Source: Sandaracinaceae bacterium (GTDB lineage Bacteria; Myxococcota_A; Polyangia; Polyangiales; Sandaracinaceae). From it: 64,000 nt of DNA. The notes under the pieces were generated by a model. It ran no database searches. It was not told the origin of the DNA and saw only the letters and a list, made by a program, of their open reading frames with translations. A program made the position numbers and the translations under genes. The stretch is taken from the NCBI GenBank assembly GCA_040218145.1, contig JAVJQK010000070.1, forward strand, positions 1 through 64,000, written 5' to 3'. The first letter of the stretch is position 1; the number at the start of each line of letters is the position of its first letter. This document shows, in pieces, positions 1 to 64,000 of the stretch.

Positions 1-49
1 TCCTCGTCTCTCGGGCGGGACGACCCGTCTCTCGGCCCGTGTCTCCTCG

Positions 50-67
50 AAAATGCTGAAGCATTTC
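50..67. repeat. Dyad AAATGCT-GA-AGCATTT, copy 1
   Basis: Seven-base inverted arms (51-57 and 60-66) around GA. The 17-base core at 51-67 recurs exactly at 22728-22744. The two-base loop is too short for a good RNA hairpin, so a protein-binding site or a dispersed repeat is more likely than a terminator. Confidence 0.6.
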
Positions 68-139
68 CTCGTCGCCCCGAACCGAGAACCGGGCCGTCGC
101 GCTCCGAGATCCTTCGGGCTCGGTACTTCAACGGCCTGT

Positions 140-176
140 TAGGGAACTCTCAGGATCCGATAGGGAACACTTAGGA
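140..176. promoter_or_regulatory. 16-bp direct repeat pair, 21-bp period, candidate operator
   Basis: TAGGGAACTCTCAGGA at 140-155 and TAGGGAACACTTAGGA at 161-176 differ at two bases. Their starts are 21 bp apart, two helical turns, so a dimeric or tandem regulator would contact one DNA face, as OmpR/PhoB-type response regulators do. The pair ends 80 bp before the first cytochrome start. The regulator is unknown. Confidence 0.5.
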
Positions 177-256
177 AGCGCCGACTCGACCCATCGCTAG
201 CTTCATCCACGCGAGGCCCGCAGCGATGCGCGCCACACCTCGCGCTGGATCGAGTC

Positions 257-1333
257 ATGCGCATTCCCTCCGTCATCGAGGCGGTGTCCGCACACCTCCG
301 CCTCGCCCTGGCCCTCGCGGGCGCGGGGCTCGTCCTGGCCCTCGTCGTGGCCGGCCCGGGCGCGCCGGCCGCGACCGCCCAGAAGGCGTCGAAGCCGCCA
401 CCGCTGCCGGAGCGGCTGAGCGAGACCGGGCTGGACACCGCGGCGCTGCTCTCGTTCTCGCCGCAGTACCCCTTGTGGACGGACGGCGCCGACAAGCGAC
501 GCTGGATCGCCCTGCCTCCCGGGGAGGCCGTCGACGCGAGCGACCCGGACGACTGGCGCTTCCCGGTGGGGACACGGCTCTGGAAGGAGTTCTCGTTCGC
601 AGGGCGCCCGGTCGAGACCCGGTACATGGAGGCGCTCCCGGGCGGCGAGTGGCGCTACGCGACCTACGTCTGGGAGGGCGACGACGCGCTGCGCGCTTCG
701 GACGAGGGCGTGCCCGCCGGCGTTCCCGTGCAGGGAGGCAGCGGCCGCCACGTGATCCCGGGCGCGAGCGACTGTCGCTCCTGTCACGAGGGTCGACCGA
801 GCCCGGTGCTCGGCTTCAGCCTGCTGCAGCTGTCCGGGGATCGGGATCCGAACGCGCCCCACGCGCGCTTCGACGCCGACGACGTCACGGTCGCGTCGCT
901 GCTGCGGAGCGGGCAGCTGCGCGGGCTCGCTCCGTCGCTCGTCGCGCCCCGCGTCGAAGCGGCCTCGCCCACGGAGCGCGCCGCGCTCGGCTACCTGCAC
1001 GGCAACTGCGGCGGCTGCCACAACGACGTCGGCCCGCTCGCGCCCCTGGGCATGGTGCTCGCGCAGTCGTTCGGACGCGACGCGCCCGCGCTGCCGACGC
1101 TGGTCGATCGGCCCAGCCGCTTCCGGCTCTGGGACCGGCCCGACGCGGTGCACCGCGTGGCGCCCGGCGCGCCCGAGCGGAGCGTGCTCCTGCATCGCCT
1201 CCGCGCGCGAGATCCCCGAACGCAGATGCCGCCCGTGGGCTCGCTCGTCGTCGACGAGGAGGCCGCGCGGCTCATCGAACGATGGATCGACGAAGGCGTG
1301 CCCGGTGGCCGCCTCGCCAGCCTTCACCGCTGA
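257..1333 (+). CDS. Secreted diheme c-type cytochrome
   Basis: Predicted 358-aa exported electron-transfer protein. An N-terminal hydrophobic segment (about residues 15-40, ending near TAAQ-like sequence) looks like a signal peptide. Two haem-attachment motifs are visible: CRSCH near residue 174 and CGGCH near residue 252. The N-terminal half (PLWTDGADKRRW, then FPVGTRLWKEFSF) resembles SO2930-type diheme cytochromes of unknown physiological partner; that family match is from memory. A C-terminal RTQMPP segment with a following Asp/Glu-rich helix is typical of cytochrome c domains that place a Met ligand. The second cytochrome follows 14 bp downstream, so both probably form one transcript. 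A direct-repeat operator candidate lies 80 bp upstream. Confidence 0.85.
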   Translation: MRIPSVIEAVSAHLRLALALAGAGLVLALVVAGPGAPAATAQKASKPPPLPERLSETGLDTAALLSFSPQYPLWTDGADKRRWIALPPGEAVDASDPDDWRFPVGTRLWKEFSFAGRPVETRYMEALPGGEWRYATYVWEGDDALRASDEGVPAGVPVQGGSGRHVIPGASDCRSCHEGRPSPVLGFSLLQLSGDRDPNAPHARFDADDVTVASLLRSGQLRGLAPSLVAPRVEAASPTERAALGYLHGNCGGCHNDVGPLAPLGMVLAQSFGRDAPALPTLVDRPSRFRLWDRPDAVHRVAPGAPERSVLLHRLRARDPRTQMPPVGSLVVDEEAARLIERWIDEGVPGGRLASLHR

Positions 1334-1347
1334 AAGTGAGACACGAC

Positions 1348-1914
1348 ATGACCCGCAGCTTCATTCCCTTCGCCGCGATCGCGCTGCTCCTCCTCGGCTG
1401 CGAGGAGCGCCTCACCCAGCCCGACGGGCAGCCCGCGCCGACGCGCACCCTCACCCCCGTCGAGCGCGGCCAGTACCTCGTCGACGTGGGTGGGTGCAAC
1501 GACTGCCACACGCCGTGGACGATGGGCGAGAACGGGCCCGGGCCCGACATGACCCGCGCGCTCTCCGGTCACCCCGCGGACCTGGAGATGCCGACGCCGC
1601 CCTCCCCGGTCGGTCCGTGGATCGTGGCCTCGGCCGCGACCAACACCGCGCACGCCGGGCCGTGGGGGGTGAGCTTCACCGCGAACCTCACGCCGCACGA
1701 GGACACGGGCCTCGGCACGTGGACGACCGAGACCTTCATCTCCACCATCCGCAACGGCCGACACATGGGCCGCGGGCGGCCGCTGCTGCCGCCCATGCCG
1801 TACTTCAACTACGCGAAGATGACCGACGACGACCTGGCCGCGGTCTTCGCGTATCTCCAGAGCATCCCGGCCATCGACAACCAGGTCCCACCGCCGCGAC
1901 CGCCCGCGCAGTGA
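1348..1914 (+). CDS. Monohaem cytochrome c lipoprotein
   Basis: Predicted 188-aa lipoprotein. The start at 1348 gives a classical lipobox, LLLLGC with Cys18, followed by EE. One haem motif, CNDCH, lies near residue 51, and a Met-rich segment (GRGRPLLPPMP) near residue 150 probably supplies the axial Met. The C-terminal helix DDDLAAVFAYLQSIP is the standard last helix of class I cytochrome c. The spacing suggests co-transcription with the diheme cytochrome upstream, and the pair may form a short periplasmic electron relay. No enzyme that would use it is adjacent. It converges on the minus-strand PPOX operon with only 5 bp between stops. Confidence 0.85.
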   Translation: MTRSFIPFAAIALLLLGCEERLTQPDGQPAPTRTLTPVERGQYLVDVGGCNDCHTPWTMGENGPGPDMTRALSGHPADLEMPTPPSPVGPWIVASAATNTAHAGPWGVSFTANLTPHEDTGLGTWTTETFISTIRNGRHMGRGRPLLPPMPYFNYAKMTDDDLAAVFAYLQSIPAIDNQVPPPRPPAQ

Positions 1915-1919
1915 TGCGC

Positions 1920-3296
1920 TCACGCGCTGGCGTCGAGGCGCTCCTCGAGCGACACCTCGCACTCGAGCTCCATGCCGAAGCGCCCCCGCGCGCGACGGAC
2001 CAGGCGCACGTCGGGACACTTCTGCTCGAGCCGCTTGCGCAGGAGGATGAGCCGGCTCTCGAGGTTGTCCTTGACCGCGGGCAGCCCGAGGGTCGGGTCG
2101 AGGCGGAGCTCACGGTTGGTGAACTCCGTGCGGCCCGAGTCCCGGTACTGCGAGAGCAGCCGCCAGAGGATGCGCCCGGGCACGTTCCGGATGAGGTACT
2201 CGCCGTCGACGAAGACGCAGTCGTCGTTGCGATAGAACACGAAACGCCGCGTGGGCAGCCCCTCCGGAAACGGCGCGTGCTCCACGTCCGCGAGGCGCTC
2301 GATCCCCGCCGCGACGTGGTCGGCCACCACGCCCAGGAACGCCTCGTGCCAGCTCTCGAAGCAAGAGACGCTGCGGGACTCCAGGGCGAGCACGCCGACG
2401 AGGCGCTCGCCGACTTGCAGCGGCAAGGCCAGCTGGCTCTGCACGTCCGGCAGGCCGGGGAGCGGGACCGAGGGCCCGAAGCACGCCTCCCCCTCCGCCT
2501 CCACCCCGGCCCGCACGGCCATCCCGTAGCGGAGCGCGCGCTCGAGCTGCCCCACGCGCAGGATGCGCCGCTCCTCCGCGGCCGTCCCGATCATCCCCTC
2601 GCCGAGCGCGACCTCCGAGCCCACCCCGTCTTCGTCGTAGCCGTGGCTCGCGACGGTGATGAGCCGCGCCGCGCTCTCGTCCCAGAGCAGCACCATCGAG
2701 TGGGCGAACCCGAAGTCCTCGGCCAGCCGCTCGAGGAGACCGTCGAGGAGCTCGTCGAGGTGGACCGCGCGGGAGAGCTGGTGGGAGAGACGCTGGAGCG
2801 CCCAGAGCTCCTCGCGGGCCTCCGGCGGGCGCGCGAGCTGCTCTTTGCTGTCGAGCTCCTCCGAGCACGTCGCGCTCGGGTCGAATGGCGCGAGGTGCTC
2901 GGTGACGACCACCACGTCGTCGACGACGAAGAGGTCGGCCGCGAGCAGCTTGAAGATCCCCTTCATGCCCGTGTGCGACGCGATGGCCTCGATCCGCACC
3001 GCCATCTCGTCGAAGAGCGCGCCCTCGGTCTCGGACGAGAGATAGCGAGCGCGGATCCGGTAGATGGTGAAGTCGAGCGGATCCCAGAGCGAGACCAGCG
3101 CGGCCGGGTTCGCGAGCACGTTGCGCGTGGTCTTGTTGAAGAACTGGCGCGAGAGGGCGACGTGCCGCGCGTCCACCCGGTAGACCTGGCTGAGCACGGC
3201 GACGTTCGGGACGCCGTCGGCCGAGCAGGTCGCGACCGTGGCGGGGACGATGCCGTCGAAGACGCGAGACGGGAGCGACGCGAGCGAAGGGGTCAC
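1920..3296 (-). CDS. PPOX-fold, GAF and winged-helix fusion protein
   Basis: 458 aa. The start is a GTG at 3296, where GTGA overlaps the stop of the upstream gene; longer versions would run inside that gene. Residues about 1-125 look like a pyridoxamine-phosphate-oxidase-type FMN-binding split barrel (VATCSADGVPNVAVLSQVY, then a Phe/Lys-rich strand). Residues about 175-330 look like a GAF sensor domain, and about 345-440 resemble a winged-helix DNA-binding domain ending in an Arg-rich wing. I infer a redox- or ligand-sensing regulator. It is translationally coupled to another PPOX protein. The flavin-binding function is not proven by sequence alone. Confidence 0.7.
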   Translation of the reverse strand: MTPSLASLPSRVFDGIVPATVATCSADGVPNVAVLSQVYRVDARHVALSRQFFNKTTRNVLANPAALVSLWDPLDFTIYRIRARYLSSETEGALFDEMAVRIEAIASHTGMKGIFKLLAADLFVVDDVVVVTEHLAPFDPSATCSEELDSKEQLARPPEAREELWALQRLSHQLSRAVHLDELLDGLLERLAEDFGFAHSMVLLWDESAARLITVASHGYDEDGVGSEVALGEGMIGTAAEERRILRVGQLERALRYGMAVRAGVEAEGEACFGPSVPLPGLPDVQSQLALPLQVGERLVGVLALESRSVSCFESWHEAFLGVVADHVAAGIERLADVEHAPFPEGLPTRRFVFYRNDDCVFVDGEYLIRNVPGRILWRLLSQYRDSGRTEFTNRELRLDPTLGLPAVKDNLESRLILLRKRLEQKCPDVRLVRRARGRFGMELECEVSLEERLDASA

Positions 3297-3775
3297 AGGG
3301 GCTCTCCCGCGCTCGGTCCCGGGGTCTGCTCGTACATCGAACAGACCGCGAAGCGCACCGCCACGCAGGGCCACGACACCAGCCGGGCGCTCACCGAGCG
3401 GGGGATGCCGACCCTGGCGAACGCCTGCTCCCTCCGCTCGAGGAACCTCTCCAGATACCGGCGCGCCTCCTCGGTGGCGGGCCCGACCGCGACGAGCCGC
3501 CCCTTGAGCTGGAGCGATCGGTCGTCGGTGACGCGCGCGACGCTGAGCGCGACCTCTCCGTTGTCGCGGACGTTCGCCTCGGTGAGCGCCGCGAAGAGGG
3601 AGGGGACGTACGCCTCGAGGGTCCCGTCCGCGAGGACCCGCGCCCCGGCCGCGAGGACGGACTCGGGCGCTCGCTCGGGGCTGCGCGTGCCGAGGAACAT
3701 GATCAGCCCGTCTTCGAGGAACGTCGCGACCTCGGACGGGATGACGAGGGCGGTGCTCGTGGAGGCGTCGCGCAT
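3293..3775 (-). CDS. Pyridoxamine 5'-phosphate oxidase family protein
   Basis: 160 aa. The N-terminal half has the split-barrel pattern of PPOX-family flavoproteins (VATFLEDGLIMFLGTRS, then RDNGEVALSVARVTDDRSLQLKG). It is probably an FMN- or haem-binding protein of unassigned reaction rather than true PdxH, because it is short and lacks the conserved C-terminal PdxH block as far as I can see. It is the first gene of a two-gene operon; its TGA overlaps the GTG start of the PPOX-GAF-winged-helix gene. A TATCAT hexamer lies 15 bases before the ATG. The purine operon lies upstream on the same strand, 53 bp away. Confidence 0.7.
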   Translation of the reverse strand: MRDASTSTALVIPSEVATFLEDGLIMFLGTRSPERAPESVLAAGARVLADGTLEAYVPSLFAALTEANVRDNGEVALSVARVTDDRSLQLKGRLVAVGPATEEARRYLERFLERREQAFARVGIPRSVSARLVSWPCVAVRFAVCSMYEQTPGPSAGEPL

Positions 3776-3828
3776 GATGACGACGGCCGCATGATAACCA
3801 CCGCCCGGGCGGTCGGCGACGGGAGACG

Positions 3829-4167
3829 TCAGCTGCCGCGATACGTGCTGTAGCCGAACGGGCTCAGGAGCAGCGGCACGTGGTAGTGCTCGTCGGTGCT
3901 CTTGACCCGGAACTCGATCTGGACGCTCGGGTAGAAGGTCGGCTCACCCGCGTAGTACGCGCCCGTGTCGAAGGAGACGCGGAAGACGCCGGCCTCGAGG
4001 GTGCCGGGCTCCATCAGGTCGGTGATGCGGCCGTCGTCGTCGGTCTCGCCGCTGCCGACCTCACGGAAGGCGCCGCCGTCCTTGCGCTCGAGGGTGACGG
4101 GCACGCCGCGCGCGGGGCGGCCGGAGGCGGTGTCGAGGACGTGGGTGGTGATCGGGCTCTTCTTCAT
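3829..4167 (-). CDS. uraH: 5-hydroxyisourate hydrolase
   Basis: 112 aa, the usual length for a bacterial transthyretin-related HIU hydrolase. It opens 5-hydroxyisourate to OHCU in urate degradation. Diagnostic motifs are THVLDTASGRPA near the N-terminus and the C-terminal YRGS signature (YSTYRGS, ending the protein). The ATG at 4167 is fixed by an ATGA overlap with the stop of uraD. No signal peptide is seen, so the protein is probably cytosolic. It is the last gene of the allB-alc-uraD-uraH operon. Confidence 0.95.
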   Translation of the reverse strand: MKKSPITTHVLDTASGRPARGVPVTLERKDGGAFREVGSGETDDDGRITDLMEPGTLEAGVFRVSFDTGAYYAGEPTFYPSVQIEFRVKSTDEHYHVPLLLSPFGYSTYRGS

Positions 4168-4667
4168 GATTGCTCGTCCTGAAGCTTGTGGAGCCGAAGC
4201 TCGGTGATCTTCATCTGCTCGGCCGCCGCGACGGCGAGCTCTTCGTCCGGGTCGTTGTCCATGCGCGCCTCGAGCAGCGACAACATCTCCGCCGCGCTCT
4301 TGCCCGTGGCGCACACGATGAAGATGTGCCCGAAGCGCGCCTCGTAGGCCAGGTTCCCGTCTCGGAGCGCGCGCAGCGTGGACTCGTCGGCCGACGTCGC
4401 GCCCGACTGCTCGCCCGCCGACCACGCCTCGGTCGCGGCGAACTTCTCGCGCAGCTTCGCGAGGTCGGCCCCGATGCGAGGGTGGTGGGTGAAGGCCTCG
4501 AGCACGTCGTCGCGCTCCATCGTCGCCCAGACCTCGCGCGCCTTGTCGAGGAGCGCGTCTCCGAGCGGGCGCTCGCGGAGCATGCCCTCGACCCAGCGCG
4601 AGGCGCCGCAGCAGCGCGTGAGCGCGGCGCGGGCCTCGTCCTCGTCCATGGCGTCGAGCGCGCTCAC
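4164..4667 (-). CDS. uraD: OHCU decarboxylase
   Basis: 167 aa. It decarboxylates 2-oxo-4-hydroxy-4-carboxy-5-ureidoimidazoline to S-allantoin. The catalytic HPRIG motif is present (EAFTHHPRIGADL), as is the family's FGHIFIVCATGKS block. The preferred start is GTG 4667 because GTGA overlaps the stop of alc; an internal ATG at 4649 would give a protein six residues shorter. Its stop overlaps the uraH start (ATGA), so translation of the operon is probably coupled throughout. Cytosolic. Confidence 0.95.
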   Translation of the reverse strand: MSALDAMDEDEARAALTRCCGASRWVEGMLRERPLGDALLDKAREVWATMERDDVLEAFTHHPRIGADLAKLREKFAATEAWSAGEQSGATSADESTLRALRDGNLAYEARFGHIFIVCATGKSAAEMLSLLEARMDNDPDEELAVAAAEQMKITELRLHKLQDEQS

Positions 4668-5671
4668 GCCGGCCGACCGAAGAGGCGCAGCCGGCTGATG
4701 CCGCCGTCGGGGTAGATGTCGACCTTCACGTGGGTGAAGGGGCCCTTCGCCTGGAGCGCGTCCTCCTTCAGGAAGCGTCGGTCGTGCGCCTCGAGCTTCG
4801 TCTCCGGCAGGATCGTCTCCCAGTCCGCGCGCGCGACGAGCTCCGTCAACGTCGCGTCGGGCGCGTGCACGCCGCGGAGCGCGCAGCGGTCGGGGTAGTT
4901 TCCCTTGAAGTGGTTGGTGTCGATCTCGGCCACCTCGATCGCGCCCGGCGCGCCGAGCCGGATGAGGATCCAGTCGTGGCCCGGGGCGGGGCGCTTGCGG
5001 CGCGTCTCCCAGCCGCCGCCCATGTTCTCGGCGCGCGACGGCAAGAGCAGGTTGTCCATCGGCCCGAAGAAGGCGTCGCTGCACGCGAGCGCCTTGCCGC
5101 CGCGGTTCACCGCCGCGAGATCGACGAGCCCGTCGGGCACGTGCTGCTTCTGCAGGTCGTCGAGCGCGGAGGGCTCGCGGCTCGCCGCGACCTCTCCCCA
5201 CACCCGCAGCCGCGCGACGCCGCCGTCCGGGTAGATGTGGAGCCGCACGTGATCGAAGACCTCGTCCGAGGCGACGGTGAAGAGGTTCTGCGAGCCGGGC
5301 CGGAGCGGGCTCTGCCCGAGCACCTCGACCCACTCGCCGTCGGCCCGCTTCGCCTCGAGGCTGGCGAAGGGCGGGTGGTTGCCGAGGAAGTGGTTGGTGT
5401 CGATGTCGAGCGCGCGGATGCGGCCCGGGGCGCCGAGCCGGACCACGCAGTGATCGTGCCCGTCGACCCGCTTGCGGCGGCTCTCCCAGCCGTCCATCCA
5501 CTTGCCGCGCTCGGTGTAGCGGTCCGGCTCGAACACGCCGCGGCCGGGCTTCACGAGGTTGTGCATCGACGCGAAGAAGTCGTCGGTGCAGGAGATGGCC
5601 TCGCCGCCGAGCGTGCCGGCCGCGAGATCGATGAGCCCGCCGAAGCGAGCGCCTTCTTCAGGTCGGCTCAC
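4664..5671 (-). CDS. alc: Allantoicase
   Basis: 335 aa, the expected size. It hydrolyses allantoate to ureidoglycolate and urea. The protein shows the two tandem homologous lobes of this family: each begins LIDLAAGTLGG / LVDLAAVNRGG with a DDFF/DAFF segment and a DTNHF motif (twice), and ends in YPDGG(V/I)xRLR(V/L)(W/F)G. The GTG start at 5671 is set by a GTGA overlap with the stop of allB, and its own stop overlaps the uraD start. No ureidoglycolate lyase is in the window. Confidence 0.95.
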   Translation of the reverse strand: MSRPEEGARFGGLIDLAAGTLGGEAISCTDDFFASMHNLVKPGRGVFEPDRYTERGKWMDGWESRRKRVDGHDHCVVRLGAPGRIRALDIDTNHFLGNHPPFASLEAKRADGEWVEVLGQSPLRPGSQNLFTVASDEVFDHVRLHIYPDGGVARLRVWGEVAASREPSALDDLQKQHVPDGLVDLAAVNRGGKALACSDAFFGPMDNLLLPSRAENMGGGWETRRKRPAPGHDWILIRLGAPGAIEVAEIDTNHFKGNYPDRCALRGVHAPDATLTELVARADWETILPETKLEAHDRRFLKEDALQAKGPFTHVKVDIYPDGGISRLRLFGRPA

Positions 5672-7020
5672 GCCGTGCCTCCACTGGATGTGCGATGAAG
5701 CTGCGGCCGCCCGTGCGGCCCGATCACGTTCTGCCCGTCGTAGACCACGCGCCCGCGCAGCCACGTGCGCTCGACGCGCCCGCTCAGCGTGCGCCCGAGG
5801 TAGGGCGAGACGCGGTGCTTGAAGCGGAGCGAGTCCGCCGTCACCTCGCGGTCGGCCTCCGGGTCCCACGCCACGAGGTCGGCGTCCATGCCCGGCGCGA
5901 CGCGCCCCTTGCGGTCCGACACCCCGGCGAAGCGGGCTGGGCGCGCCGACAGCCACTCGGCGATCTGCGTGATCGTCGCGCCCCTCGCGCGCGCCTCCGT
6001 CCAGACGCTCGAGAGCCCGAGCGAGAGCGAGGCGACGCCGCCCCACGCCTCGAGGAAGTCGCCCTTCTCGGGGACCTTCAGGTGCGGCGTGCAGGGAGAG
6101 TGGTCGCTCACCACGAAGTCGATCGTACCGTCGAGCAGGCCCTGCCAGAGCCGCGCGCGGTTCGCCTCCTCGCGGATCGGCGGCGCGCACTTGAACTCGG
6201 TCGCGCCGTCCGGGACGTCCTCGGCGCGCAGGCAGAGGTAGTGCGGACAGGTCTCCACCGTGAGCGGCAGCCCCTCGCTCTTGGCCGCCGCGATCATCGG
6301 CAGCGCGCTCGCGCTCGACAGGTGCACCACGTGCACGGGGCAGCGCGTCTCGCGGCAGAGCGCGATGAGCATCGCGATGGCGGCGTCCTCCCACGCGGCG
6401 GGCCGGGCCCCGAGCCAGGCGTCGTACTTGCGCGGGTCGACGCCGGCCGCGGTCGGGTCCGCCTCCAGCTCGAGCTCCGCGTGCGCCAGCAGCGGGATCG
6501 CCGCGTCCTTCATGCGCGGCATCGCCTCGCGCAGCGTCGCCTCGTCCGCCTTGGGGAAGTCGTCGATGCCGGAGTGGCAGAGGAACGCCTTGGCGCCCAG
6601 CGCGCCGTCCTTCGCGAGCTTCGTCAGCTCCTCGGCGTTGCCCGGGATCACCCCGCCCCAGAAGCCGACGTCCACGTGCAGCTCCGCGTCCGTCGCCTCG
6701 AGCTTCCGCTTCAGCGCGTCGCGCGTGGTGGTGACGGGGATACAGTTGAGCGGCATGTCCACGAGGGTCGTGACGCCCCCCGAGGCCGCCGCCTGGGTCG
6801 CGGTGACGAACCCCTCCCACTCGGTCCGCCCCGGCTCGTTCACGTGCACGTGCGTGTCGACCAACCCGGCCATGAGCACGTGCGGCGCGTCCTCGACCGG
6901 CATGCCCTCGGGCGCCGCGTCGAACGGGCGCACCTCGGCGATCGTCTCGCCGTCGATCATCACGAGCGCCGGCCGCACCCCCTCGGGCGTGACCACCTGT
7001 TGGCTGCGGATCCCTCGCAT
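5668..7020 (-). CDS. allB: Allantoinase (cyclic amidohydrolase)
   Basis: 450 aa. It hydrolyses allantoin to allantoate with a binuclear metal centre. The motifs seen are DTHVHVNEPG (first two His), the AKAFLCHSG block with the bridging Lys, a HVVHLSS His and VSDHSPC (metal Asp). I chose ATG 7020: a TATGCG hexamer lies 11 bases upstream inside the longer frame, which argues against the earlier GTG. It is the first gene of the operon and sets its promoter. It acts downstream of uricase, which is not in the window. Confidence 0.95.
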   Translation of the reverse strand: MRGIRSQQVVTPEGVRPALVMIDGETIAEVRPFDAAPEGMPVEDAPHVLMAGLVDTHVHVNEPGRTEWEGFVTATQAAASGGVTTLVDMPLNCIPVTTTRDALKRKLEATDAELHVDVGFWGGVIPGNAEELTKLAKDGALGAKAFLCHSGIDDFPKADEATLREAMPRMKDAAIPLLAHAELELEADPTAAGVDPRKYDAWLGARPAAWEDAAIAMLIALCRETRCPVHVVHLSSASALPMIAAAKSEGLPLTVETCPHYLCLRAEDVPDGATEFKCAPPIREEANRARLWQGLLDGTIDFVVSDHSPCTPHLKVPEKGDFLEAWGGVASLSLGLSSVWTEARARGATITQIAEWLSARPARFAGVSDRKGRVAPGMDADLVAWDPEADREVTADSLRFKHRVSPYLGRTLSGRVERTWLRGRVVYDGQNVIGPHGRPQLHRTSSGGTA

Positions 7021-7031
7021 CAGAGCCGCGA

Positions 7032-7037
7032 CGCATA
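7032..7037 (-). promoter_or_regulatory. Candidate -10 box of the allB operon
   Basis: TATGCG on the minus strand, 11 bases before the allB ATG, with no Shine-Dalgarno between. It fits the short-leader promoter pattern seen at other first genes in the window. Confidence 0.4.
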
Positions 7038-7071
7038 CCACGTCCCGCGTTCCGCGGCGATGGCCGCCCCC

Positions 7072-7377
7072 CTACGCGACGCGCGCGCGGCGCGCCCGGC
7101 CGTCCGCGGCGTTCAGGAAACTGACGAGCTCGCGACGGAGCGCGTTGTAGCGTCCATACGCATCGCGCACGGACGGGTCCTCGCGGAGCGCTTCGTACAG
7201 CGCGAGCTCGGGCGCCTCGGGCAGGTCCTCGGGGGGCGGAAGCAAGAGGCCGAGCGCGCTCAGTCGCGCGGAGGCCGCCGCGACCAGAAGCGCCTCCACG
7301 GACCAGGCCCCTCGGTTCGCGTCACGGAGCCCCGCCACCACGCGCTCGGCGCCCGGCAGCCCCGCCACTTCAAGCAT
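7072..7377 (-). CDS. Small hypothetical protein
   Basis: 101 aa, Leu/Ala/Arg-rich and mostly helical, with no signal peptide or membrane segment. The C-terminal half (DAYGRYNALRRELVSFLNAA) looks like an amphipathic helix. No family recognised. It lies between allB, which starts 52 bp downstream on the same strand, and the radical SAM gene. A 15-codon frame (7417 to 7370) overlaps its start as ATGCTTGA and could couple translation, but it is too short to call a gene. Coding status rests mainly on codon composition and an otherwise empty gap. Confidence 0.45.
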   Translation of the reverse strand: MLEVAGLPGAERVVAGLRDANRGAWSVEALLVAAASARLSALGLLLPPPEDLPEAPELALYEALREDPSVRDAYGRYNALRRELVSFLNAADGRARRARVA

Positions 7378-7477
7378 CGACCGACTCCAGGAACGCGTCG
7401 ATGCTCGTCAGATACACGACGCCGGGCCCTCTCGCGCTCCGGGCGAGTTCCTTCTAAGCGCCTACGACGTGCTGGAC

Positions 7478-9115
7478 TCAGAGCGCGGCGCAGACCTCGG
7501 CGAAGGTCGCGCTCGCCAGCCGGAGGGCCATGGCGTCGAGGCAGTCGAGCAGCGCGCGGGGGGCGTCCTTGCCCCGGTAGGAGAGGCCGAGGTGCTGTGC
7601 GCGGCGGTAGTGGCGCGCGCCCTCCTCGAGCGGGGCGAGCACGATCTCGCGCGGCTCGAACGAGTCGGCGGCGAGCTCCAGGATCAGGCCCGACGGGTCG
7701 AGGCGCGCGGAGCGCACGCGGACGGCGCCGAGGCCGAGGAGCGCGAGCAGCCCCTCGCTCGGCGCGCGCTTTCCCGTCGGGCGATCGAGCGGGCGCGGGG
7801 GAGCCTGCCCCGCCGCCGTCACCAGCTCGTTCTGGAGGGTGGCCAGCTCGTGGAAGGTCTCGCCGCGCTCGAGCTCGGTCATGTCCGCCGGGGTGCGCGA
7901 GACGAGGTCGTCGTAGTCGTCGAAGGTCTCGCGCGCGGGCCCGGGCCAGGCCTCGACCGCCGCCTCGCCGAGCACGGTGCCGGGCAGCGGCTGGTAGGTC
8001 GACCAGATGATCGAGCCGGGGCGGAGCTTCCGGAGCAGCGACACCGTGGAGTGGGCCTGAGCCCGGGTCTCGGTCGGGAGCATCGTCATCAACGACGCGC
8101 TCGTCGGCAGCCCGAGCTCGCGGCAGTCGGCGAAGAGCTGCTCGAGGCGCGCGTCGGAGGAGCGGCGGTCGAGCACGTCGCGGCGCAGCGCCTCGTCGCC
8201 CGCCTCGACGCCGCAATGGAAGAGGACACAGCCCGCCTCGGCGAGGAGCTCGAGCCGCGGACGCGTCGCCGCGTTCGGGTGCATCTCCACCTTGAAGGGC
8301 AGCCCCACGCGGCGTGGGTACGCGCGCGCGAACGCCTCGAGCCAGGCGAGGGGAATCGGGAAGTGCTCATCCCAGAACTCGAAGCCCTCCGGCGCGTAGC
8401 GGTCGCGCAGGTCGGCGAGCTCCTCGCAGAGAGCGGAGACGTCGCGCACGTTCTTCATGCGGGCGTCGCTGAGGCCGAGGACCTTGCCCCAGCGCGGGGC
8501 CGAGCAGTAGGCGCAGGTGAACGGGCAGCCGCGGCTCGCGCGGACCGGCAGGTAGCCGTCGACGTGCGGGCCGAAGGTGTTGATGCCGCGGCCCAGGAGC
8601 TCGCGGACGTCGCCGAAGATCTCGTAGTCCCAGCGCGGCAGGGCGTCGATGACCGGCTCGGGATCCGCGGCGGGCGGCGCGTCCGCGAAGCCGGCGTCGG
8701 CGCGGAGCCAGAGACCCGGGAGCGAGGCGTCGAGCGTGCCCGTGGACAGCCGATCCAGCAGCGCGGCGAGCGGTCGCTCGCCCTCCCCGATGCAGATCGC
8801 GTCGACGCGCGGAGAGAGGGCGACGTCGCGCGGCGCCATCGTCGCGTGGTAGCCGCCCACCACCACGAAGGCGTCGCTCTCGAGCTCACGCAGCAGCCCG
8901 GCCGCGCCCGGCCAGTCGCGGGTCATCGAGGAGATGGCGACGACGTCCGCCGCCTCCGCCTCGAGCCGCCGCGCCGCGTCGACTATCCGCTCCTCGCGGC
9001 CGACCTCGAGCGCGCTCGCCTCGTGCCCGGCCGCGCGCACCACCGCGGCGAGCTGCGCGACCGACGAGCTGAAGGGGCGCGGGGGATCGGTGAAGAAGAC
9101 GAACGAGACCTTCAT
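7478..9115 (-). CDS. B12-binding/radical SAM domain protein
   Basis: 545 aa. Residues about 1-140 form a cobalamin-binding-type Rossmann fold (VVAISSMT, VVVGGYHATM, CIGEGE), and about 190-400 a radical SAM core with the CxxxCxxC cluster motif CPFTCAYC. A C-terminal extension of about 140 residues is unassigned. The family includes methyltransferases and ring-modifying enzymes that act on unreactive carbons; the substrate cannot be read from the sequence. It stands alone on its strand, divergent from the kelch lipoprotein. VGGYH near residue 88 and GEGE near residue 112 are typical of this class, while a DxHxxG cobalamin motif is not obvious, so true B12 binding is uncertain. Confidence 0.85.
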   Translation of the reverse strand: MKVSFVFFTDPPRPFSSSVAQLAAVVRAAGHEASALEVGREERIVDAARRLEAEAADVVAISSMTRDWPGAAGLLRELESDAFVVVGGYHATMAPRDVALSPRVDAICIGEGERPLAALLDRLSTGTLDASLPGLWLRADAGFADAPPAADPEPVIDALPRWDYEIFGDVRELLGRGINTFGPHVDGYLPVRASRGCPFTCAYCSAPRWGKVLGLSDARMKNVRDVSALCEELADLRDRYAPEGFEFWDEHFPIPLAWLEAFARAYPRRVGLPFKVEMHPNAATRPRLELLAEAGCVLFHCGVEAGDEALRRDVLDRRSSDARLEQLFADCRELGLPTSASLMTMLPTETRAQAHSTVSLLRKLRPGSIIWSTYQPLPGTVLGEAAVEAWPGPARETFDDYDDLVSRTPADMTELERGETFHELATLQNELVTAAGQAPPRPLDRPTGKRAPSEGLLALLGLGAVRVRSARLDPSGLILELAADSFEPREIVLAPLEEGARHYRRAQHLGLSYRGKDAPRALLDCLDAMALRLASATFAEVCAAL

Positions 9116-9201
9116 CGTGCCGCACGACGATGAAGGTCACGGGCCCCGGACGCCAGGGAATGCGCGCAGACGTTGAAACCGCGCGGCGTCGGATGCGGCG
9201 A

Positions 9202-9207
9202 TAGCAT
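9202..9207 (+). promoter_or_regulatory. Candidate -10 box of the kelch lipoprotein gene
   Basis: TAGCAT, 7 bases before ATG 9215, with no Shine-Dalgarno between. This predicts a leaderless transcript and supports 9215 over the earlier in-frame start at 9173. Confidence 0.4.
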
Positions 9208-9214
9208 CGCCCGG

Positions 9215-11065
9215 ATGCGCGTCGCACTCCTCCCATTGCTCGCTCTCTCGATCACCCTGGGCTGCGGAGGCGACCCCGCCACCGACGCCGGCGTCAGGCC
9301 GCGCGACGCCGCGCGTGACGTCGCCGACGCCGACGCCGACGCCGACACGGACTCGGGCGCGCCGACGCTCTGTCCACCGGACGATCCCTGCGCGAGCGGT
9401 TGCACGCGCGCCGAGCTGTTCGTCGAAGCGGAGTCCTTCTACGGCTCCGACGACTGGCGGGTCACCGACGCACCGGACGCGCGCCTGGGGCGCAGCGTCA
9501 CCCCACGCGGCAACGAGCTTCACTACTACCCCTTCACGGTGGCCACCCCGGGGCCACAACAGCTCTGCGCACGCATGCGCAGCGCAGCGGGCCGAGCTGC
9601 CGAGGTGCGGGTCGAGGTCGAGGGCTTCCGTGCGCGCTTGACCGGCACGGACGCCTCCGCGTGGACCTGGAGCTGCGTCGACGTGCACGTGCCCTTGCGC
9701 GACGTTTGGCTCGGCGTCCGGTACTGGGCGGGCGGCACCGAGCTCGACGCGTTCGCGCTGCTCCCGCCCGGCGAGCCGCCGCCGACCGGCGAGGGCGAGG
9801 CGGCGCCCGACGCGTGCGGCAACGACACCTGTCAGCAGGGCGAGAGCTGCGAGAGCTGCCCCGAGTGCTGCGAGGCGCGCTGCGGAGACGGTCGGTGCAC
9901 GCGCCCCGACGAGGACCGGGGCACCTGCCCCGACGACTGTCGCGGCGGCGACGCGTGCACGCCGTACGACGGCGTGTGCCGCGACGGGGCCGACCTCGCC
10001 GCCCTCCCGGCCGGGCACTGGTGCGCGGTTCGCCAGAACGCGCGCACCGCCGAGAAGCGGCCGGCCGAGTACGACGACTTCGACGGCAGCACATCGGCGA
10101 GCTTCGAGAGCTATCAGCGCGTGCAGGGCTTCGACGCCCTGATCAGCGCCTGGAACGGTGGCGCCTTCGACCGGCGCCGGGATCGGCTGGTCCTCTTCGG
10201 CGGCGGCCACGACGACTACGGTGGCAACGAGCTGGTGGCCTTCTCGCTGACGACGCTGCGCTGGGAGCGCTTGTCGGACCCGACCCCCTTCCCCAACCGG
10301 CGGCCCGACTGGCAGAACCCGGACGGAACGCCCATCTCCCGCCACAGCTACGACGGCGTCACCTACCTGGCGGAGACGGACGAGGTCTTCGCCTTCGGCG
10401 GCGCCCCCGACGCGGCCGAGGGTGGCTGCAACACGCCCGGCGCGTGGCGCTTCGACCTCGGCGCTCGCGAGTCCAGCGGGACGTACTCGCCCGACCAGTG
10501 GCGCCTCGCCACCCGCGACGGCGAGCCGCGCACGGAGTGCGAGAACCGCGCGGTCGAGGACCCGGAGCGCGGCCGCGTCCTGTTCGCGACCCAAGCGGGT
10601 TGGTTCGCGTACGACGTGGCCAGTGACGCGTGGTCCATGCTCCGCGCGACCACGCGCAACCAGGGCGCGCAGGCGGTGGTGATCCCGGGGCGGGGCGAGA
10701 TGCTCCAGTTCGGAGGGCGGCTCGAGGGCGTCGTGCGCCGGTTCGATCTGGCCGACCCCGACTTCACGTTCGAGGAGATCACCCCACCCAGCTCACCCGT
10801 GGCCACCGCGTCCAACGTCGGCGCGGCCTGGGACTCTGCCCTCGGCGCCGTCGTGGTGTGGAGCGGGGGCGCAGAGGTGCACGTGCTCGATCCGGACACC
10901 CTGAGCTGGACCACGCGCGCGCCGCCCGCGACCAACGCCGCGTCCCCTGGCCCCGTCACCTCGAGAGGCGTCTATGGCCGCTGGCGTTACTCCGAGCGCC
11001 TCGACGTGCACGTCGTCGTGGACGACGCAGACCGCCCCGTGTTCCTGCTGCGGGTCGGAGGCTGA
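9215..11065 (+). CDS. Lipoprotein with CBM-like, Cys-rich and kelch-like domains
   Basis: 616 aa. The start at 9215 gives a signal peptide with lipobox ITLGC (Cys about 16), followed by a low-complexity DADADADTD linker. Residues about 60-185 (ELFVEAESFYGSDDWRV, then YYPFTV and a DAFALLP end) resemble a carbohydrate-binding-module beta-sandwich. About 195-250 is a Cys-rich block with CGNDTCQQGESCESC-type repeats. The C-terminal 330 residues contain kelch-type blades (LVLFGGGHDDYGGNELVAF, EVFAFGGAP, MLQFGGRL, VVVWSGG). I infer a surface lipoprotein that binds a ligand or glycan; no enzymatic residues are evident. Confidence 0.75.
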   Translation: MRVALLPLLALSITLGCGGDPATDAGVRPRDAARDVADADADADTDSGAPTLCPPDDPCASGCTRAELFVEAESFYGSDDWRVTDAPDARLGRSVTPRGNELHYYPFTVATPGPQQLCARMRSAAGRAAEVRVEVEGFRARLTGTDASAWTWSCVDVHVPLRDVWLGVRYWAGGTELDAFALLPPGEPPPTGEGEAAPDACGNDTCQQGESCESCPECCEARCGDGRCTRPDEDRGTCPDDCRGGDACTPYDGVCRDGADLAALPAGHWCAVRQNARTAEKRPAEYDDFDGSTSASFESYQRVQGFDALISAWNGGAFDRRRDRLVLFGGGHDDYGGNELVAFSLTTLRWERLSDPTPFPNRRPDWQNPDGTPISRHSYDGVTYLAETDEVFAFGGAPDAAEGGCNTPGAWRFDLGARESSGTYSPDQWRLATRDGEPRTECENRAVEDPERGRVLFATQAGWFAYDVASDAWSMLRATTRNQGAQAVVIPGRGEMLQFGGRLEGVVRRFDLADPDFTFEEITPPSSPVATASNVGAAWDSALGAVVVWSGGAEVHVLDPDTLSWTTRAPPATNAASPGPVTSRGVYGRWRYSERLDVHVVVDDADRPVFLLRVGG

Positions 11066-11126
11066 CTCGCGAGCCGGACCCGCGGACAGATGACGCGCCG
11101 AGCCCCATTCTCCCGCTGGCGAGCTC

Positions 11127-11726
11127 TCAGGCTCTGACGCTCGGCCGATGGATCCGGAACATGAGCGCCATGCGAGGCTCCGCGTGGCGCTGCTTCGGCA
11201 CCGCGTGATGCCACAGCCGTTGACACGCGCCGCCCATCACCATCAGGTCTCCCCAGCCCACCGACCAGCTCCGGGACGCTCCCCCCTCCGCGGGGCGCAC
11301 CATGAACTTGCGGGGGCTGCCGAGGGACACCACCGCCACGGTCGACGTCGGCTGATCGCGCAGCTCCTTGTCGGCGTGCCAGGCGACGCTGTCGCGGCCG
11401 TCCCGGTAGAGCGCGAGCATGATGGAGCTCAGGGGCTCCCCGTAGCGGCGGCTGAGCGCGCGGCTCATCGCGTCGAGCAGCGGGTGGGCGCCGTCGCGCG
11501 GCACCACCGAGAGCAGCCGGGGCACCGCGACCACCCGGTCGTACATCGGGCGCTCCTGCGCGTGCCAGCGCATGGCCTCGCGCAGCGTCTCGAAGAGGCG
11601 CGCGTGCCCGCTCACCCAGCCGGGCTGACGGTCGATCCAGGACTCGCGGTCGAGCTGGATCCGCTCGACGCGATGGAACGCGAGGTCGATCTCGGGTGCG
11701 TCGTGGCCGAAGAGCGAGGTCTGCAC
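11127..11726 (-). CDS. alkB: AlkB-family 2-oxoglutarate/Fe(II) dioxygenase
   Basis: 199 aa. It probably removes alkyl groups from bases in DNA or RNA by oxidative dealkylation. The iron ligands are visible: HxD in SVAWHADKE and the distal His in RLWHHAVPK. The 2-oxoglutarate-binding Arg pattern RxxxxxR is in EPRMALMFR. The length matches compact bacterial AlkB homologues closer to eukaryotic ALKBH2/3 than to E. coli AlkB; that comparison is a recollection, not a search. Start is GTG 11726 with TATGCT nine bases upstream. The next gene downstream is the kelch lipoprotein on the opposite strand. Confidence 0.88.
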   Translation of the reverse strand: MQTSLFGHDAPEIDLAFHRVERIQLDRESWIDRQPGWVSGHARLFETLREAMRWHAQERPMYDRVVAVPRLLSVVPRDGAHPLLDAMSRALSRRYGEPLSSIMLALYRDGRDSVAWHADKELRDQPTSTVAVVSLGSPRKFMVRPAEGGASRSWSVGWGDLMVMGGACQRLWHHAVPKQRHAEPRMALMFRIHRPSVRA

Positions 11727-11735
11727 GGAGCCCAG

Positions 11736-11741
11736 AGCATA
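11736..11741 (-). promoter_or_regulatory. Candidate -10 box of alkB
   Basis: TATGCT on the minus strand, 9 bases before the GTG start, with no Shine-Dalgarno between. Consistent with a leaderless alkB mRNA. Confidence 0.45.
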
Positions 11742-11759
11742 CTGAACATGCGCGCAGGA

Positions 11760-12566
11760 TCAAGCGAGCTCGAGCAGCGCCTCCACCGCGGGCTTGCCGT
11801 ACTCGGCCGCGCCGACGCGGATGGCGAGGTTGTCGGCGATCTGCAGCTCGCAGCGGTCGTGCGTGTGGCCCGCGAGCACCGTGATGCGACGGTCCGGGTG
11901 GCTGGCCGCCATCTCGCGGAGCACCTCGCCGACCGCGTGGCAGGTCATCCAGGGAAGGAAGTCGTCGCCGCAGACGTGGCCCTGGTGGGTGGTCGCCTCG
12001 CGGAACGGCGGGATGTGCGTGGCGACGTAGACATGCCGATGCGGCGCGAGCGCCTCACCGAGCAGCGCCCTCAGGCGCGCCGCCTCGTCGCGGCCGATCT
12101 GCTGCACCACCTCCACCAGCTCCGCCCGCGTCTCGGTCTTCAGCTCCTCGATGCGCACGTGGTCGTTGAAGACGATGGGCGTGGTCTGCGCGTTGCCGAG
12201 CTGGCCGTCGCCCCACCCGTCCACCCCGACGAGCGCGTGGTCGGCGTCGAGCTTCACCACCCCGGACGCGGGGAGCCAGCGCAGCCGCGGCTCGATCGAC
12301 GGCAGCTGGGTGAGCGCCTCGCGCATCTTCGCGATGCTCGCGCCGTAGTAGTCGTGGTTCCCGGCCACGAACCAGCACGGCATGCGCCAGCTCGCGACGA
12401 GCTTGGCGAGGTGCCCCCCGAGCGCGCGCGCCACCGAGATGTCGCCCGTGAGGATCACGCCGTCCGCGCCCGTGGCCGCGACCTCCGCGCCGAACGCGGC
12501 GATCTGCGCGTCCGAGAGGAAGTCGAGGTGGATGTCGGTGAGCCAGGCGAGCTTGGAGTGCGTCAT
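11760..12566 (-). CDS. Calcineurin-like metallophosphoesterase
   Basis: 268 aa. All five metal-binding blocks of the calcineurin-like phosphoesterase fold are present in order: TDIHLD, TGDIS, AGNHD, VATHIPP and LAGHTHD. It should hydrolyse a phosphoester with a dinuclear metal centre; the substrate is unknown. No signal peptide, so cytosolic. Its ATG overlaps the stop of the upstream C2-like lipoprotein gene (ATGA), so the two are translationally coupled, although one is exported and the other is not. Confidence 0.88.
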   Translation of the reverse strand: MTHSKLAWLTDIHLDFLSDAQIAAFGAEVAATGADGVILTGDISVARALGGHLAKLVASWRMPCWFVAGNHDYYGASIAKMREALTQLPSIEPRLRWLPASGVVKLDADHALVGVDGWGDGQLGNAQTTPIVFNDHVRIEELKTETRAELVEVVQQIGRDEAARLRALLGEALAPHRHVYVATHIPPFREATTHQGHVCGDDFLPWMTCHAVGEVLREMAASHPDRRITVLAGHTHDRCELQIADNLAIRVGAAEYGKPAVEALLELA

Positions 12567-14152
12567 CTCTCTGGCTGGAGGCGTATCCGGATCACCCCGG
12601 TCTGGCCACTCCGGGCGCCTGGAGCACGCAAGTCGAGCGTCATGTCCGTGGCGCGCTCGGGGATCTGGCTCGCCTCGAGGTCGGCGGTGCCGATCACCTC
12701 GTCGTTCACCGTGTCCTCGTCGTAGACGACGAAGCGGATGGGGAAGTCGTCCGGCCGCAGGGCGCCCGGCAGCCAGAGGCCGAAGCGGGCCTCGCGGTTG
12801 TCGTCGACGACCGGGGAGCGGGCCAGCTCGCGCCCGTCGCGCGCGATGGAGACGACGACCACGTACGGGTCCGGGTCACCGCCGATGACGTCCCACGAGC
12901 CGCCGCTCGCGTTCTCGGCCGCGACGGTCACGCTGCGCACCTCCACGCGGACGGCCCCGCCGCGCGTGCCCGAGGGCACCACCGTGCTCGACGTGGCGCC
13001 GGGCCGCGGCCCCTGTCCGCCCGCCTGCGCGGTCGCCGCTCCCGACTCCGCCTCCACGACGGGGGTCACGCGGTAGCGCAGCTGCGCGGGGAGCGACGAG
13101 CCCGAGAGCGGCGTCACCACCAGCACCGAGCGGCAGTCGGCGGTGTCGAGGCGCACCGATCGCGGCGAGCCCGTGCTCCGGAGCTCCGCGATCCGATCGC
13201 CCTGCGGCGGCCCCTGGCGCTGCCCGTTCCAGGCCGCGTCCAGCCACCGATGCAGCGTGTCCTCGCAGACCCGCCGGACCTCCGCGCCGTCGCCCTCCTC
13301 GAGCTCCACGTCGAGGCTCACCTCGCCCTGCTCGCTCGCGATCGGGCCGACCACGTCCATGCCGCCCGGCCACACCGCGGAGCGCTCGTTGACCAGCCAC
13401 GCGCCGCCGTCGGGTCCCATCTCCCAGGGCCGGAGCGGGGTCTGCCCGCGCGGGAGCTCGCCGAGCATGAAGTCCATCTGCGCGGTGTCGAGCTGGTAGG
13501 TCACGGTGAAGCCCGCCGCGAGCCGCTCCTGCAGCCGCTGCGATCCCTCCTCGGCCGCCTGCAGCTGCGCGCGGTCGTTGGCCGAGCTGCCCGTCATGTC
13601 GAGGATGCCGCCCAGCAGCGACGAGAAGACGCCCGTGGCCTCCGCCTGGACGAGCCCGGTCGGCTCGACGTGCGCGGTCACGCCGGGCGAGGGGTGCAGC
13701 CAGATGCTCGCGATGCGGGTGCGCGCGTCGTAGCCGACGTGGAAGCTCGCGGAGAAGGTCGCCTCGCCGTCGAAGCGCAGGTACTGCCGCACCCGGAAGC
13801 CGGTGCTCTCGCGGTCGAGCCAGGTCCAGCCGGGGCCGCCGATCGACACCCGCAGGCGGTCGTCCTCCACCCGCGCCTCGCAGCGGCGGATCCACCATCG
13901 GCCGACCGCGGCGTCGCGCCCGGCCTCGGGCCCCTCGTGCGACTCCTCCCCGGGCAGGCCGATGAAGCTGCCGGTCACCTGCTCGCAGATCCGCGGCGCC
14001 ATCAGCTCCGCCATCAGCTCGCTCAGCTCGTCCGGCGTGCCCTCCTCGCCGCCCGCGGTCTCGTTGCATTCGGCCTGCTGCTGGCCCTGGTCGTAGGCGA
14101 CCTGCCCACAGCCCGTGAGCAGGATCGCCAACCCGAGGATTCGATGCGCCAT
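12563..14152 (-). CDS. Lipoprotein with C-terminal C2-like domain
   Basis: 529 aa. ATG 14152 gives a lipoprotein signal with LLTGC (Cys about 15). The central 300 residues match nothing I recognise. Residues about 395-527 resemble a C2-type beta-sandwich (VRVEVRSVTVA, DPDPYVVVVSIARDG, ending FVVYDEDTVNDEVIG and IRIRL); the DPDPY and YDEDT acidic loops could bind calcium. The pattern suggests an outer-membrane or periplasmic lipid/calcium-responsive protein. It is the first gene of a two-gene operon with the metallophosphoesterase. TATGCT lies eight bases before the start. Confidence 0.7.
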   Translation of the reverse strand: MAHRILGLAILLTGCGQVAYDQGQQQAECNETAGGEEGTPDELSELMAELMAPRICEQVTGSFIGLPGEESHEGPEAGRDAAVGRWWIRRCEARVEDDRLRVSIGGPGWTWLDRESTGFRVRQYLRFDGEATFSASFHVGYDARTRIASIWLHPSPGVTAHVEPTGLVQAEATGVFSSLLGGILDMTGSSANDRAQLQAAEEGSQRLQERLAAGFTVTYQLDTAQMDFMLGELPRGQTPLRPWEMGPDGGAWLVNERSAVWPGGMDVVGPIASEQGEVSLDVELEEGDGAEVRRVCEDTLHRWLDAAWNGQRQGPPQGDRIAELRSTGSPRSVRLDTADCRSVLVVTPLSGSSLPAQLRYRVTPVVEAESGAATAQAGGQGPRPGATSSTVVPSGTRGGAVRVEVRSVTVAAENASGGSWDVIGGDPDPYVVVVSIARDGRELARSPVVDDNREARFGLWLPGALRPDDFPIRFVVYDEDTVNDEVIGTADLEASQIPERATDMTLDLRAPGARSGQTGVIRIRLQPER

Positions 14153-14160
14153 CGGGCGCG

Positions 14161-14166
14161 AGCATA
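14161..14166 (-). promoter_or_regulatory. Candidate -10 box of the C2 lipoprotein operon
   Basis: TATGCT on the minus strand, 8 bases before ATG 14152. The string TATGCTCGnGCCCGATG is nearly repeated before the PEGA gene at 29964. Confidence 0.5.
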
Positions 14167-14351
14167 AGCCCACGCGCGACGCCGCAAAAGCACGTCCCGT
14201 CCCATCCATGGGGGCGCCAACGCGCGGCGCGCCTCGCTTCATTTCCCGTCAGCCGCCTGGCACTCCGTCACGTCCCCGTCGGTTTCGCGCTCCGAACTGC
14301 GCCACAGCGGCAGAATGGCCCTCGGCACGGGTCCTGCGGTGCAGACACGCG

Positions 14352-15674
<1,323 letters not shown>

Positions 15675-16787
15675 TCATCGAGGGTGGCGCACCGGGATGG
15701 GCGGCGCGGGGCTCGGCGCGCCGTCCGCGAGGCAGACGTCCTGGACGGGCACGGCGCGAGGCGCGCCCTCGAGGTGCAGCCGGTTCTCACCCGTCCCGCC
15801 CGTGCCGGTGATCCGCGCGACCCGCGCCTCGCGGCCCTCGTGACGCACGCGCATGCCTGCGAGGGCCGCGACCCGAAAGACCGGCACCTCCGCGCGGGGC
15901 CGCCGCGTGGTCACGGCGGCGCCACGGGCCCAGTCCCCGGTGACCAGCGAGACCTCGCCGCCCACCAGCCCTCGCACGCGGGTCACGCAGCGCCCGGACG
16001 GCGCGTCGACCAGCGCGTACTCGGCGTCTTCGTAGGGCTCGGTCTCGATGCTGTTCATCACCGAGAAGACGCTCGCGCCGAGGCAGCAGGCGAGGGGCGC
16101 CGCGACGAGCGCGCCGAGGCCCAGGCCACGCAGCGCCGAGCGGAAGGCCTGGCGCGCGATCGCGGACCGGCGGCCGACCTCGCCCGTGAAGTCTTCGAGG
16201 ACCAGCGCGCGCGCGTCGCCGAGCGCGGCGAGCACGCGGGGCGAGACGAGGTTGTCCGCGCGACAGAAGGCGCAGCGCACGAAGGCCGCGTCGCTCGTCG
16301 CCGCGAGCGGGCCCCCGCAGACGTGGCAGGCGGCCGGCGCGCCAGGGGTCGGGGGCGGGAACGCCGCGAGCTGCGCCCGGACCCGCGCGAGCCGACTCCG
16401 CAAGAACAGGAGCCCGCTCGCGCCGAAGGTGAGCACGACGAGCACGGGCGTCGCGCACATGAGGAGCGCCGCCCAGTCGACGGGCCCACCCGGTGTGAGC
16501 GCGAAGAGGGCGAAGCAGCCCGCGAAGGGCAGGAGCACCGCGGCGCAGGCCGTGAGATACACGAGCGTGCCGAACAGGTCGCTCGTCAGGAGGCGCCGCT
16601 GGAAGGTCGAGAGCTGACGGCGGCGCGCGTCGGTCCGCGTGAGGATCGACGCCGCCTCGCGGAGCTGCGCCGTGGCCTGGATGGGAGGCGCGCCGCGGTA
16701 GCCACACGATCCGCAGGTGAAGCGATCGGGCGCCGCGAGCTGGACCGGGCCGGGTCTCCCGCACTCGGGGCATCGCGCGGCGTACAC
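15675..16787 (-). CDS. Zinc-ribbon membrane protein, function unknown
   Basis: 370 aa from GTG 16787. I chose this start because TACGCT lies six bases upstream; the frame also allows a TTG seven codons earlier. A zinc ribbon (CPECGRPG...CGSCGY) at the N-terminus is followed by two transmembrane helices (about residues 75-130), a second Cys pair set (CHVCGG...CAFCRADN, about 155-180), then a further hydrophobic helix (about 220-240) and a C-terminal beta-rich region. It may be a membrane-bound metal-binding or assembly factor. No homologue is recognised. It is convergent with the kinase gene. Confidence 0.65.
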   Translation of the reverse strand: MYAARCPECGRPGPVQLAAPDRFTCGSCGYRGAPPIQATAQLREAASILTRTDARRRQLSTFQRRLLTSDLFGTLVYLTACAAVLLPFAGCFALFALTPGGPVDWAALLMCATPVLVVLTFGASGLLFLRSRLARVRAQLAAFPPPTPGAPAACHVCGGPLAATSDAAFVRCAFCRADNLVSPRVLAALGDARALVLEDFTGEVGRRSAIARQAFRSALRGLGLGALVAAPLACCLGASVFSVMNSIETEPYEDAEYALVDAPSGRCVTRVRGLVGGEVSLVTGDWARGAAVTTRRPRAEVPVFRVAALAGMRVRHEGREARVARITGTGGTGENRLHLEGAPRAVPVQDVCLADGAPSPAPPIPVRHPR

Positions 16788-16793
16788 CTCGGC

Positions 16794-16799
16794 AGCGTA
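16794..16799 (-). promoter_or_regulatory. Candidate -10 box of the zinc-ribbon gene
   Basis: TACGCT on the minus strand, 6 bases before GTG 16787, which it helps choose as the start. Confidence 0.4.
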
Positions 16800-16876
16800 C
16801 AACGACAATCACACCGCGGTCGGGTACGGCGGATCGGGCCACCGGCGCGCGCGGAGGGCGTGCGTAGGTGGCCCCC

Positions 16877-17077
16877 GTGTCCCTCCCCACCCAGCTCCTG
16901 AGGCAGCTCTACAGCTTCGGGACGTCGAGCAACGTGCCCGACGGAATCTCGTTCGAGCTCGAGAACCGTCTCCTCGACGCGAGCGTGATCGCGCTGGCGG
17001 GGGAGCTGTCGCTCGGCGCCGCCATCTCCTCGCTCGACTGGGTGTCGAGCCACGAGGCGCTCGGCCGCAATCGCTGA
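16877..17077 (+). CDS. Orphan 66-aa protein or gene remnant
   Basis: A short frame from GTG 16877, with a TAGGTG hexamer six bases before it. The sequence (LPTQLLRQLYSFG, then NVPDGISFELENRLLDASV) has the feel of the N-terminal module of a larger family rather than random antisense: conserved-looking aromatic and Gly/Asn positions, and sensible charge. The rest of such a protein is missing; the frame ends just before the stop of the convergent aminopeptidase gene (17082). It may be a true small protein or the 5' relic of a deleted gene. No function assigned. Confidence 0.4.
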   Translation: MSLPTQLLRQLYSFGTSSNVPDGISFELENRLLDASVIALAGELSLGAAISSLDWVSSHEALGRNR

Positions 17078-17081
17078 GCGG

Positions 17082-18458
17082 TCAGTGAGCCGCGGCGCGC
17101 TCGCGGAGCATGGCCCAGAGCGCGCGCAGGGCGGTCGCCTCCCCGCCCGTGGGCCGCCCGGGCTTGGCGCCGTCGTTCCACGCGTGCACGTCGAGGTGGA
17201 GCCAGCTGCCGGCGTGCTCGACGAACTCGCTCAGGAAGAGCGCCGCGGTGATGGCCCCGCCCAGCGAGGTGGAGGCGGCGTTCTTCAGGTCCGCGACGCG
17301 GCTGTCCAGGTGGCGCCGGTACGCGCGGTGGAGCGGGAGGCGCCAGACGTGATCGCCGGTCTGGCGGCCCGCCCTCGCGAGCGCCTCGGCGAGCTTCGCG
17401 TCGCTCGTGAAGAAGGCGCTGATCTCGGCCCCCAGCGCGAGCCGGGCCGAGCCGGTCAGGGTGGCCACGTCGATGAGCAGGTCGGGCCTCTCGGCGTCGG
17501 CCTCGGCGAGCGCGTCGGCCAGGATGAGCCGCCCCTCCGCGTCGGTGTTCGAGATCTCGACCGTCTTGCCGTGTTTCGACCGAAGCACGTCGAGTGGACG
17601 GTACGCGTCCGCGCCTGGGAGGTTCTCCACGGTGGGCACGAGGACGCGGAGCCGCACGGGGAGCTCGGCGTCCATGATCAGCTTCGCGAGCCCGAGCACG
17701 ATCGCGGCGCCGCCCATGTCCTTCTTCATCCGGAGCATGCCGGCCGCGTTCTTGAGGTCGAGCCCGCCGCTGTCGAAGACGACGCCCTTGCCGACCAGCG
17801 TGACGCTCGGCGCGTCCTTCGAGCCCCAGCGGAGGTCGATCAGGCGAGGTCCGCGCGCGGAGCCGCGCCCGACCGCGTGGATCATCGGGTAGCCCGCCTC
17901 GAGCCGCTTGCCGTGGGTGACGGTCACCTTGGCGCCGTGCGCCGCGCCGAGCCGCTTGGCGGTCTCGGCGACCTCGGCTGGCCCGAGGTCGCCGGCCGGG
18001 GTGTTGATCAGGTCGCGGGCCAACCCGATCGCCTCGACCACCCTCGCCACCTCGGCGCGGTCGGCGGCCTTGGGCCAGACCAGCTCGCGTGGCGCGGCGG
18101 CGGCCTCGCTCTTGTAACGGTCGAACCGGTAGGCCGAGAGCGCCCAGCCGATCGCCGCGTCGGTCGCCGCCGCCTCCTCCAGCTCCGTGTCCAGCCGGTA
18201 GCGCCCGGGCGGCAGGCGCTGGGCGGCGCCGGCCCACGCCCACGGGCTCGCGTCCTTGCTGCCGAAGAGGGCCAGCTTGGGCCCCCTCGCGCCGGGGATC
18301 AGCGAGGCGCGGTTGCCCCGGGGCTCGAAGGTCGAGGCGTCCAGCCAGCGCTGCACGGCCTTGCCCTGTTGCTTGCGCCAACCCGGGAAGGACGCGTCGT
18401 CCACGACGACGATCGGCAGGGTCTTGGCGTTCTTTCGGGTCACGAGGGTGGAGAGCAC
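17082..18458 (-). CDS. M17-family leucyl aminopeptidase
   Basis: 458 aa. Cytosolic metallo-aminopeptidase that trims N-terminal residues from peptides. The catalytic C-terminal domain carries VGKGVVFDSGGLDLK (metal and catalytic Lys/Asp) and the signature NTDAEGRLILADAL with metal ligands Asp and Glu. The N-terminal 150 residues are the variable domain. The size fits M17 enzymes; the absence of a signal peptide fits a cytosolic hexamer. The start is GTG 18458, with a TTCAAT hexamer just upstream. It is divergent from rpoD across a 537 bp gap. Confidence 0.9.
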   Translation of the reverse strand: MLSTLVTRKNAKTLPIVVVDDASFPGWRKQQGKAVQRWLDASTFEPRGNRASLIPGARGPKLALFGSKDASPWAWAGAAQRLPPGRYRLDTELEEAAATDAAIGWALSAYRFDRYKSEAAAAPRELVWPKAADRAEVARVVEAIGLARDLINTPAGDLGPAEVAETAKRLGAAHGAKVTVTHGKRLEAGYPMIHAVGRGSARGPRLIDLRWGSKDAPSVTLVGKGVVFDSGGLDLKNAAGMLRMKKDMGGAAIVLGLAKLIMDAELPVRLRVLVPTVENLPGADAYRPLDVLRSKHGKTVEISNTDAEGRLILADALAEADAERPDLLIDVATLTGSARLALGAEISAFFTSDAKLAEALARAGRQTGDHVWRLPLHRAYRRHLDSRVADLKNAASTSLGGAITAALFLSEFVEHAGSWLHLDVHAWNDGAKPGRPTGGEATALRALWAMLRERAAAH

Positions 18459-18995
18459 CGCGGGATTGAACCACCGCCCACGTCAGGGGTCACGGAAGCG
18501 GCACGGTCCGACACGAAGACCCGGTCGCTCCGCAAAACTTTCAGAGTGAGCCCCCGATCTCGGGAGGGATCGCCGATCCGCCGTCACGGAACGGCGATTG
18601 CGATCAGGACCCCCGTCGCGCGGCCGGGCGTGCGACCGGCGCTGCGACGTACCGCAAATGGGGAGGCCTTGGGTGGCCGAACGGGTGGCTCAGGAGAGGC
18701 GAAGCGCGGCCGGGACCCCGGCCGGCCGCCTCGGTGCGAGATGCGCTTTTGGCACGGCCGTGATAGATTCGGCCGTTGGCGCGTCGTCTACGAGGAATTG
18801 GGAACGTCCGGGGAGCCGCATCCAGCGGCCCACGGACCCTGTCGTCCCGATCCTCGATGGGGCAGCCCTCGACGTGTCTTTTGGCGTTCGCGTGCGGCGG
18901 CGCGTGGACGACTCATCTTGGCTTGAACGGCGGCGGCGCGCGACCTGGCGGCTGAAGCGCGCCCGCCCCTACGGATCGTTGGAAGGGGATCGAGA
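18459..18995. other. 537 bp intergenic region, leader of rpoD
   Basis: No credible gene: the 133-aa frame at 18598-18999 is Arg-rich with no family features and overlaps the rpoD start. An extended -10 candidate lies at 18761-18769, and an inverted CGGCCG pair flanks it (18755-18760 and 18770-18775). Such a promoter would leave an mRNA leader of roughly 220 nt, which could carry post-transcriptional control. No riboswitch or known RNA element is recognised. Confidence 0.5.
18761..18769 (+). promoter_or_regulatory. Extended -10 promoter candidate for rpoD
   Basis: TGATAGATT matches TGnTAnnnT exactly in an otherwise GC-rich stretch. No good -35 is seen 17 bp upstream, which extended -10 promoters tolerate. 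Confidence 0.4.
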
Positions 18996-20831
18996 TTGAC
19001 CAGCAAGAGCATGGCGCAGGCGCGCACGGAATCGGTGCGTGACGAGGACGAGGCGGACGCAGCGGCGGCCGTCGACCGTGAGGCCTACCGGCAAGAGCTG
19101 AAGGCGACCGCCGGGCTCATCGACGCCCTGATCATGTCCGGGCGCACCGACGGGTACCTGACCTTCGACGAGGTCGCGCGGGCGATCGGCGCGGCGCCGC
19201 GCATGGACCGCGCGGTCAACTGGCTGATGAAACGCCTGCCCGTCGAGGGGATCGAGATCCGCGACTCGGACTACGTCCCCAGCAACAGCAAGGCGGCCAA
19301 GGAGAAGGAGCGCCCGAGCGTGATGCCGACGGAAGAGGAGCGGCTCAGCGAGACGCCGGCGAAGAGCGCCGCGCCGCCCGGGGTCGACCCGATCCAGGCC
19401 TACCTCGGCAAGATGGGCAGCCTCTCGCTCCTGACCCGCGAGGGCGAGGTCGAGTTCGCGCGACGCATCGAGAAGGGCCGCCTGTTCATCCTGTGGGCGC
19501 TCGCGCGCTCGTCGATCCGGATGCCCGAGCTGACCGACCTGATCGAGCGGCTGGAGGAGAACGACATCCGGGTGCGCGACGTGGTGGACGGCATGACCAG
19601 CTCCACCGAGGACCAGGAGGCGGAGGTGCGCCCCGACGCGCTCCGGCACCTGAAGCGCCTCAAGCGGCTCGAGAAGACCAACCGCCGCCTGCTCAAGGAG
19701 CTCGAGGGCGAGCGCCGGCTGACCAAGCGGGCGCGCGGCGACCGCGAGAAGGAGCTCGAGGAGAACTGCCAGCAGCGCTACGAGGTGCTTCAGGAGCTCG
19801 GCCTCCACGAGCGTCAGCTCGAGCGCATCACCGACCGGCTGAAGGACTACGTGCACCGCCTCGAGAAGGCGGAGACGGAGCTCGCGACGGCCGCGCGCGA
19901 CGTCGGCGTCAACGACCCCGAGAAGCTCGAGGAGCGCCTCCCGCGGGTCCGTCCCGGGCGCAAGATCACGCGGTCGGCCCTCATGCGCGCCGAGCGCGCC
20001 GTCAAGGACCTCCACCGCGTGCGCAAGCAGGTCGAGGAGGACGCTGGCCGCCCCTGCGACGTCGTGCGCGAGAACTACCGCGAGCTGCGGCGCGCGGAGG
20101 ACGAGGTCGAGGCGGCCAAGGCCGAGATGGTCGAGGCGAACCTCCGGCTCGTGGTCTCGATCGCGAAGAAGTACATGAAGCGCGGCCTGCCGTTCCTGGA
20201 CCTCATCCAGGAGGGGAACATCGGGCTGATGCGCGCGGTGGAGAAGTTCGACTACCGCCGCGGCTACAAGCTCTCGACCTACGCGTCTTGGTGGATCCGA
20301 CAGTCCATCGCGCGGGCGACCGCCGATCAGGCCCGCACGATCCGGCTGCCCGTGCACGCGTTCGAGCGGCTCAACAAGATGGTGCGCGTCACCCGCGAGC
20401 TCATGGGGCAGCTCGGCCGCGAGCCGACGCCCGAAGAGCTGGCGAAGACGATGCAGATGCCCGTCAACAAGGTGCGCGATCTGCTCGCCATCAGCCGCGA
20501 CGCGATCAGCCTCGAGACGCCCGTCGGCAACGACGGCAGCGGGCAGCTCGCCGACTTCATCGAGGACGAGTCGGCCGCGTCGCCCATGGACGGCGTGGTC
20601 AACGACGACCTCGAGCAGAACGTGCTCCGCGCGCTCGCCATCCTCACGCCGCGCGAGGAGAAGATCCTGCGCATGCGGTTCGGCATCGGGGCGAGCGAGG
20701 TGCACACGCTCGCCGAGGTGGGTGAGGTCTTCGGCGTCAGCCGGGAGCGCATCCGTCAGATCGAGGCGCTCGCGCTACGCAAGCTCCGACAGAGCGGCAA
20801 CGAAGCGGCGCTGCGCTCGTTCGTCGACTGA
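18996..20831 (+). CDS. rpoD: Primary sigma-70 factor RpoD
   Basis: 611 aa, housekeeping sigma factor. Region 1.1-like N-terminus (about 28-80), region 1.2 ([21 protein letters not shown] cut short here, near residue 130), a long charged, coiled-coil-like insert (about 150-360, many Glu/Arg/Lys), region 2 ([42 protein letters not shown]), region 3 and region 4 ([14 protein letters not shown], then [17 protein letters not shown]). The start is TTG 18996: GGAAGGGG ends seven bases before it, whereas ATG 19011 would have a 22-base gap. The long leader suggests regulated expression. The downstream repeat-protein gene starts 56 bp after the stop. Confidence 0.96.
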
Positions 20832-20873
20832 CGGTCCATCCAATCCGCCCGCGCAAACGGACGCGGGTGGGTG

Positions 20874-20879
20874 TATCCT
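20874..20879 (+). promoter_or_regulatory. Candidate -10 box of the gene after rpoD
   Basis: TATCCT, 8 bases before GTG 20888. It lies inside the longer frame starting 20867, so it argues for the shorter protein. Confidence 0.4.
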
Positions 20880-20887
20880 CTCGAGTC

Positions 20888-22162
20888 GTGGGCGTCCCGA
20901 GCGAGGAAGCGTCCGCCGAGCGCGAAGTCGAGCTGGTCGCCAGAGCACTCTGCGCGCGGGGGTCGGTCCGAGAAGCCATCGCGATGCTGCGCGGAGCGGT
21001 CACGCGCGACGCGGGGCACCAGGACTGTCGGACCCTGCTCGACGCCATCGAGGGCGGCGACGTCCCGGCGGGGCCGGGCACGACGGTGGAGCTGGATCTG
21101 CCGCTCGTGGACCGCTGGATCCGCGCGGGCGCGCTGGTCGAGGCGCTCGCGCTGCTCGGAGGCACGCCGATGGGCAGCCTCGACACGGGTCGCGAGTGGG
21201 CGAACCTGCTGGGCGAGCTGCTCGCGCCGGTGCCGGTGGACGCCGAGGAGACGCTCGTGGCGATGCACCACCAGCTGCTCTCGGGCGGCGCCTCGGTGGC
21301 GCTGACCCTGCTCGAGGAGCGTGAGCGCGAGGCGGGGGAGGGGCTGCCGGCGTGGGCGTCCCGGCGCCTGGAGCTGCTGCGCTGGATGCTCCTCGACAAC
21401 GCGGCGGTGGCCGAGAGCTATCGCGAGCTGCCGACCACGGCGCCGAGCGCGCTGGCGGGCGCCCTGCGTGACCCGCTCGGGCGCCGCAACGTGCCGCAGG
21501 CGCTCGAGGCCGCGCGCGCGTTCTGCGACGCCAACCCCGGCCACGAGGACGCCCACCGCGCGTGCCTCGCCCTCGAGGCGATCGCGAAGGAGATCGAGGT
21601 CCACTCGGGGTCGGACACGACCCACTCCCTGACCATCCCGATGTACGGCCTGCCCGCCGCCGCGATGCAGCTCCGCATGGGCAACCTCGACGCCGCGTGC
21701 TCCATCTACCGGAAGCTCGAGGGGCGGGCGGAGGGAGCGGAGGCGACGCGCCTCCTCGAGGAGGTGGAGGCGCTGCAGCGCGCGCTCGCCGGGGAGCCGG
21801 TCGAGCGGGACAGCTGGACCGAAGAGACCACCCAGCTCGAGGCCCCGCCCGATGATGGCTGGCCGGAGGAGTCGGAGGAGGCCACGCTCGACGGGCTCGA
21901 GGCCATCGCGCCGTCCACCACGCTCGACCCGCCGCGGGGCGTGGACATGGGGCCGACGACCGAGATGCCCGACGCGGCCGGGCAGGCGGAGCGGCTCGTG
22001 GCGCAGGGCCGGCTCGAGGAGGCGGAGAAGCTCCTGCGCGCGCTGGCTGGCTCGAGTCGAGACGGGTCCAGCCTCCTCGCCCGCGCCGACGCCATCGCGG
22101 AGATGCGCGCCAAGCGCGACAGCAGCGGTGTGCTCGTGCGCCAGATCAAGCCGGTGAAATGA
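20888..22162 (+). CDS. Helical-repeat (TPR-like) cytosolic protein
   Basis: 424 aa from GTG 20888. Helix pairs of TPR type occur through the N-terminal 300 residues (ELVARALCARGSVREAIAMLR, cut short, and YGLPAAAMQLRMGNLDAACSIY cut to its core AAAMQLRMGNLDAACSIY). Acidic, Pro/Glu-rich linkers (about 310-370) separate a last repeat (AERLVAQGRLEEAEKLLRAL, about 385-405). No signal peptide or membrane segment, so a cytosolic scaffold is likely. Its TGA overlaps the ATG of the receiver-like gene (ATGA), so the two are probably made together and may interact. Function unknown. Confidence 0.65.
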   Translation: MGVPSEEASAEREVELVARALCARGSVREAIAMLRGAVTRDAGHQDCRTLLDAIEGGDVPAGPGTTVELDLPLVDRWIRAGALVEALALLGGTPMGSLDTGREWANLLGELLAPVPVDAEETLVAMHHQLLSGGASVALTLLEEREREAGEGLPAWASRRLELLRWMLLDNAAVAESYRELPTTAPSALAGALRDPLGRRNVPQALEAARAFCDANPGHEDAHRACLALEAIAKEIEVHSGSDTTHSLTIPMYGLPAAAMQLRMGNLDAACSIYRKLEGRAEGAEATRLLEEVEALQRALAGEPVERDSWTEETTQLEAPPDDGWPEESEEATLDGLEAIAPSTTLDPPRGVDMGPTTEMPDAAGQAERLVAQGRLEEAEKLLRALAGSSRDGSSLLARADAIAEMRAKRDSSGVLVRQIKPVK

Positions 22163-22647
22163 CCGATCAACTCAACCGCCCACCCGCTCCAGGCTGGACG
22201 CCGCCCCCTTCGACCGAAGCCGACGGGCGGGCCAACGTGCTCTACGTCGACGTGGACGACGAGAGCTTCCGGTCGAGCGTCGAGCGGCTCCGGCGCGCCT
22301 ACAACCTCCTGCGCGCGCAGAAGGACCGCGACGCGTGCGCGCTGATCCGCGACCACCACCGGGAGCTGGTGGCGGTCCTGCTGGACGTCGACATGCCCGG
22401 CTCGGTGCTCGACGGAATCCTGCTGACCCGCATCCTCCGCGGGCGCGTCCCGTCGCAGGCCGTGCCCCCGTTCGCGCGCAACCTCCCCGCGCTCGACGTC
22501 CCGATCGTGCTCGTCACGGAGCGCGAGGGGGGCTACTCGGACGACGAGATGCGGCGCTACGGTGGTGACCGCCTGATGCGCAAGCCGGTCGAGATCCACA
22601 AGCTGACGCTCGTGCTGACCGAGTGGCACCTCCAGCGCGCAGGCTGA
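22159..22647 (+). CDS. Single-domain receiver-like protein
   Basis: 162 aa. Residues about 25-155 follow the CheY-type receiver layout: acidic pair in LYVDVDDES, a candidate phospho-acceptor Asp in LLDVDMPGS, a Thr in IVLVTERE and the Lys of MRKPVE. The first 25 residues are Pro-rich, and there is no output domain. The loop between the Asp and the Thr is longer than in CheY (an insert around RGRVPSQAVPPFAR). It is translationally coupled to the TPR-like protein. I infer a phospho-switch acting on that partner; the kinase is unknown. Confidence 0.65.
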   Translation: MTDQLNRPPAPGWTPPPSTEADGRANVLYVDVDDESFRSSVERLRRAYNLLRAQKDRDACALIRDHHRELVAVLLDVDMPGSVLDGILLTRILRGRVPSQAVPPFARNLPALDVPIVLVTEREGGYSDDEMRRYGGDRLMRKPVEIHKLTLVLTEWHLQRAG

Positions 22648-22726
22648 GCTGCTAGAAGGGTCCGGCGAAGATGCGCGCGATGCATCGCCGAGCGCGACGG
22701 CGTGTCCAGCGCGCCGGGCCGACGAC

Positions 22727-22744
22727 GAAATGCTGAAGCATTTC
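22727..22744. repeat. Dyad GAAATGCT-GA-AGCATTTC, copy 2
   Basis: Eight-base inverted arms around GA, sharing a 17-base core with the dyad at 51-67. It lies between convergent genes (receiver-like on +, kinase on -), so an operator for either gene start is unlikely. There is no T-tract, so it is not an intrinsic terminator. Confidence 0.6.
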
Positions 22745-22816
22745 GGAGGAGCGACTGGCGCGCTGGGCGCGCCGTCCCGCCGGCGAGGCGCGCGCAGTCA
22801 TCTTTGCCGGACACTG

Positions 22817-24385
22817 CTAGGGCGCCAGCTTCACCCAGAGCACCGCGAAGCCCGCCCCGAGCGCGAACGCGAGCAGCGTGATCAGGAGGATGCGCGTCAG
22901 CCAAGTGGACGCGGGCGTCGGCGTCGGCGTGATGGACGGCACCCGCGCGGTCTGGGTGCGCGACTGCGCGTTGCCGGGGCGCGTGGCGGGCAGGTCGCCT
23001 TCCTCGAACGGACGCGTCGGCGAGCCGCCCGTGGACGGGAGGGCCCACCCCTCCCCGGAGGCCGCCGCGTCCTCGCGGATCCGCTCGAGGAAGCTCGCGA
23101 GCTCGTGTCCGCTCGCCTCGACGGTGCGCTCCTCGTCGACCGCCGCGTAGCGTGGCAGGTCGAAGGCCGTCTCCGCGCGGCCCTCGTCGTCCAGCGACTC
23201 CAGGCCGAGCTCCTCCCCGGAGACGGTCGGCATCTCGTCCGAGCTCCCGCGCTCCGGCCGCGACGTGCGGGTGGGCGGCTCCTGCAAGGTGTCTGGCGTG
23301 ACCTCCGCGAAGTCGACCGCGGGGACCTGCGTGGTGAGGGTGCGCGTCCGCTCCACCGGGTCGGCGGGCTGGGCGGGGTCCTCTCCCGGGAGCGGGGTCG
23401 CGGCGCGGATCTGCTCGACCACGGGCCCGGCGAGATCGGCGGGCAGCGCGGCCGCGGCCTTCTGGAGGTACTCGCCCGCGAACACGCGCAGCAGCTCCGC
23501 CACGTGCTGCGGGCCGACCACGCCGGGGGGCACCGCGCCCTCGAGCAAGCGCTTCAAGGCCTCCGCGGTGGGCGGACGGCGGCCGGGATCCGGCGCGAGC
23601 GCCGCCATCACCGCGTCGTCGATGCGCGGGTCGACGCCCTCGGCGCGGAAGCTCGGCGGCACCGCCTCCGGGCGTCGCACCGCGCGCAGGACGTCGATCT
23701 CGTTCTTCGCCTCGATGAAGCGACGCATCACGAGCATCTCCCAGAGCACGACCCCGAGCGCGTAGATGTCGATCTTGCGGTTCGGCTCGTCGCCCGTCGC
23801 CTGCTCGGGCGACATGTACCGGATCTTCCCCTTGATCACGCCCGCCTGGGTGCGCTCGGCGCGCCCCCGCGCCTTGGCGATGCCGAAGTCGAGGAGCTTC
23901 ACCTGTCCGTCGATGGACAGCAGCACGTTCTGGGGGCTGACGTCGCGGTGCACCACCCCGAGCAGCTGGCCGTCGTGGCCCTTCATCTCGTGCGCGGCGT
24001 GCAAACCCGCGGCGACCTGCTGAGCGATCCAGACCGCGATCTCCGGCCGCATGCGCCGGCCCTGGCGGCCCATCGCGCGCAGCAGCTCCGCCAGCGAGCA
24101 GCCGTGCACGTACTCCATCGCGAGGAAGTACGTGTTGTCCTGCTCCCCGAGCTCGTCCACCCGGATCACGTTGGGGTGGCGGATGCGGACGGAGATCAGC
24201 GCCTCGTCGACGAACATCCGCACGAACTGCCAGTCCGCGCTGAGGTGCTCGTGGATGACCTTGATGGCCACCGGCGCGCTCCCCGGGGCGTCCCTTCGCT
24301 CGCCGAGAAAGAGGGTCGCCATCCCCCCCTCACTCAAGCGCGAGAGGATTCGGTAGTCCCCGATGGCATCACCGACGTCGAACAC
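22817..24385 (-). CDS. Ser/Thr protein kinase with C-terminal membrane anchor
   Basis: 522 aa from GTG 24385. The kinase domain is about residues 8-275: glycine loop SEGGMATL, VAIKVI lysine, HRDVSPQN catalytic loop (Val-Ser instead of Leu-Lys, a common bacterial variant), LDFGIAK and SPEQ. A long acidic/Pro-rich linker (about 320-490) carries several Thr-Gln and Thr-Arg sites that could be phosphorylated. The protein ends with a transmembrane helix (about 497-518), leaving only a few residues outside. It is divergent from the ALDH7 gene, 57 bp away. Confidence 0.88.
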   Translation of the reverse strand: MFDVGDAIGDYRILSRLSEGGMATLFLGERRDAPGSAPVAIKVIHEHLSADWQFVRMFVDEALISVRIRHPNVIRVDELGEQDNTYFLAMEYVHGCSLAELLRAMGRQGRRMRPEIAVWIAQQVAAGLHAAHEMKGHDGQLLGVVHRDVSPQNVLLSIDGQVKLLDFGIAKARGRAERTQAGVIKGKIRYMSPEQATGDEPNRKIDIYALGVVLWEMLVMRRFIEAKNEIDVLRAVRRPEAVPPSFRAEGVDPRIDDAVMAALAPDPGRRPPTAEALKRLLEGAVPPGVVGPQHVAELLRVFAGEYLQKAAAALPADLAGPVVEQIRAATPLPGEDPAQPADPVERTRTLTTQVPAVDFAEVTPDTLQEPPTRTSRPERGSSDEMPTVSGEELGLESLDDEGRAETAFDLPRYAAVDEERTVEASGHELASFLERIREDAAASGEGWALPSTGGSPTRPFEEGDLPATRPGNAQSRTQTARVPSITPTPTPASTWLTRILLITLLAFALGAGFAVLWVKLAP

Positions 24386-24395
24386 GTAGGGCGAC

Positions 24396-24404
24396 AGCCT
24401 ATCA
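24396..24404 (-). promoter_or_regulatory. Extended -10 candidate of the second kinase gene
   Basis: TGATAGGCT on the minus strand (TGnTAnnnT), 10 bases before GTG 24385. Supports this start over the long antisense extension of the frame. Confidence 0.4.
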
Positions 24405-24430
24405 GCGTTGGCCGCCGACCGGCGAGATGG

Positions 24431-24436
24431 TAGGCC
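24431..24436 (+). promoter_or_regulatory. Candidate -10 box of the ALDH7 gene
   Basis: TAGGCC, 6 bases before ATG 24443. A weaker match than others (last base C), but the spacing is the recurring one. Confidence 0.3.
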
Positions 24437-24442
24437 TCGGCC

Positions 24443-25984
24443 ATGAACGAGCACCCCAGAGCCGCGCGCGCGAGCGCCCTCCTGGCCCGCATGGGCATCA
24501 CCGATCTCGAGGGCGGCGTCCGCACCCCGGAGGGCTGGCGAGCGGGAGGCGGCGCGCCGATCGACAGCCACGATCCGACCGAAGGCGCGACGCTGGCCAC
24601 CGTGCGCGGCGCGGACGAAGCCGACTACGAGGCCGCGATGGCGGGCGCCCGCTCGCGCTTCGAGGAGTGGCGCATGCGGCCCGCGCCGGCCCGCGGCGAG
24701 GTCGTGCGCAAGCTCGGGGAGCTGCTGCGCGCCCACAAGGAGCCGCTCGGAGAGCTGGTCTCGCTCGAGATGGGCAAGATCCGCAGCGAGGGGCTCGGCG
24801 AGGTCCAGGAGATGATCGACATCTGCGACTTCGCGGTCGGTCTCAGCCGACAGCTCTACGGTCTGACCATCGCGTCGGAGCGGCCCCGCCACCGGATGAT
24901 GGAGCAGTGGCACCCGCTCGGCCCCGTCGGCGTCATCACCGCCTTCAACTTCCCGGTCGCGGTCTGGGCGTGGAACGCGGCCATCGCGGCGGTCTGCGGA
25001 GACACGGTGATCTGGAAGCCGTCCGAGCGCACCCCGCTCTGCTCCATCGCGGTGCAGCACCTGTGCGACCAGGCGATGGACGCGCACGACGCGCAGGGCG
25101 TCTGGAGCCTGGTCAGCGGCGGCGCGGAGCTCGGGCAGCGCATGGCGCAGGACGCGCGGCTGCCGCTGGTCTCGTTCACGGGGTCGATCCCCGTCGGCAA
25201 GCAGGTCGCGGGCGTGGTGGCGGGGCGGCTCGGCCGGCCGCTGCTCGAGCTGGGCGGCAACAACGCGATCGTCGTGATGGCGGACGCGGACCTCGACCTC
25301 GCGGTCCGGGCGATCACCTTCGGCGCGGTCGGCACCGCGGGCCAGCGCTGCACGAGCACGCGCCGCGTCTTCGCGCAGAAGCCCGTGGCCGAGGAGCTGG
25401 TCCGTCGGCTCGTCGCCGCGTACGAGAGCGTGAACATCGGCGACCCGCTCGAGGAGGGCGTGCTGATGGGGCCGCTCTCTTGCGAGGCCGCGGTGGCCAG
25501 GTTCGAGTCCGCGCTCGTCCAGGCGAAGGAGCAGGGCGGCGAGATCATCACGGGCGGCGCGCGCCTCGAGCGCGCGGGTCACTTCGTGCAGCCGACCGTC
25601 GTGAAGGCGCCCGCGCAGGCCGACTTCGCGATCGCGTGGGACGAGACCTTCGCGCCGATCCTCTACGTCTTCGAGGTCGAGGATCTCGACGAGGCGATGG
25701 CCGCGCACAACGCGGTGAAGCAGGGCCTCTCGAGCGCCATCTTCACCGAGTCCATGCGCAACGCGGAGCGCTTCCTGAGCCCGATGGGCTCCGACTGCGG
25801 CATCGCCAACGTGAACATCGGGACGAGCGGCGCGGAGATCGGCGGCGCGTTCGGCGGCGAGAAGGAGACCGGCGGCGGGCGTGAGGCGGGCTCGGACGCG
25901 TGGAAGGCCTACATGCGCAGGCAGACTTGCACGGTGAACTGGGGCGGCGAGCTGCCCCTCGCCCAGGGCGTCGAGTTCGTCTGA
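24443..25984 (+). CDS. ALDH7-type aldehyde dehydrogenase (probable alpha-aminoadipate semialdehyde dehydrogenase)
   Basis: 513 aa. NAD-dependent aldehyde oxidation; in this subfamily (antiquitin, bacterial AmaB) the usual substrate is alpha-aminoadipate semialdehyde in lysine breakdown. The motifs seen are PLGPVGVITAFNFPVAVWAW cut to PVGVITAFNFPVAVW, ELGGNNAIVV (general base Glu), GQRCTSTRR (catalytic Cys) and the subfamily-typical end IGGAFGGEKETGGGRE with SDAWKAYMRRQT. The length agrees with ALDH7 rather than ordinary ALDHs. No other lysine-catabolic gene is in the window. It stands between two kinase genes and converges with the third. Confidence 0.9.
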   Translation: MNEHPRAARASALLARMGITDLEGGVRTPEGWRAGGGAPIDSHDPTEGATLATVRGADEADYEAAMAGARSRFEEWRMRPAPARGEVVRKLGELLRAHKEPLGELVSLEMGKIRSEGLGEVQEMIDICDFAVGLSRQLYGLTIASERPRHRMMEQWHPLGPVGVITAFNFPVAVWAWNAAIAAVCGDTVIWKPSERTPLCSIAVQHLCDQAMDAHDAQGVWSLVSGGAELGQRMAQDARLPLVSFTGSIPVGKQVAGVVAGRLGRPLLELGGNNAIVVMADADLDLAVRAITFGAVGTAGQRCTSTRRVFAQKPVAEELVRRLVAAYESVNIGDPLEEGVLMGPLSCEAAVARFESALVQAKEQGGEIITGGARLERAGHFVQPTVVKAPAQADFAIAWDETFAPILYVFEVEDLDEAMAAHNAVKQGLSSAIFTESMRNAERFLSPMGSDCGIANVNIGTSGAEIGGAFGGEKETGGGREAGSDAWKAYMRRQTCTVNWGGELPLAQGVEFV

Positions 25985-25990
25985 GCGTCT

Positions 25991-27538
25991 CTACCCGCCC
26001 GGGAGGACGAGCTCGCCGCGGAGGTAGGCGCGCAGCGCGAAGCCCGCGAGCGCGCTGAGGACCACGACGACCAGGAGCGCGACGAGGAAGATCGCGACGC
26101 CGCAGCCGCGCTTCTTCTTCGGCGCGGTCGCGGGCGCGCGGGTCGAGAAGCTGGCCGCGGGCGGCGTGTGCGCGAGCGGCGGCGCGGGCAGAGACGCGAT
26201 GGCGGCGTCGCTGATCAACATCGTGCTGCCCTTCAGCGGCGACGGGGGCTGCGCGGCGGCGCTCGGCGGAGGCGCCTGAGAGGCGGGCGCGCTCGGCGGC
26301 GGCGTGGACTGCGCCGGAGACGGGGCGGGCGAGGCCTGCGCGCTCGGGAACGGCGGCAGCTCCTCCGGCTCGAACGACGCCCGCGTGGAGGGGAACGAGG
26401 GCCTCGAAGCCGACGACGGCTCCGCGTCGCGCATCGGCTCCGTCGAGCCGTCCTGGGCCGCGAACGCGCGGTCCGAAGCCTGCGGCAGGCTGACCTCGGG
26501 CCGCATCTGTCGCTCGGCGTCCGCGAGCGCGGCCCGGGCCGCCGACGCGTCGAACGCGAGGGTCGAGCTCTTGCTGGCCACGTCGATGGACTGGCCGCTG
26601 TGGCGCCGCGGGCGCGCCGCCCGCTTCTGATGGCGCGCCGCGATCTCCGCCCGCCGCGAGGGCACCCCGATCGCCGCCGCGTAGGCGTCCGCGAGGTCGT
26701 CCGCCGTCGCGTAGCGATCGCCGGGCTGGCGCGCCATCGCCTTGCGGATCACCGGCCCCAGCGCCGGGCCGAGCTCCGGGCGCACGTCCTCGAGGGGCGT
26801 GATGCGGTTCTCGAGCACGCACCCGAGGAGCTGCCCGTAGTCCTGCGCCGGGTACGGGGACTGCCCCGTGAGCGCCTCGTGGATCAGCGCCCCCATCGAG
26901 TAGAGGTCGCCGGCCGGCCCCGCGCTCGAGGCGTCCTGGATCTGCTCGGGCGCCATGTAACGCGGCGTGCCGAGGATCATGCCCGACTGCGTGATCGACT
27001 TGTCGGCCTTGGCCATGCGCGACAGCCCGAAGTCGACGAGCTTGGCCCGCGGCTCGCCCGTAGCGAGGAGAAACACGTTGTCTGGCTTGAGGTCGCGGTG
27101 GACCACGCCGCGCGCGTGCGCCGCGCTGAGCGCCCCGGCCAGGCCGTCGAGGATCTCCTGGAAGTCCTTCGGATCCTCGAAGCGCCCACCGTTCTGCAGC
27201 CGCGTCTTCAGCGTCAGGCCCTCGAGCAGCTCCATCGCGAGGTAGGGCGTCCCGTCGCTCGTGCGGTGGAAGGTGAAGATCTCGACGATGCACGGGTGGC
27301 CGATGGAGGCGAGCACCTCCGCCTCTCGCTCGAAGCGCTCCACGGTGTCGGGCTCACCGAGGCGCTCGCGGTGGAGGACCTTCAGCGCGACGCGACGCGA
27401 CGAGTGCAGCTCGACCGCTTCATACACCCGTCCCATGGCCCCGGACCCGATCAACGAGTCGAGGCGGTACCGGTCGGCGAAGAAGGAGCCCTCCGCGAAG
27501 GCGGGCACCATCATCGTGTGCTCGTCCTCCTCGAACAC
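25991..27538 (-). CDS. Ser/Thr protein kinase with Pro/Ser-rich linker and membrane anchor
   Basis: 515 aa from GTG 27538, chosen because TATGCT lies six bases upstream. Kinase domain about residues 20-285: GSGAMGRV, VALKVL, VHRDLKPDN, VDFGLSR, APEQ; fully intact. Then a low-complexity linker rich in Pro, Ser and Ala (about 310-470), a Lys/Arg cluster (KKKRGCG) and one transmembrane helix (VAIFLVALLVVVVLSALAG) near residue 490 with about 15 residues beyond. This fits an inner-membrane kinase with almost no sensor domain. The promoter is interleaved with that of a divergent 102-aa gene. Confidence 0.88.
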   Translation of the reverse strand: MFEEDEHTMMVPAFAEGSFFADRYRLDSLIGSGAMGRVYEAVELHSSRRVALKVLHRERLGEPDTVERFEREAEVLASIGHPCIVEIFTFHRTSDGTPYLAMELLEGLTLKTRLQNGGRFEDPKDFQEILDGLAGALSAAHARGVVHRDLKPDNVFLLATGEPRAKLVDFGLSRMAKADKSITQSGMILGTPRYMAPEQIQDASSAGPAGDLYSMGALIHEALTGQSPYPAQDYGQLLGCVLENRITPLEDVRPELGPALGPVIRKAMARQPGDRYATADDLADAYAAAIGVPSRRAEIAARHQKRAARPRRHSGQSIDVASKSSTLAFDASAARAALADAERQMRPEVSLPQASDRAFAAQDGSTEPMRDAEPSSASRPSFPSTRASFEPEELPPFPSAQASPAPSPAQSTPPPSAPASQAPPPSAAAQPPSPLKGSTMLISDAAIASLPAPPLAHTPPAASFSTRAPATAPKKKRGCGVAIFLVALLVVVVLSALAGFALRAYLRGELVLPGG

Positions 27539-27544
27539 GGCGCG

Positions 27545-27559
27545 AGCATACCCCATGCT
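27545..27559. promoter_or_regulatory. Interleaved divergent promoter
   Basis: AGCATACCCCATGCT is an inverted repeat. Read on the minus strand, TATGCT (27550-27545) sits six bases before GTG 27538. Read on the plus strand, CATGCT (27554-27559) sits six bases before GTG 27566. The two -10 boxes are three bases apart, so RNA polymerase could hardly occupy both at once. Confidence 0.5.
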
Positions 27560-27565
27560 CGCCTC

Positions 27566-27874
27566 GTGCATGACACCGAAGAGCCGCGCTGGATCCCCGT
27601 CGAGACGCGCGCCCTCGACGCGCTCCGGCGCGCGGCGCGCGAGGCCCACGAGTCTCGCGAGGCGCTGCGGCGCGCGACCGCGGCGCTGGTCGAGCAGGCG
27701 GAGGACTTCTCGATCGACGCCGCGCGCCGGCTGCGCGAGCGAGGCGCGTCGAGCGCGCAGATCGAGGCCTACGAAGGAGCCTTCGTCGCGCGACGGGACG
27801 CGGTGCACGCCGCGGCGCGCGCGCTCGACGAGGCGCTCGCCCGCTGGAAGGACGCGAGCCCCGACTACCAGTGA
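27566..27874 (+). CDS. Small helical protein of unknown function
   Basis: 102 aa from GTG 27566. Strongly alpha-helical and charged (many Ala, Arg, Glu), with no Cys, signal peptide or membrane segment; probably a coiled-coil or helical-bundle cytosolic protein. Heptad-like spacing in REALRRATAALVEQAEDF suggests self-association. The first eight residues (VHDTEEPR) are non-helical. It overlaps the stop of the convergent PEGA gene by ten bases. Its promoter is interleaved with that of the kinase gene, so a link in expression is likely. No family recognised. Confidence 0.55.
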   Translation: MHDTEEPRWIPVETRALDALRRAAREAHESREALRRATAALVEQAEDFSIDAARRLRERGASSAQIEAYEGAFVARRDAVHAAARALDEALARWKDASPDYQ

Positions 27875-29964
27875 TGCGAGACGCCGAGCGTCCCGTAGAC
27901 CTCGGTGTCGTCGTTGCCGAGCCCGAGCACGTCGCCGAAGAGGCGCCGCCGCCCGCCCGTCGAGGCGAGCGCGCCCTCGAAGCGCAGGTCGACCGACCAG
28001 CCGACCGCGAAGCGCCAGCCGACCGCGGCGCCGATCCGCGCGCGGATCAGGTCCTGCCGATCGCCGCCCGGGAGGCGCGCGGTGGAGTCGTTCTCCGCGA
28101 ACGGGTAGCCGTCGCTCGAGAAGTCGACCCCACCCCAGATCGTCGCCAGCACGTCCTCGGCTGGACGCAGCGAGAAGCGCCCGTCGAGGCGCGCGGTGAA
28201 GGCGTTGACGTCGTCCGGGCCGAACCCGGCGATCAAGGCGAGCCGCAGGCCGAGCCCGACCACGTCGCCGATCTCCGTCCCGAGCCGCCCGCGCGCCTCG
28301 ATCTCGGTCAGCCGCCCGAAGGTGCGCGCGGCGAAGCCGAGGTCGATCGGCGCGATGACGCCGACGTCCAGCCCGACGCCGAGGAGGAACGGCCAGCCGA
28401 GACCGACGTGCAGCGCGGCGTGACCAGCCGGGATCGGCATGGCGGCGCTCTCGGAGACGAAGCCGTCGTAGGGCGCGGGAGGCTCCCTGGGGGCCGCGGC
28501 GCCAGCGTCCGCCGTCGCGCCTGCCTCCATCGCCGCGGCCTCCATCGCCGATGCATCCGTGGCTTCGGCATCCGTCGACGCGAGCGTGAGCGCCAGCTCG
28601 ATGGGCGCCGCCCCCGCCTCCACCGTGAGCGTCTCGCGGTGGGTCTCGAAGCCCGCCGCGGCGACCTCGAGCGCGTGCTCGCCGACCTCGAGCGCGCCCT
28701 CGAACGGCAGCGGGGCGGGCTCCCCCCCGTCGATCGAGAGCGTTCCGTCGACGAGCCGGCCGCCGCCTCGGGCCGAGACCGTCAGCGGCACGGCCGGCGG
28801 GCGCAGCGCGGCCTCGACGGCGCAGGTCTCACCGAAGCGGATCACACACTCCGTCTCGAAGGGGGCCGCGCCCTGCGCCTGGAGCCTCACCGTGTGCGCG
28901 CCCGGCGCCACGCGCTCGAGGGTCAGCGGCGCCCTCCCCCGCGAGAGCCCGTCGACGATCACGAAGGCGTCCTCCCGGTCGGCGGTCACCACGATCCGCC
29001 CCGGACGCGGCGTGCCGGCCGAGAGCGTCACCGCCACCTCGGCCCGGCCGCCCGACTCGACCGTGACCACGCGCTCCTCCGCGTCGTAGCCGTCGAGCGA
29101 GAGCTCGAGGCGATGCGGCCCGGGCGTCAGCCCGTCGAGGGTCAGCGGCGTCACCCCCGCCGGCTCGCCGTCCATGAGCACCTGCGCGCCCTCCGGCTGC
29201 GTGGCCACGCTGACGCTGCCCGGCGGCTCGGGCTCCGGGAGGAGCGCGGCGTGCACGGCCTCGCGCGCGTCGGCCCGCACCGTCACCGTCGCCTCGTGGC
29301 GGGCGTCGTCGGGGCCCCGCACGACCACGCGGTGCTCGCCGACCGTCAGGCCCTCCACGAGCAGCGGCGTCGCGCCGCGCGCCTCGTCGTCGACCTCGAC
29401 CTGGGCCTCGGGCACGTCGCTCGTGACGAAGACCGCGCCGACGTCCGGCGGCCGCGCCTCGAGGCGCACGTGGAGCGTCACGGTGCCGCTCTCCTCGACG
29501 TCCACCCACCGGCCGAAGGTCAAGAACCCCTCCGCGTCCACCTCGATCAGCCGGCGGCCCGGGGCCACCTGGATCGTCGTGGGGATCCGGCCCGCGCGCA
29601 TGCCGTCGACGCGCACGCTCGCCCCCCGCGCGGGCAGGTGATCGGCGCGGACCACCACGCGCCCCGCCCGCTGCAGATCGGCGCCGATCGTCTGGCCGTC
29701 CGCCGTGACCGTCGCGTGCACCACCTGCCGCGCATAGCCGCGCCGGGTGAAGACGAAGTCGTGCTCTCCGACGGGCAGCTCGAGCCGGCGGATCGGCGTC
29801 CGCCCGACCTCGCCGCGCCCCAGCACCTCCACCGACGCGCCGCGCGGCGCGCTCACCACCGAGACCGTGACCGTCTGCGGCGGCTCCTGCGCACCGGCCG
29901 TGGCGGCCAGGGGACCCGCCGCGGACCAGAGGAGCATCGAGACAGACCACCACGCGCGTCGCAT
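27865..29964 (-). CDS. Six-PEGA surface protein with C-terminal barrel-like domain
   Basis: 699 aa. ATG 29964 gives a signal peptide (MRRAWWSVSMLLWSAAG...AGAQ). About six PEGA-type beta repeats follow over residues 30-470 (pattern GxxVxVDGxxxGxTPL, then a GxHxVxxxxxGY block). A Thr/Ala/Glu-rich linker (about 475-515) leads to a C-terminal region (about 520-699) of alternating hydrophobic strands that looks like an outer-membrane beta-barrel or a beta-sandwich (VGLGWPFLLGVGLDVGVIAPIDLGF cut here at LGVGLDVGVIAPIDLGF). PEGA domains are common in myxobacterial surface layers. No enzyme residues. It ends convergently in the 102-aa gene. Confidence 0.75.
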   Translation of the reverse strand: MRRAWWSVSMLLWSAAGPLAATAGAQEPPQTVTVSVVSAPRGASVEVLGRGEVGRTPIRRLELPVGEHDFVFTRRGYARQVVHATVTADGQTIGADLQRAGRVVVRADHLPARGASVRVDGMRAGRIPTTIQVAPGRRLIEVDAEGFLTFGRWVDVEESGTVTLHVRLEARPPDVGAVFVTSDVPEAQVEVDDEARGATPLLVEGLTVGEHRVVVRGPDDARHEATVTVRADAREAVHAALLPEPEPPGSVSVATQPEGAQVLMDGEPAGVTPLTLDGLTPGPHRLELSLDGYDAEERVVTVESGGRAEVAVTLSAGTPRPGRIVVTADREDAFVIVDGLSRGRAPLTLERVAPGAHTVRLQAQGAAPFETECVIRFGETCAVEAALRPPAVPLTVSARGGGRLVDGTLSIDGGEPAPLPFEGALEVGEHALEVAAAGFETHRETLTVEAGAAPIELALTLASTDAEATDASAMEAAAMEAGATADAGAAAPREPPAPYDGFVSESAAMPIPAGHAALHVGLGWPFLLGVGLDVGVIAPIDLGFAARTFGRLTEIEARGRLGTEIGDVVGLGLRLALIAGFGPDDVNAFTARLDGRFSLRPAEDVLATIWGGVDFSSDGYPFAENDSTARLPGGDRQDLIRARIGAAVGWRFAVGWSVDLRFEGALASTGGRRRLFGDVLGLGNDDTEVYGTLGVSHHW

Positions 29965-29971
29965 CGGGCCG

Positions 29972-29977
29972 AGCATA
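29972..29977 (-). promoter_or_regulatory. Candidate -10 box of the PEGA gene
   Basis: TATGCT on the minus strand, 7 bases before ATG 29964; the surrounding string nearly repeats the one before 14152. Confidence 0.5.
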
Positions 29978-30023
29978 CCGCGTCCTCGGGCGGTCGCTCG
30001 CGCGCGCGCCCGCGTCGCCGTGC

Positions 30024-30029
30024 TATGCA
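30024..30029 (+). promoter_or_regulatory. Candidate -10 box of the ankyrin gene
   Basis: TATGCA, 6 bases before the first of five tandem ATG codons. Confidence 0.4.
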
Positions 30030-30035
30030 CGCTCG

Positions 30036-30095
30036 ATGTCACGGTCGATGTCAGGGGCGATGTCACGGTTGATGTCACGGGCGATGTCACGGGCG
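30036..30095 (+). repeat. Five tandem 12-bp repeats, each with an in-frame ATG
   Basis: Unit ATGTCACGGGCG, with ATGs at 30036, 30048, 30060, 30072 and 30084. Each unit encodes MSRx, so the gene has five possible starts. A gain or loss of units keeps the frame and changes only the positively charged region before the signal sequence. Confidence 0.85.
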
Positions 30096-31358
30096 CTTCC
30101 GATCTCGCTCCTCTGTCTGCTCACCGCGTGCGCGGGCGCCTCGTCAACCTCCGGACCAGTGCCCTCCTCCGCGGCGCCCGTCGCCGCCAGCTCGCGTCCC
30201 GAGCGTACGCCGCTCTTCGAGGCGGCCGCGCGGGGCCAGCTGGACCGGGTCCGCGCGCTCCTGGCCGAAGGGGCGTCGCCGGACGAGGCCGTCCGGCACG
30301 GGCTCACGCCGCTCATCATCTCCGGGTACGCGGGCCACGTCGCGGTCGTGCGTGCGCTCCTCGAGGCGGGCGCCGACCCCAACCTGCCGAACGACGATGG
30401 AGAGCACGCGCTGATCACCTGCGCCGCCAGCCCGGCGGCCAACGAGATCGTGCCAATCCTCCTGCAGGCCGGCGCCGCCCACGGTCACGTGGACCAGCAC
30501 GGCCGCCAGGCCCTCGCCGTCCAGGCGCAGGAGGGCCACCACGGGGCGGTCACGGCGTTGCTGCACGCGGGGGCGGACGTCCACCACGTCGATGGAGCCG
30601 GCCAGACCGCGCTCCACTCCGCGGCCATGCGTGGAGACGCGCGGGTCGTCGGCGCGCTGCTCGCGGCGGGCGCGCGCCCCGACCTGGCGAACCGTTACTC
30701 GGCCAGGCCGCTCGCCCTGGCCGCGGCCCGCGGGCATGGCGAGGTGGTCCAGGCGCTCCTCGACGCGGGGGTCAGCCTCGAGGGGGAGACCGAGTCGCAG
30801 CTCACCGCGCTCGGCCACGCCGTGGTCGGCGGTCACCTCGAGGTCGTGCGTCTGCTCGCCGACCGCGACCCCACGCTGCGGGCGGGGCGCGCCGGCGCAG
30901 GTCTGGGCCTCGCAGCCGCGGCGGGTCACGCAGACGTCGTGTCGCTGCTCCTCGAGCGCGAGGCGGCCCCGGACGGGCTGGACGAGCGCGGGTTGAGCGC
31001 GCTGATGTGGGCCGCGGTTCGCGGCCACCTCGACGCCGCGACGCGGCTCCTCGACGGCGGGGCCACGCCCGATCTGCAGGGCCCCGACGGGGTCAGCGCG
31101 CTCTTGCTCGGCGCGCACGCGGGCCAGACCGAGATCGTGACCCTCCTGCTCGACCGCGGCGCGGCGCTCGAGCAGACCAACCCCCAGGGGGGCACGGCGC
31201 TGCGCGCGGCGGCCGAGCAGGGGCACCTGGAGACGGTTCGCCTCCTGCTCGCGCGCGGCGCGAGCCGACACGCGACCGACACCTACGGGCTCCGGCCGAT
31301 CGACTATGCGCGGCAAAACCAGCACACCTGGGTCGTGCGCGCGCTGTCGTTGCCCTGA
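30036..31358 (+). CDS. Ankyrin-repeat lipoprotein
   Basis: 440 aa from the first ATG. The N-terminus is a repeat array (MSRS-MSGA-MSRL-MSRA-MSRA) followed by the signal ALPISLLCLLTAC with a lipobox Cys about residue 32. About ten ankyrin repeats (units like GxTALHxAAxxGHxxVVxxLLxAGA) fill residues 55-440 and end in a C-terminal cap. Expected to be a periplasmic or surface-anchored protein-binding scaffold. No enzyme domain. Its stop is two bases from the stop of the convergent ABC permease gene. Confidence 0.82.
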   Translation: MSRSMSGAMSRLMSRAMSRALPISLLCLLTACAGASSTSGPVPSSAAPVAASSRPERTPLFEAAARGQLDRVRALLAEGASPDEAVRHGLTPLIISGYAGHVAVVRALLEAGADPNLPNDDGEHALITCAASPAANEIVPILLQAGAAHGHVDQHGRQALAVQAQEGHHGAVTALLHAGADVHHVDGAGQTALHSAAMRGDARVVGALLAAGARPDLANRYSARPLALAAARGHGEVVQALLDAGVSLEGETESQLTALGHAVVGGHLEVVRLLADRDPTLRAGRAGAGLGLAAAAGHADVVSLLLEREAAPDGLDERGLSALMWAAVRGHLDAATRLLDGGATPDLQGPDGVSALLLGAHAGQTEIVTLLLDRGAALEQTNPQGGTALRAAAEQGHLETVRLLLARGASRHATDTYGLRPIDYARQNQHTWVVRALSLP

Positions 31359-31360
31359 GC

Positions 31361-32155
31361 TCAAGAGCTGGCGGAGGTGTAGGTCGCGATGGAGCGGAGC
31401 CAGATCACCCGGGCGAGGATGGCGAAGACGGCGGCGCCGACGAGGCTGCCGACGAAGCGCTCCGGGCTGAGCCGCCCCAGCAGCGCCTCCGCCGGGTACG
31501 TCGTCATCAGGGCGAGCGGGATGATGAACGTGAAGAGGAACGACACGACGCCCTTGAAGACCGACGCGGGCCAGCGCGCGGCGTCGAAGATCGCCTCGAA
31601 GAGGTAGCGGAGGTTGTCGATGCGGACGGCGCGGAAGGCGACCGCGACGACGATGATCCAGAGGGAGTAGAGCACCGTCACGCCCGCGGCGAGCATGGCG
31701 GCGGACGTGGCGAGCGCGCCCGGGCTCGGCCCCTCCCCGAGCTGGCGGAAGGCGTAGGCGAAGACGGCCCCGGCCGCGACGAAGCCCAGGGCCCGCCAGG
31801 GGGCGAAGCGCGCGGTGCTGACGAGGAACTGCGCGTCGGCGGGCTTGAGCAGGACGAAGTCGAGCGTGCCGCTCCGGATGTGCTCGATGACGGTGGTCAG
31901 GCTCGGGTTGATGGCCCCCTTCAACACGGCGTCGAGCAGGGTGAACCAGCCGACCACCACCAGCGCTTCGCCGTAGCGCCAGCCCGCGATCACGGGGCGC
32001 TCCTGGAAGACGAGGTAGAGCGGGATGAGCGCGGTGACGGTCCAGAAGACGCTCATCACCCCGTCGACGATGAAGTCCCAGCGGTACTGCATCGCGACGA
32101 CCATCGACAGCTTCAGCTGCGTGCCGAAGAGCCGGACGTGGCGCGCGACGCTCAC
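31361..32155 (-). CDS. ABC-2 type exporter permease 2
   Basis: 264 aa. Six hydrophobic segments typical of ABC-2 (DUF990-like) permeases, with the LDFVLLKPADAQF block seen in this family around residue 105. The GTG start at 32155 is fixed by a GTGA overlap with permease 1. The same length as its partner suggests a heterodimeric membrane channel; the ATPase is encoded one gene further upstream. Substrate unknown; family members export drugs or lipids. Confidence 0.85.
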   Translation of the reverse strand: MSVARHVRLFGTQLKLSMVVAMQYRWDFIVDGVMSVFWTVTALIPLYLVFQERPVIAGWRYGEALVVVGWFTLLDAVLKGAINPSLTTVIEHIRSGTLDFVLLKPADAQFLVSTARFAPWRALGFVAAGAVFAYAFRQLGEGPSPGALATSAAMLAAGVTVLYSLWIIVVAVAFRAVRIDNLRYLFEAIFDAARWPASVFKGVVSFLFTFIIPLALMTTYPAEALLGRLSPERFVGSLVGAAVFAILARVIWLRSIATYTSASS

Positions 32156-32946
32156 CCGCCGAAGGCTCCGTAGCGACGCAAGCCGCGCTTCCAGACGAGG
32201 AGCGCGAGCCCCCCGAGGCCGAGCACCCAGAGCCACTGCGCGCCGAGGCGCCGCCAGGCCTCGCCCTCCGAGAGCGCCCCGGTCAGGAGATCGACCGGGA
32301 AGCCCAGCTGGTAGACGAAGGGCATGTACTCCGGCGCCGCGCGCAGCCAGTCCGGGAAGAGCGCGATGGGCACGAGGTAGCCGCTGAAGACGAAGAAGCC
32401 GGCGCTCCAGATGTCCATCACCTTGATGCTCTGATCCATCCAGAGGCTCAGCGCGCCGATCGTGACGTGCGCGAAGAAGGTGATGCACCACGCGCCGAGG
32501 AGCGCGAGCGGCACGATGGCCCACATCGCGGCGCCGCGGACGAGGTGCGCGCCGCCCGTCAGGAAGAACGCGGTCAGCCCCACGGGGAGCGCGATGGCGG
32601 CGCGCATGGGGATCGAGGCGAGGTTCTCGGTCGCGTAGGTCCACAAGGGATGGATGGGTCGGAGCAGACGCTGGCTCAGCGCGCCCGTGCGCACCTCGTA
32701 GTTGATCGTCCAGCTCGCCCACGCGCCCACGACCTGGCGCACCACGAACGCCGCGAGGAAATACGCGGTGAAGCGGCTCTGCCCGAAGCCACGGATGGGC
32801 GCCTCCTCCGCGACCGCGTGCCAGAGGGGCAGCATGATCAGCGGCATGGTCGTGGTCAGCACCCAGACCAGCATCTCGGCGCGGTAGGCGACCGCCTGCG
32901 AGACGCCGACCCGCATCAACGTCGGCAGGGCGCGGAGCGCTCTCAT
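32152..32946 (-). CDS. ABC-2 type exporter permease 1
   Basis: 264 aa from ATG 32946. Six predicted membrane segments; the first begins after MRALRALPTLMRVGVSQA, and LSQRLLRPIHPLW around residue 90 is the typical short cytoplasmic coupling segment. Its stop overlaps the start of permease 2 (GTGA). It forms the pore with permease 2 and is powered by the ATPase at 33605-34606. An unrelated gene of unknown function sits between it and the ATPase. Confidence 0.85.
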   Translation of the reverse strand: MRALRALPTLMRVGVSQAVAYRAEMLVWVLTTTMPLIMLPLWHAVAEEAPIRGFGQSRFTAYFLAAFVVRQVVGAWASWTINYEVRTGALSQRLLRPIHPLWTYATENLASIPMRAAIALPVGLTAFFLTGGAHLVRGAAMWAIVPLALLGAWCITFFAHVTIGALSLWMDQSIKVMDIWSAGFFVFSGYLVPIALFPDWLRAAPEYMPFVYQLGFPVDLLTGALSEGEAWRRLGAQWLWVLGLGGLALLVWKRGLRRYGAFGG

Positions 32947-32959
32947 GGAGGACGCCGCG

Positions 32960-33565
32960 TCAGCCCTCTCGGCGGCGCGTTCGCATCGTGAGCGTCGTTC
33001 GGCGCGCGTTCGCGTCGTAGACGGCGTCGGCGAGCGCGTCGAGGTCGTCGCCCTCGATCCCGCGGAACACGGCAAGGGCTCGGATGAAGTCCGGCACCGA
33101 GAGCTGCGCGGTGGAGCGGAGAATGCATCCGATGGCCGGCTCCACGCCGGTCTCCATGGCGATGCGGTTGCGGATGTCCTCCGCCGTCTGGACCTGCGCC
33201 TTGTCCGCGAGCCCCAGCTTGACGAGCAGGCGCCCGAAGTCTCCGCTCACCATCTCGACCTCGGGCAGCTCGCTGGTCTGGAGGACGGTCGGCGGGAACA
33301 CGCCTGCCTCGACCGCCGCCTCGAGGAAGGACCTGAGGTCGGTGTACTCGAGGGCCGTCCCGGCCGCGAACGCCTCCAGCTGCTTGCGCACGGGCAGGCT
33401 CTGGACGCTGCTCAGCATGTGATCGAGCAAGCTCCAGTCGAGCCCCGGGATCTCCAGGGCGCGAACCCGGAGGAGGTCGTTGAGGTGATGGTAGAAGGTG
33501 TCTCGAGACACTCCGCGCGCCTCGTATGCCTTCGCGACTGCAGGGATGTCCAACGTCGGCGCCAT
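32960..33565 (-). CDS. Hypothetical protein inside the ABC exporter cluster
   Basis: 201 aa from ATG 33565. Soluble, acidic, mixed helix pattern, with no signal peptide or membrane segment. The Asp/Glu/Leu-rich segments resemble some small DUF2378-type myxobacterial proteins, but I cannot assign the family. The string AGATTGCGGGTC immediately precedes its ATG and recurs before the start of the gene at 34603-35106, suggesting co-regulation and its own promoter within the cluster. It is 13 bp upstream of permease 1. Confidence 0.55.
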   Translation of the reverse strand: MAPTLDIPAVAKAYEARGVSRDTFYHHLNDLLRVRALEIPGLDWSLLDHMLSSVQSLPVRKQLEAFAAGTALEYTDLRSFLEAAVEAGVFPPTVLQTSELPEVEMVSGDFGRLLVKLGLADKAQVQTAEDIRNRIAMETGVEPAIGCILRSTAQLSVPDFIRALAVFRGIEGDDLDALADAVYDANARRTTLTMRTRRREG

Positions 33566-33577
33566 GACCCGCAATCT
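33566..33577 (-). promoter_or_regulatory. Shared 12-mer AGATTGCGGGTC, copy at the 201-aa gene
   Basis: Directly abuts ATG 33565. An exact copy lies before GTG 35106. Read as a -10 box (GAGATT) it has 7-base spacing to the start. Confidence 0.45.
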
Positions 33578-33604
33578 CTCACATCCCGTCGAATGGGGCC
33601 ATGC

Positions 33605-34606
33605 TCACTCGGAGCGCTCCCGGGCCTCGCGGCTGCGCGCGAAGAGCTCGCTCATGACCTCCTCGAGCGGCGCCGCCGTGACCGTGAAGTCGGTGACCGG
33701 GAGCCGCTCGAGCGCGCGCGACACCGCGCCCGCCAGCGCCTCCTGGGCCACCTGCACGACGATCTCGCGCTCCTCGCGCTCGATGATCTGACCCAGCGCC
33801 TCGACCTCCTCCTCCGCCGCCGCCGCGTGGAGCCGGAGCCGGAGGCGCTTCTCGGGCCGCACCTGCATGACGAGCGCCTCGAGGCCGCCGTCGTAGGAGA
33901 GCTGCCCCTTGTCGATGACGATCACGCGGGGGCAGAGCGCCGCCACGTCGTCCATGTAGTGGCTCGTCAGGATGAGCGTCGCGTCGTGCCGGAGGTTGTA
34001 CTCCCGGATGAACTCACGCACGACGACCTGCGTCGAGACGTCGAGGCCGATGGTCGGCTCGTCGAGGAAGAGCACGCGCGGGCGGTGCACGAGCGCCGCG
34101 ACGAGCTCGCACTTCATACGCTCTCCGAGGCTCAGCTCGCGGGTCGGTTTGCGGACCAGGTCGCCCAGATCGAGCAGCTCCGTCAGCTCGCGCACCGTCT
34201 CCTCGAACTGCGCCCGCGGGACCTCGTAGATGGCGCGGTTGAGATCGAAGGTGTCCGCGGGTGGCAGGTCCCAGATGAGCTGCTGCTTCTGGCCCATCAC
34301 GAGCATGATCTTCTCGAGGAAGGCGGCCTCCCGGCGCTGCGGCACGTGCCCGTCGACCTCCACCGCCCCTTCGGTCGGGTGGAGGAGACCGGAGAGCATC
34401 TTCAGCGTGGTGGTCTTGCCCGCGCCGTTCGGCCCGAGGAAGCCCACCCGCTCCCCCGCCGCGATCTCGAAGCTCACGCCGTCGACCGCGCGCACCGTGC
34501 GGTGGGTGCGCGAGAAGAGAGAGCGCAGCGACGCGGCCAGCCCGGGCGCGCGCTCGTGCACGCGGAAGTGCTTCTTCAGATCGGTCACGCGGATCTGCGG
34601 GCTCAC
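33605..34606 (-). CDS. ABC exporter ATPase
   Basis: 333 aa. Walker A GPNGAGKTT (about residue 60), Q-loop in GQKQQL, signature LSLGERMK, Walker B LFLDEPTIGLD and a switch His in SHYMDDV. The C-terminal extension (about 235-333) after the ATPase core is typical of ATPases that pair with ABC-2 permeases. The GTG start at 34606 is fixed by GTGA overlap with the stop of the gene upstream. It probably energises the two permeases downstream. Confidence 0.92.
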   Translation of the reverse strand: MSPQIRVTDLKKHFRVHERAPGLAASLRSLFSRTHRTVRAVDGVSFEIAAGERVGFLGPNGAGKTTTLKMLSGLLHPTEGAVEVDGHVPQRREAAFLEKIMLVMGQKQQLIWDLPPADTFDLNRAIYEVPRAQFEETVRELTELLDLGDLVRKPTRELSLGERMKCELVAALVHRPRVLFLDEPTIGLDVSTQVVVREFIREYNLRHDATLILTSHYMDDVAALCPRVIVIDKGQLSYDGGLEALVMQVRPEKRLRLRLHAAAAEEEVEALGQIIEREEREIVVQVAQEALAGAVSRALERLPVTDFTVTAAPLEEVMSELFARSREARERSE

Positions 34607-35106
34607 GCGCCGACCCTCCCGCTCGCGCGGTCGCGCGCCAGGAGCAGCACGAGCAGCCCGATCGTGAGCAGCTCCAGGGTCGTGGTCGGGTGGCGCATGT
34701 TCGCCCAGAGGTGCGGCACCTGCACCGACCACATGTCCGGGTCGGTGTGCGGCCAGCCGGCCCACGCGCTGAACGCGTAGCCCGTCCGCTCGAAGCCCTC
34801 GAACACGTCGTCGACGAGATCGACCAACAGGTGCGACACCCCGCCGAGCAGGACCAGGCCCAGCTTCGGCGCGCGAGAGAGCCCGCGCGCGCGCGCCCAG
34901 ATCCACGCGAGCAGGACGAGCGCCCAGAGGGACAGGCTGTGCCCCACCGTGCGCCCGTAGGGCGTGATCCCGGCGAGCATGGCGCTCTTGTCGATCACGT
35001 CCGGGACGATGGCGCCGCCCGCGATCCATCCGGCGCGCTCGAGCCGCGCGTCGGCCGGGCGACGCCCGAGCAGGTACGCGACGGCCAGGTGTCCCGAGAG
35101 GTTCAC
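34603..35106 (-). CDS. Membrane-bound metal-dependent hydrolase-like protein
   Basis: 167 aa from GTG 35106. Predicted four membrane segments with polar His/Asp between: LSGHLAVAYLLG near the start, DVIDKS, GHSLSLWA and GGVSHLLVDLVDD. This His/Asp layout matches the YdjM/DUF457 family of membrane-bound metal-dependent hydrolases, function unproven. An upstream ATG at 35124 is possible, but AGATTGCGGGTC lies between it and the GTG. The stop overlaps the ATPase start, so it is the first gene of the exporter operon. Confidence 0.7.
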   Translation of the reverse strand: MNLSGHLAVAYLLGRRPADARLERAGWIAGGAIVPDVIDKSAMLAGITPYGRTVGHSLSLWALVLLAWIWARARGLSRAPKLGLVLLGGVSHLLVDLVDDVFEGFERTGYAFSAWAGWPHTDPDMWSVQVPHLWANMRHPTTTLELLTIGLLVLLLARDRASGRVGA

Positions 35107-35107
35107 A

Positions 35108-35119
35108 GACCCGCAATCT
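35108..35119 (-). promoter_or_regulatory. Shared 12-mer AGATTGCGGGTC, copy at the hydrolase-like gene
   Basis: One base before GTG 35106; exact copy of the 12-mer at 33566-33577. The match extends into CAGATT as a possible -10 with 8-base spacing. Confidence 0.45.
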
Positions 35120-35166
35120 GCCATGAAGGCCGGTCGACGCGAGGGCTCGCCTGGAGGAATCGGGGG

Positions 35167-35172
35167 TACCCT
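35167..35172 (+). promoter_or_regulatory. Candidate -10 box of the DUF1015 gene
   Basis: TACCCT, 6 bases before ATG 35179. Confidence 0.4.
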
Positions 35173-35178
35173 GTCGTC

Positions 35179-36336
35179 ATGGTCAGCACTCGAGGACTCG
35201 TCGGGCTGCGCCCCACCCCCGACGCCGTCGCGCGCGTCACCTCGCCGCCGTACGACGTCATCAAGGAGGGCAGCCCCCTCTACCACCGGCTCGCCGGCGA
35301 GCGCGACTCGCTCTTCCACGTGATCCTGGGAGACGCGCCCGTCGACGCCTTGAACGGGCTGGAGGCGCGCGGCGCGCTGATCCGCGACGACACCCCCTGC
35401 TTCTACGTCTACGAGCAGTCGTGGGCGGGCGGAGAGCGGACCGGCGTGTTCCTCGCGGCCGAGGTCACCGACTACGACCGAGGCCAGATCATCCGGCACG
35501 AGAAGACCTTCGACGACAAGGTGCGCGGCCGGGTCGCGCTCGCGGAGGCGACCGGCTTCACGACCGAGCCGATCTTCCTGCTCACTCAGGCCGAGCTCGG
35601 CCCGACGCTCTCACAGGCCAAGGCGGCGGCGCCGCTCTACGAGCTGACGAGCGACCTGGGCCCGGGCACGGACCTCGACGGGCTCTACAGCCGGGTCTGG
35701 CGCGTGCCGGAGGAGAGCGACGTCGGCGAGGCCCTCCGCGCGCGGCTCGCGCCCCACCCGCTCTACATCGCCGATGGGCATCATCGCTATCACGCGGCTC
35801 TGCGCGGCGGGCTCGAGCACGTGCTGGCCTACGTCACCGAGGAGGCGCGCATCCTCGCCTACGACCGCGTCATCGAGCCGGTGATCCCGTTCGCCGAGGC
35901 GCGGGCGGCGCTCGCGCTGACGCCCGCGGCCCGCTTCGAGACGCCGCCGAAGCACAGCTTCTGCCTCTACACGCGAGAGGGCTGCTGGACGATGAAGGCG
36001 CGCGAGGTCCCGGACGACGTGGTGGCGCGGCTCGACTGCGCGATCCTCGAGCGCGAGCTCTACCCGCACCTGGGGCTCAGCCACGCGCACGTCGTCGACC
36101 CCGCGCGCTTCGACTATTACCCCGAGAGCGCGCTCGAGGAGATGAAGGCGCGCGTCGACGAGGGCGCCTACGGGCTGGCGGTCGCGCTCCACCCGGTGAG
36201 CCTCGAGGAGCTGATGGCGGTGGCGGACGCGGGCCTGTCGGACCCGGAGATCGTCATGCCGGAGAAGAGCACGTTCTTCAGCCCGAAGATCCTCAGCGGG
36301 CTGATCCTGCACCGACACGGCGCCTCGAATCGCTGA
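35179..36336 (+). CDS. DUF1015 family protein
   Basis: 385 aa, the typical length. Diagnostic features are the start GLRPTPDAVARVTSPPYDVI, the RHEKTFDDKVRGR block near residue 110 and ADGHHRYHAAL near residue 200, in which the His pair probably binds a ligand or metal. The C-terminal end includes MPEKSTFFSPKILSGL. In several phyla this family is found with serine biosynthesis or amino-acid genes and is sometimes annotated as a kinase-like enzyme, but the activity is unproven to my knowledge. Here it is alone, divergent from the ABC exporter operon. Confidence 0.88.
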   Translation: MVSTRGLVGLRPTPDAVARVTSPPYDVIKEGSPLYHRLAGERDSLFHVILGDAPVDALNGLEARGALIRDDTPCFYVYEQSWAGGERTGVFLAAEVTDYDRGQIIRHEKTFDDKVRGRVALAEATGFTTEPIFLLTQAELGPTLSQAKAAAPLYELTSDLGPGTDLDGLYSRVWRVPEESDVGEALRARLAPHPLYIADGHHRYHAALRGGLEHVLAYVTEEARILAYDRVIEPVIPFAEARAALALTPAARFETPPKHSFCLYTREGCWTMKAREVPDDVVARLDCAILERELYPHLGLSHAHVVDPARFDYYPESALEEMKARVDEGAYGLAVALHPVSLEELMAVADAGLSDPEIVMPEKSTFFSPKILSGLILHRHGASNR

Positions 36337-36361
36337 CAGCGCAGGCCCGGAAGGCGCGGCG

Positions 36362-36787
36362 TCAGGCGGACGGCTCGAGGTCGGCCGCCCTCAGCTCGAA
36401 CATCGCCACGAGCGCGGCCAGGTGGCACTCGGTGGCGGCGAAGACCCAGCCCCCGACGTCGCGGGTGTCCAGCGCCTCGAAGTCGCGCGCGTTCCGGTCG
36501 CGCCACGCCTCCCGATCCGCCTCGGGCGCGGAGCTCCGCAGCGCCTCCAGGGTCGCTGACAGCTCGACCTCGAGCTGCGCCTCCTCGCGCCCCACCGCGT
36601 CGAGGAAGCGCGCCCCCACGACCCGCGCCGACTCGAGGTCCTCCTGCGGAAAGTACGTGGCGGCCCGGAGCGCGAGCGGGCGCCAGTCCTCCGGGGGCGG
36701 CGGCGTGCAGGCTTGCAGGACGCCGAGCCCGACGGGGCCGATCGCGAGCTGGCTCGCGGCGAGCTGGAGGAACGAGCGGCGCTTCAC
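36362..36787 (-). CDS. Tat-exported small subunit-like lipoprotein
   Basis: 141 aa. The N-terminus RRSFLQLAASQLAIG looks like a twin-arginine signal, ending in a lipobox-like LQAC (Cys about 27). The mature part (about 110 residues, DWRPLALRAATYFPQED...) is helical and resembles the gluconate-2-dehydrogenase subunit-3-like partners of GMC oxidoreductases. The GTG start overlaps the stop of the GMC gene (GTGA), so it is coupled to it. I infer it carries or anchors the folded flavoenzyme to the cell envelope; a subunit role is not proven. Confidence 0.65.
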   Translation of the reverse strand: MKRRSFLQLAASQLAIGPVGLGVLQACTPPPPEDWRPLALRAATYFPQEDLESARVVGARFLDAVGREEAQLEVELSATLEALRSSAPEADREAWRDRNARDFEALDTRDVGGWVFAATECHLAALVAMFELRAADLEPSA

Positions 36788-38310
36788 GGCTCCTCCTCAC
36801 GCTCGGAGGGAGGCTCGTAGGGGCGCTCGAGCAGGTGGTCGGCGAGGCGCTCGGCCAACGCGACGAGGGTGAGCGTGGGGTTCGCGTGCCCGCCCGTGAC
36901 GAACACGGAGCTGCCGGCCACGTAGAGGTTCTCGGTGCCGAAGACCTTGCAGTCCGCGTCCACGACGCCGTCCTCGGGGCGCGCGGCCATGCGCGTGGTG
37001 CCCATGTGGTGGCCTCCCGCCTCGAGCTGCCAGTCGAAGCGCCCCTCCGCGTCGACCGAGCGCCAGAGCCGACCGAGGCGGCGCGCGCCGAGCTCGGCGC
37101 CGATGAGCTCGAGCCCGCGGGCGAGCGTCTCCATGTCCCGGTCTCGGATCTGCCAGCTCACGTCCGCCTGCGGCATGCCGAGCGCGTCGGCGCCCCCGGC
37201 GAGCGTCACGCGGCTCTCGGGATGGGGCGTCTGCTCCACGCGGCAGTCGAGCGCCCAGAGCTGCACCTCTTCGTGGTGGCCGAGGAGGGTCAGCGTGCGG
37301 TCGGGCGTCAGCGGCGCCACCTCGACGTCGTCGAAGTCGCGGCCGCCCACCGTCGCGGCGAAGCCGGGGAGCCCCTCGCGCTCTCGCACCGACGCGCTCA
37401 GCGCGAGCGCGCCCTGCATGCTGATCGAGCGGCCCTCCCCGTCCGGGTGATCGAGCGTGGCGCGCCGCAGGCGATAGAAGCGCGTGTCCAGCTCGGTCGG
37501 CGCGACCCAGACCGCCCCCCGGTAGAAGTGCGGGTGCTCCATGAAGAAGCGCCCGACCCGGTCGTGGGCGTTGCCGATGCCTTCGGGGATCTGCGCGTTC
37601 GAGGCGAGCAGGAGCCGCGGGTTGTCGATGCCCCCGCACGCGAGCACGAAGCGCCCCGCCTCGATGGTGAACCGCGGGCCCGACAGCACCGCGCACTCCG
37701 CGCGCACGACCCGCTCGTGCCCCTCGTTCAAGACGAGCTGCGTCACGTGCGCGTGCAGCAGTGTGGGCGACGAGGACGACTCCAGCTCGTCCTCGTAGAC
37801 GGTGGCGAAGCGCGAGGGCGGGCTGAACTGATAGGTCACGCTCGCGATCGCGCCGCCCTCGACGTCGAGCGGCGCGTCGCCCGTGGCCTCCGCGACCTCC
37901 GCCGGGCCGTAGACCATCTCCGCCAGCTCCACGTCGAGCTGCGCGCGGCGGTAATAGGGCAGCACGTCGGCGTACGCGAGCGGCCAGCCGCTGTTCGGGA
38001 TCCACGCGCGCGCCGCGAAGTCCTCCGGCTCGAGCGGCAGGCAGAAGCCCGACCAGTGGTGGGTGCTGCCGCCGTGCTGACGCAGCCGGAGCCGCCGCGG
38101 CTGCCACGTCCCGAGGCCGCTCATCGACGCCGCGTAGAGCGCCTGCATGTCGGGGTCGCGCTCGCGCCCCCCGCCGCTGACGAGGATCACGCGCCGGCCC
38201 TCGGCCATCAGGCGGCGCGCCACCGTGATCCCCGCCGCCCCGGCGCCGATCACACATACCTCACAGTCGAGGACGCTTCCGTCCTCCAGCTCCCGTCCGT
38301 CCAGGATCAA
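36784..38310 (-). CDS. GMC-family flavin oxidoreductase
   Basis: 508 aa from TTG 38310. FAD-binding GAGAAG (about residue 20) follows the short N-terminal ILDGRELEDGS typical of this branch. The second FAD/substrate block shows GGSTHHWSG, and the active-site end has GGHHMGTTRM, with GGHANPTLTLVALAERLA near residue 475. It should oxidise an alcohol, sugar or sterol with FAD; the electron acceptor could be the downstream partner protein. No signal peptide, so export, if any, would be with the Tat partner. It follows the TPR gene by one base and is coupled to the Tat gene. Confidence 0.85.
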   Translation of the reverse strand: MILDGRELEDGSVLDCEVCVIGAGAAGITVARRLMAEGRRVILVSGGGRERDPDMQALYAASMSGLGTWQPRRLRLRQHGGSTHHWSGFCLPLEPEDFAARAWIPNSGWPLAYADVLPYYRRAQLDVELAEMVYGPAEVAEATGDAPLDVEGGAIASVTYQFSPPSRFATVYEDELESSSSPTLLHAHVTQLVLNEGHERVVRAECAVLSGPRFTIEAGRFVLACGGIDNPRLLLASNAQIPEGIGNAHDRVGRFFMEHPHFYRGAVWVAPTELDTRFYRLRRATLDHPDGEGRSISMQGALALSASVREREGLPGFAATVGGRDFDDVEVAPLTPDRTLTLLGHHEEVQLWALDCRVEQTPHPESRVTLAGGADALGMPQADVSWQIRDRDMETLARGLELIGAELGARRLGRLWRSVDAEGRFDWQLEAGGHHMGTTRMAARPEDGVVDADCKVFGTENLYVAGSSVFVTGGHANPTLTLVALAERLADHLLERPYEPPSEREEEP

Positions 38311-38311
38311 A

Positions 38312-40333
38312 TCAAGCTCGCATGCGGTCGACGAGGACGCGCGCCAGGCGCTCCACCCACGGTTTGTCAGGCCGTGTGGACCGCCGCAAGCGATCCAGGT
38401 GAGGCTCGGGATCCCAGCGCCCCGGGTCGGCGCCTTCGGCCACGAGCCCCTTGAGCTTCTCGAAGCACACGCCGCGCTCGTCCTCCGGGAGGTACACGAG
38501 CCCGTAGAAATACGCCTCACAGAGCGGGGCGCCGCCGTCATCGGGGCGCGCGCGCTCGAGCCAGCGCCGCAGCGAGTGTGAGGCCTCCTCCACCAGCCCG
38601 CGCTCCAGCAAGAAGCGCACGACCGCGGCCCAGCGCTCCGCCCGGTCGGGCTCGGCCCGCGCGGCGCGCAGGTGATATTGCGCGGCCCGCAGATCGTCGC
38701 TGCGGCGCCGCTCCAGGAACCGCGCGTACCAGCTGAGCGTCATCGCGTCGTGGGGAGCGAAGGCCACGGCCCGGAGGTACTGCGCCTCCGCCGCGTCGAG
38801 GTCGCCGCGCGTGTCCTCGAGGAAGCGCGCGTACTGGCGCAGCGGGTACACGTCGTCGGGGGCGAGCTGTACCGCGCGCTCGAAGAGCGACGCGGCGCCC
38901 TCGAGATCGCCGCGGCGCAGCTCGAGGAAGCGCGCGTAGTCCACCGCGACCTCGGGGGTCGCCTCCGCGTCGAGCGCGCGCTCGTAGTAGGTCTCCGCCC
39001 GCCCGTGCTCGCTCACCTGCTCCTCGAGGAAGCGCGCGTACTCGCCCAGCCACTTCGGATCGTGCAGCCCCGCCGCGATGGCCTGGCGGTAGTGCCGGTC
39101 CGCCTCGGTGACGTCGCCGCGCTGGCGGTGGAGGAAGCGCGCGAGCAGCCCGTGCGCCCAGCCGTCCCGCGGCGCGAGCGCGACCGCGCGGCGCAGGTGC
39201 GACTCGGCCTCGTCGAGCGCGCCGACCTTCTCGAGCAGCGCCGCGAAGCGCCGGAGCGTCGGGCCGTGGTCGGCGTCGATCTCGAGCGCCTCCCGGTACG
39301 CCGCCTCGGCCTCGTCGAAGCGCCGGGCCTGCTCGTGCGCGTAGCCCGCGTCGCTCGTCTCGTCGACGCGCGTGGAGCGGAGCGTGCGGCCGACCTCGCG
39401 CTCGCGCGCCCCGCCCTCGAGGAAGAGCTGATACTGGCGCAGCAGGGTCGCGTGCGCGGGCTGCAGCTCCACCGCGCGCCGGTAGTGGCGCGCCGCGCGC
39501 GGCCGATCTCCGCGCGCCTCGTCCAGGAAGGCGGCGAACCACCAGTGCGTGCTCCACCGGTCCGGCTCCGCCGCGAGCGCGCGGGTGAAGAGCTGCTCGG
39601 CCCGGTCGAGCTCGCGGCCGCGGCTGAAGAGGAGGAGCGCGTAGTTGCTCAGCGCGAAGCCATCCTGGGGCGCGAGCGCGATGGCCTGCTCGAACGCGTG
39701 CGCCGCCCCGTCCGGATCGTCGCCGAGCGTCTGCAGGAACACCGCGTACCAGGCGCGCAGATCCGCGCGCTCGGGCGAGGCGTCGATGGCGCGCTGGTAC
39801 ATCGAGCGGGCGCGCTCCGCGTCGCGGCGCACGTGATGCAGAAAGCGCGCGAACGACTCGAGGCTGTCGGGGTGCGTGGGCTCGAGGGCCAGGGCCTGCT
39901 CGTAGATCACCTCGGCCCCGTCGTGATCCCCGCGCGCCTGCTCGGTGAAGTACGCCAGGTCGCAGCGCGGATCGGCCCGGTCCGGGCGCGCCTCGACCGC
40001 GCGACGGTAGAGGGCCTCGGCCGCGTCGAGATCGCGCCGCAGGTAGTGGAGCAGCCGCGCGTAGTCCGACAGCGCGGCCGAGTGCTCCGGGTCGAGCTCG
40101 AGCGCCGCCCGGTAGACCGCCTCGGCCTCGTCCACGTCGCCGCGCGCGTCGTGCAGGAAGCGCGCGAGCGCCCAGCGCACCGTCGCGTCCTCGGGGGCCG
40201 CCTTCGCCGCCTCCCGCAGCCGCTCCTCGGCCTGGTCGGGATCACGGCGCGCGACGTCGAAGGCGCGCTGGATGAGCGCCTGCGGCTCCTCGGGAGCCGG
40301 CCGATCGTCGATCTCCATGCCCCGCTCGGTCAC
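38312..40333 (-). CDS. Large TPR-repeat protein
   Basis: 673 aa. Start GTG 40333: GGCGGAGG ends six bases before it. About sixteen TPR-type repeats of 35-40 residues, with the frequent string YARFLE and RGDLDAAEA, fill nearly the whole protein; the C-terminal 90 residues are an unassigned cap. Cytosolic solenoid for protein binding. It is the first gene of an operon with GMC oxidoreductase and the Tat protein, which implies a shared process, for example assembly or quality control of the oxidoreductase. The exact repeat count is my estimate. Confidence 0.8.
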   Translation of the reverse strand: MTERGMEIDDRPAPEEPQALIQRAFDVARRDPDQAEERLREAAKAAPEDATVRWALARFLHDARGDVDEAEAVYRAALELDPEHSAALSDYARLLHYLRRDLDAAEALYRRAVEARPDRADPRCDLAYFTEQARGDHDGAEVIYEQALALEPTHPDSLESFARFLHHVRRDAERARSMYQRAIDASPERADLRAWYAVFLQTLGDDPDGAAHAFEQAIALAPQDGFALSNYALLLFSRGRELDRAEQLFTRALAAEPDRWSTHWWFAAFLDEARGDRPRAARHYRRAVELQPAHATLLRQYQLFLEGGAREREVGRTLRSTRVDETSDAGYAHEQARRFDEAEAAYREALEIDADHGPTLRRFAALLEKVGALDEAESHLRRAVALAPRDGWAHGLLARFLHRQRGDVTEADRHYRQAIAAGLHDPKWLGEYARFLEEQVSEHGRAETYYERALDAEATPEVAVDYARFLELRRGDLEGAASLFERAVQLAPDDVYPLRQYARFLEDTRGDLDAAEAQYLRAVAFAPHDAMTLSWYARFLERRRSDDLRAAQYHLRAARAEPDRAERWAAVVRFLLERGLVEEASHSLRRWLERARPDDGGAPLCEAYFYGLVYLPEDERGVCFEKLKGLVAEGADPGRWDPEPHLDRLRRSTRPDKPWVERLARVLVDRMRA

Positions 40334-40388
40334 CCGCAACCTCCGCCTGGGTATGTAGCAGAGATGGCCGCCGGCTGCTCGACCGCGC

Positions 40389-40394
40389 TATGGT
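40389..40394 (+). promoter_or_regulatory. Candidate -10 box of the APH-fold gene
   Basis: TATGGT, 6 bases before GTG 40401; divergent from the TPR operon. Confidence 0.4.
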
Positions 40395-40400
40395 GCCCGC

Positions 40401-41405
40401 GTGTCGATCCCCGCCGCGGTGTGCGCCGCCTACGAGCTCGATGACGAAGCGCCGAGCCCCATCTCGGTCGGGTGGATCAACCGGACCTTCGTGGCGAAGC
40501 GCGGCGGCGCGCCCCTCGTGGTGCAGGCCCTGCACCCGATCTTCCGCGGCGAGGTGAACCTCGACATCGAGGCGATCACCGCGCGGCTCGCGGCGCGGGG
40601 GCTCGAGACGCCCCGGCTGGTCCGCACGGCGACGGGCGAGCCCTGGATCGAAGCGGACGGAGTCTGGCGGGCGCTGACCTACGTCGAGGGCGAGACCCAC
40701 GCCTCGCTCACGCCCACGCAAGCGCGCGAGGCGGCGGCGCTGGTGGGGCGCTTCCACCGCGCGCTCGAGGGCTTCGAGCACACCTTCCACTTCAGCCGCC
40801 CGGGCGCGCACGACACGCCGAAGCACCTCGCCAAGCTGCGCGGGCTGCTGGACGCGGCGCCCGATCACGGCGACGCGCAGCTCGCCCGCGCGGTGCTCGA
40901 CGCGGCCGCGTCCCTGCCCACCCTGCCGTCCCTGCCCACCCGCATCGTGCACGGAGATCTCAAGGCCACGAACCTCCGCTTCGACGGGGATCGGGCGCGC
41001 TGCCTGCTGGACCTCGACACCCTGGCCCACGGCACCCTCGCGGTGGAGCTCGGCGACGCGCTGCGCTCCTGGTGCAACGCGACCAACGAGGCGGACCCGG
41101 AGGCGCGCTTCGATCCGACGATCTTCGCCGCCGCGCTCGAGGGCTGGGCGCCCGTGGTGCGCGACCTCGTCACCGAGGCGGAGCGCAGGTCGCTCGTGGG
41201 CGGCGTCGAGACGATCACCCTCGAGCTCGCGAGCCGCTTCGCGGCCGATCTCTTCGAGGACCGCTACTTCGGCTGGGACGAGGCGCGCTTCGACTCGCGC
41301 CGCGCGCACAACCGCGCCCGGACCCACGCGCACCTCTCGCTCGCCCGGTCCCTCCGCGCGCAACGCGACGCGCTCGAGGCGAGGGTCGAGCGCGCCTTCC
41401 GCTGA
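40401..41405 (+). CDS. APH-fold small-molecule kinase
   Basis: 334 aa, aminoglycoside-phosphotransferase fold. The catalytic loop RIVHGDLKATNL (near residue 185) and the metal-binding CLLDLDTL are intact, so it should be active. The N-terminal GWINRTFVA is a typical nucleotide-loop start. Family members phosphorylate hexosamines (NahK), choline or homoserine; I cannot choose, though the pattern of residues is most like N-acetylhexosamine 1-kinases. No neighbour points to a pathway. Start GTG 40401. Confidence 0.82.
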   Translation: MSIPAAVCAAYELDDEAPSPISVGWINRTFVAKRGGAPLVVQALHPIFRGEVNLDIEAITARLAARGLETPRLVRTATGEPWIEADGVWRALTYVEGETHASLTPTQAREAAALVGRFHRALEGFEHTFHFSRPGAHDTPKHLAKLRGLLDAAPDHGDAQLARAVLDAAASLPTLPSLPTRIVHGDLKATNLRFDGDRARCLLDLDTLAHGTLAVELGDALRSWCNATNEADPEARFDPTIFAAALEGWAPVVRDLVTEAERRSLVGGVETITLELASRFAADLFEDRYFGWDEARFDSRRAHNRARTHAHLSLARSLRAQRDALEARVERAFR

Positions 41406-41610
41406 GCCTCCCATCCCACCAGCGGCCACGCGGCTGACCACTCGACTGGCCACCGGCGAGCGCGCTGGCCACCGGTCCGCCGGCGCGCGTGCAGCCGGAG
41501 CGGACGCCGGACGCTGCGGCCGTCGCGCGCCGACGCGATGCGTCATCCCGGAGGTTGGCGCCGCAATTGCTCTGGGCTCCCGCACCGACCTTCTCGGGGG
41601 AGATCAGAAC

Positions 41611-42984
41611 ATGCGACAGCGACTTCTCATGGCTTGTGTGTGTGCGTTCGGGCTGGCCGGCTGCGTGGCCGCGGACGCCAAGGAGGACCTCGGCGATCCG
41701 GTCGACGAGACCGAGGCGGGCAAGGCCGACTTCTTCTCGCGCCGCGTCGAGGTGGTGGACACGCTCGACTACGGCACCTCGGTCAGCGGCACCTACGCCG
41801 CGCGCGGCTTCAGCGGCTACACCTTCACCGGCGCGGCCGGGGCGCGTGTGGTCCTCGACCTCGTGGGCGACGGGAACGACCCCGTGCTCTACCTCTACGG
41901 CCCGCAGGTCGGCGCCGACTGGGCGCGCGCGCGGCGCGTGGCCCGCAACGACGACTGGGGCGGCGGCTTCGACTCGCACCTCGACGTGCGGCTCCCGAGC
42001 GACGGCACCTACCTCGTGCTCGCGCGCGAGTACTGGAGCGACGGCGGCGCGTTCACCCTGAGCCTCGCGTGCGAGGGCGGCGAGTGCCGGCCCGAGTGTC
42101 GCGGCGACGTGTGCCCGACCGGCGCCATCTGCGAGCGCATCTACTGCATCCGCGCGCCCTGCCCGAGCTTCTGCGCGCCCGAGCCCGTCGAGACCGCCTG
42201 CGGCAGCCGCGGCCTGCCCGCCTGCGGCGAGGGTCAGTTCTGCGACTGGGCGCCCGACGCGGACTGCGGCCGGAGCGACCGGCCCGGCAGCTGTGAAGCG
42301 CAGCCCACGATCTGCACCCGCGAGTACGCGCCGGTCTGCGGCTGCGACGGCAACACCTACAGCAACCGCTGCGGCGCCCACGCGGCCGGCGTGTCGGTCG
42401 ACTACGAGGGCGCCTGCGCCCCGACCGGCCCGTGCACGGACGCCGAGTGCGGCCCGCGCCCGGGTCGGCCGAACATGCTCTGCGACGACGGCGTGACGGT
42501 GGCCGGCCCCGGCGACTGCGTGCGCGACGAAGGAGGCGCCTGCGGCTGGGAGATCATCGAGTGCCCGGCGCCCCAGGCCTGCGGAGGCCTCGCCGGCCTG
42601 ACCTGCGGCGAGGGGCAGTTCTGCAACTACGCCGCGGGCGATCTCTGCGGCGCGGCCGACGCGACCGGCACCTGCGCGCCGACCCCCGAGGTCTGCACCG
42701 CGGACTACATGCCGGTCTGCGGCTGCGACGGGCGCACCTACTCCAACGCGTGTCAGGCGCACGCGGCCGGCACCTCGGTGGCGAGCGAGGGCGAGTGCGA
42801 CGCGGGCTGCCGCGTGGCCGGCTGCTCGGGCGAGCGCTGCGTCGGGCCGGACGACCCCGGCTTCAGCACCTGCATCTGGCGCGAGGAGTACGCCTGCTAC
42901 CGCGGCGCGACCTGCGAGCGGCAGATGGACGGCGCGTGCGGCTGGACGATGGACGCGGATCTGCGCGCCTGCCTCGGCCGCTGA
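41611..42984 (+). CDS. Kazal-type two-domain secreted lipoprotein
   Basis: 457 aa. Signal peptide with lipobox LAGC (Cys about 18). A GKAD motif follows at about residue 38, as in many myxobacterial secreted proteins. A beta-sandwich (about 45-155, with YTFTGAAGARVVLDLVG) precedes Cys-rich segments with two Kazal-type domains (CTREYAPVCGCDGNTYSN and CTADYMPVCGCDGRTYSN, about 225-270 and 370-410). Kazal domains inhibit serine proteases, which may protect the cell from its own or prey proteases. A GGGGAG Shine-Dalgarno lies upstream. A strong intrinsic terminator follows 16 bp after the stop. Confidence 0.8.
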   Translation: MRQRLLMACVCAFGLAGCVAADAKEDLGDPVDETEAGKADFFSRRVEVVDTLDYGTSVSGTYAARGFSGYTFTGAAGARVVLDLVGDGNDPVLYLYGPQVGADWARARRVARNDDWGGGFDSHLDVRLPSDGTYLVLAREYWSDGGAFTLSLACEGGECRPECRGDVCPTGAICERIYCIRAPCPSFCAPEPVETACGSRGLPACGEGQFCDWAPDADCGRSDRPGSCEAQPTICTREYAPVCGCDGNTYSNRCGAHAAGVSVDYEGACAPTGPCTDAECGPRPGRPNMLCDDGVTVAGPGDCVRDEGGACGWEIIECPAPQACGGLAGLTCGEGQFCNYAAGDLCGAADATGTCAPTPEVCTADYMPVCGCDGRTYSNACQAHAAGTSVASEGECDAGCRVAGCSGERCVGPDDPGFSTCIWREEYACYRGATCERQMDGACGWTMDADLRACLGR

Positions 42985-42999
42985 ACGAGCCCACACGAG

Positions 43000-43041
43000 A
43001 GAACGCCGGCTGGGGGATCCCCCGCCGGCGTTCTTCTTTCC
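43000..43041 (+). terminator. Intrinsic terminator between convergent genes
   Basis: Perfect 11-bp stem (43000-43010 with 43024-43034), 13-base loop, then a T-rich tail TTCTTCTTTCC. On the minus strand the tail is less T-rich, so it works mainly for the Kazal gene but may serve both. Confidence 0.85.
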
Positions 43042-43046
43042 GTCGC

Positions 43047-43502
43047 TCAGAACTGCGCGGGCATCGGCCCCGGGTGCTTGTCCCGGGCGTACTTGCCGAC
43101 CAGGGGCAGCTCGTACCACTGACCCTCGTACGCGCGGATGGTCGCGATGACCTCGAAGATCAGGTACGGCCAGACGAGGATGATGGCGCCGAAGCCGCAC
43201 GTCAGGACGGTGGCGGCCAGGAACGCGAGCCCGAAGTAGAGCGACTGCAGGGCGTGGAAGGCGACGAACTCGCTCTCGTCCTTCTTCAGCAGGTAGATGA
43301 TGAGCGGCCCGATGAGGCCACCCTCCACGAAGGTCGCGCCGTGCGCGACGGCGGCCATGACCCTGTCATCCTGAGAGGGCTCACCGGTCGAGTCCGTCGG
43401 CGTCAACGACGTGGCCTGCACCGGCTGCGTCGGCCCGAACCCCGAGGGCGGCGGCTGGTTCTGCTGTCCCCAGCCTCCCTGTGGCGGCGTGTTCTGGTTC
43501 AA
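43047..43502 (-). CDS. Tic20/DUF4870-like membrane protein
   Basis: 151 aa. A Gln/Pro-rich disordered N-terminus (residues 1-45) is followed by three hydrophobic helices and conserved FVAFHALQSLYFGLAF, the hallmark of the DUF4870 (Tic20-like) family of small membrane proteins. Function unknown. The start is TTG 43502, supported by GGGGAG eight bases upstream; no ATG or GTG lies nearby. It is convergent with the Kazal gene. Confidence 0.8.
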   Translation of the reverse strand: MNQNTPPQGGWGQQNQPPPSGFGPTQPVQATSLTPTDSTGEPSQDDRVMAAVAHGATFVEGGLIGPLIIYLLKKDESEFVAFHALQSLYFGLAFLAATVLTCGFGAIILVWPYLIFEVIATIRAYEGQWYELPLVGKYARDKHPGPMPAQF

Positions 43503-43579
43503 TTCGTTCGCTCCCCTTCCCGCTGTGAGTGCCGCGCCTCGACGACGCGCGCAACCTCTCTACGGGGGGACGGCGCCCG

Positions 43580-45268
43580 CTATTTCGCCGATCGGCGCGC
43601 GCTGACCCAGCGGCGGAGCTCCGGCAGCGAGCGCGCGTTGAGCACGTCCTCGGCCGTCAGCCCCGCGCGCCGCGCGATCGTCACCCCGTGCGCGAGGTTG
43701 TCCAGCTCGCGCGTCGCGTGCGCGTCGGCCGCGATGGACACGAGCAACCCGCGCTCCTTCGCCATCGCGAGGTGGGTCTCGTTCAGATCCAGTCGATGCG
43801 GGTTCGCGTTCAGCTCCACCGCGCAGCCGCTCTCGGCGCACGCGTCGAAGAACGCGTCCACGTCGAAGGCGCTCGGCGCGCGCCCCAGCAGCAGCCGCCC
43901 CGTCGGGTGCCCCACCACGTCCGTCATGCGGTTCTGCGCCGCGGCGACCATGCGCGCCGTCATCTGCGCCGCGTCCTGGCCGTGCCGCCGATGCACCGAC
44001 GCGATCACCACGTCGAGCCGCGCCAGCACGTCCTCGTCGTAGTCGAGCTCGCCTTCGGCCAGGATGTCGCTCTCGACCCCGCTGAGCAGCACGCACTCGG
44101 GCGCGCCCGCGTTGAGCGCCTCGATGGCGCGCAGCTGCTCCGCGAGCCGCTCCGCGTCGAGCCCGCGCGCGTAGAACGCCGAATGGCTGTGCTCGCTGAT
44201 GTGCAGGTACTCGAGCCCGCGCGCGGCCGCCGCGTCGCGCATCTCCTCGAGGCTGTGGCTGCCGTCGGAGGCGACCGTGTGGTTGTGGAGCGCGCCGCGC
44301 AGGTCGTCGATGGTGACCAGCGGCGTGACGGCCCGGCCCGCCTCGACCAGCGGCACGCCCTCCTCCCGTCGCTCCGGCGCGGTCGGCACCAGCCCGAGCG
44401 CGCGGTAGACGTCGTCCTCCTCGGGCGTGCCGAGCGGCGCCAGCTCGTCAGGGCTGGCCATCCACAGCCCGCCCGCGTCGAAGCGCATGCCGCGCGCCTC
44501 GGCCCGGAGCGAGAGCGCGGCGCGGTGCGCGTCGGCGCTGCTCAGCCAGACCAGCCGCGCGCCGAAGGTCTCCGCGTCGGCGAGCGCCACCTGGACCTTC
44601 AGCTCCGGCGGCCGCGCCGCGTCCACGATCGCCTGCGCCTCGGCGAGCGCCTCGCCCTCGACCAGCGCCTCGCCCTCCACGAGCACGACGAGCTCCCGCA
44701 CCAGCTCGAGCCCCCGGCGCACCTCGCCCGCCGGCTCCACCTGCGGGTAGACCTCCTCGAGCGCGTCGAGCACCGGGCCGAGCACCGCCTCTGCCTGGTC
44801 GCGGCGCAGCAGCCCCTCCGTCTCGCGGATGCGCTCGATCTGCTCGAGCACCTTCTGTTGCGTCTTGCGCCCGAAGCCCTTGAGGTCGACGAGCCGGTTC
44901 TCGCGGCACGCGTACTCGAGCTCGCCGAGCGAGGTGATCGTCAGCTCGCTCCAGAGCTGCTTGACCTTCTTCGGCCCGAGCCCCTTCACCCGCCGCACCG
45001 CGAAGAGCCCCTCGGGCAGCTTCGCCTCCATCTCCATCAGCGCGCCTGGCTTCTTCCCCTCGAGCACCTCGTCGATGACGCCGAGCACGCCCTTGCCGAC
45101 CCCGCGGGTCTTGGCGAGCGCACCGCTGACGCGCATCTCCTCGACGTCGCCCTCGAGGTTCCGGATCGCCCACGCGGCCCGGGCCCAGGTGCGCGCCCGC
45201 TCGTCCTCGAGCAGCTCCGCCGCGAACGCCAGCCGCTCGAGCGCATCCGTGACCTGCCGTCGACCCAT
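43580..45268 (-). CDS. PolX-family protein with a degenerate polymerase domain and intact PHP domain
   Basis: 562 aa, normal PolX length. Order: helix-hairpin-helix N-terminus (about 1-150, GVGKGVLGVIDEVLEG), a nucleotidyltransferase-like polymerase region (about 150-310) and a PHP phosphoesterase domain (about 330-560). PHP metal motifs are intact: LHNHTVASDG, EHSHS, GVESDIL, ASVHRR, GHPTGR, NANPHRLDL and DAHATR. In the polymerase region the expected DxD after the GSxRR motif is replaced: RRGLELVRELVVLVEG has no Asp, and the distal Asp site reads KVQVAL. I infer loss of polymerase activity with retention of nuclease/phosphoesterase function in repair. Confidence 0.85.
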   Translation of the reverse strand: MGRRQVTDALERLAFAAELLEDERARTWARAAWAIRNLEGDVEEMRVSGALAKTRGVGKGVLGVIDEVLEGKKPGALMEMEAKLPEGLFAVRRVKGLGPKKVKQLWSELTITSLGELEYACRENRLVDLKGFGRKTQQKVLEQIERIRETEGLLRRDQAEAVLGPVLDALEEVYPQVEPAGEVRRGLELVRELVVLVEGEALVEGEALAEAQAIVDAARPPELKVQVALADAETFGARLVWLSSADAHRAALSLRAEARGMRFDAGGLWMASPDELAPLGTPEEDDVYRALGLVPTAPERREEGVPLVEAGRAVTPLVTIDDLRGALHNHTVASDGSHSLEEMRDAAAARGLEYLHISEHSHSAFYARGLDAERLAEQLRAIEALNAGAPECVLLSGVESDILAEGELDYDEDVLARLDVVIASVHRRHGQDAAQMTARMVAAAQNRMTDVVGHPTGRLLLGRAPSAFDVDAFFDACAESGCAVELNANPHRLDLNETHLAMAKERGLLVSIAADAHATRELDNLAHGVTIARRAGLTAEDVLNARSLPELRRWVSARRSAK

Positions 45269-45325
45269 GAGATGGGCTTAGCGCACGCGTCGCCGGCGGG
45301 CGATGCCCCCACCCGACGCCGTTGA

Positions 45326-45607
45326 ACACCGTTCGGTCCCCGCCTCGGCTGCCCGGGCGGCGGCGCGGTGTGCGGCGGGCGCTGCGTCGACCTGGACAAC
45401 GACCGCGCCAACCGCGGCGCGTGCGGCAACACCTGCACCGGGATGCTCGTCTGCCAGTACGGCGGGTGCCGCTGCAGCACCGTGCACTGGTGGCAGACCC
45501 AGTGCGGGACCTCCTGCGTGGACCTCGTCCGCAGCCGCGACCACTGCGGCGCCTGCGACCGGGCCTGCGCGCCCGGAGAGAGCTGCATGTCGGGCCGCTG
45601 CTCGTGA
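45326..45607 (+). pseudogene. Remnant of a Cys-rich lipoprotein gene
   Basis: The frame is open only after a TGA at 45323 and has no start near, yet encodes 90-odd residues with the regular GGRCVDLDND...CGACGN, CxxGxxC spacing of myxobacterial Cys-rich lipoproteins. The N-terminal signal is absent. In the first repeat NCGACG reads NRGACG, a lost Cys, as expected for relaxed selection. It stands between the convergent PolX and helicase-associated genes. I call it a decayed 3' fragment. Confidence 0.65.
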
Positions 45608-45763
45608 GGACAGGCGGCCAGCTCTCGCGAAGCCCGTCGCTGGGGTCGGCGGCAAAGCGCGCGGAGCGCGCGACCCGCCGTAGGTCGGAGGGGCCTCATG
45701 GAGGGAGGGGCTGCGTTCAGCCGAGCGCTCGCCCTCGCCCGCTCGGCAGCGTGGCGGCGACGC

Positions 45764-47965
45764 TCAGGTGACCGCGCGAATCGCGTCGAGCGGGACGACG
45801 CGAGAGACCTCGTCGCCCGCCTGCGTCCACAGCACGATGTCTTTCCCATCGGGCCGCGTGCGCAGCTCGTCGATCCAGACCTCGTCGAGCTCGAGGACGC
45901 CGCGCTGCATCCAGGCGACGGTCACCGTGTGATCGCAGCCCGCGTGCTCCGACAAGCAGCTGGCGATCTCGAGCCTCGTCTGCGGCGCGTCACCCACGTC
46001 GTCGGTGAAGGCGAGCGCGAGCGCCCCGGCGAGACCGGAGCTGTCGAGGGCCTTGCGGATCTTGCGGCCCGCCGGGCTCAGCTTGCCCGTCGCCGCGAGC
46101 TCCACGGCCTCTCCCCACACCGCCTCCAGCGCGACGCCCGGACGCAGGAGGCGCCCGCGGTGGTGCGGCGCGATCAGGAGCATCGTCAGGACGAAGGAGG
46201 GCTGACGCAGCACCCCCGCGGCGTCTTCTGGGCTGGAGTGCTCACGGAGCCAGGCCTCGATGGCGGGCATGTGCCGTTCGTGCTCCGCCTGCAAGATCGC
46301 GAGCGCCTTCCTGCCCGGTCCTGACAGGCTCTGGCCGAGCGCCTCGAGTCGAGCCCAGATGTCGTGGTCTTCGTCGGGCGGCGGCTCCTGCCAGCTCTCC
46401 GCCCACCCGGCCGCGCGGTCGGCCTCGACGCGCGCGCGGAGCGCCTCGTCAGGCGATGGGCGGGGGAACGCCGGGTACGGGGCGCCTGGCTCGTTCGCCG
46501 CGTTGGCCCAGCGCGCGTCGCTCTTGGCGCCGCCGCTCGCAGGCGCCGGGCTGAGGTCGAGGTCACACGCGAAGCCGGCCTTCGAGAGGCGCTCGGCGGC
46601 GCGCGTGGCGTCCGACACCGGGACCAGGAACAGCTCCTCCGACACCTGCTCACCGAGCCCCCGGAGGGCGGTCGACGCCCCCGGCGCGTGACGGCCGGGG
46701 ACGCGGATCGCCAGCATCGACTGGCCGCGCGCAACCTTGGCGCTCCCGGCCCAGTCGAGCACCTGAGCCCGGACGCTGTCGGGGAGCGGGTGGCGACCCA
46801 CCCGATCGAGCGCGTCCACCAGGTGTTCTCCGTCGATCCCGCGCAGCGCGGCCTGCGCCACCGTCTCCGGCCGCAGCCGGAACGTGAAGACCCGGTCCAG
46901 CTGCGTCAGCTCGGCCGCGACCGACAACACGGCCACCAGACGCGGGTCGGGGTCGGGCCCGACCATCACGTCGAGGTTCGGGGTGACGAAGCCCTCCACC
47001 CGGTCGGGTAGCCCCTCGGGTCGCGACGCCCAGGCCAACCAGTCCTGCCCGTCGACCTCGAAGCGCACGAGCTCCCGGACCTCCGCCATGCGCGCTCGCG
47101 CCTCCTCCCGGCAGGTCTCCGGGTCCGGCCGCCCCCACGCCTGCGAGGAGTGGCGCGCCGCCATGGAGGTCTCGACCTGGAGCGCCGGGCGCGGTCCGTC
47201 GGAGAGGCCGTCGCACAAGAATCGCTCATCGTACGTGGTCGCCCCGAGCCCGCGCGCGCAGCGCTGCATGGCCCCGAAGTCCACGTCGAAGGCCCCGCCT
47301 GCGTTGCGCAGCATGCCCCGGCGCACGGCGGAGATCAGCGCGGCGTCGAGGTAGTCTTCCGCGATGGAGAGCCGCTTCGCCAGCTTCTTGAGGGCGCCCC
47401 GGTGCGGGTCGCCGGCCTTCGTGCTGCGCACCTTCACGTGACACGCCCACCCCGCGACCGCGATGTCCTCCGGCGGCGCGGTGCGCGCCGTCGTGTCAGA
47501 CGGGATGACCGGCTCCCGCGGCGCGGTCACGCCTCGCACGAAGGGGAGCGCGACGTCGGCGAAGGGCCGGACCGCCAGCAGTCGGTGCTCCGCCGAGGTC
47601 GACCTCGTGTACCGGACCGCCAGCACCACACCCGCGTCCACCAGAGAGTCGCACGCGAGCGCCACTTGACCGATCGGCGCGCCGAGCCTCCGCGACATGC
47701 GCGAGGCGAGCGCGTTCGCGACCGCCTCCCCGCCCGCGTGAAACAACTCCTCCAGCGCCGCGATGGCCAGCGGCGGGAGCTCCGCGAGCTTGCGCTGGAC
47801 CCGCTGCGGCTCGGACCAGCGCGCCTCCAGGTCCTCGAACGACGCCCCGGGCGCGAGTCCCCACGCGCGCAGATGCCCGGGCACCGGCTCATCGAGGACC
47901 TTCCAGGCGTAGTCGGCGAACGGCAGCTCGTCAGTGGAGGGTCGCGCCTTCTTCTTCCGGGCCAT
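45764..47965 (-). CDS. Helicase-associated (Helicase_C_3-like) protein, XPB partner
   Basis: 733 aa from ATG 47965, with GGAGG nine bases upstream. Residues about 1-350 are helical winged-helix-like repeats (PPLAIAALEELFHAGGEAV); the middle has the DVMVGPDPDPRLVAVLSVAAEL block typical of the helicase-associated domain found beside bacterial XPB proteins (mycobacterial ercc3 neighbours). No ATPase motifs. The start lies 35 bases inside the XPB gene, so the two are tightly coupled. I infer that it binds or loads the XPB helicase on DNA. Confidence 0.7.
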   Translation of the reverse strand: MARKKKARPSTDELPFADYAWKVLDEPVPGHLRAWGLAPGASFEDLEARWSEPQRVQRKLAELPPLAIAALEELFHAGGEAVANALASRMSRRLGAPIGQVALACDSLVDAGVVLAVRYTRSTSAEHRLLAVRPFADVALPFVRGVTAPREPVIPSDTTARTAPPEDIAVAGWACHVKVRSTKAGDPHRGALKKLAKRLSIAEDYLDAALISAVRRGMLRNAGGAFDVDFGAMQRCARGLGATTYDERFLCDGLSDGPRPALQVETSMAARHSSQAWGRPDPETCREEARARMAEVRELVRFEVDGQDWLAWASRPEGLPDRVEGFVTPNLDVMVGPDPDPRLVAVLSVAAELTQLDRVFTFRLRPETVAQAALRGIDGEHLVDALDRVGRHPLPDSVRAQVLDWAGSAKVARGQSMLAIRVPGRHAPGASTALRGLGEQVSEELFLVPVSDATRAAERLSKAGFACDLDLSPAPASGGAKSDARWANAANEPGAPYPAFPRPSPDEALRARVEADRAAGWAESWQEPPPDEDHDIWARLEALGQSLSGPGRKALAILQAEHERHMPAIEAWLREHSSPEDAAGVLRQPSFVLTMLLIAPHHRGRLLRPGVALEAVWGEAVELAATGKLSPAGRKIRKALDSSGLAGALALAFTDDVGDAPQTRLEIASCLSEHAGCDHTVTVAWMQRGVLELDEVWIDELRTRPDGKDIVLWTQAGDEVSRVVPLDAIRAVT

Positions 47966-49601
47966 CGCTCCAATCCTCCAGGTAGTAGCGGTAGCCCTGC
48001 TCCGTCAAGAAGAGCTGACGGTGCAGGGCGTGCTGTTGCTCGACGGTGTCGCGCGAGACCAGCGAATAGAAGGTCGCGCCGCCCGCCTTCGGGCGCAGGA
48101 TCCGCCCGAGGCGCTGCGCCTCCTCCTGGCGCGAGCCCATGGTGCCGCTGATCTGGATCATCACGTTCGCCTCGGGCAGGTCGAGCGCGAAGTTCCCCAC
48201 GCGCGACAGCACCAGGCGAGAGATGTCGCCCTCGCGGAAGCCCTCGAGGAGCGTCTCTCGCTCCGCGTGCGGCGTCGACCCGGTGATGACGGGGGCCGAC
48301 AGCAGACGCCCCGCCGCGTCGAGCGGCGCGAGGTAGCTGCCGAGCACGAGGAGACGATCGCCCTCGTGACGGCGCGCGATCTCGGCCAGCGCGCGCAGCT
48401 TGGCAGGGTTCTCCGCCGCGATGCGCGGCTGCTCCCGGAGCGACGCCGACGCGTAGTCACCCGCGAGCGAGGCGGGCATGTCCACCCTCACCTCGAAGCA
48501 CGTCGCGTTGGCGATGTGCCCGGACGCCTCGAGCTCTCGCCACGGCACGTCGTAGCGCTTCGGGCCGATCAGCGCGAAGACGTCGGAGGCGCGTCCGTCC
48601 TCGCGCACGAGGGTGGCGGTGAGCCCGAGCCGGCGGTGGGCCTGCATCTCCGCGGTGAGGCGAAACATCGGCGCCGGGAGCAGGTGCACCTCGTCGTACA
48701 CCACGAGCCCCCACGGCTCGCCCGCGACCCGATCGAAGTGCACGTGCTTCGTCGGGCCTGCGCCACCGCGGCGCGCCATCATCGCGTAGGTGCTGACGGT
48801 GACCGGCGCGACGCGGTGGCTCCCCGACGCGTACACCGCCACGTCGTCCTCCCCGAGCGTGGTCTTGGCCAGCAGCTCGCGCCGCCACTGCGTGCAGGCC
48901 TCGCGCCCGCTGGTGAGCACGAGCGTGCGGGTCTTCAGCGCGGCGATGGCCATCATCGCGAGCACCGTCTTGCCCGCGCCACACGGGAGCACGATCACGC
49001 CGTGGCTGCCGGCGTCCAGGAAGGCGTCGCGGGCTGCGAGCTGATGCGGATAGGGGACGAACACGTCCTGACGCAAGCCGACCTCGAGCGGGGCGCCCTC
49101 TCGCAGCCCCGCGCGGTCGTCCACCGGCCAGCCGAGCTTCAAGATGGATTGCTTGACCGGACCGCGATCGATCAGGTCGATGAGGAAGCCGTCGGGGCAC
49201 GGGGCGAGCCGCTCCGAGAGCTTCCGGTTCGCCGCGAGACGCTGCCGCACGCCCGGCTCGCGCACCGCCAGCCTGAGCTTGCTCGGGTCCGAGGGGTGGT
49301 CATGCAGCGAGCACACCCCGTGGCGCGCCATGCGATCCATGATCTCGTGCTCCACGTGCGAGGGCACGGGGAAGCGGCTCATCGCCCTCAGCGCGCTCAG
49401 CACCTCGTCGGCGGTGAGGCCCGCGGCGGCCGCGTTCCAGAGCGAGAGATCTCCGACGCGGTAGGTGTGCACGTGCTCGGGCGACTTCTCGAGCTCGGCG
49501 AAGCGCGCCAGCTGCTTGCGCGCTGCGTCGTAGCCCGGGTGGTCGACCTCCAGGAGGACCGTGCGGTCTCCCTGGACGATGGCGGGGCGCTGGTCCGACA
49601 C
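47931..49601 (-). CDS. XPB/RAD25-type DNA helicase
   Basis: 556 aa from GTG 49601, chosen because TATGCC lies seven bases upstream; ATG 49613 is a possible longer start. Superfamily-2 motifs: Walker A VLPCGAGKTVL, DEVH box YDEVHLLP, motif III LTATLVREDG (the RED motif of XPB) and motif VI QEEAQRLGRILRPK. An N-terminal domain of about 200 residues resembles the damage-recognition-like part. XPB helicases act in DNA repair and unwinding 3' to 5'. It is coupled to the Helicase_C_3-like protein. Confidence 0.92.
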   Translation of the reverse strand: MSDQRPAIVQGDRTVLLEVDHPGYDAARKQLARFAELEKSPEHVHTYRVGDLSLWNAAAAGLTADEVLSALRAMSRFPVPSHVEHEIMDRMARHGVCSLHDHPSDPSKLRLAVREPGVRQRLAANRKLSERLAPCPDGFLIDLIDRGPVKQSILKLGWPVDDRAGLREGAPLEVGLRQDVFVPYPHQLAARDAFLDAGSHGVIVLPCGAGKTVLAMMAIAALKTRTLVLTSGREACTQWRRELLAKTTLGEDDVAVYASGSHRVAPVTVSTYAMMARRGGAGPTKHVHFDRVAGEPWGLVVYDEVHLLPAPMFRLTAEMQAHRRLGLTATLVREDGRASDVFALIGPKRYDVPWRELEASGHIANATCFEVRVDMPASLAGDYASASLREQPRIAAENPAKLRALAEIARRHEGDRLLVLGSYLAPLDAAGRLLSAPVITGSTPHAERETLLEGFREGDISRLVLSRVGNFALDLPEANVMIQISGTMGSRQEEAQRLGRILRPKAGGATFYSLVSRDTVEQQHALHRQLFLTEQGYRYYLEDWSDGPEEEGATLH

Positions 49602-49608
49602 GCAGGTG

Positions 49609-49614
49609 GGCATA
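49609..49614 (-). promoter_or_regulatory. Candidate -10 box of the XPB gene
   Basis: TATGCC on the minus strand, 7 bases before GTG 49601; the in-frame ATG 49613 lies inside it. Confidence 0.4.
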
Positions 49615-49643
49615 GCCGAGGCCTGAGTCCACGTCACGCCCGA

Positions 49644-50171
49644 TCAGGCGGCCTGGTTCATCTGCGCGCGCAGCCCGCGCTCGTCGAGCACGTGATAGTG
49701 AAACGCCTCGAAGAGCGTGAGCAGCAGATCCAGGCGGCAAGGCAGCGCGTCGGCGAAGCAGCGCTGGTACTCCGCCTCGATCCGGGCCCGGGCCGCCTCG
49801 GCCTCGCGGAGCTCCAGCGCGCCGTCGTGGTCCTCCCGGTAGCGGTTGGCGGCGCGGATCACGCACCTCGGCGGCGCCTCCACGCCCTCGAGCACGTGCT
49901 CGAACCACTCGGTCATCTCCACCTCCACGTCCCACTCGTCGGCCGCCTGCACCAGCACCAGCCAGCCGCGCCGGCCATCGGTGACGAGGGTCAGCTCGAC
50001 CACGATCGACGCGTGCGGGTTGCCCGCCCCCTCGAGCCCGTCGGGCACGCCCGAGAGGACGTCCGCCGCGTAGACGTGGAGCGGGCTCCCCTCGAGGTAG
50101 CGCGCGACGCGCTCGCTGAGGCCGTAGTCGAGAGACGGGTCGGACTGGATCGAGAGCTCGGGCTTCTTCAC
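49644..50171 (-). CDS. Hypothetical protein upstream of XPB
   Basis: 175 aa from GTG 50171, with a strong AGGAGGT Shine-Dalgarno. Soluble alpha/beta protein with a central acidic Trp-rich segment (DEWDVEVEMTEWFEHVLEG) and a C-terminal helix pair (DLLLTLFEAFHYHVLDE). No signal peptide, no membrane segment, no family recognised. It stands 42 bp upstream of the XPB start on the same strand, so it may belong to the repair cluster, though the XPB gene seems to have its own promoter. Confidence 0.55.
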   Translation of the reverse strand: MKKPELSIQSDPSLDYGLSERVARYLEGSPLHVYAADVLSGVPDGLEGAGNPHASIVVELTLVTDGRRGWLVLVQAADEWDVEVEMTEWFEHVLEGVEAPPRCVIRAANRYREDHDGALELREAEAARARIEAEYQRCFADALPCRLDLLLTLFEAFHYHVLDERGLRAQMNQAA

Positions 50172-50244
50172 GGGGCACCTCCTGATGATGATGTCGCTTC
50201 ATCGACGAGAGGCCGCGCCCGTTGCGTGGAAGCTGAAGAATCTC

Positions 50245-50751
50245 TCAGTCGGTGACGATCTCGCAGTCGTCGAGGCCGGCGCGACCGAAGCGCTCGACCA
50301 CGGTGCCGCGCACGGTGACCTCGGCGTACTGCATCAGGTCGACCGACTCCGGCGCGTCGTCGCCGAAGGCGCACATCATGGAGTGAGCCAGGCGGTCCTC
50401 CGCGTAGTCCTCCCGGCTCACGACGAGGCTCACGTTGTTGAGGGTCCCGCCCACCCGGGTCGCGCTCATGAACTGGGCGCGCACGGTGACGCGCTGCCCG
50501 GTCCACGCGTCGGCGTTCGCGGCGAAGCCCTCCCGCAGCGAGAGCAGCGTCGTGGTCTCGCCCTCGGCGGGCGGGTCGAGGCTCAGCGCGGGCTCGGCCG
50601 GCGCCGCCTCCTCCTCGGCGGGCTCCGGGCTCGCGGGCGCGGCCTCCGCGGTCGGGGTGGCCTCCGTGGTGGGCTCGGCGGTGTCCTCCTCGGCGCCGCA
50701 CGCGGCGAGAGAGAGGCTGAGGGCGATGACGATCGAGAGATGTGTGTTCAT
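50245..50751 (-). CDS. Small lipoprotein with OB-fold-like domain
   Basis: 168 aa. Signal with lipobox LAAC (Cys about 18), a Glu/Ala/Pro/Thr-rich linker (about 20-65), then a beta-rich domain (about 70-168, GQRVTVRAQFMSATRV...VTVRGTVVER) that resembles OB-fold nucleic-acid or metal-binding domains of periplasmic proteins. AGGAG lies six bases before ATG 50751. Function unknown. Divergent from the TauE/SafE permease. Confidence 0.65.
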   Translation of the reverse strand: MNTHLSIVIALSLSLAACGAEEDTAEPTTEATPTAEAAPASPEPAEEEAAPAEPALSLDPPAEGETTTLLSLREGFAANADAWTGQRVTVRAQFMSATRVGGTLNNVSLVVSREDYAEDRLAHSMMCAFGDDAPESVDLMQYAEVTVRGTVVERFGRAGLDDCEIVTD

Positions 50752-50974
50752 GAGTGACTCCTTTCGCAGGCCCTTTCCCAGAACCGTGCCAGCGCCCGAC
50801 GCGGGCTCGGCGCGGCTCCGGACGGAGGCCGCTGACAGGACTGGCAGACGCCGCTGACAGCGCTGACCGCGCCCCCTGGACGTCGCGGCCCGCGGGAGGA
50901 TAGCGAGACGCGACGCGCGGACCCAGCTCCGTTCCCGCTGGTGCGGGGCCTCGCTTCGATGCAGAGTCGCGGCG

Positions 50975-51964
50975 TTGCAGACTCGACGCTGGATCTTCTT
51001 CGCCTGGCTCGCTGCATTCTACGTCGCCTGGGCGACGCTCGTGCTCGTGGGCGACCTCTGGCCCACGGTCGCCTCGCACTGGCCGATCGCGGCCTCGATG
51101 GCGGCCGGCTCGTACTTCGCGGGCTCGACCCCGATGGGCGGCGGCACGGTGGGCTTCCCGGTGCTCGTCCTCCTGTTCGATCAGCCCGCCTCGATGGGCC
51201 GTAACTTCGGCTTCGCCGTGCAGTCGATCGGGATGGTCTCCGCGAGCATCTACATCCTCTCGCACCGCGTGCCCATCGACTGGCGCACCCTGCGCGCCGC
51301 GCTCCCCGCCGCCGCGCTCACGACGCCGCTCTGCGCCGCGCTCATCGCGCCGCGCGTGCCGTCCGCGCTGGCCACCCTGGTCTACTCGGTCATCGTCGCC
51401 TCGTTCGGCCTCATGCACCTCGCGCGCATCCGGACCGTGGCCGCCTGCACACGGAGGCGCCCCTCCGAGCGGGAGGGGCGGTGGCTCGGGCTCGTCGCCG
51501 GTTGCGCGGGGGGCCTCGTCGCGTCGATGACCGGCGTCGGCATCGACATGCTCGTCTACATCGGCATGGTGGCGTACGCGCGGGTCGACATGCGCGTCGC
51601 GATCCCGACGTCGGTGATCCTGATGGCCTTCACCTCGCTCGTCGGCGTCGGCTCGAACGTCGCCCTCGGATCCGTCGATCGCGCGGTCTTCGACAACTGG
51701 CTCGCCGCCGCGCCCATCGTCGCGCTCGGCGCGCCGCTCGGCTCGATCGTCGTCACGTACCTGTCCCGGGAGAAGACCCTGCTCGTGACGTCCGTCCTCT
51801 GCGTCGCGCAGCTCGTCTGGGCCCTCGTCTCGGAGGGGATCACGGGGCTGCCCCTCGTCGCGACGCTGTCGGCCGTCGCCGCGCTGGCCGGCGGCTTCCA
51901 CGTGCTCTTCCGCGCCGGAGCGCGAGGCGCGCGGGCTGCGAGCCGTGTTCTCCCTCGTCCGTGA
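50975..51964 (+). CDS. TauE/SafE-family permease (sulfite/sulfoacetate exporter-like)
   Basis: 329 aa, eight or so hydrophobic segments. The family pattern is seen: GSYFAGSTPMGGGTVGFPVL in the first half (given in part), a repeat GLVASMTGVGIDMLVYIG in the second, as expected for the duplicated TauE/SafE fold. It should move a small organic anion such as sulfite or a sulfonate; no sulfur gene is adjacent. Start TTG 50975; no better ATG is in frame. A 40-bp-period repeat array begins 12 bases after its stop. Confidence 0.8.
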   Translation: MQTRRWIFFAWLAAFYVAWATLVLVGDLWPTVASHWPIAASMAAGSYFAGSTPMGGGTVGFPVLVLLFDQPASMGRNFGFAVQSIGMVSASIYILSHRVPIDWRTLRAALPAAALTTPLCAALIAPRVPSALATLVYSVIVASFGLMHLARIRTVAACTRRRPSEREGRWLGLVAGCAGGLVASMTGVGIDMLVYIGMVAYARVDMRVAIPTSVILMAFTSLVGVGSNVALGSVDRAVFDNWLAAAPIVALGAPLGSIVVTYLSREKTLLVTSVLCVAQLVWALVSEGITGLPLVATLSAVAALAGGFHVLFRAGARGARAASRVLPRP

Positions 51965-51975
51965 CGCCAGGAGCG

Positions 51976-52245
51976 CGTTCGGGGCGAGAAAACTCGCTCG
52001 CAAGTCTATCTGCGAGGTTCTGGACGAGTCTGCGGACCTGGAGATGACCCCTGGGCCCTCTTCGGGGCGAGTCAGCTCGCGACGAAGACTGAATTCAGCG
52101 TCCCGGACGAGAGAGCTCGTTCAGTCGACAACGACTATCGATAAAGACGAAAAAACTGACAGAATGGCAAAAGAATAGCGTTCTGGACGAGCAGACTCGT
52201 CCCGATCCTCGACGAGAACGATCGAGACGAGAAACTCCGACGCCG
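51976..52245. repeat. Seven-unit array, about 40-bp period, CGAG-N4-CTCG cores
   Basis: Cores start at 51985, 52025, 52068, 52108, 52148, 52188 and 52228. Copies 1, 3, 4 and 6 are perfect CGAG-N4-CTCG dyads (spacers AAAA, TCAG, AGAG, CAGA); copies 2, 5 and 7 are degenerate. A weakly shared lead-in, TTC(T/G)GG(A/G)CGAG, precedes copies 1, 2, 3 and 6. Intervals are 40, 43, 40, 40, 40 and 40. The bases between cores are not conserved. Not CRISPR: the repeat is short and no cas genes occur. A regularly phased protein-binding array or a structured RNA are the main possibilities. Confidence 0.7.
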
Positions 52246-52283
52246 GGAGCCCCGCTCGGGCCCACGCCAGTCGACGACGCAGG

Positions 52284-52289
52284 TAGTCT
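52284..52289 (+). promoter_or_regulatory. Candidate -10 box of the 239-aa lipoprotein gene
   Basis: TAGTCT, 6 bases before ATG 52296, directly downstream of the array. Confidence 0.4.
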
Positions 52290-52295
52290 CGGTCC

Positions 52296-53015
52296 ATGGC
52301 ACATCGCATCACCATGCTGCTCGCCCTCCTCTCGGTGGCATGCGCCTCGCGCGAGGCCGCGCCGCCCCGCTGTACGCCCGGCTCGAGCGCCAGCTGCTCC
52401 TGCACAGACGGCCGCGCGGGGGCGCAGCGGTGCTCCGAGCAAGGAGACTTCGGGCCGTGCGTCTGCGAGGCCGCGCTCCCGCCCGCGGGAGAGGAAGCAC
52501 CGGAGGCCGCCGCGGCGCGGGGCTGCGCTCTCGCTACGGGGGCGCAGGCGCAGGCGCCCCTCGCGCACGTGCGGTCGGCGCTCGGGGCCGCGGCGTCGGC
52601 GCTGGTCGAGACCTGCGCCGAGCGTGACGCCAGCGTCTCCGCCGACGCGCTCGGGGCGGCGTTCGACGCCTGCCCCGCAGAGCCGACCGCGCCCGGCGCG
52701 TTCGAGGCGTGCGGGCCGGAGGGCCAGTGCTGTCGCGTCGGCGTGTCCAGCCTGCTGGGGCCGCCAGGCGACGGCGAGGGGAGCTGGGTCGTCTTCCGCG
52801 CGCCGATGGGCGTCGCCGATTACACCGAGCACGTCTACTGGCTACCGCCCGACGGCTCCCGCGTGGAGCGCCTGTGCGCGTGGGCCCCCTATCTGCTCGG
52901 CTGCCCTGAGGAGGGTGACCTGCTCGACGTCGAGGGCTGCGACATGACGCCCCGCCAGTGGGCCGAGATCGGCTACGACGTCCGCCGCTTCCTGTGCCAG
53001 GCGCCCATGCCTTGA
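52296..53015 (+). CDS. Cys-rich lipoprotein of unknown function
   Basis: 239 aa. Signal with lipobox SVAC (Cys about 16). Twelve or more Cys residues, several in pairs (CSCTDG, CVCE, QCCRVG), suggest a disulfide-stabilised extracytoplasmic protein. It has a C-terminal aromatic segment (YTEHVYWLPPDG). No family recognised. Its promoter box lies at the end of the repeat array, so the array may regulate it. Confidence 0.6.
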   Translation: MAHRITMLLALLSVACASREAAPPRCTPGSSASCSCTDGRAGAQRCSEQGDFGPCVCEAALPPAGEEAPEAAAARGCALATGAQAQAPLAHVRSALGAAASALVETCAERDASVSADALGAAFDACPAEPTAPGAFEACGPEGQCCRVGVSSLLGPPGDGEGSWVVFRAPMGVADYTEHVYWLPPDGSRVERLCAWAPYLLGCPEEGDLLDVEGCDMTPRQWAEIGYDVRRFLCQAPMP

Positions 53016-53033
53016 CGGCGGACGCGGCCGAGG

Positions 53034-53630
53034 TCACCGGCGCGCCAGCCAGAGCATCCCATCGGGGGGAGGCACCAGCGCGGGCGCCGTGGAGGCCTCG
53101 CGGTAGCCGCCACGGCTGGGCGCCGGGACGTCCGCGTCGGCGACCGCGCCGATGACCGCGACCTCGACGCCCTCGGGGATGCGCTGCTCATAGTAGCTGT
53201 TGTCGAGTCCGAAGCCCTCGAACGCGGTGCGCAGGTGCTGTCCGTTGGCGCCGAACCAGGCGTCCAGGTTGCGCCCGGTCTCGACCGTGTCGCGCGCCAC
53301 CTCGGAGGGCATCTCCCACCGCACGTAGCCTTCGGTGCGCACCTGGACGCGCCCGGTGCGGTCCTCGACCCAGAACCCGTCGCCCCCGGTGAGCTCGGGC
53401 AGCAGGACGCGCCGCGCCTCACGGCCGCTCCGCTCGATCCGGATCCCCCAGGCCCGGAAGGCGACACAAGGGCGGCCGCTGTAGGGCGCGGTGACGAGGC
53501 CGCGCGCGGGGCTGGGCAGGCCGACCACCTTCGCGATCTGCCCCGTGCGGAGCGCGGACACGGGGGTGGCAGCGCGGAAGGTCAGCAGTGCCCATCGCTT
53601 GGCCTTGGTCAGGAGCGTCTCCCCGTCCAC
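53034..53630 (-). CDS. Hypothetical GIDE-like protein downstream of polA
   Basis: 198 aa. The central strands (AKVVGLPSPARGLVTAPYSG, cut, then PCVAFRAWGI and FWVEDRTGRVQV) resemble the GIDE/BAM-type domain of membrane-associated E3-like proteins, but without their transmembrane helices; assignment uncertain. Start GTG 53630, four bases after the polA stop, so it is probably transcribed and translated with polA. No RING motif is present. A cytosolic beta-rich protein of unknown role. Confidence 0.5.
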   Translation of the reverse strand: MDGETLLTKAKRWALLTFRAATPVSALRTGQIAKVVGLPSPARGLVTAPYSGRPCVAFRAWGIRIERSGREARRVLLPELTGGDGFWVEDRTGRVQVRTEGYVRWEMPSEVARDTVETGRNLDAWFGANGQHLRTAFEGFGLDNSYYEQRIPEGVEVAVIGAVADADVPAPSRGGYREASTAPALVPPPDGMLWLARR

Positions 53631-53634
53631 GCGC

Positions 53635-56289
53635 TCACTCCTTCGCTTCGGCCCAGCTGGCGCCGTGGCCGATGTCGACGACCAGCGGCACGTCCAGCTT
53701 CATCGCGTGCTCCATCCGATCCTTCACGATGGCCTTCACCGCGTGCAGCTCGCTCGGCGGACACTCGAAGAGGAGCTCGTCGTGGATCTGCAGCATCATG
53801 ACCGCCTCGAGCTGCTCCTCGCGGAAGCGGCGGTCGATCTGGAGCATGGCGACCTTGCAGAGGTCGGCCGCGGAGCCCTGGATGGGCGTGTTGGCCGCGA
53901 TGCGCTCGCCGTAGGCGCGGTCGGTGAAGTTGTTGCTGCTCAGCTGCGGGATGTAGCGACGACGGCCGAGCAGGGTCTCGACGTAGCCGTCGACGTGCGC
54001 GTCGGCGATGGTGCGGTCGAGCCAGGCGCGGACCTTGGCGTAGCGCTCGAAGTAGCGGTCGATGTAGCCCTTGGCCTCCTTGCGCGGGATGCCGAGCTGC
54101 TGGCCGAGCGCGGTGGCGCCCTGGCCGTAGATGGTCGCGAAGTTCACGGTCTTGCCGACGTTGCGCTGGAAGGCGTCGACCTCGTCGGGGGCGACCTCGA
54201 AGAGCTGACTCGCGGTCAGGCGGTGGATGTCGACGTCCTCGGTGAAGCTCTCCACCAGCAAGGGGTCCTGGCTGAAGTGGGTCAGGATGCGCAGCTCGAT
54301 CTGGCTCCAGTCGGCGCTGATCAGCACCCAGCCGTCACGCGGGATGAACGCCTCGCGGATGCGCTTGCCGTCGTCGGTCCGGATCGGCGTGCGCTGCAGG
54401 TCCGGGTCGGTGGTGATGAGCCGGCCCGAGACGCCCGTGGTCTGCTGCAGGGTGCAGTGGATGCGGCCGGTGTCGGGCTCGATGGCCTCGAAGAGGACGC
54501 GCGTGTAGGTGTTGATGAGCTTCGCGAGCGCGCGCTGCCTGAGGATGAGCTGGCAGATCTCGTGCTCCTGCGCGAGCCGCTCGAGCACGTCGGCCGCGGT
54601 GGAGTAGCCGGTCTTGGTGCGCTTGATGACCGGCAAGCCGAGCTCCTCGAAGAGGATCTCCGCGAGCTGCTTGGTCGAGGCGATGTTGAACTCCTTGCCC
54701 GCCAGCGCGTAGATGCGCTGCTCGACGTCGGCCTTGCGCGCCTCGAACTCCTGGCCGAGCGCGGTCAAGACGCCCGCGTCGGCGCGGATGCCGTCCCGCT
54801 GCATGCGCGAGAGCAGCTCGCTCATGGGCAGCGCCAGCTCGCGGAGGTTCTTGGTCTGACCCTCCTCCTCGAGGCGCGCCTCGAGCTTCGGCCACATCTC
54901 CTGCACCGCCGCCGCGAGGTGACACGCCCAGGGCGCGAGCGCGTCGAGCGCCACGTCGCGGAAGCGCTTCTGCTTCTTGCCGCTCCCGAGGATGGTCTTC
55001 TCCATCGCGAGCGAGCGGTGCAGGTACCCGCGCGCGACCTGCTCGAGCGGGTGCGGGATGAGCTTCTCCGGGTCGATCAGGAAGGAGGCGAGCTGGGTGT
55101 CACCCACCACGCCCTGCAGGTTCACGCCGTACTTCAGCAGCAGCGTGCGCTGGTCGCGGACGTCGTGCGCCACCTTCGGCGCGGTCTCGTCTTCGAGCCA
55201 GGGCTTCAAGCGCGTCATCGCGTCGTCGCCGAGCGCGCCCTCCCCGCCGAAGAGCGGGATGAAGCGGCCGCGATCCGGCGCGCGGCTGATCGCGACGCCG
55301 ACCAGCTCGCCGCGCACGAAGGACGCCGGCTCCGAGACGCAGTGGAAGGCCACGGGGCCGTCGCCGAGCTCCTTCAGCAGCTTCTCGAGCCCGTCGAGGC
55401 TCGTCACGGCCGAGAAGTCCGAGTCCTCCGTCTCGACCTCGTCGGACTTCGCGAGGAGCGAGAAGAACTCGAGCTCGCGGTAGAGGGCGTCGACGGCCTC
55501 GGCGTCCACGTCGGGGATGCTCAGGTCGGTCAGGGACAGGGGCAGCTCGGCGTGCTGATCGATGGTGACCAGCTCGCGGCTGAGCTTCGCGTCGTCCGCG
55601 TGCTCCTCGAGCGCCTTCTTCTGGCGGCCCTTGAGCTCCTCGACGTGCTCGAGCACGCCGGTCAGGTCCCCGTACTTCTCGAGGAGCCCCGCCGCGCCCT
55701 TCTGGCCGATGCCCGGCACGCCCGGGACGTTGTCGACCTTGTCGCCCATCAGCGCGAGCAGGTCGACGATCTGCTCCGGGGGCACGCCCCACTTCTTCTT
55801 CACGAGCGCGGCGTCGTAGGTGATGTCGCGCATGGTGTCGACCATGCGGACGTGCTCGCCGATCAGCTGGGCGAAGTCCTTGTCCGCGCTGATGATGTGC
55901 ACCTCGTGGCCCGCCTCGAGGGCCTGGCGGCAGAGCGTGCCGATGACGTCGTCGGCCTCGTAGCCCTCGACCTTCACGGTCGGGAAGTCGTGCACCTTCA
56001 CCACTCTGTCGATCCAAGGGAGCTGCTGCTTCAGCTCGGACGGCATGCGCGGCCGCTGCGCCTTGTACTCGGGGTACTTCTCGTCGCGGAAGGTCTTGCC
56101 CGGCGCGTCGAAGACCACCGCGCCCATCGTGGGCTTCCGGCCAGCGAGGATCTTCCGGAACATCAGCGCGAAGCCGTAGCTCGCGTTGGTGGGGAGCCCG
56201 TGGGACGTCTGGAAGTTGCTCGGGATGGCGAAGAACGCTCGATAGACCATCGAGCTGCCATCGATCAGGACCACTCGCTCGCGTGCCAT
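53635..56289 (-). CDS. polA: DNA polymerase I, exonuclease site degenerate
   Basis: 884 aa. Three parts: 5'-3' exonuclease/FEN domain (about 1-290, VLIDGSSMVYRAFF and GYEADDVIGT, ISADKDF), an inactive-looking 3'-5' exonuclease (about 310-490) and the polymerase (about 500-884: motif A DWSQIELRIL, motif B RNVGKTVNFATIYG, motif C LQIHDELLFE), complete. In the proofreading part the expected DxE reads FHCVSE, the middle Asp position reads Gln (VRDQRTLL) and the final YxxxD reads LAPWACH. I infer a polymerase without proofreading, as in Taq. CATGCT lies seven bases before ATG 56289. Confidence 0.95.
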   Translation of the reverse strand: MARERVVLIDGSSMVYRAFFAIPSNFQTSHGLPTNASYGFALMFRKILAGRKPTMGAVVFDAPGKTFRDEKYPEYKAQRPRMPSELKQQLPWIDRVVKVHDFPTVKVEGYEADDVIGTLCRQALEAGHEVHIISADKDFAQLIGEHVRMVDTMRDITYDAALVKKKWGVPPEQIVDLLALMGDKVDNVPGVPGIGQKGAAGLLEKYGDLTGVLEHVEELKGRQKKALEEHADDAKLSRELVTIDQHAELPLSLTDLSIPDVDAEAVDALYRELEFFSLLAKSDEVETEDSDFSAVTSLDGLEKLLKELGDGPVAFHCVSEPASFVRGELVGVAISRAPDRGRFIPLFGGEGALGDDAMTRLKPWLEDETAPKVAHDVRDQRTLLLKYGVNLQGVVGDTQLASFLIDPEKLIPHPLEQVARGYLHRSLAMEKTILGSGKKQKRFRDVALDALAPWACHLAAAVQEMWPKLEARLEEEGQTKNLRELALPMSELLSRMQRDGIRADAGVLTALGQEFEARKADVEQRIYALAGKEFNIASTKQLAEILFEELGLPVIKRTKTGYSTAADVLERLAQEHEICQLILRQRALAKLINTYTRVLFEAIEPDTGRIHCTLQQTTGVSGRLITTDPDLQRTPIRTDDGKRIREAFIPRDGWVLISADWSQIELRILTHFSQDPLLVESFTEDVDIHRLTASQLFEVAPDEVDAFQRNVGKTVNFATIYGQGATALGQQLGIPRKEAKGYIDRYFERYAKVRAWLDRTIADAHVDGYVETLLGRRRYIPQLSSNNFTDRAYGERIAANTPIQGSAADLCKVAMLQIDRRFREEQLEAVMMLQIHDELLFECPPSELHAVKAIVKDRMEHAMKLDVPLVVDIGHGASWAEAKE

Positions 56290-56296
56290 GCGCGGG

Positions 56297-56302
56297 AGCA
56301 TG
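56297..56302 (-). promoter_or_regulatory. Candidate -10 box of polA
   Basis: CATGCT on the minus strand, 7 bases before ATG 56289. Confidence 0.4.
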
Positions 56303-56334
56303 CCTCAGCGGTGGTGGGCGCGAAACCGGCTCGC

Positions 56335-56340
56335 TACGCT
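56335..56340 (+). promoter_or_regulatory. Candidate -10 box of the 204-aa gene
   Basis: TACGCT, 6 bases before GTG 56347, divergent from polA. Confidence 0.45.
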
Positions 56341-56346
56341 CGTGGC

Positions 56347-56961
56347 GTGACGCCAGCTGCGGTCGTGAGGGCGCTGCGACCGGCCCTGTCGGGGCGCGGC
56401 TGGGTGGAGGCGCCCGGCGGCTTCGCGCGAGAGCTCTCGCCCGACCTGCGCGCGCGGCTGGAGATCGGCGTGCGCCGAGAGACCGGCGGGGCGGCGAGGC
56501 AGCGCGCGGTCCAGGTCACGCTCGGCGTCTGGGTCGGGCCCATCGAGCGAGAGCTGCGCGCGGTCTTCGGCGAGGGTCCACGCGCCGACGCGTGCGAGAG
56601 CACGGTCTCCGCCTCGCTGGATGCGCTGGCCGGGCGCGCTCGGCCGCGTCGGATCGGGGGCCGCGCCGACCTCGACGACGTCGCCCGGGGCATCGCTCGG
56701 AACGTCGTCCAGCACGGCGAGGCGTGGCTGGCGGAGACGACCCGCCTCGAGGCGATGACGAGCGCGCTCGAGCGGGCGACGCCGGGATCGGCCAGCGCGC
56801 GGCGCCGCCTGATCGTCGCCGCGTGGCTGGACGGGTCGCTGGAGGCGCGCGTCGAGGCGATGCGGCCGGCCCTCGCCCGGCTCCCAGGGTTCGAGCGCGA
56901 GGCCCTCCGCGCGCTCCTCGATCACCTGCGCGCGAGAGCGCCCGGCGCGCGCATCCCGTGA
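56347..56961 (+). CDS. Arg/Ala-rich hypothetical protein
   Basis: 204 aa from GTG 56347. Helical, basic, soluble, with no Cys, signal or membrane segment. A weak SF-like pattern (RRLIVAAWLDGSLEARVEAM) is visible near residue 150, but no family is recognised. It is divergent from polA across 57 bp. Leaderless-type promoter. It may be co-transcribed with the membrane protein downstream, 105 bp away. Confidence 0.55.
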   Translation: MTPAAVVRALRPALSGRGWVEAPGGFARELSPDLRARLEIGVRRETGGAARQRAVQVTLGVWVGPIERELRAVFGEGPRADACESTVSASLDALAGRARPRRIGGRADLDDVARGIARNVVQHGEAWLAETTRLEAMTSALERATPGSASARRRLIVAAWLDGSLEARVEAMRPALARLPGFEREALRALLDHLRARAPGARIP

Positions 56962-57066
56962 CCCTCGGTGTACACCGGGGGCACGTCGTCGAGGCGCCGG
57001 TCGACACGGCCACCCACTCTCCCCGAGCTCCGCGGTGTGGCACGCGGCTCGCTGGGCGTGGGGCTC

Positions 57067-57732
57067 ATGGCAGAGCTCATCGGAATCCTCGGGGTCTTCG
57101 GTCTGGTCGTGGTCGCGCTCAGCGCGGGCGTCGTCGCCCTGGTCGGGCATCGCAACCGCCACCGCTGGGGGCAGAAGCGCGAGCTGGACACGACCGGAGG
57201 CGCCTACCGCGGCGCGACGTTCACGGTCCCCGACCCGAACGCGCACGTGCCCGGGGTCGTGACCCTCGCTTCGACGCTCGGCCTGGCGTGGGCGGCCACG
57301 ACGGCGCTCCTCTTCTCGCCCGCCGGGCTGCTGCTCGCGTGGGTGGTGGGCGCGGAGGCGCGGGTGGCCCCGCTCGCGAGCGCGCCGGTCTGCCTGGTAG
57401 CCCTGCACGGGTTCGTGATCGCGGCCGCGCTGGTGGCGGGCTCGCTGTCGCTGATGCGCGCCAGGCCCGGCGCGGCCGCGAAGGCGCGCGCCATCGCGAT
57501 GTGGTCCGCCCTGCACCACGGGGCGGTGCTGCTGCTCTTCGCCGGGTGGATGCTCGTCGATGTCGAGCCGGGCGGCGTGCTGCTCGCGCTCTCGGTCGTG
57601 CCGTGCGGGCTCGGCATCGGGCACGCGGCGCTGCTCCACCGCGCGGCGGAGCAGGCCAGCTACCGCGAGGTGCTCGACGAGGAGCCGCCGCGCGCCGCGC
57701 CGCCCCTCGCTGCGCCCCGCGTCGCGGCCTGA
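57067..57732 (+). CDS. Hypothetical multi-pass membrane protein
   Basis: 221 aa from ATG 57067; the longer frame from 56968 starts with an Arg-rich segment that looks non-coding. Five hydrophobic segments (about residues 5-30, 65-85, 90-110, 120-145, 155-190) with a short polar loop after the first. The C-terminal 35 residues are polar and Pro/Ala-rich. No family recognised. Convergent with the hydrolase gene, three bases apart. Confidence 0.6.
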   Translation: MAELIGILGVFGLVVVALSAGVVALVGHRNRHRWGQKRELDTTGGAYRGATFTVPDPNAHVPGVVTLASTLGLAWAATTALLFSPAGLLLAWVVGAEARVAPLASAPVCLVALHGFVIAAALVAGSLSLMRARPGAAAKARAIAMWSALHHGAVLLLFAGWMLVDVEPGGVLLALSVVPCGLGIGHAALLHRAAEQASYREVLDEEPPRAAPPLAAPRVAA

Positions 57733-57735
57733 CGC

Positions 57736-58554
57736 TCAGCTGTGGCCGGCCTCGTGGCCGCTCTCCGGGAGCTCCTCGAGGGCGGCCTCGAGCTCCGTCT
57801 TCAGGCGCTCCCGCATCGCGACGCTCAGCTCGTGCTCCACGCCGTCGAACGTCTCGAAGCGCATGGGGTAGCCGAGCGCACTGAGTGCGCGGAGGGTGCG
57901 CTCGGTGCGCGCGGGAGAGAGGATGGGGTCGGCCCCGCCGTGCAGCGCCAGCACGTTCACGTGCATGGCGTAGGGGTCGGCGGCGCGCCGCGGCGCGCGG
58001 CTCGGAGGGAGCCAGCCCGCGATGGGGAAGGCGTGCGAGATGGCGCTCTCCTGGGTCACGGCGAGGTCCATCGCGAGCATGCCGCCCTGCGAGAATCCGA
58101 CGACGATGGGGAGGCCGCGCGTCGGGTAGCGGCGGCGCCACTCCATCATGGCCTCGCTCAGCGCGCGGCTGCTCTCGTCGAGGGCGCGCAGCAACTCCGG
58201 GCTCTCGCCGCGATGCGCGCTGACCGGCATCCACGCGTATCCGTCGCCGGATCGCGCCGGGCCGCGGGGGAAGATCCAGCGCACCTGTGCGTCCACGCCG
58301 AACGGGGTGTCGGTGGGCGCGGGCGGCATGTCACCGCGGCCGTGGATGTAGACCACCATCGGCAGCTCCGCGCCTTCCGGCACGTCGGCCGGCTCGGCGA
58401 CGATGAACTCGAGGCCCGCCGCGAAGCCCCGGCTGAGGCGCATGGTCGAGTCGGGCAGGGCCAGCTCGGGATCCGCCTGCGACAGACCGAAGGAGGTCGC
58501 GAGCACATAGAGCGTCGCGAGCAGGGGGATCCGTATGAGCTGTCGGCGAAACAT
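57736..58554 (-). CDS. Secreted alpha/beta hydrolase (phospholipase/carboxylesterase-like)
   Basis: 272 aa. From ATG 58554 a signal peptide is visible (MFRRQLIRIPLLATLYVLATSFGLSQA, cut in print). Catalytic triad pattern: nucleophile VGFSQGGML (Ser about 156), acid in HGGADPIL and base in GVEHELS. HGRGD near residue 75 is the oxyanion-hole segment. It is close to the LysoPLase/carboxylesterase family with an unknown ester substrate. A longer version from GTG 58587 adds a hydrophobic-looking but less signal-like segment. Confidence 0.82.
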   Translation of the reverse strand: MFRRQLIRIPLLATLYVLATSFGLSQADPELALPDSTMRLSRGFAAGLEFIVAEPADVPEGAELPMVVYIHGRGDMPPAPTDTPFGVDAQVRWIFPRGPARSGDGYAWMPVSAHRGESPELLRALDESSRALSEAMMEWRRRYPTRGLPIVVGFSQGGMLAMDLAVTQESAISHAFPIAGWLPPSRAPRRAADPYAMHVNVLALHGGADPILSPARTERTLRALSALGYPMRFETFDGVEHELSVAMRERLKTELEAALEELPESGHEAGHS

Positions 58555-58706
58555 CCGCAGCCGGATGTGCTGCAACCACCATTCCACAGGCCATGTCTGA
58601 GGCCAGATGCCTCGAATCGCCAGGCCAGGGCGTCGCGAGACACACCGACCGTGGCGCGGGTGTCACGGTGCGTCGGGTCGAGCCGACAGATCGGCGGCCG
58701 CCACGA

Positions 58707-59813
58707 TCAGGGCCAGGTCTCGCGGAGGTCGCCGACCGCCGCGGGGTACTGAATCAAGAAACCTTGCCCCAGATTGCAGCCGAGCGCGCGGCAGGTGGAC
58801 TGCTCCTCGAGGGTCTCGATCCCCTCGGCGATCACCTGGATGCCGCGATCGCGCATCACCTTCACCAGCGCCGCCACGAGCTCCTGGCGCGCCGGGCTCG
58901 CGTCGATGCCGCGGATGAGCCCCATGTCGAGCTTGAGGAAGTCCGGCGGGACCTCGGCCAGCTCCATCAGGCGCGAGCGCCCCGCGCCGAAGTCGTCGTA
59001 CGCGAGCTCGATCCCGCGCGCCGAGAGCTCCGTGCGGAGGTGCCGCATCTGGGCCGGCGCCGCGATGGCCGCCTCGTGGATCTCGGCCACGAGGGTGCGT
59101 CCGGCCAGCGCCTCTCCCGCGCGCTCGAGCTCGCCGAGGAGATCGCCGTGCAACATCTCGTCGGGGTGCACGTTCATGAAGACGCGCTGGCCGCGCACGG
59201 GCAACGACGACGCCTGCGCGAGCGCCGCGGTGCGCATCATCCGGCTCAGCTCCTCCGCCTTGCCGCGCTCGTGCGCCACGCGGAAGAGCGTGGTCGCGTC
59301 CCAGTCGAGGTTGGCGAGCGTCGTGCGCCCGAGCGCCTCGTAGCCGATCAGGCTCTGGTCCTCGAGGCTGACGATGGACTGGAAGACCGAGGTGACGGCG
59401 CGCCCCGTGAGCACCCGGTAGAGGTGGCGCGTGCCGAGGTGCCGCTCCGCCTCGTCGCGCGTGCCCCCGAGGGTGGTCTCCTCTTCGTCCTCCGCGGCGA
59501 GCTCCGCCAGCACCAGGGTGAGCTCGCGGTGCGCCACGTGGAGCACGTCGCCGTACTGGATCGCGCAGCTGCCTTCGACGCGCTCTCCGTTGACGAAGGT
59601 GCCGTTCCGGCTGTCGAGGTCGCGGATCACCAGGCCACGCCCGTTCTGGGCGATCTCGGCGTGGAGCTTGGAGACGCGGGGAGACTCGAGGACCAGCTGC
59701 GCGGCGCGGCTCCGACCGATGCGGAACGGCAACACGTCGACAGGAACCCGAACGGAGCAGTCTCCGCGGTCGGGTTGGTGCTCCAAACAAGGGCGTCTGA
59801 GGTCCTCGCTCAC
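58707..59813 (-). CDS. FHA-EAL fusion: c-di-GMP phosphodiesterase-like
   Basis: 368 aa. An FHA domain (about 15-105: RIGRSRAAQLVLE, RVSKLHAEI, RDLDSRNGTFVNG) recognises phospho-threonine partners. An EAL domain (about 130-360) carries GYEALGR, FMNVHP, AEIHEA, YDDFGAG, FLKLDMGL and AEGIET, so the metal and catalytic residues look complete for c-di-GMP hydrolysis. No GGDEF domain or membrane anchor. The FHA part suggests control by one of the Ser/Thr kinases. Start GTG 59813; TAGACT lies nine bases upstream. Confidence 0.88.
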   Translation of the reverse strand: MSEDLRRPCLEHQPDRGDCSVRVPVDVLPFRIGRSRAAQLVLESPRVSKLHAEIAQNGRGLVIRDLDSRNGTFVNGERVEGSCAIQYGDVLHVAHRELTLVLAELAAEDEEETTLGGTRDEAERHLGTRHLYRVLTGRAVTSVFQSIVSLEDQSLIGYEALGRTTLANLDWDATTLFRVAHERGKAEELSRMMRTAALAQASSLPVRGQRVFMNVHPDEMLHGDLLGELERAGEALAGRTLVAEIHEAAIAAPAQMRHLRTELSARGIELAYDDFGAGRSRLMELAEVPPDFLKLDMGLIRGIDASPARQELVAALVKVMRDRGIQVIAEGIETLEEQSTCRALGCNLGQGFLIQYPAAVGDLRETWP

Positions 59814-59822
59814 AGGCTCACC

Positions 59823-59828
59823 AGTCTA
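59823..59828 (-). promoter_or_regulatory. Candidate -10 box of the FHA-EAL gene
   Basis: TAGACT on the minus strand, 9 bases before GTG 59813. The same hexamer precedes the ArsM-type gene. Confidence 0.45.
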
Positions 59829-59907
59829 CCTCAAGCACATAGGCACGGGGTCGGGTTGAACCCCACATCCTCGTGACTTTCTGCTGCACCATGTGGATGG
59901 GTATTCG

Positions 59908-60444
59908 ATGAGACTGTTCCTCGCCATGCCGATCCCGGCGGAAACCAGAGCCATTCTCGGGAGTTTGCCGCGAGATCTGCCGCGCGCACGCTGGGTCCGC
60001 ATGGAGCAGCTGCACTTGACGCTCCGCTTCCTCGGGGAGCGGGACGCCGAGATCGTGGACGCCCTGTCGGAGGCGCTCGGGCCGACGGTGGCCGCGCACC
60101 CCGCGCTCGAGATGCGCGCGAGCGGCCTGGGCACGTTCGGCCGGCGGGTGCTGTGGGCCGGGCTCGCGCCCGTGGAGGGGCTGACCGCGCTGGCGCGGGA
60201 CGTCGGGGCGGCGCTCCGCGAGGTCGGCGTCGAGGCGCCCGACCGCCCGTTCGCGCCGCACGTGACCCTCGCGCGCCTGGGGGGTGGCGCCGGGCTCGGC
60301 GCGCTCCTCGAGGCGCATGGCGGATGGCGTGGCCCCCTCGAGGTCTGGGACGAGGTGGCGCTGATGCGGAGCGAGTTGGGCTCGCGCGGGGCGACCCACA
60401 CGGTCCTCCGCCGCTTCCCGCTGGGCGGCGAACCCGCGGGGTAA
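59908..60444 (+). CDS. thpR: RNA 2',3'-cyclic phosphodiesterase
   Basis: 178 aa from ATG 59908, the expected length. The two catalytic tetrapeptides, HLTL and HVTL (near residues 37 and 121), place it in the 2H phosphodiesterase / LigT-ThpR group, which opens 2',3'-cyclic phosphates of RNA. The start follows a GTATTC hexamer by one base. An upstream GTG at 59893 is possible. It is followed at 33 bp by the methyltransferase gene, which seems to have its own promoter. Confidence 0.9.
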   Translation: MRLFLAMPIPAETRAILGSLPRDLPRARWVRMEQLHLTLRFLGERDAEIVDALSEALGPTVAAHPALEMRASGLGTFGRRVLWAGLAPVEGLTALARDVGAALREVGVEAPDRPFAPHVTLARLGGGAGLGALLEAHGGWRGPLEVWDEVALMRSELGSRGATHTVLRRFPLGGEPAG

Positions 60445-60463
60445 CCCGCGCGACGAAGAGGCG

Positions 60464-60469
60464 TAGACT
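60464..60469 (+). promoter_or_regulatory. Candidate -10 box of the arsM-type gene
   Basis: TAGACT, 7 bases before ATG 60477. Confidence 0.45.
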
Positions 60470-60476
60470 CTCCTGC

Positions 60477-61451
60477 ATGAGCGAGGACTATCGAGGCGTG
60501 GTCGAGGCGCTCTACGCGGACGCGGCGCAGACCCCACAGGCGGCTCTCTGCTGCACGAGCGCGCCTCCCTGGAAGCTACCGGGGCTCTCGGTGCCGCAGG
60601 GCATGCTCGAACGCAACTATGGATGCGGCAGCACGGTGCACGCGAGGGACCTCGCCGACGCAGCGGACGTCCTCTACGTAGGCGTCGGCTCAGGCCTCGA
60701 GGCGCTGCAGCTCGCGTACTTCGTGCGGCGCCCGGGCGGCGTCGTCGCGGTGGACACGGTGCCCGAGATGCTCGCCGTGGCCGAGCGCCTGCTCGGCGAG
60801 GCCGCGAGCCAGAACGCGTGGTTCGAGCGCGACTTCGTGTCGCTCCGCCGTGGCGACGCGCTCGATCTCCCCGCGCGCGACGCGAGCGTCGACGTCGTGG
60901 CGCAGAACTGCCTGTTCAACATCTTCACCCGCGAGCACCTCGCGCGGGCGCTCGGCGAGGTCCACCGCGTGCTCCGGCCGGGCGGCAAGCTCGTGCTGAG
61001 CGACCCGGTGGCGACCCGCCCGATCCCCGCCCACCTCGCCGCGGACGACCGCCTTCGGGCCATGTGCCTCAGCGGCGCGCTCACCCTCGACGCCTACCTC
61101 GAGGCGCTCGTCGCGGCGGGCTTCGGCACGATCGAGGTCCGCGCCAAGCGCCCCTACCGGCTGCTCGACGCGAAGCGCTACGGGCTCGAGGACAGCCTCC
61201 TGCTCGAGAGCGTCGAGGTGTGCGCGATCAAGGATCCGATCCCCGGCGACGGCGCCTGCGTCTTCACCGGGCGCGCCGCCATCTACGTGGGGGAGGACGA
61301 GGCGCTCGACGACGGAAAGGGCCACGTGCTCCTGCGGGACGTGCCCCTCGGGGTCTGCGACAAGACCGCGAGCGCGCTCGCGGCGCTCGAGCGGAGCGAT
61401 CTCGTCCTGACCGAGCCGACCTGGCATTACGCCGGCGACGGCTGCTGCTGA
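60477..61451 (+). CDS. arsM: ArsM-type arsenite methyltransferase (arsenosugar branch)
   Basis: 324 aa. SAM-dependent methyltransferase core (VLYVGVGSGLEALQLA, VAVDTVPEM, DVVAQNCLFN, VLRPGGKLVLSD). Cys residues expected to bind As(III) are placed as in the arsenosugar-pathway ArsM group: a CC pair near residue 22, Cys in NYGCGST, Cys in AQNC and a terminal CC (GDGCC). Product: methylated arsenicals, perhaps channelled to arsenosugars. No ars regulator, transporter or arsenosugar partner (ArsS) is in the window, so the substrate call rests on the Cys pattern and the family memory. Confidence 0.72.
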   Translation: MSEDYRGVVEALYADAAQTPQAALCCTSAPPWKLPGLSVPQGMLERNYGCGSTVHARDLADAADVLYVGVGSGLEALQLAYFVRRPGGVVAVDTVPEMLAVAERLLGEAASQNAWFERDFVSLRRGDALDLPARDASVDVVAQNCLFNIFTREHLARALGEVHRVLRPGGKLVLSDPVATRPIPAHLAADDRLRAMCLSGALTLDAYLEALVAAGFGTIEVRAKRPYRLLDAKRYGLEDSLLLESVEVCAIKDPIPGDGACVFTGRAAIYVGEDEALDDGKGHVLLRDVPLGVCDKTASALAALERSDLVLTEPTWHYAGDGCC

Positions 61452-61454
61452 CGG

Positions 61455-61494
61455 AAAAGAGAACGGCGCCCCCCGATCGCTCGGGAGGCGCCGT
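61455..61494 (-). terminator. Intrinsic terminator of the 183-aa lipoprotein gene
   Basis: An 8-bp GC-rich stem (61463-61470 with 61487-61494) extended by five more pairs and one mismatch, with loop TCGC. On the minus strand the stem is followed by TTCTCTTTTCC, a T-rich tail. On the plus strand no T-tract follows. Confidence 0.7.
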
Positions 61495-61514
61495 CTCGGA
61501 TCACCGCGAGCGGC

Positions 61515-62066
61515 TCAGCAGCCCGGGTGATGGCCCTGGAGCACGCCGAGCATCCACCACTCCTCGGGGGTGCCGACGCGATCGAAGAAGTCGAGGATCG
61601 CGGCGCGCGCGCCCTCGTGACCGACCGGGGTCTGCTCCGCGATCTCCGCGCTCTCGGTCTCGATGTTCACGTCGAGCTGGATGTAGGGCGTGCTGCCGAC
61701 GACCTCGGGGCGATCGTCCGGCGCGACCGCGCCCTCGACCGGGACCCGATCGACGACCTGCCAGAGCGCGACGATCGCGTCCTGGCTGATGACCGGGACG
61801 CCGTCCGGCGCGAACCACGCGACCGCCACCTCGTCGAAGATCTCGACCCGCACCGGGATCGCCTCGGCGACGTCCAGGCCCTGGTCGACCAGCGCCGCCT
61901 CCGTCATCGGGTAGACCGACGCCTCGGGCACCATGTAGAGGAGCTGCGACGTCATCGCGTCTTCGTCGACCGCCCTGAGGTGGCCGCCGGTGTCCGCGAC
62001 GTCGGCGCTGCACGCGGCCATCAGGACGCCCGCCAGCGCCAACAGCATCTTGTGCGAAATACGCAT
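61515..62066 (-). CDS. Lipoprotein of unknown function
   Basis: 183 aa. Lipobox LMAAC (Cys about 19) after a good signal core. The mature part is beta-rich and acidic, with Trp and Phe in VAVAWFAPDG and EEWWMLG. ATG 62066 is preferred because AGGAG ends seven bases upstream; a second ATG at 62069 lies closer. No family recognised. An intrinsic terminator follows its stop. Confidence 0.65.
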   Translation of the reverse strand: MRISHKMLLALAGVLMAACSADVADTGGHLRAVDEDAMTSQLLYMVPEASVYPMTEAALVDQGLDVAEAIPVRVEIFDEVAVAWFAPDGVPVISQDAIVALWQVVDRVPVEGAVAPDDRPEVVGSTPYIQLDVNIETESAEIAEQTPVGHEGARAAILDFFDRVGTPEEWWMLGVLQGHHPGC

Positions 62067-62265
62067 CATTCGTTCTCCTTTCGAATCCGATCCGACACGT
62101 GCCCGGTTCGTCGGGCACCCGCGCATGGTGCCAGAGTCGGCGCGCGAACCGAAATCGCACGCTCCCCGCGCTTTTCTTGCGGGGGCGGGGCGGGGTTCGG
62201 ACAATTGCGCGAGAAGGGGGCCGGCCTTTCGTGGTAGCTCTCGTCCGTCGGCCGGAGGAACGCTC

Positions 62266-62577
62266 ATGCAGAACGCCCGCATCGTCAGCCTGCTCGTGGT
62301 CCTGCTCTCCCTGCTCGCGTTCGCGTGCGGGGGAGACGACGCCCAGCGTCGGCGGACCGCCGTCGACTGGGAGCCGAGCCAACGCGTCCCCCAGACGAGC
62401 GATCACTGGTGGGCGACGCCGGTCGAGCGCTACTGCGAAGAGAACCAGGACTGCCGCCCGAACGAGCAGTGCCAGCAGGTCCGCCTCGGCACCTGCCCCC
62501 GCTGCCCCCGCGGCGAGGACGCGCGCATCTGCGTCGGCGAGGGCGACGAAGAGCCCGCCGCCCGCGCGCGCCGCTGA
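62266..62577 (+). CDS. Small Cys-rich lipoprotein
   Basis: 103 aa. Signal with lipobox AFAC (Cys about 21) and six Cys in the mature part (YCEENQDC, EQCQQ, TCPRCP, RICVG), spaced as in a small disulfide domain. GGAGG ends seven bases before ATG 62266. No family recognised. Secreted or outer-membrane-anchored; may be a protease-resistant surface peptide. Convergent with the zinc-ribbon gene. Confidence 0.6.
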   Translation: MQNARIVSLLVVLLSLLAFACGGDDAQRRRTAVDWEPSQRVPQTSDHWWATPVERYCEENQDCRPNEQCQQVRLGTCPRCPRGEDARICVGEGDEEPAARARR

Positions 62578-62581
62578 GGAC

Positions 62582-63019
62582 CTACCAGGGGATCTCTTCG
62601 GGCTTGATCGCGTGGCGCTCGCCCGCGGCCTTGTACTTGAGTGGAGGCTTCTGCTCGCCGATGTGGAAGACCACGCCGGACGAGTCCGGGTGCAGCTCCC
62701 CCTCGACGAAGCGGTCGGTCGCGTAGCGCGCCACCGCGTAGAAGCCGTCCGACGCGAGGCAGAGCGTCACGCGCCCCGAGTGCTCGCAGACGGCGCACCA
62801 GGAGATGCGGCCGTCCGCGTGCTCGACGAAGCCACGCGCCTTGCACGGGGGACAGTCGGTCTCCTCCTGGGTGACCTCGCGCGAGCCGACGGCCTCCGCG
62901 CGGGCCGCCTCCGCGCGCTGCTCGGCGACCACCTCGGCCACCGGGCACGCGCAGTCGGGGCAGGTCTGGGCCCGGTCGGAGACCTTGCGCTCACAGTCGG
63001 GACACTCGATCAGCGCCAT
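62582..63019 (-). CDS. Zinc-ribbon protein of unknown function
   Basis: 145 aa. N-terminal zinc ribbon (CPDCERKV...CPDCACP) and a second Cys pair set CPPCKARG...CAVCEHSG with DnaJ-type CxxCxGxG spacing in part. A conserved-looking C-terminal domain (YAVARYATDRFVEGEL) follows. Cytosolic. GGGAG lies four bases before ATG 63019. It is 13 bp downstream of the MYXO-CTERM gene, so both may be in one unit. Confidence 0.7.
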   Translation of the reverse strand: MALIECPDCERKVSDRAQTCPDCACPVAEVVAEQRAEAARAEAVGSREVTQEETDCPPCKARGFVEHADGRISWCAVCEHSGRVTLCLASDGFYAVARYATDRFVEGELHPDSSGVVFHIGEQKPPLKYKAAGERHAIKPEEIPW

Positions 63020-63032
63020 CTCGCTCCCTCTC

Positions 63033-64000
63033 TCATCGTCGTCGTCGGCGCAGCACCAGGCCCAGCGCGAGCACGCCGAGCAGCCACACGCTCGGGGAGT
63101 CGCGCCGCGCGCCCACCGCCGCGCAGTTGCAGTCGTCGCCCGTCGGCGCGGTGACGCCGCCGTCGGACACGCCGCCGTCCACGCAGCTCGGCGCGTACGT
63201 GCACGCGCCTCCGCCGCAGGTGTCGGTCGTGCACGGGTCGCCGTCGTCGCACTGGGCGTCCATCTCGCACCGGCAAGACGCGTCGTCGTAGTCGATCTCG
63301 CCGTCGCAGTTGTTGTCGATGTCGTCGTCGCAGATCTCTCTCGCGCGCGAGTTGACCGACGTCATGGTCTCGTCGCAGTCCACGCCGAAGCGGTCCTCGC
63401 CGTCGTCGAGGCAGTCCCCGTCGCCGTTGTCGTCCACGCCCATCCCGCACACGCGGTCGCCGTCCTCGTCGATGAGGAAGTGGCAGTCGGCGTCGACCGT
63501 CATGAAGGCGCCGTCGCAGTCCGCGTCGACCCAGTCCCGGCAGCGCTCCATCGCGTCCGGGTGGATCTCCGGGTCGCCGTCGTTGCAGTCCGACGCGGCG
63601 ATGTTCTCACCCTCGTCGAGGCAGTCGCCGTCGCCGTTCAGGTCCTGACCGAGGCGGCACCAGCCGTCGCCGTCCTCGTCGAGCTCCCGCGTGCAGAAGG
63701 TGGACTCGTCGATCATGCCGTCGAGGTCGTTGTCCTTGCCGTCCACGCAGTTCTCCGGCGCGCCGGGGTAGCGCGTCGGGTCCGCCTCGGTGCCGGGGTC
63801 GATGATCCGGCCCTCCGCGTCGCGGACCGGGGGCGCCTCGCCCGTGGGTCCCTGCTCGCGCGCGTCGGAGCAGTCGCCGTCGCCGTTGAGGTCCTCACCG
63901 ACGATGCACCAGCCGTCGCCGTCGATGTCGCGGTACTCGTCGCACTCGCCGCGGTCGGCCGCGTCGGTGCTGCCGTCGCAGTCGTTGTCGATCCCGTCGG
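63033..64000 (-). CDS. Calcium-binding repeat protein with MYXO-CTERM-type tail (5' end outside window)
   Basis: At least 322 residues; the N-terminus lies beyond 64000. Repeated DxDGDG(W/V)C, DLNGDGDCLD and DADC motifs resemble EF-hand-like/dockerin-type calcium loops. ENCVDGKDNDLDG-type segments alternate with CDND repeats. The C-terminus has a Cys-containing stretch (DDCNCAAVG), a hydrophobic helix (SVWLLGVLALGLVL) and an RRRRR end, the layout of MYXO-CTERM sorting tails, which predict surface anchoring after processing. Function unknown, probably adhesive or structural. Confidence 0.85.
   Translation of the reverse strand, partial: DGIDNDCDGSTDAADRGECDEYRDIDGDGWCIVGEDLNGDGDCSDAREQGPTGEAPPVRDAEGRIIDPGTEADPTRYPGAPENCVDGKDNDLDGMIDESTFCTRELDEDGDGWCRLGQDLNGDGDCLDEGENIAASDCNDGDPEIHPDAMERCRDWVDADCDGAFMTVDADCHFLIDEDGDRVCGMGVDDNGDGDCLDDGEDRFGVDCDETMTSVNSRAREICDDDIDNNCDGEIDYDDASCRCEMDAQCDDGDPCTTDTCGGGACTYAPSCVDGGVSDGGVTAPTGDDCNCAAVGARRDSPSVWLLGVLALGLVLRRRRR

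Follow-up and report, generated by a model that had tools for sequence, protein, structure and literature searches.

Sandaracinaceae genomes carry arrays of palindromes in which the period and the pairing of the arms are kept, whereas the letters themselves are replaced between places and species. Units of this class are 40-42 bp long, which makes about four helical turns, and in many cases a unit contains two dyads whose centres lie about 20.5 bp from each other. One such array lies in the window analysed here, a stretch of 64,000 nucleotides from a Sandaracinaceae bacterium (assembly GCA_040218145.1, contig JAVJQK010000070.1, positions 1 to 64,000; genome G000), where it combines, in non-coding DNA, a 40-42 bp period with dyads beyond those that tandem repetition brings. 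Our best guess, to which we give a probability of about 0.42, is that these arrays are fast-evolving, dispersed non-coding palindromic satellites of the family that are maintained by a hairpin process acting at the DNA level.

The window array occupies a gap whose GC content is 59%, against about 70% for the genome, and which is crossed by no convincing gene (Table 1). Its seven cores follow each other in steps of 40, 43, 40, 40, 40 and 40 bp and four of them are perfect CGAG-N4-CTCG dyads; the core coordinates thus bear out the description in the first-pass annotation, which had reported seven cores at 40-bp intervals (one of 43) with four perfect dyads. A second series of dyads (n=3), which the first-pass annotation had overlooked, is interleaved with the cores, the centres falling at most 0.5 bp from the inter-core midpoint, and the paralogue alignment shows one of these half-phase dyads, TCGACAACGACTATCGA, to be homologous to TTGATAACGCCTATCGA of the C127 paralogue described below. 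Elsewhere in the window, a 568-aa XPB/ERCC3-type helicase (PF16203, PF13625) is encoded on the minus strand at 47931-49637 and adjoins a 733-aa ORF on the same strand (45764-47965).

Table 1. Parts of the window array and the genes that flank it (window positions).
Feature	Position	Strand	Description
TauE-family gene	50975-51964	+	flanks the array
Whole array	51976-52250		non-coding; TauE-family gene on one side, ORF without Pfam match on the other
Core 1	51985-51996		CGAG-AAAA-CTCG, perfect dyad
Core 2	52025-52036		CGAG-TCTG-CGGA, dyad lost; 40 bp past core 1
Core 3	52068-52079		CGAG-TCAG-CTCG, perfect dyad; arm broken in MED-G138 (CCAG)
Half-phase dyad	52089-52098		CTGAATTCAG; centre 52093.5, midpoint of cores 3 and 4
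Core 4	52108-52119		CGAG-AGAG-CTCG, perfect dyad
Half-phase dyad	52125-52141		TCGA-N9-TCGA (TCGACAACGACTATCGA), read from the sequence
Stretch matching the C127 array of G000	52127-52173	+	85% over 47 bp
Core 5	52148-52159		CGAAAAAACTGA; form present in the paralogues (GACGGAAAAACTGACAGAATGGC)
Core 6	52188-52199		CGAG-CAGA-CTCG, perfect dyad; wider arms TCTGGACGAG/CTCGTCCCGA; arm broken in MED-G138
Half-phase dyad	52203-52224		CGATC-N12-GATCG; centre 52213.5, midpoint of cores 6 and 7
Core 7	52228-52239		CGAGAAACTCCG, degenerate
ORF without Pfam match	52296-53015	+	flanks the array

The motif CGAG-N4-CTCG is found 12 times in the whole window against 11.8 expected, so that only its clustering and its phase are unusual. 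Randomised genomes, a comparison that the first-pass annotation had proposed, were drawn as order-2 Markov sequences of the window's composition: clusters of four or more same-arm dyads in 230 bp occurred in 30 of 100, but clusters that were additionally phased at 40 bp in only 2 of 100. The best lag of the array is 40, and in 2000 order-1 Markov sequences modelled on the gap the identity at this lag never came up to the observed 0.42. The dyads of the array also exceed a null that keeps the repetition (p 0.005, which is the floor of the test), with the second-best centre at 20.0 bp. Covariation of its arms between units gave p 0.013, whereas the arm changes between strains, described below, are uncompensated.

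The idea of a lone element proved wrong. Two diverged paralogues of the window array, both intergenic and with a unit of 81 bp (2 x 40.5), are present in the source genome on contigs C127 and C96, and weak model matches led to further intergenic arrays of 41-bp period and other sequences on C7, C94 and C21. Directly ahead of the C21 dyads, two GACAAAATGACAAACATTTAGT copies stand about 41 bp apart (L091:12784-12865) and are similar to the half-unit GACAGAATGGCAAAT from the C127 array. The metagenome-assembled genome of a near strain, Sandaracinaceae MED-G138, carries the window, C127 and C96 arrays. At C96 the flanks are almost identical and MED-G138 has exactly one extra 81-bp unit, a clean difference which indicates that unit number changes in whole units. 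At the window locus the unit number is unchanged, and 13 of 265 sites of the array differ compared to 13 of 1000 in the upstream 1 kb, a rate about four times faster. Among these differences CGAG has become CCAG in unit 3 and CGCG in unit 6 of MED-G138, neither with a compensating change. The window copy is probably a partly decayed member of the class. A coding origin of the 81-bp unit (27 codons, ..DCDGKTDRMAK..) was rejected, since the reading frame is not kept through the 40/41-bp steps and through a 1-bp indel of MED-G138. On contig C13 of near-strain genome G057, CGTCGA/TCGACG arms surround TCGATAACGACTATCGA in 40-bp steps (L051:1460-1605).

The same period recurs in other sequences of the family, of which two genera were well covered (G000 and G001) together with 500 kb of G006. 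In low-GC windows of 1.04 Mb of G000, a sample consisting of contigs on which arrays had been found before, a lag scan returned as non-3n lags 40, 41, 82 and 83, and 92 at one locus. The Sandaracinus-like genome G001, a single contig of 10.33 Mb from the same family, was scanned over 1.02 Mb chosen blind to arrays except for 400 kb extending from two first-match pieces. At least 12 arrays of 40-42 bp period, mostly unrelated in sequence, were found in this sample, lag 41 at 10 loci being followed by its near-multiples 82-83 and 124-125, and under a stricter GC limit any other non-3n lag occurred at two loci at most. Tandem Repeats Finder (TRF), with units of 40 to 42 bp, agrees with the lag scan. 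Sequence comparison of the arrays placed only 6 of 153 pairs above the 99% level of the null. Stretches of G006 (the first 100 kb), G056 (200 kb) and G004 (100 kb) showed no lag-41 array; the last two samples are too small to speak for absence, and a 42-bp S135-type array was later read within the G006 stretch. The genes next to the arrays are ordinary and diverse, and every relative orientation occurs among them. A plasmid search with the S142 array gave no match. It should be noted that G001 also holds a 43-bp-period tandem repeat (L143:15712-15979) with a dyad excess (p 0.03), which might be related to the class, with a longer unit.

The dyads were assessed in 18 arrays, picked after detection, by permuting the unit columns so that tandem repetition was kept (permutation floor 1/201). 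The dyad excess over this null reached a Fisher p of 8e-15 at the best centre and of 1e-14 with the half-phase partner. By contrast, control tandem arrays of other periods reached 0.05 in 5 of 39 cases (Fisher p 0.17). Individually, five of the 18 arrays (C127, S105, S115, S117 and S138) show no excess at 0.05 at the best centre, and the half-phase dyad is the second-best centre in only seven. The distances between dyad centres peak at 20-21 and 41-42 bp. When the letters of each column were redealt among units the score fell (Fisher p 5e-9), as expected of covarying arms, although redealing also breaks the linkage of sub-types between units and the signal may partly reflect shared ancestry. 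Pairs were counted by script, as MAFFT had put the second dyad of S142-type units one column off: 124 positions are paired in at least 60% of units compared to 35-46 for slid partners, and 25 of these 124 have changed on both sides compared to 3-11 for slid partners.

The replacement of letters under a constant layout is seen between G001 and its sister species G006, whose flanking genes at array loci are about 88-97% identical, mostly 90-96%. Beside an asnS-like gene, the GGCGAAT..ATTCGCC dyads of G001 follow two GGTATC..GGTAC-type units, whereas the G006 array is of the GGTATC..GGTAC type throughout; the same locus carries GGCGAAT..ATTCGCC arms in G001 versus CGGTA..TACCG in G006. At S117, G001 has GTTGCAGC/GCTGCAAC arms whereas those of G006 form another, longer pair, the period being near 42 bp in the two arrays, and at S105 each species has an array, with arms that differ between the two. 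In G006 the locus of S113 lacks the array and that of S142 is down to a few palindromes, an S142-type array being present elsewhere in this genome. In S142-type loci the second dyad switches between CGATT..AATCG and GGATT..AATCC. The 42-bp S135-type array at L162:5640-5980 (G006:C1, about 1.0056 Mb) contains one unit with other, still-pairing arms, GTGACC..GGTCAC versus CGACCAGTG..CACTGGTCG in the rest. The first-pass annotation had held that arm pairing is kept rather than sequence, and had proposed to compare relatives for compensatory changes. For the class this view stands, on the covariation, the slid-partner control and the different arms at orthologous loci, but over the short distance to the near strain it fails at the window locus itself, where the arm changes are uncompensated.

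Several known systems resemble these arrays in part. The REP, BIME and REPIN elements, with their RAYT (TnpA-REP) proteins, are likewise short clustered intergenic palindromes scattered over a genome. REP families have an associated Y1 transposase and a family-conserved sequence, as is generally known and described in PMC2817692. Here, by contrast, the arms vary from array to array, and the Y1 transposase (PF01797, the RAYT hallmark), with two matches in G000, had none in G008 or in the array-rich G001 and G006. A REP/RAYT identity was rejected on the lack of this transposase in the latter two genomes and of a conserved palindrome per family. CRISPR fits poorly too, as the window cores are diverged and the units elsewhere are tandem without separate spacers; the immediate neighbours of the window array are not cas genes. 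Intrinsic terminators, sought as G+C-rich hairpins with a T run behind them, matched once, on the minus strand at 51997-52016, and the repeated cores gave none. The statement in the first-pass annotation that the array is neither CRISPR, terminator nor REP therefore holds as far as these tests went.

The rows of palindromes at Streptomyces telomeres can form single-strand hairpins and their structure is kept more than their sequence, but the present arrays are internal, intergenic, numerous in each genome and phased at 20.5/41 bp. Iterons are helically phased direct repeats near 20-22 bp, of one sequence and bound by a Rep protein; the arrays share the repeat length and the phasing, but their repeats are inverted and free in sequence, and no Rep gene was noticed next to the window array. 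Tandem units, copy changes by whole units and concerted turnover are shared with VNTRs and satellite DNA, from which the arrays differ in that one period runs across unrelated sequences and dyad pairing survives two-sided changes. The papers found hold nothing on such arrays, and in the S. amylolyticus genome paper (PMC5010890) the searched words matched only CRISPRFinder. A separate observation concerns an 81-bp dispersed repeat, GAGGAAGGCAGGAGGAGAAGGAAGACCACGTGAGTGGTCTTC, at L119:11222-11478 (G001:C1, about 4.171 Mb), which has many scattered sequence matches in G006, and looks like a REP-like family distinct from the 41-bp arrays.

The common period in unrelated arrays could equally be a functional ruler, which weighs against the hairpin satellite, as do the two uncompensated arm changes at the window locus. 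The arrays might then be platforms of phased palindromes, two turns apart on one face of the DNA, bound by a protein, architectural or structure-sensing, whose target would be hairpins, cruciforms or dyad symmetry and not a fixed sequence. The four-turn period and two-turn half period kept across unrelated sequences, the covarying arms and the mixed orientation of neighbours agree with such a platform, but there is no candidate protein, phased AT bending at 10.25 bp gave no signal, and at orthologous sites the sister species lacks arrays or has reduced ones, so that we consider it unlikely. Binding by a specific sequence fares worse. The first-pass annotation had suggested a dimeric protein site, and dyad symmetry with helical phasing is generally typical of operators; yet the arms differ from one array to another within a genome, as they do at a single locus between sister species, and reading by eye found no shared regulator among the array-flanking proteins. 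Operator arrays for sequence-specific dimeric regulators are accordingly very improbable.

Transcribed strings of RNA hairpins, serving stability, as decoys or as processing substrates, would also account for covarying arms, and the plus strand of the window array folds better than its shuffles (z -3.07). This reading is nevertheless quite unlikely: the C127 array and the MED-G138 copy of C96 show no folding advantage over shuffles, only 0-1 bases are unpaired at the centre of many dyads, RNA needs no fixed spacing, the neighbours are in mixed orientation and Rfam models gave no match. Stem mismatches comprise 19 G-T versus 11 A-C, an excess which speaks little for RNA in numbers too few to decide a G-U asymmetry. 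Little credence is likewise given to ordinary neutral VNTRs whose shared period and dyads result from coincidence or base composition. Whole-unit shifts in copy number and fast turnover are what such repeats would show, but among non-3n periods just 41 bp and its multiples recur, and the control repeats lack the dyad excess.

According to the preferred reading, the hairpin-driven satellite, arrays would grow and shrink by duplication and deletion of units and occasionally arise at new loci. They may share a common origin, spread included, with descent assumed where sequence similarity is absent. Arm pairing would be the physical basis of their upkeep, through hairpins formed in single-stranded DNA during replication or recombination, in which template switching might copy one arm onto the other or pairing might be selected. 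The common period would be inherited by descent or set by the hairpin process and not by a regulatory need of the neighbouring gene. A bolder proposal, possible but doubtful, is an element class defined by geometry alone, with palindromes two turns apart in four-turn units of free sequence, for which a dedicated process, of the host or selfish, would read or rebuild the arm pairing and not any sequence. Sequence is the usual mark by which bacterial repeats are recognised, whereas here spacing and pairing outlast sequence at orthologous loci. The arrays thus allow a direct test of what keeps palindromes in bacterial chromosomes: rebuilding by template switching, selection for structure or a protein that reads structure.
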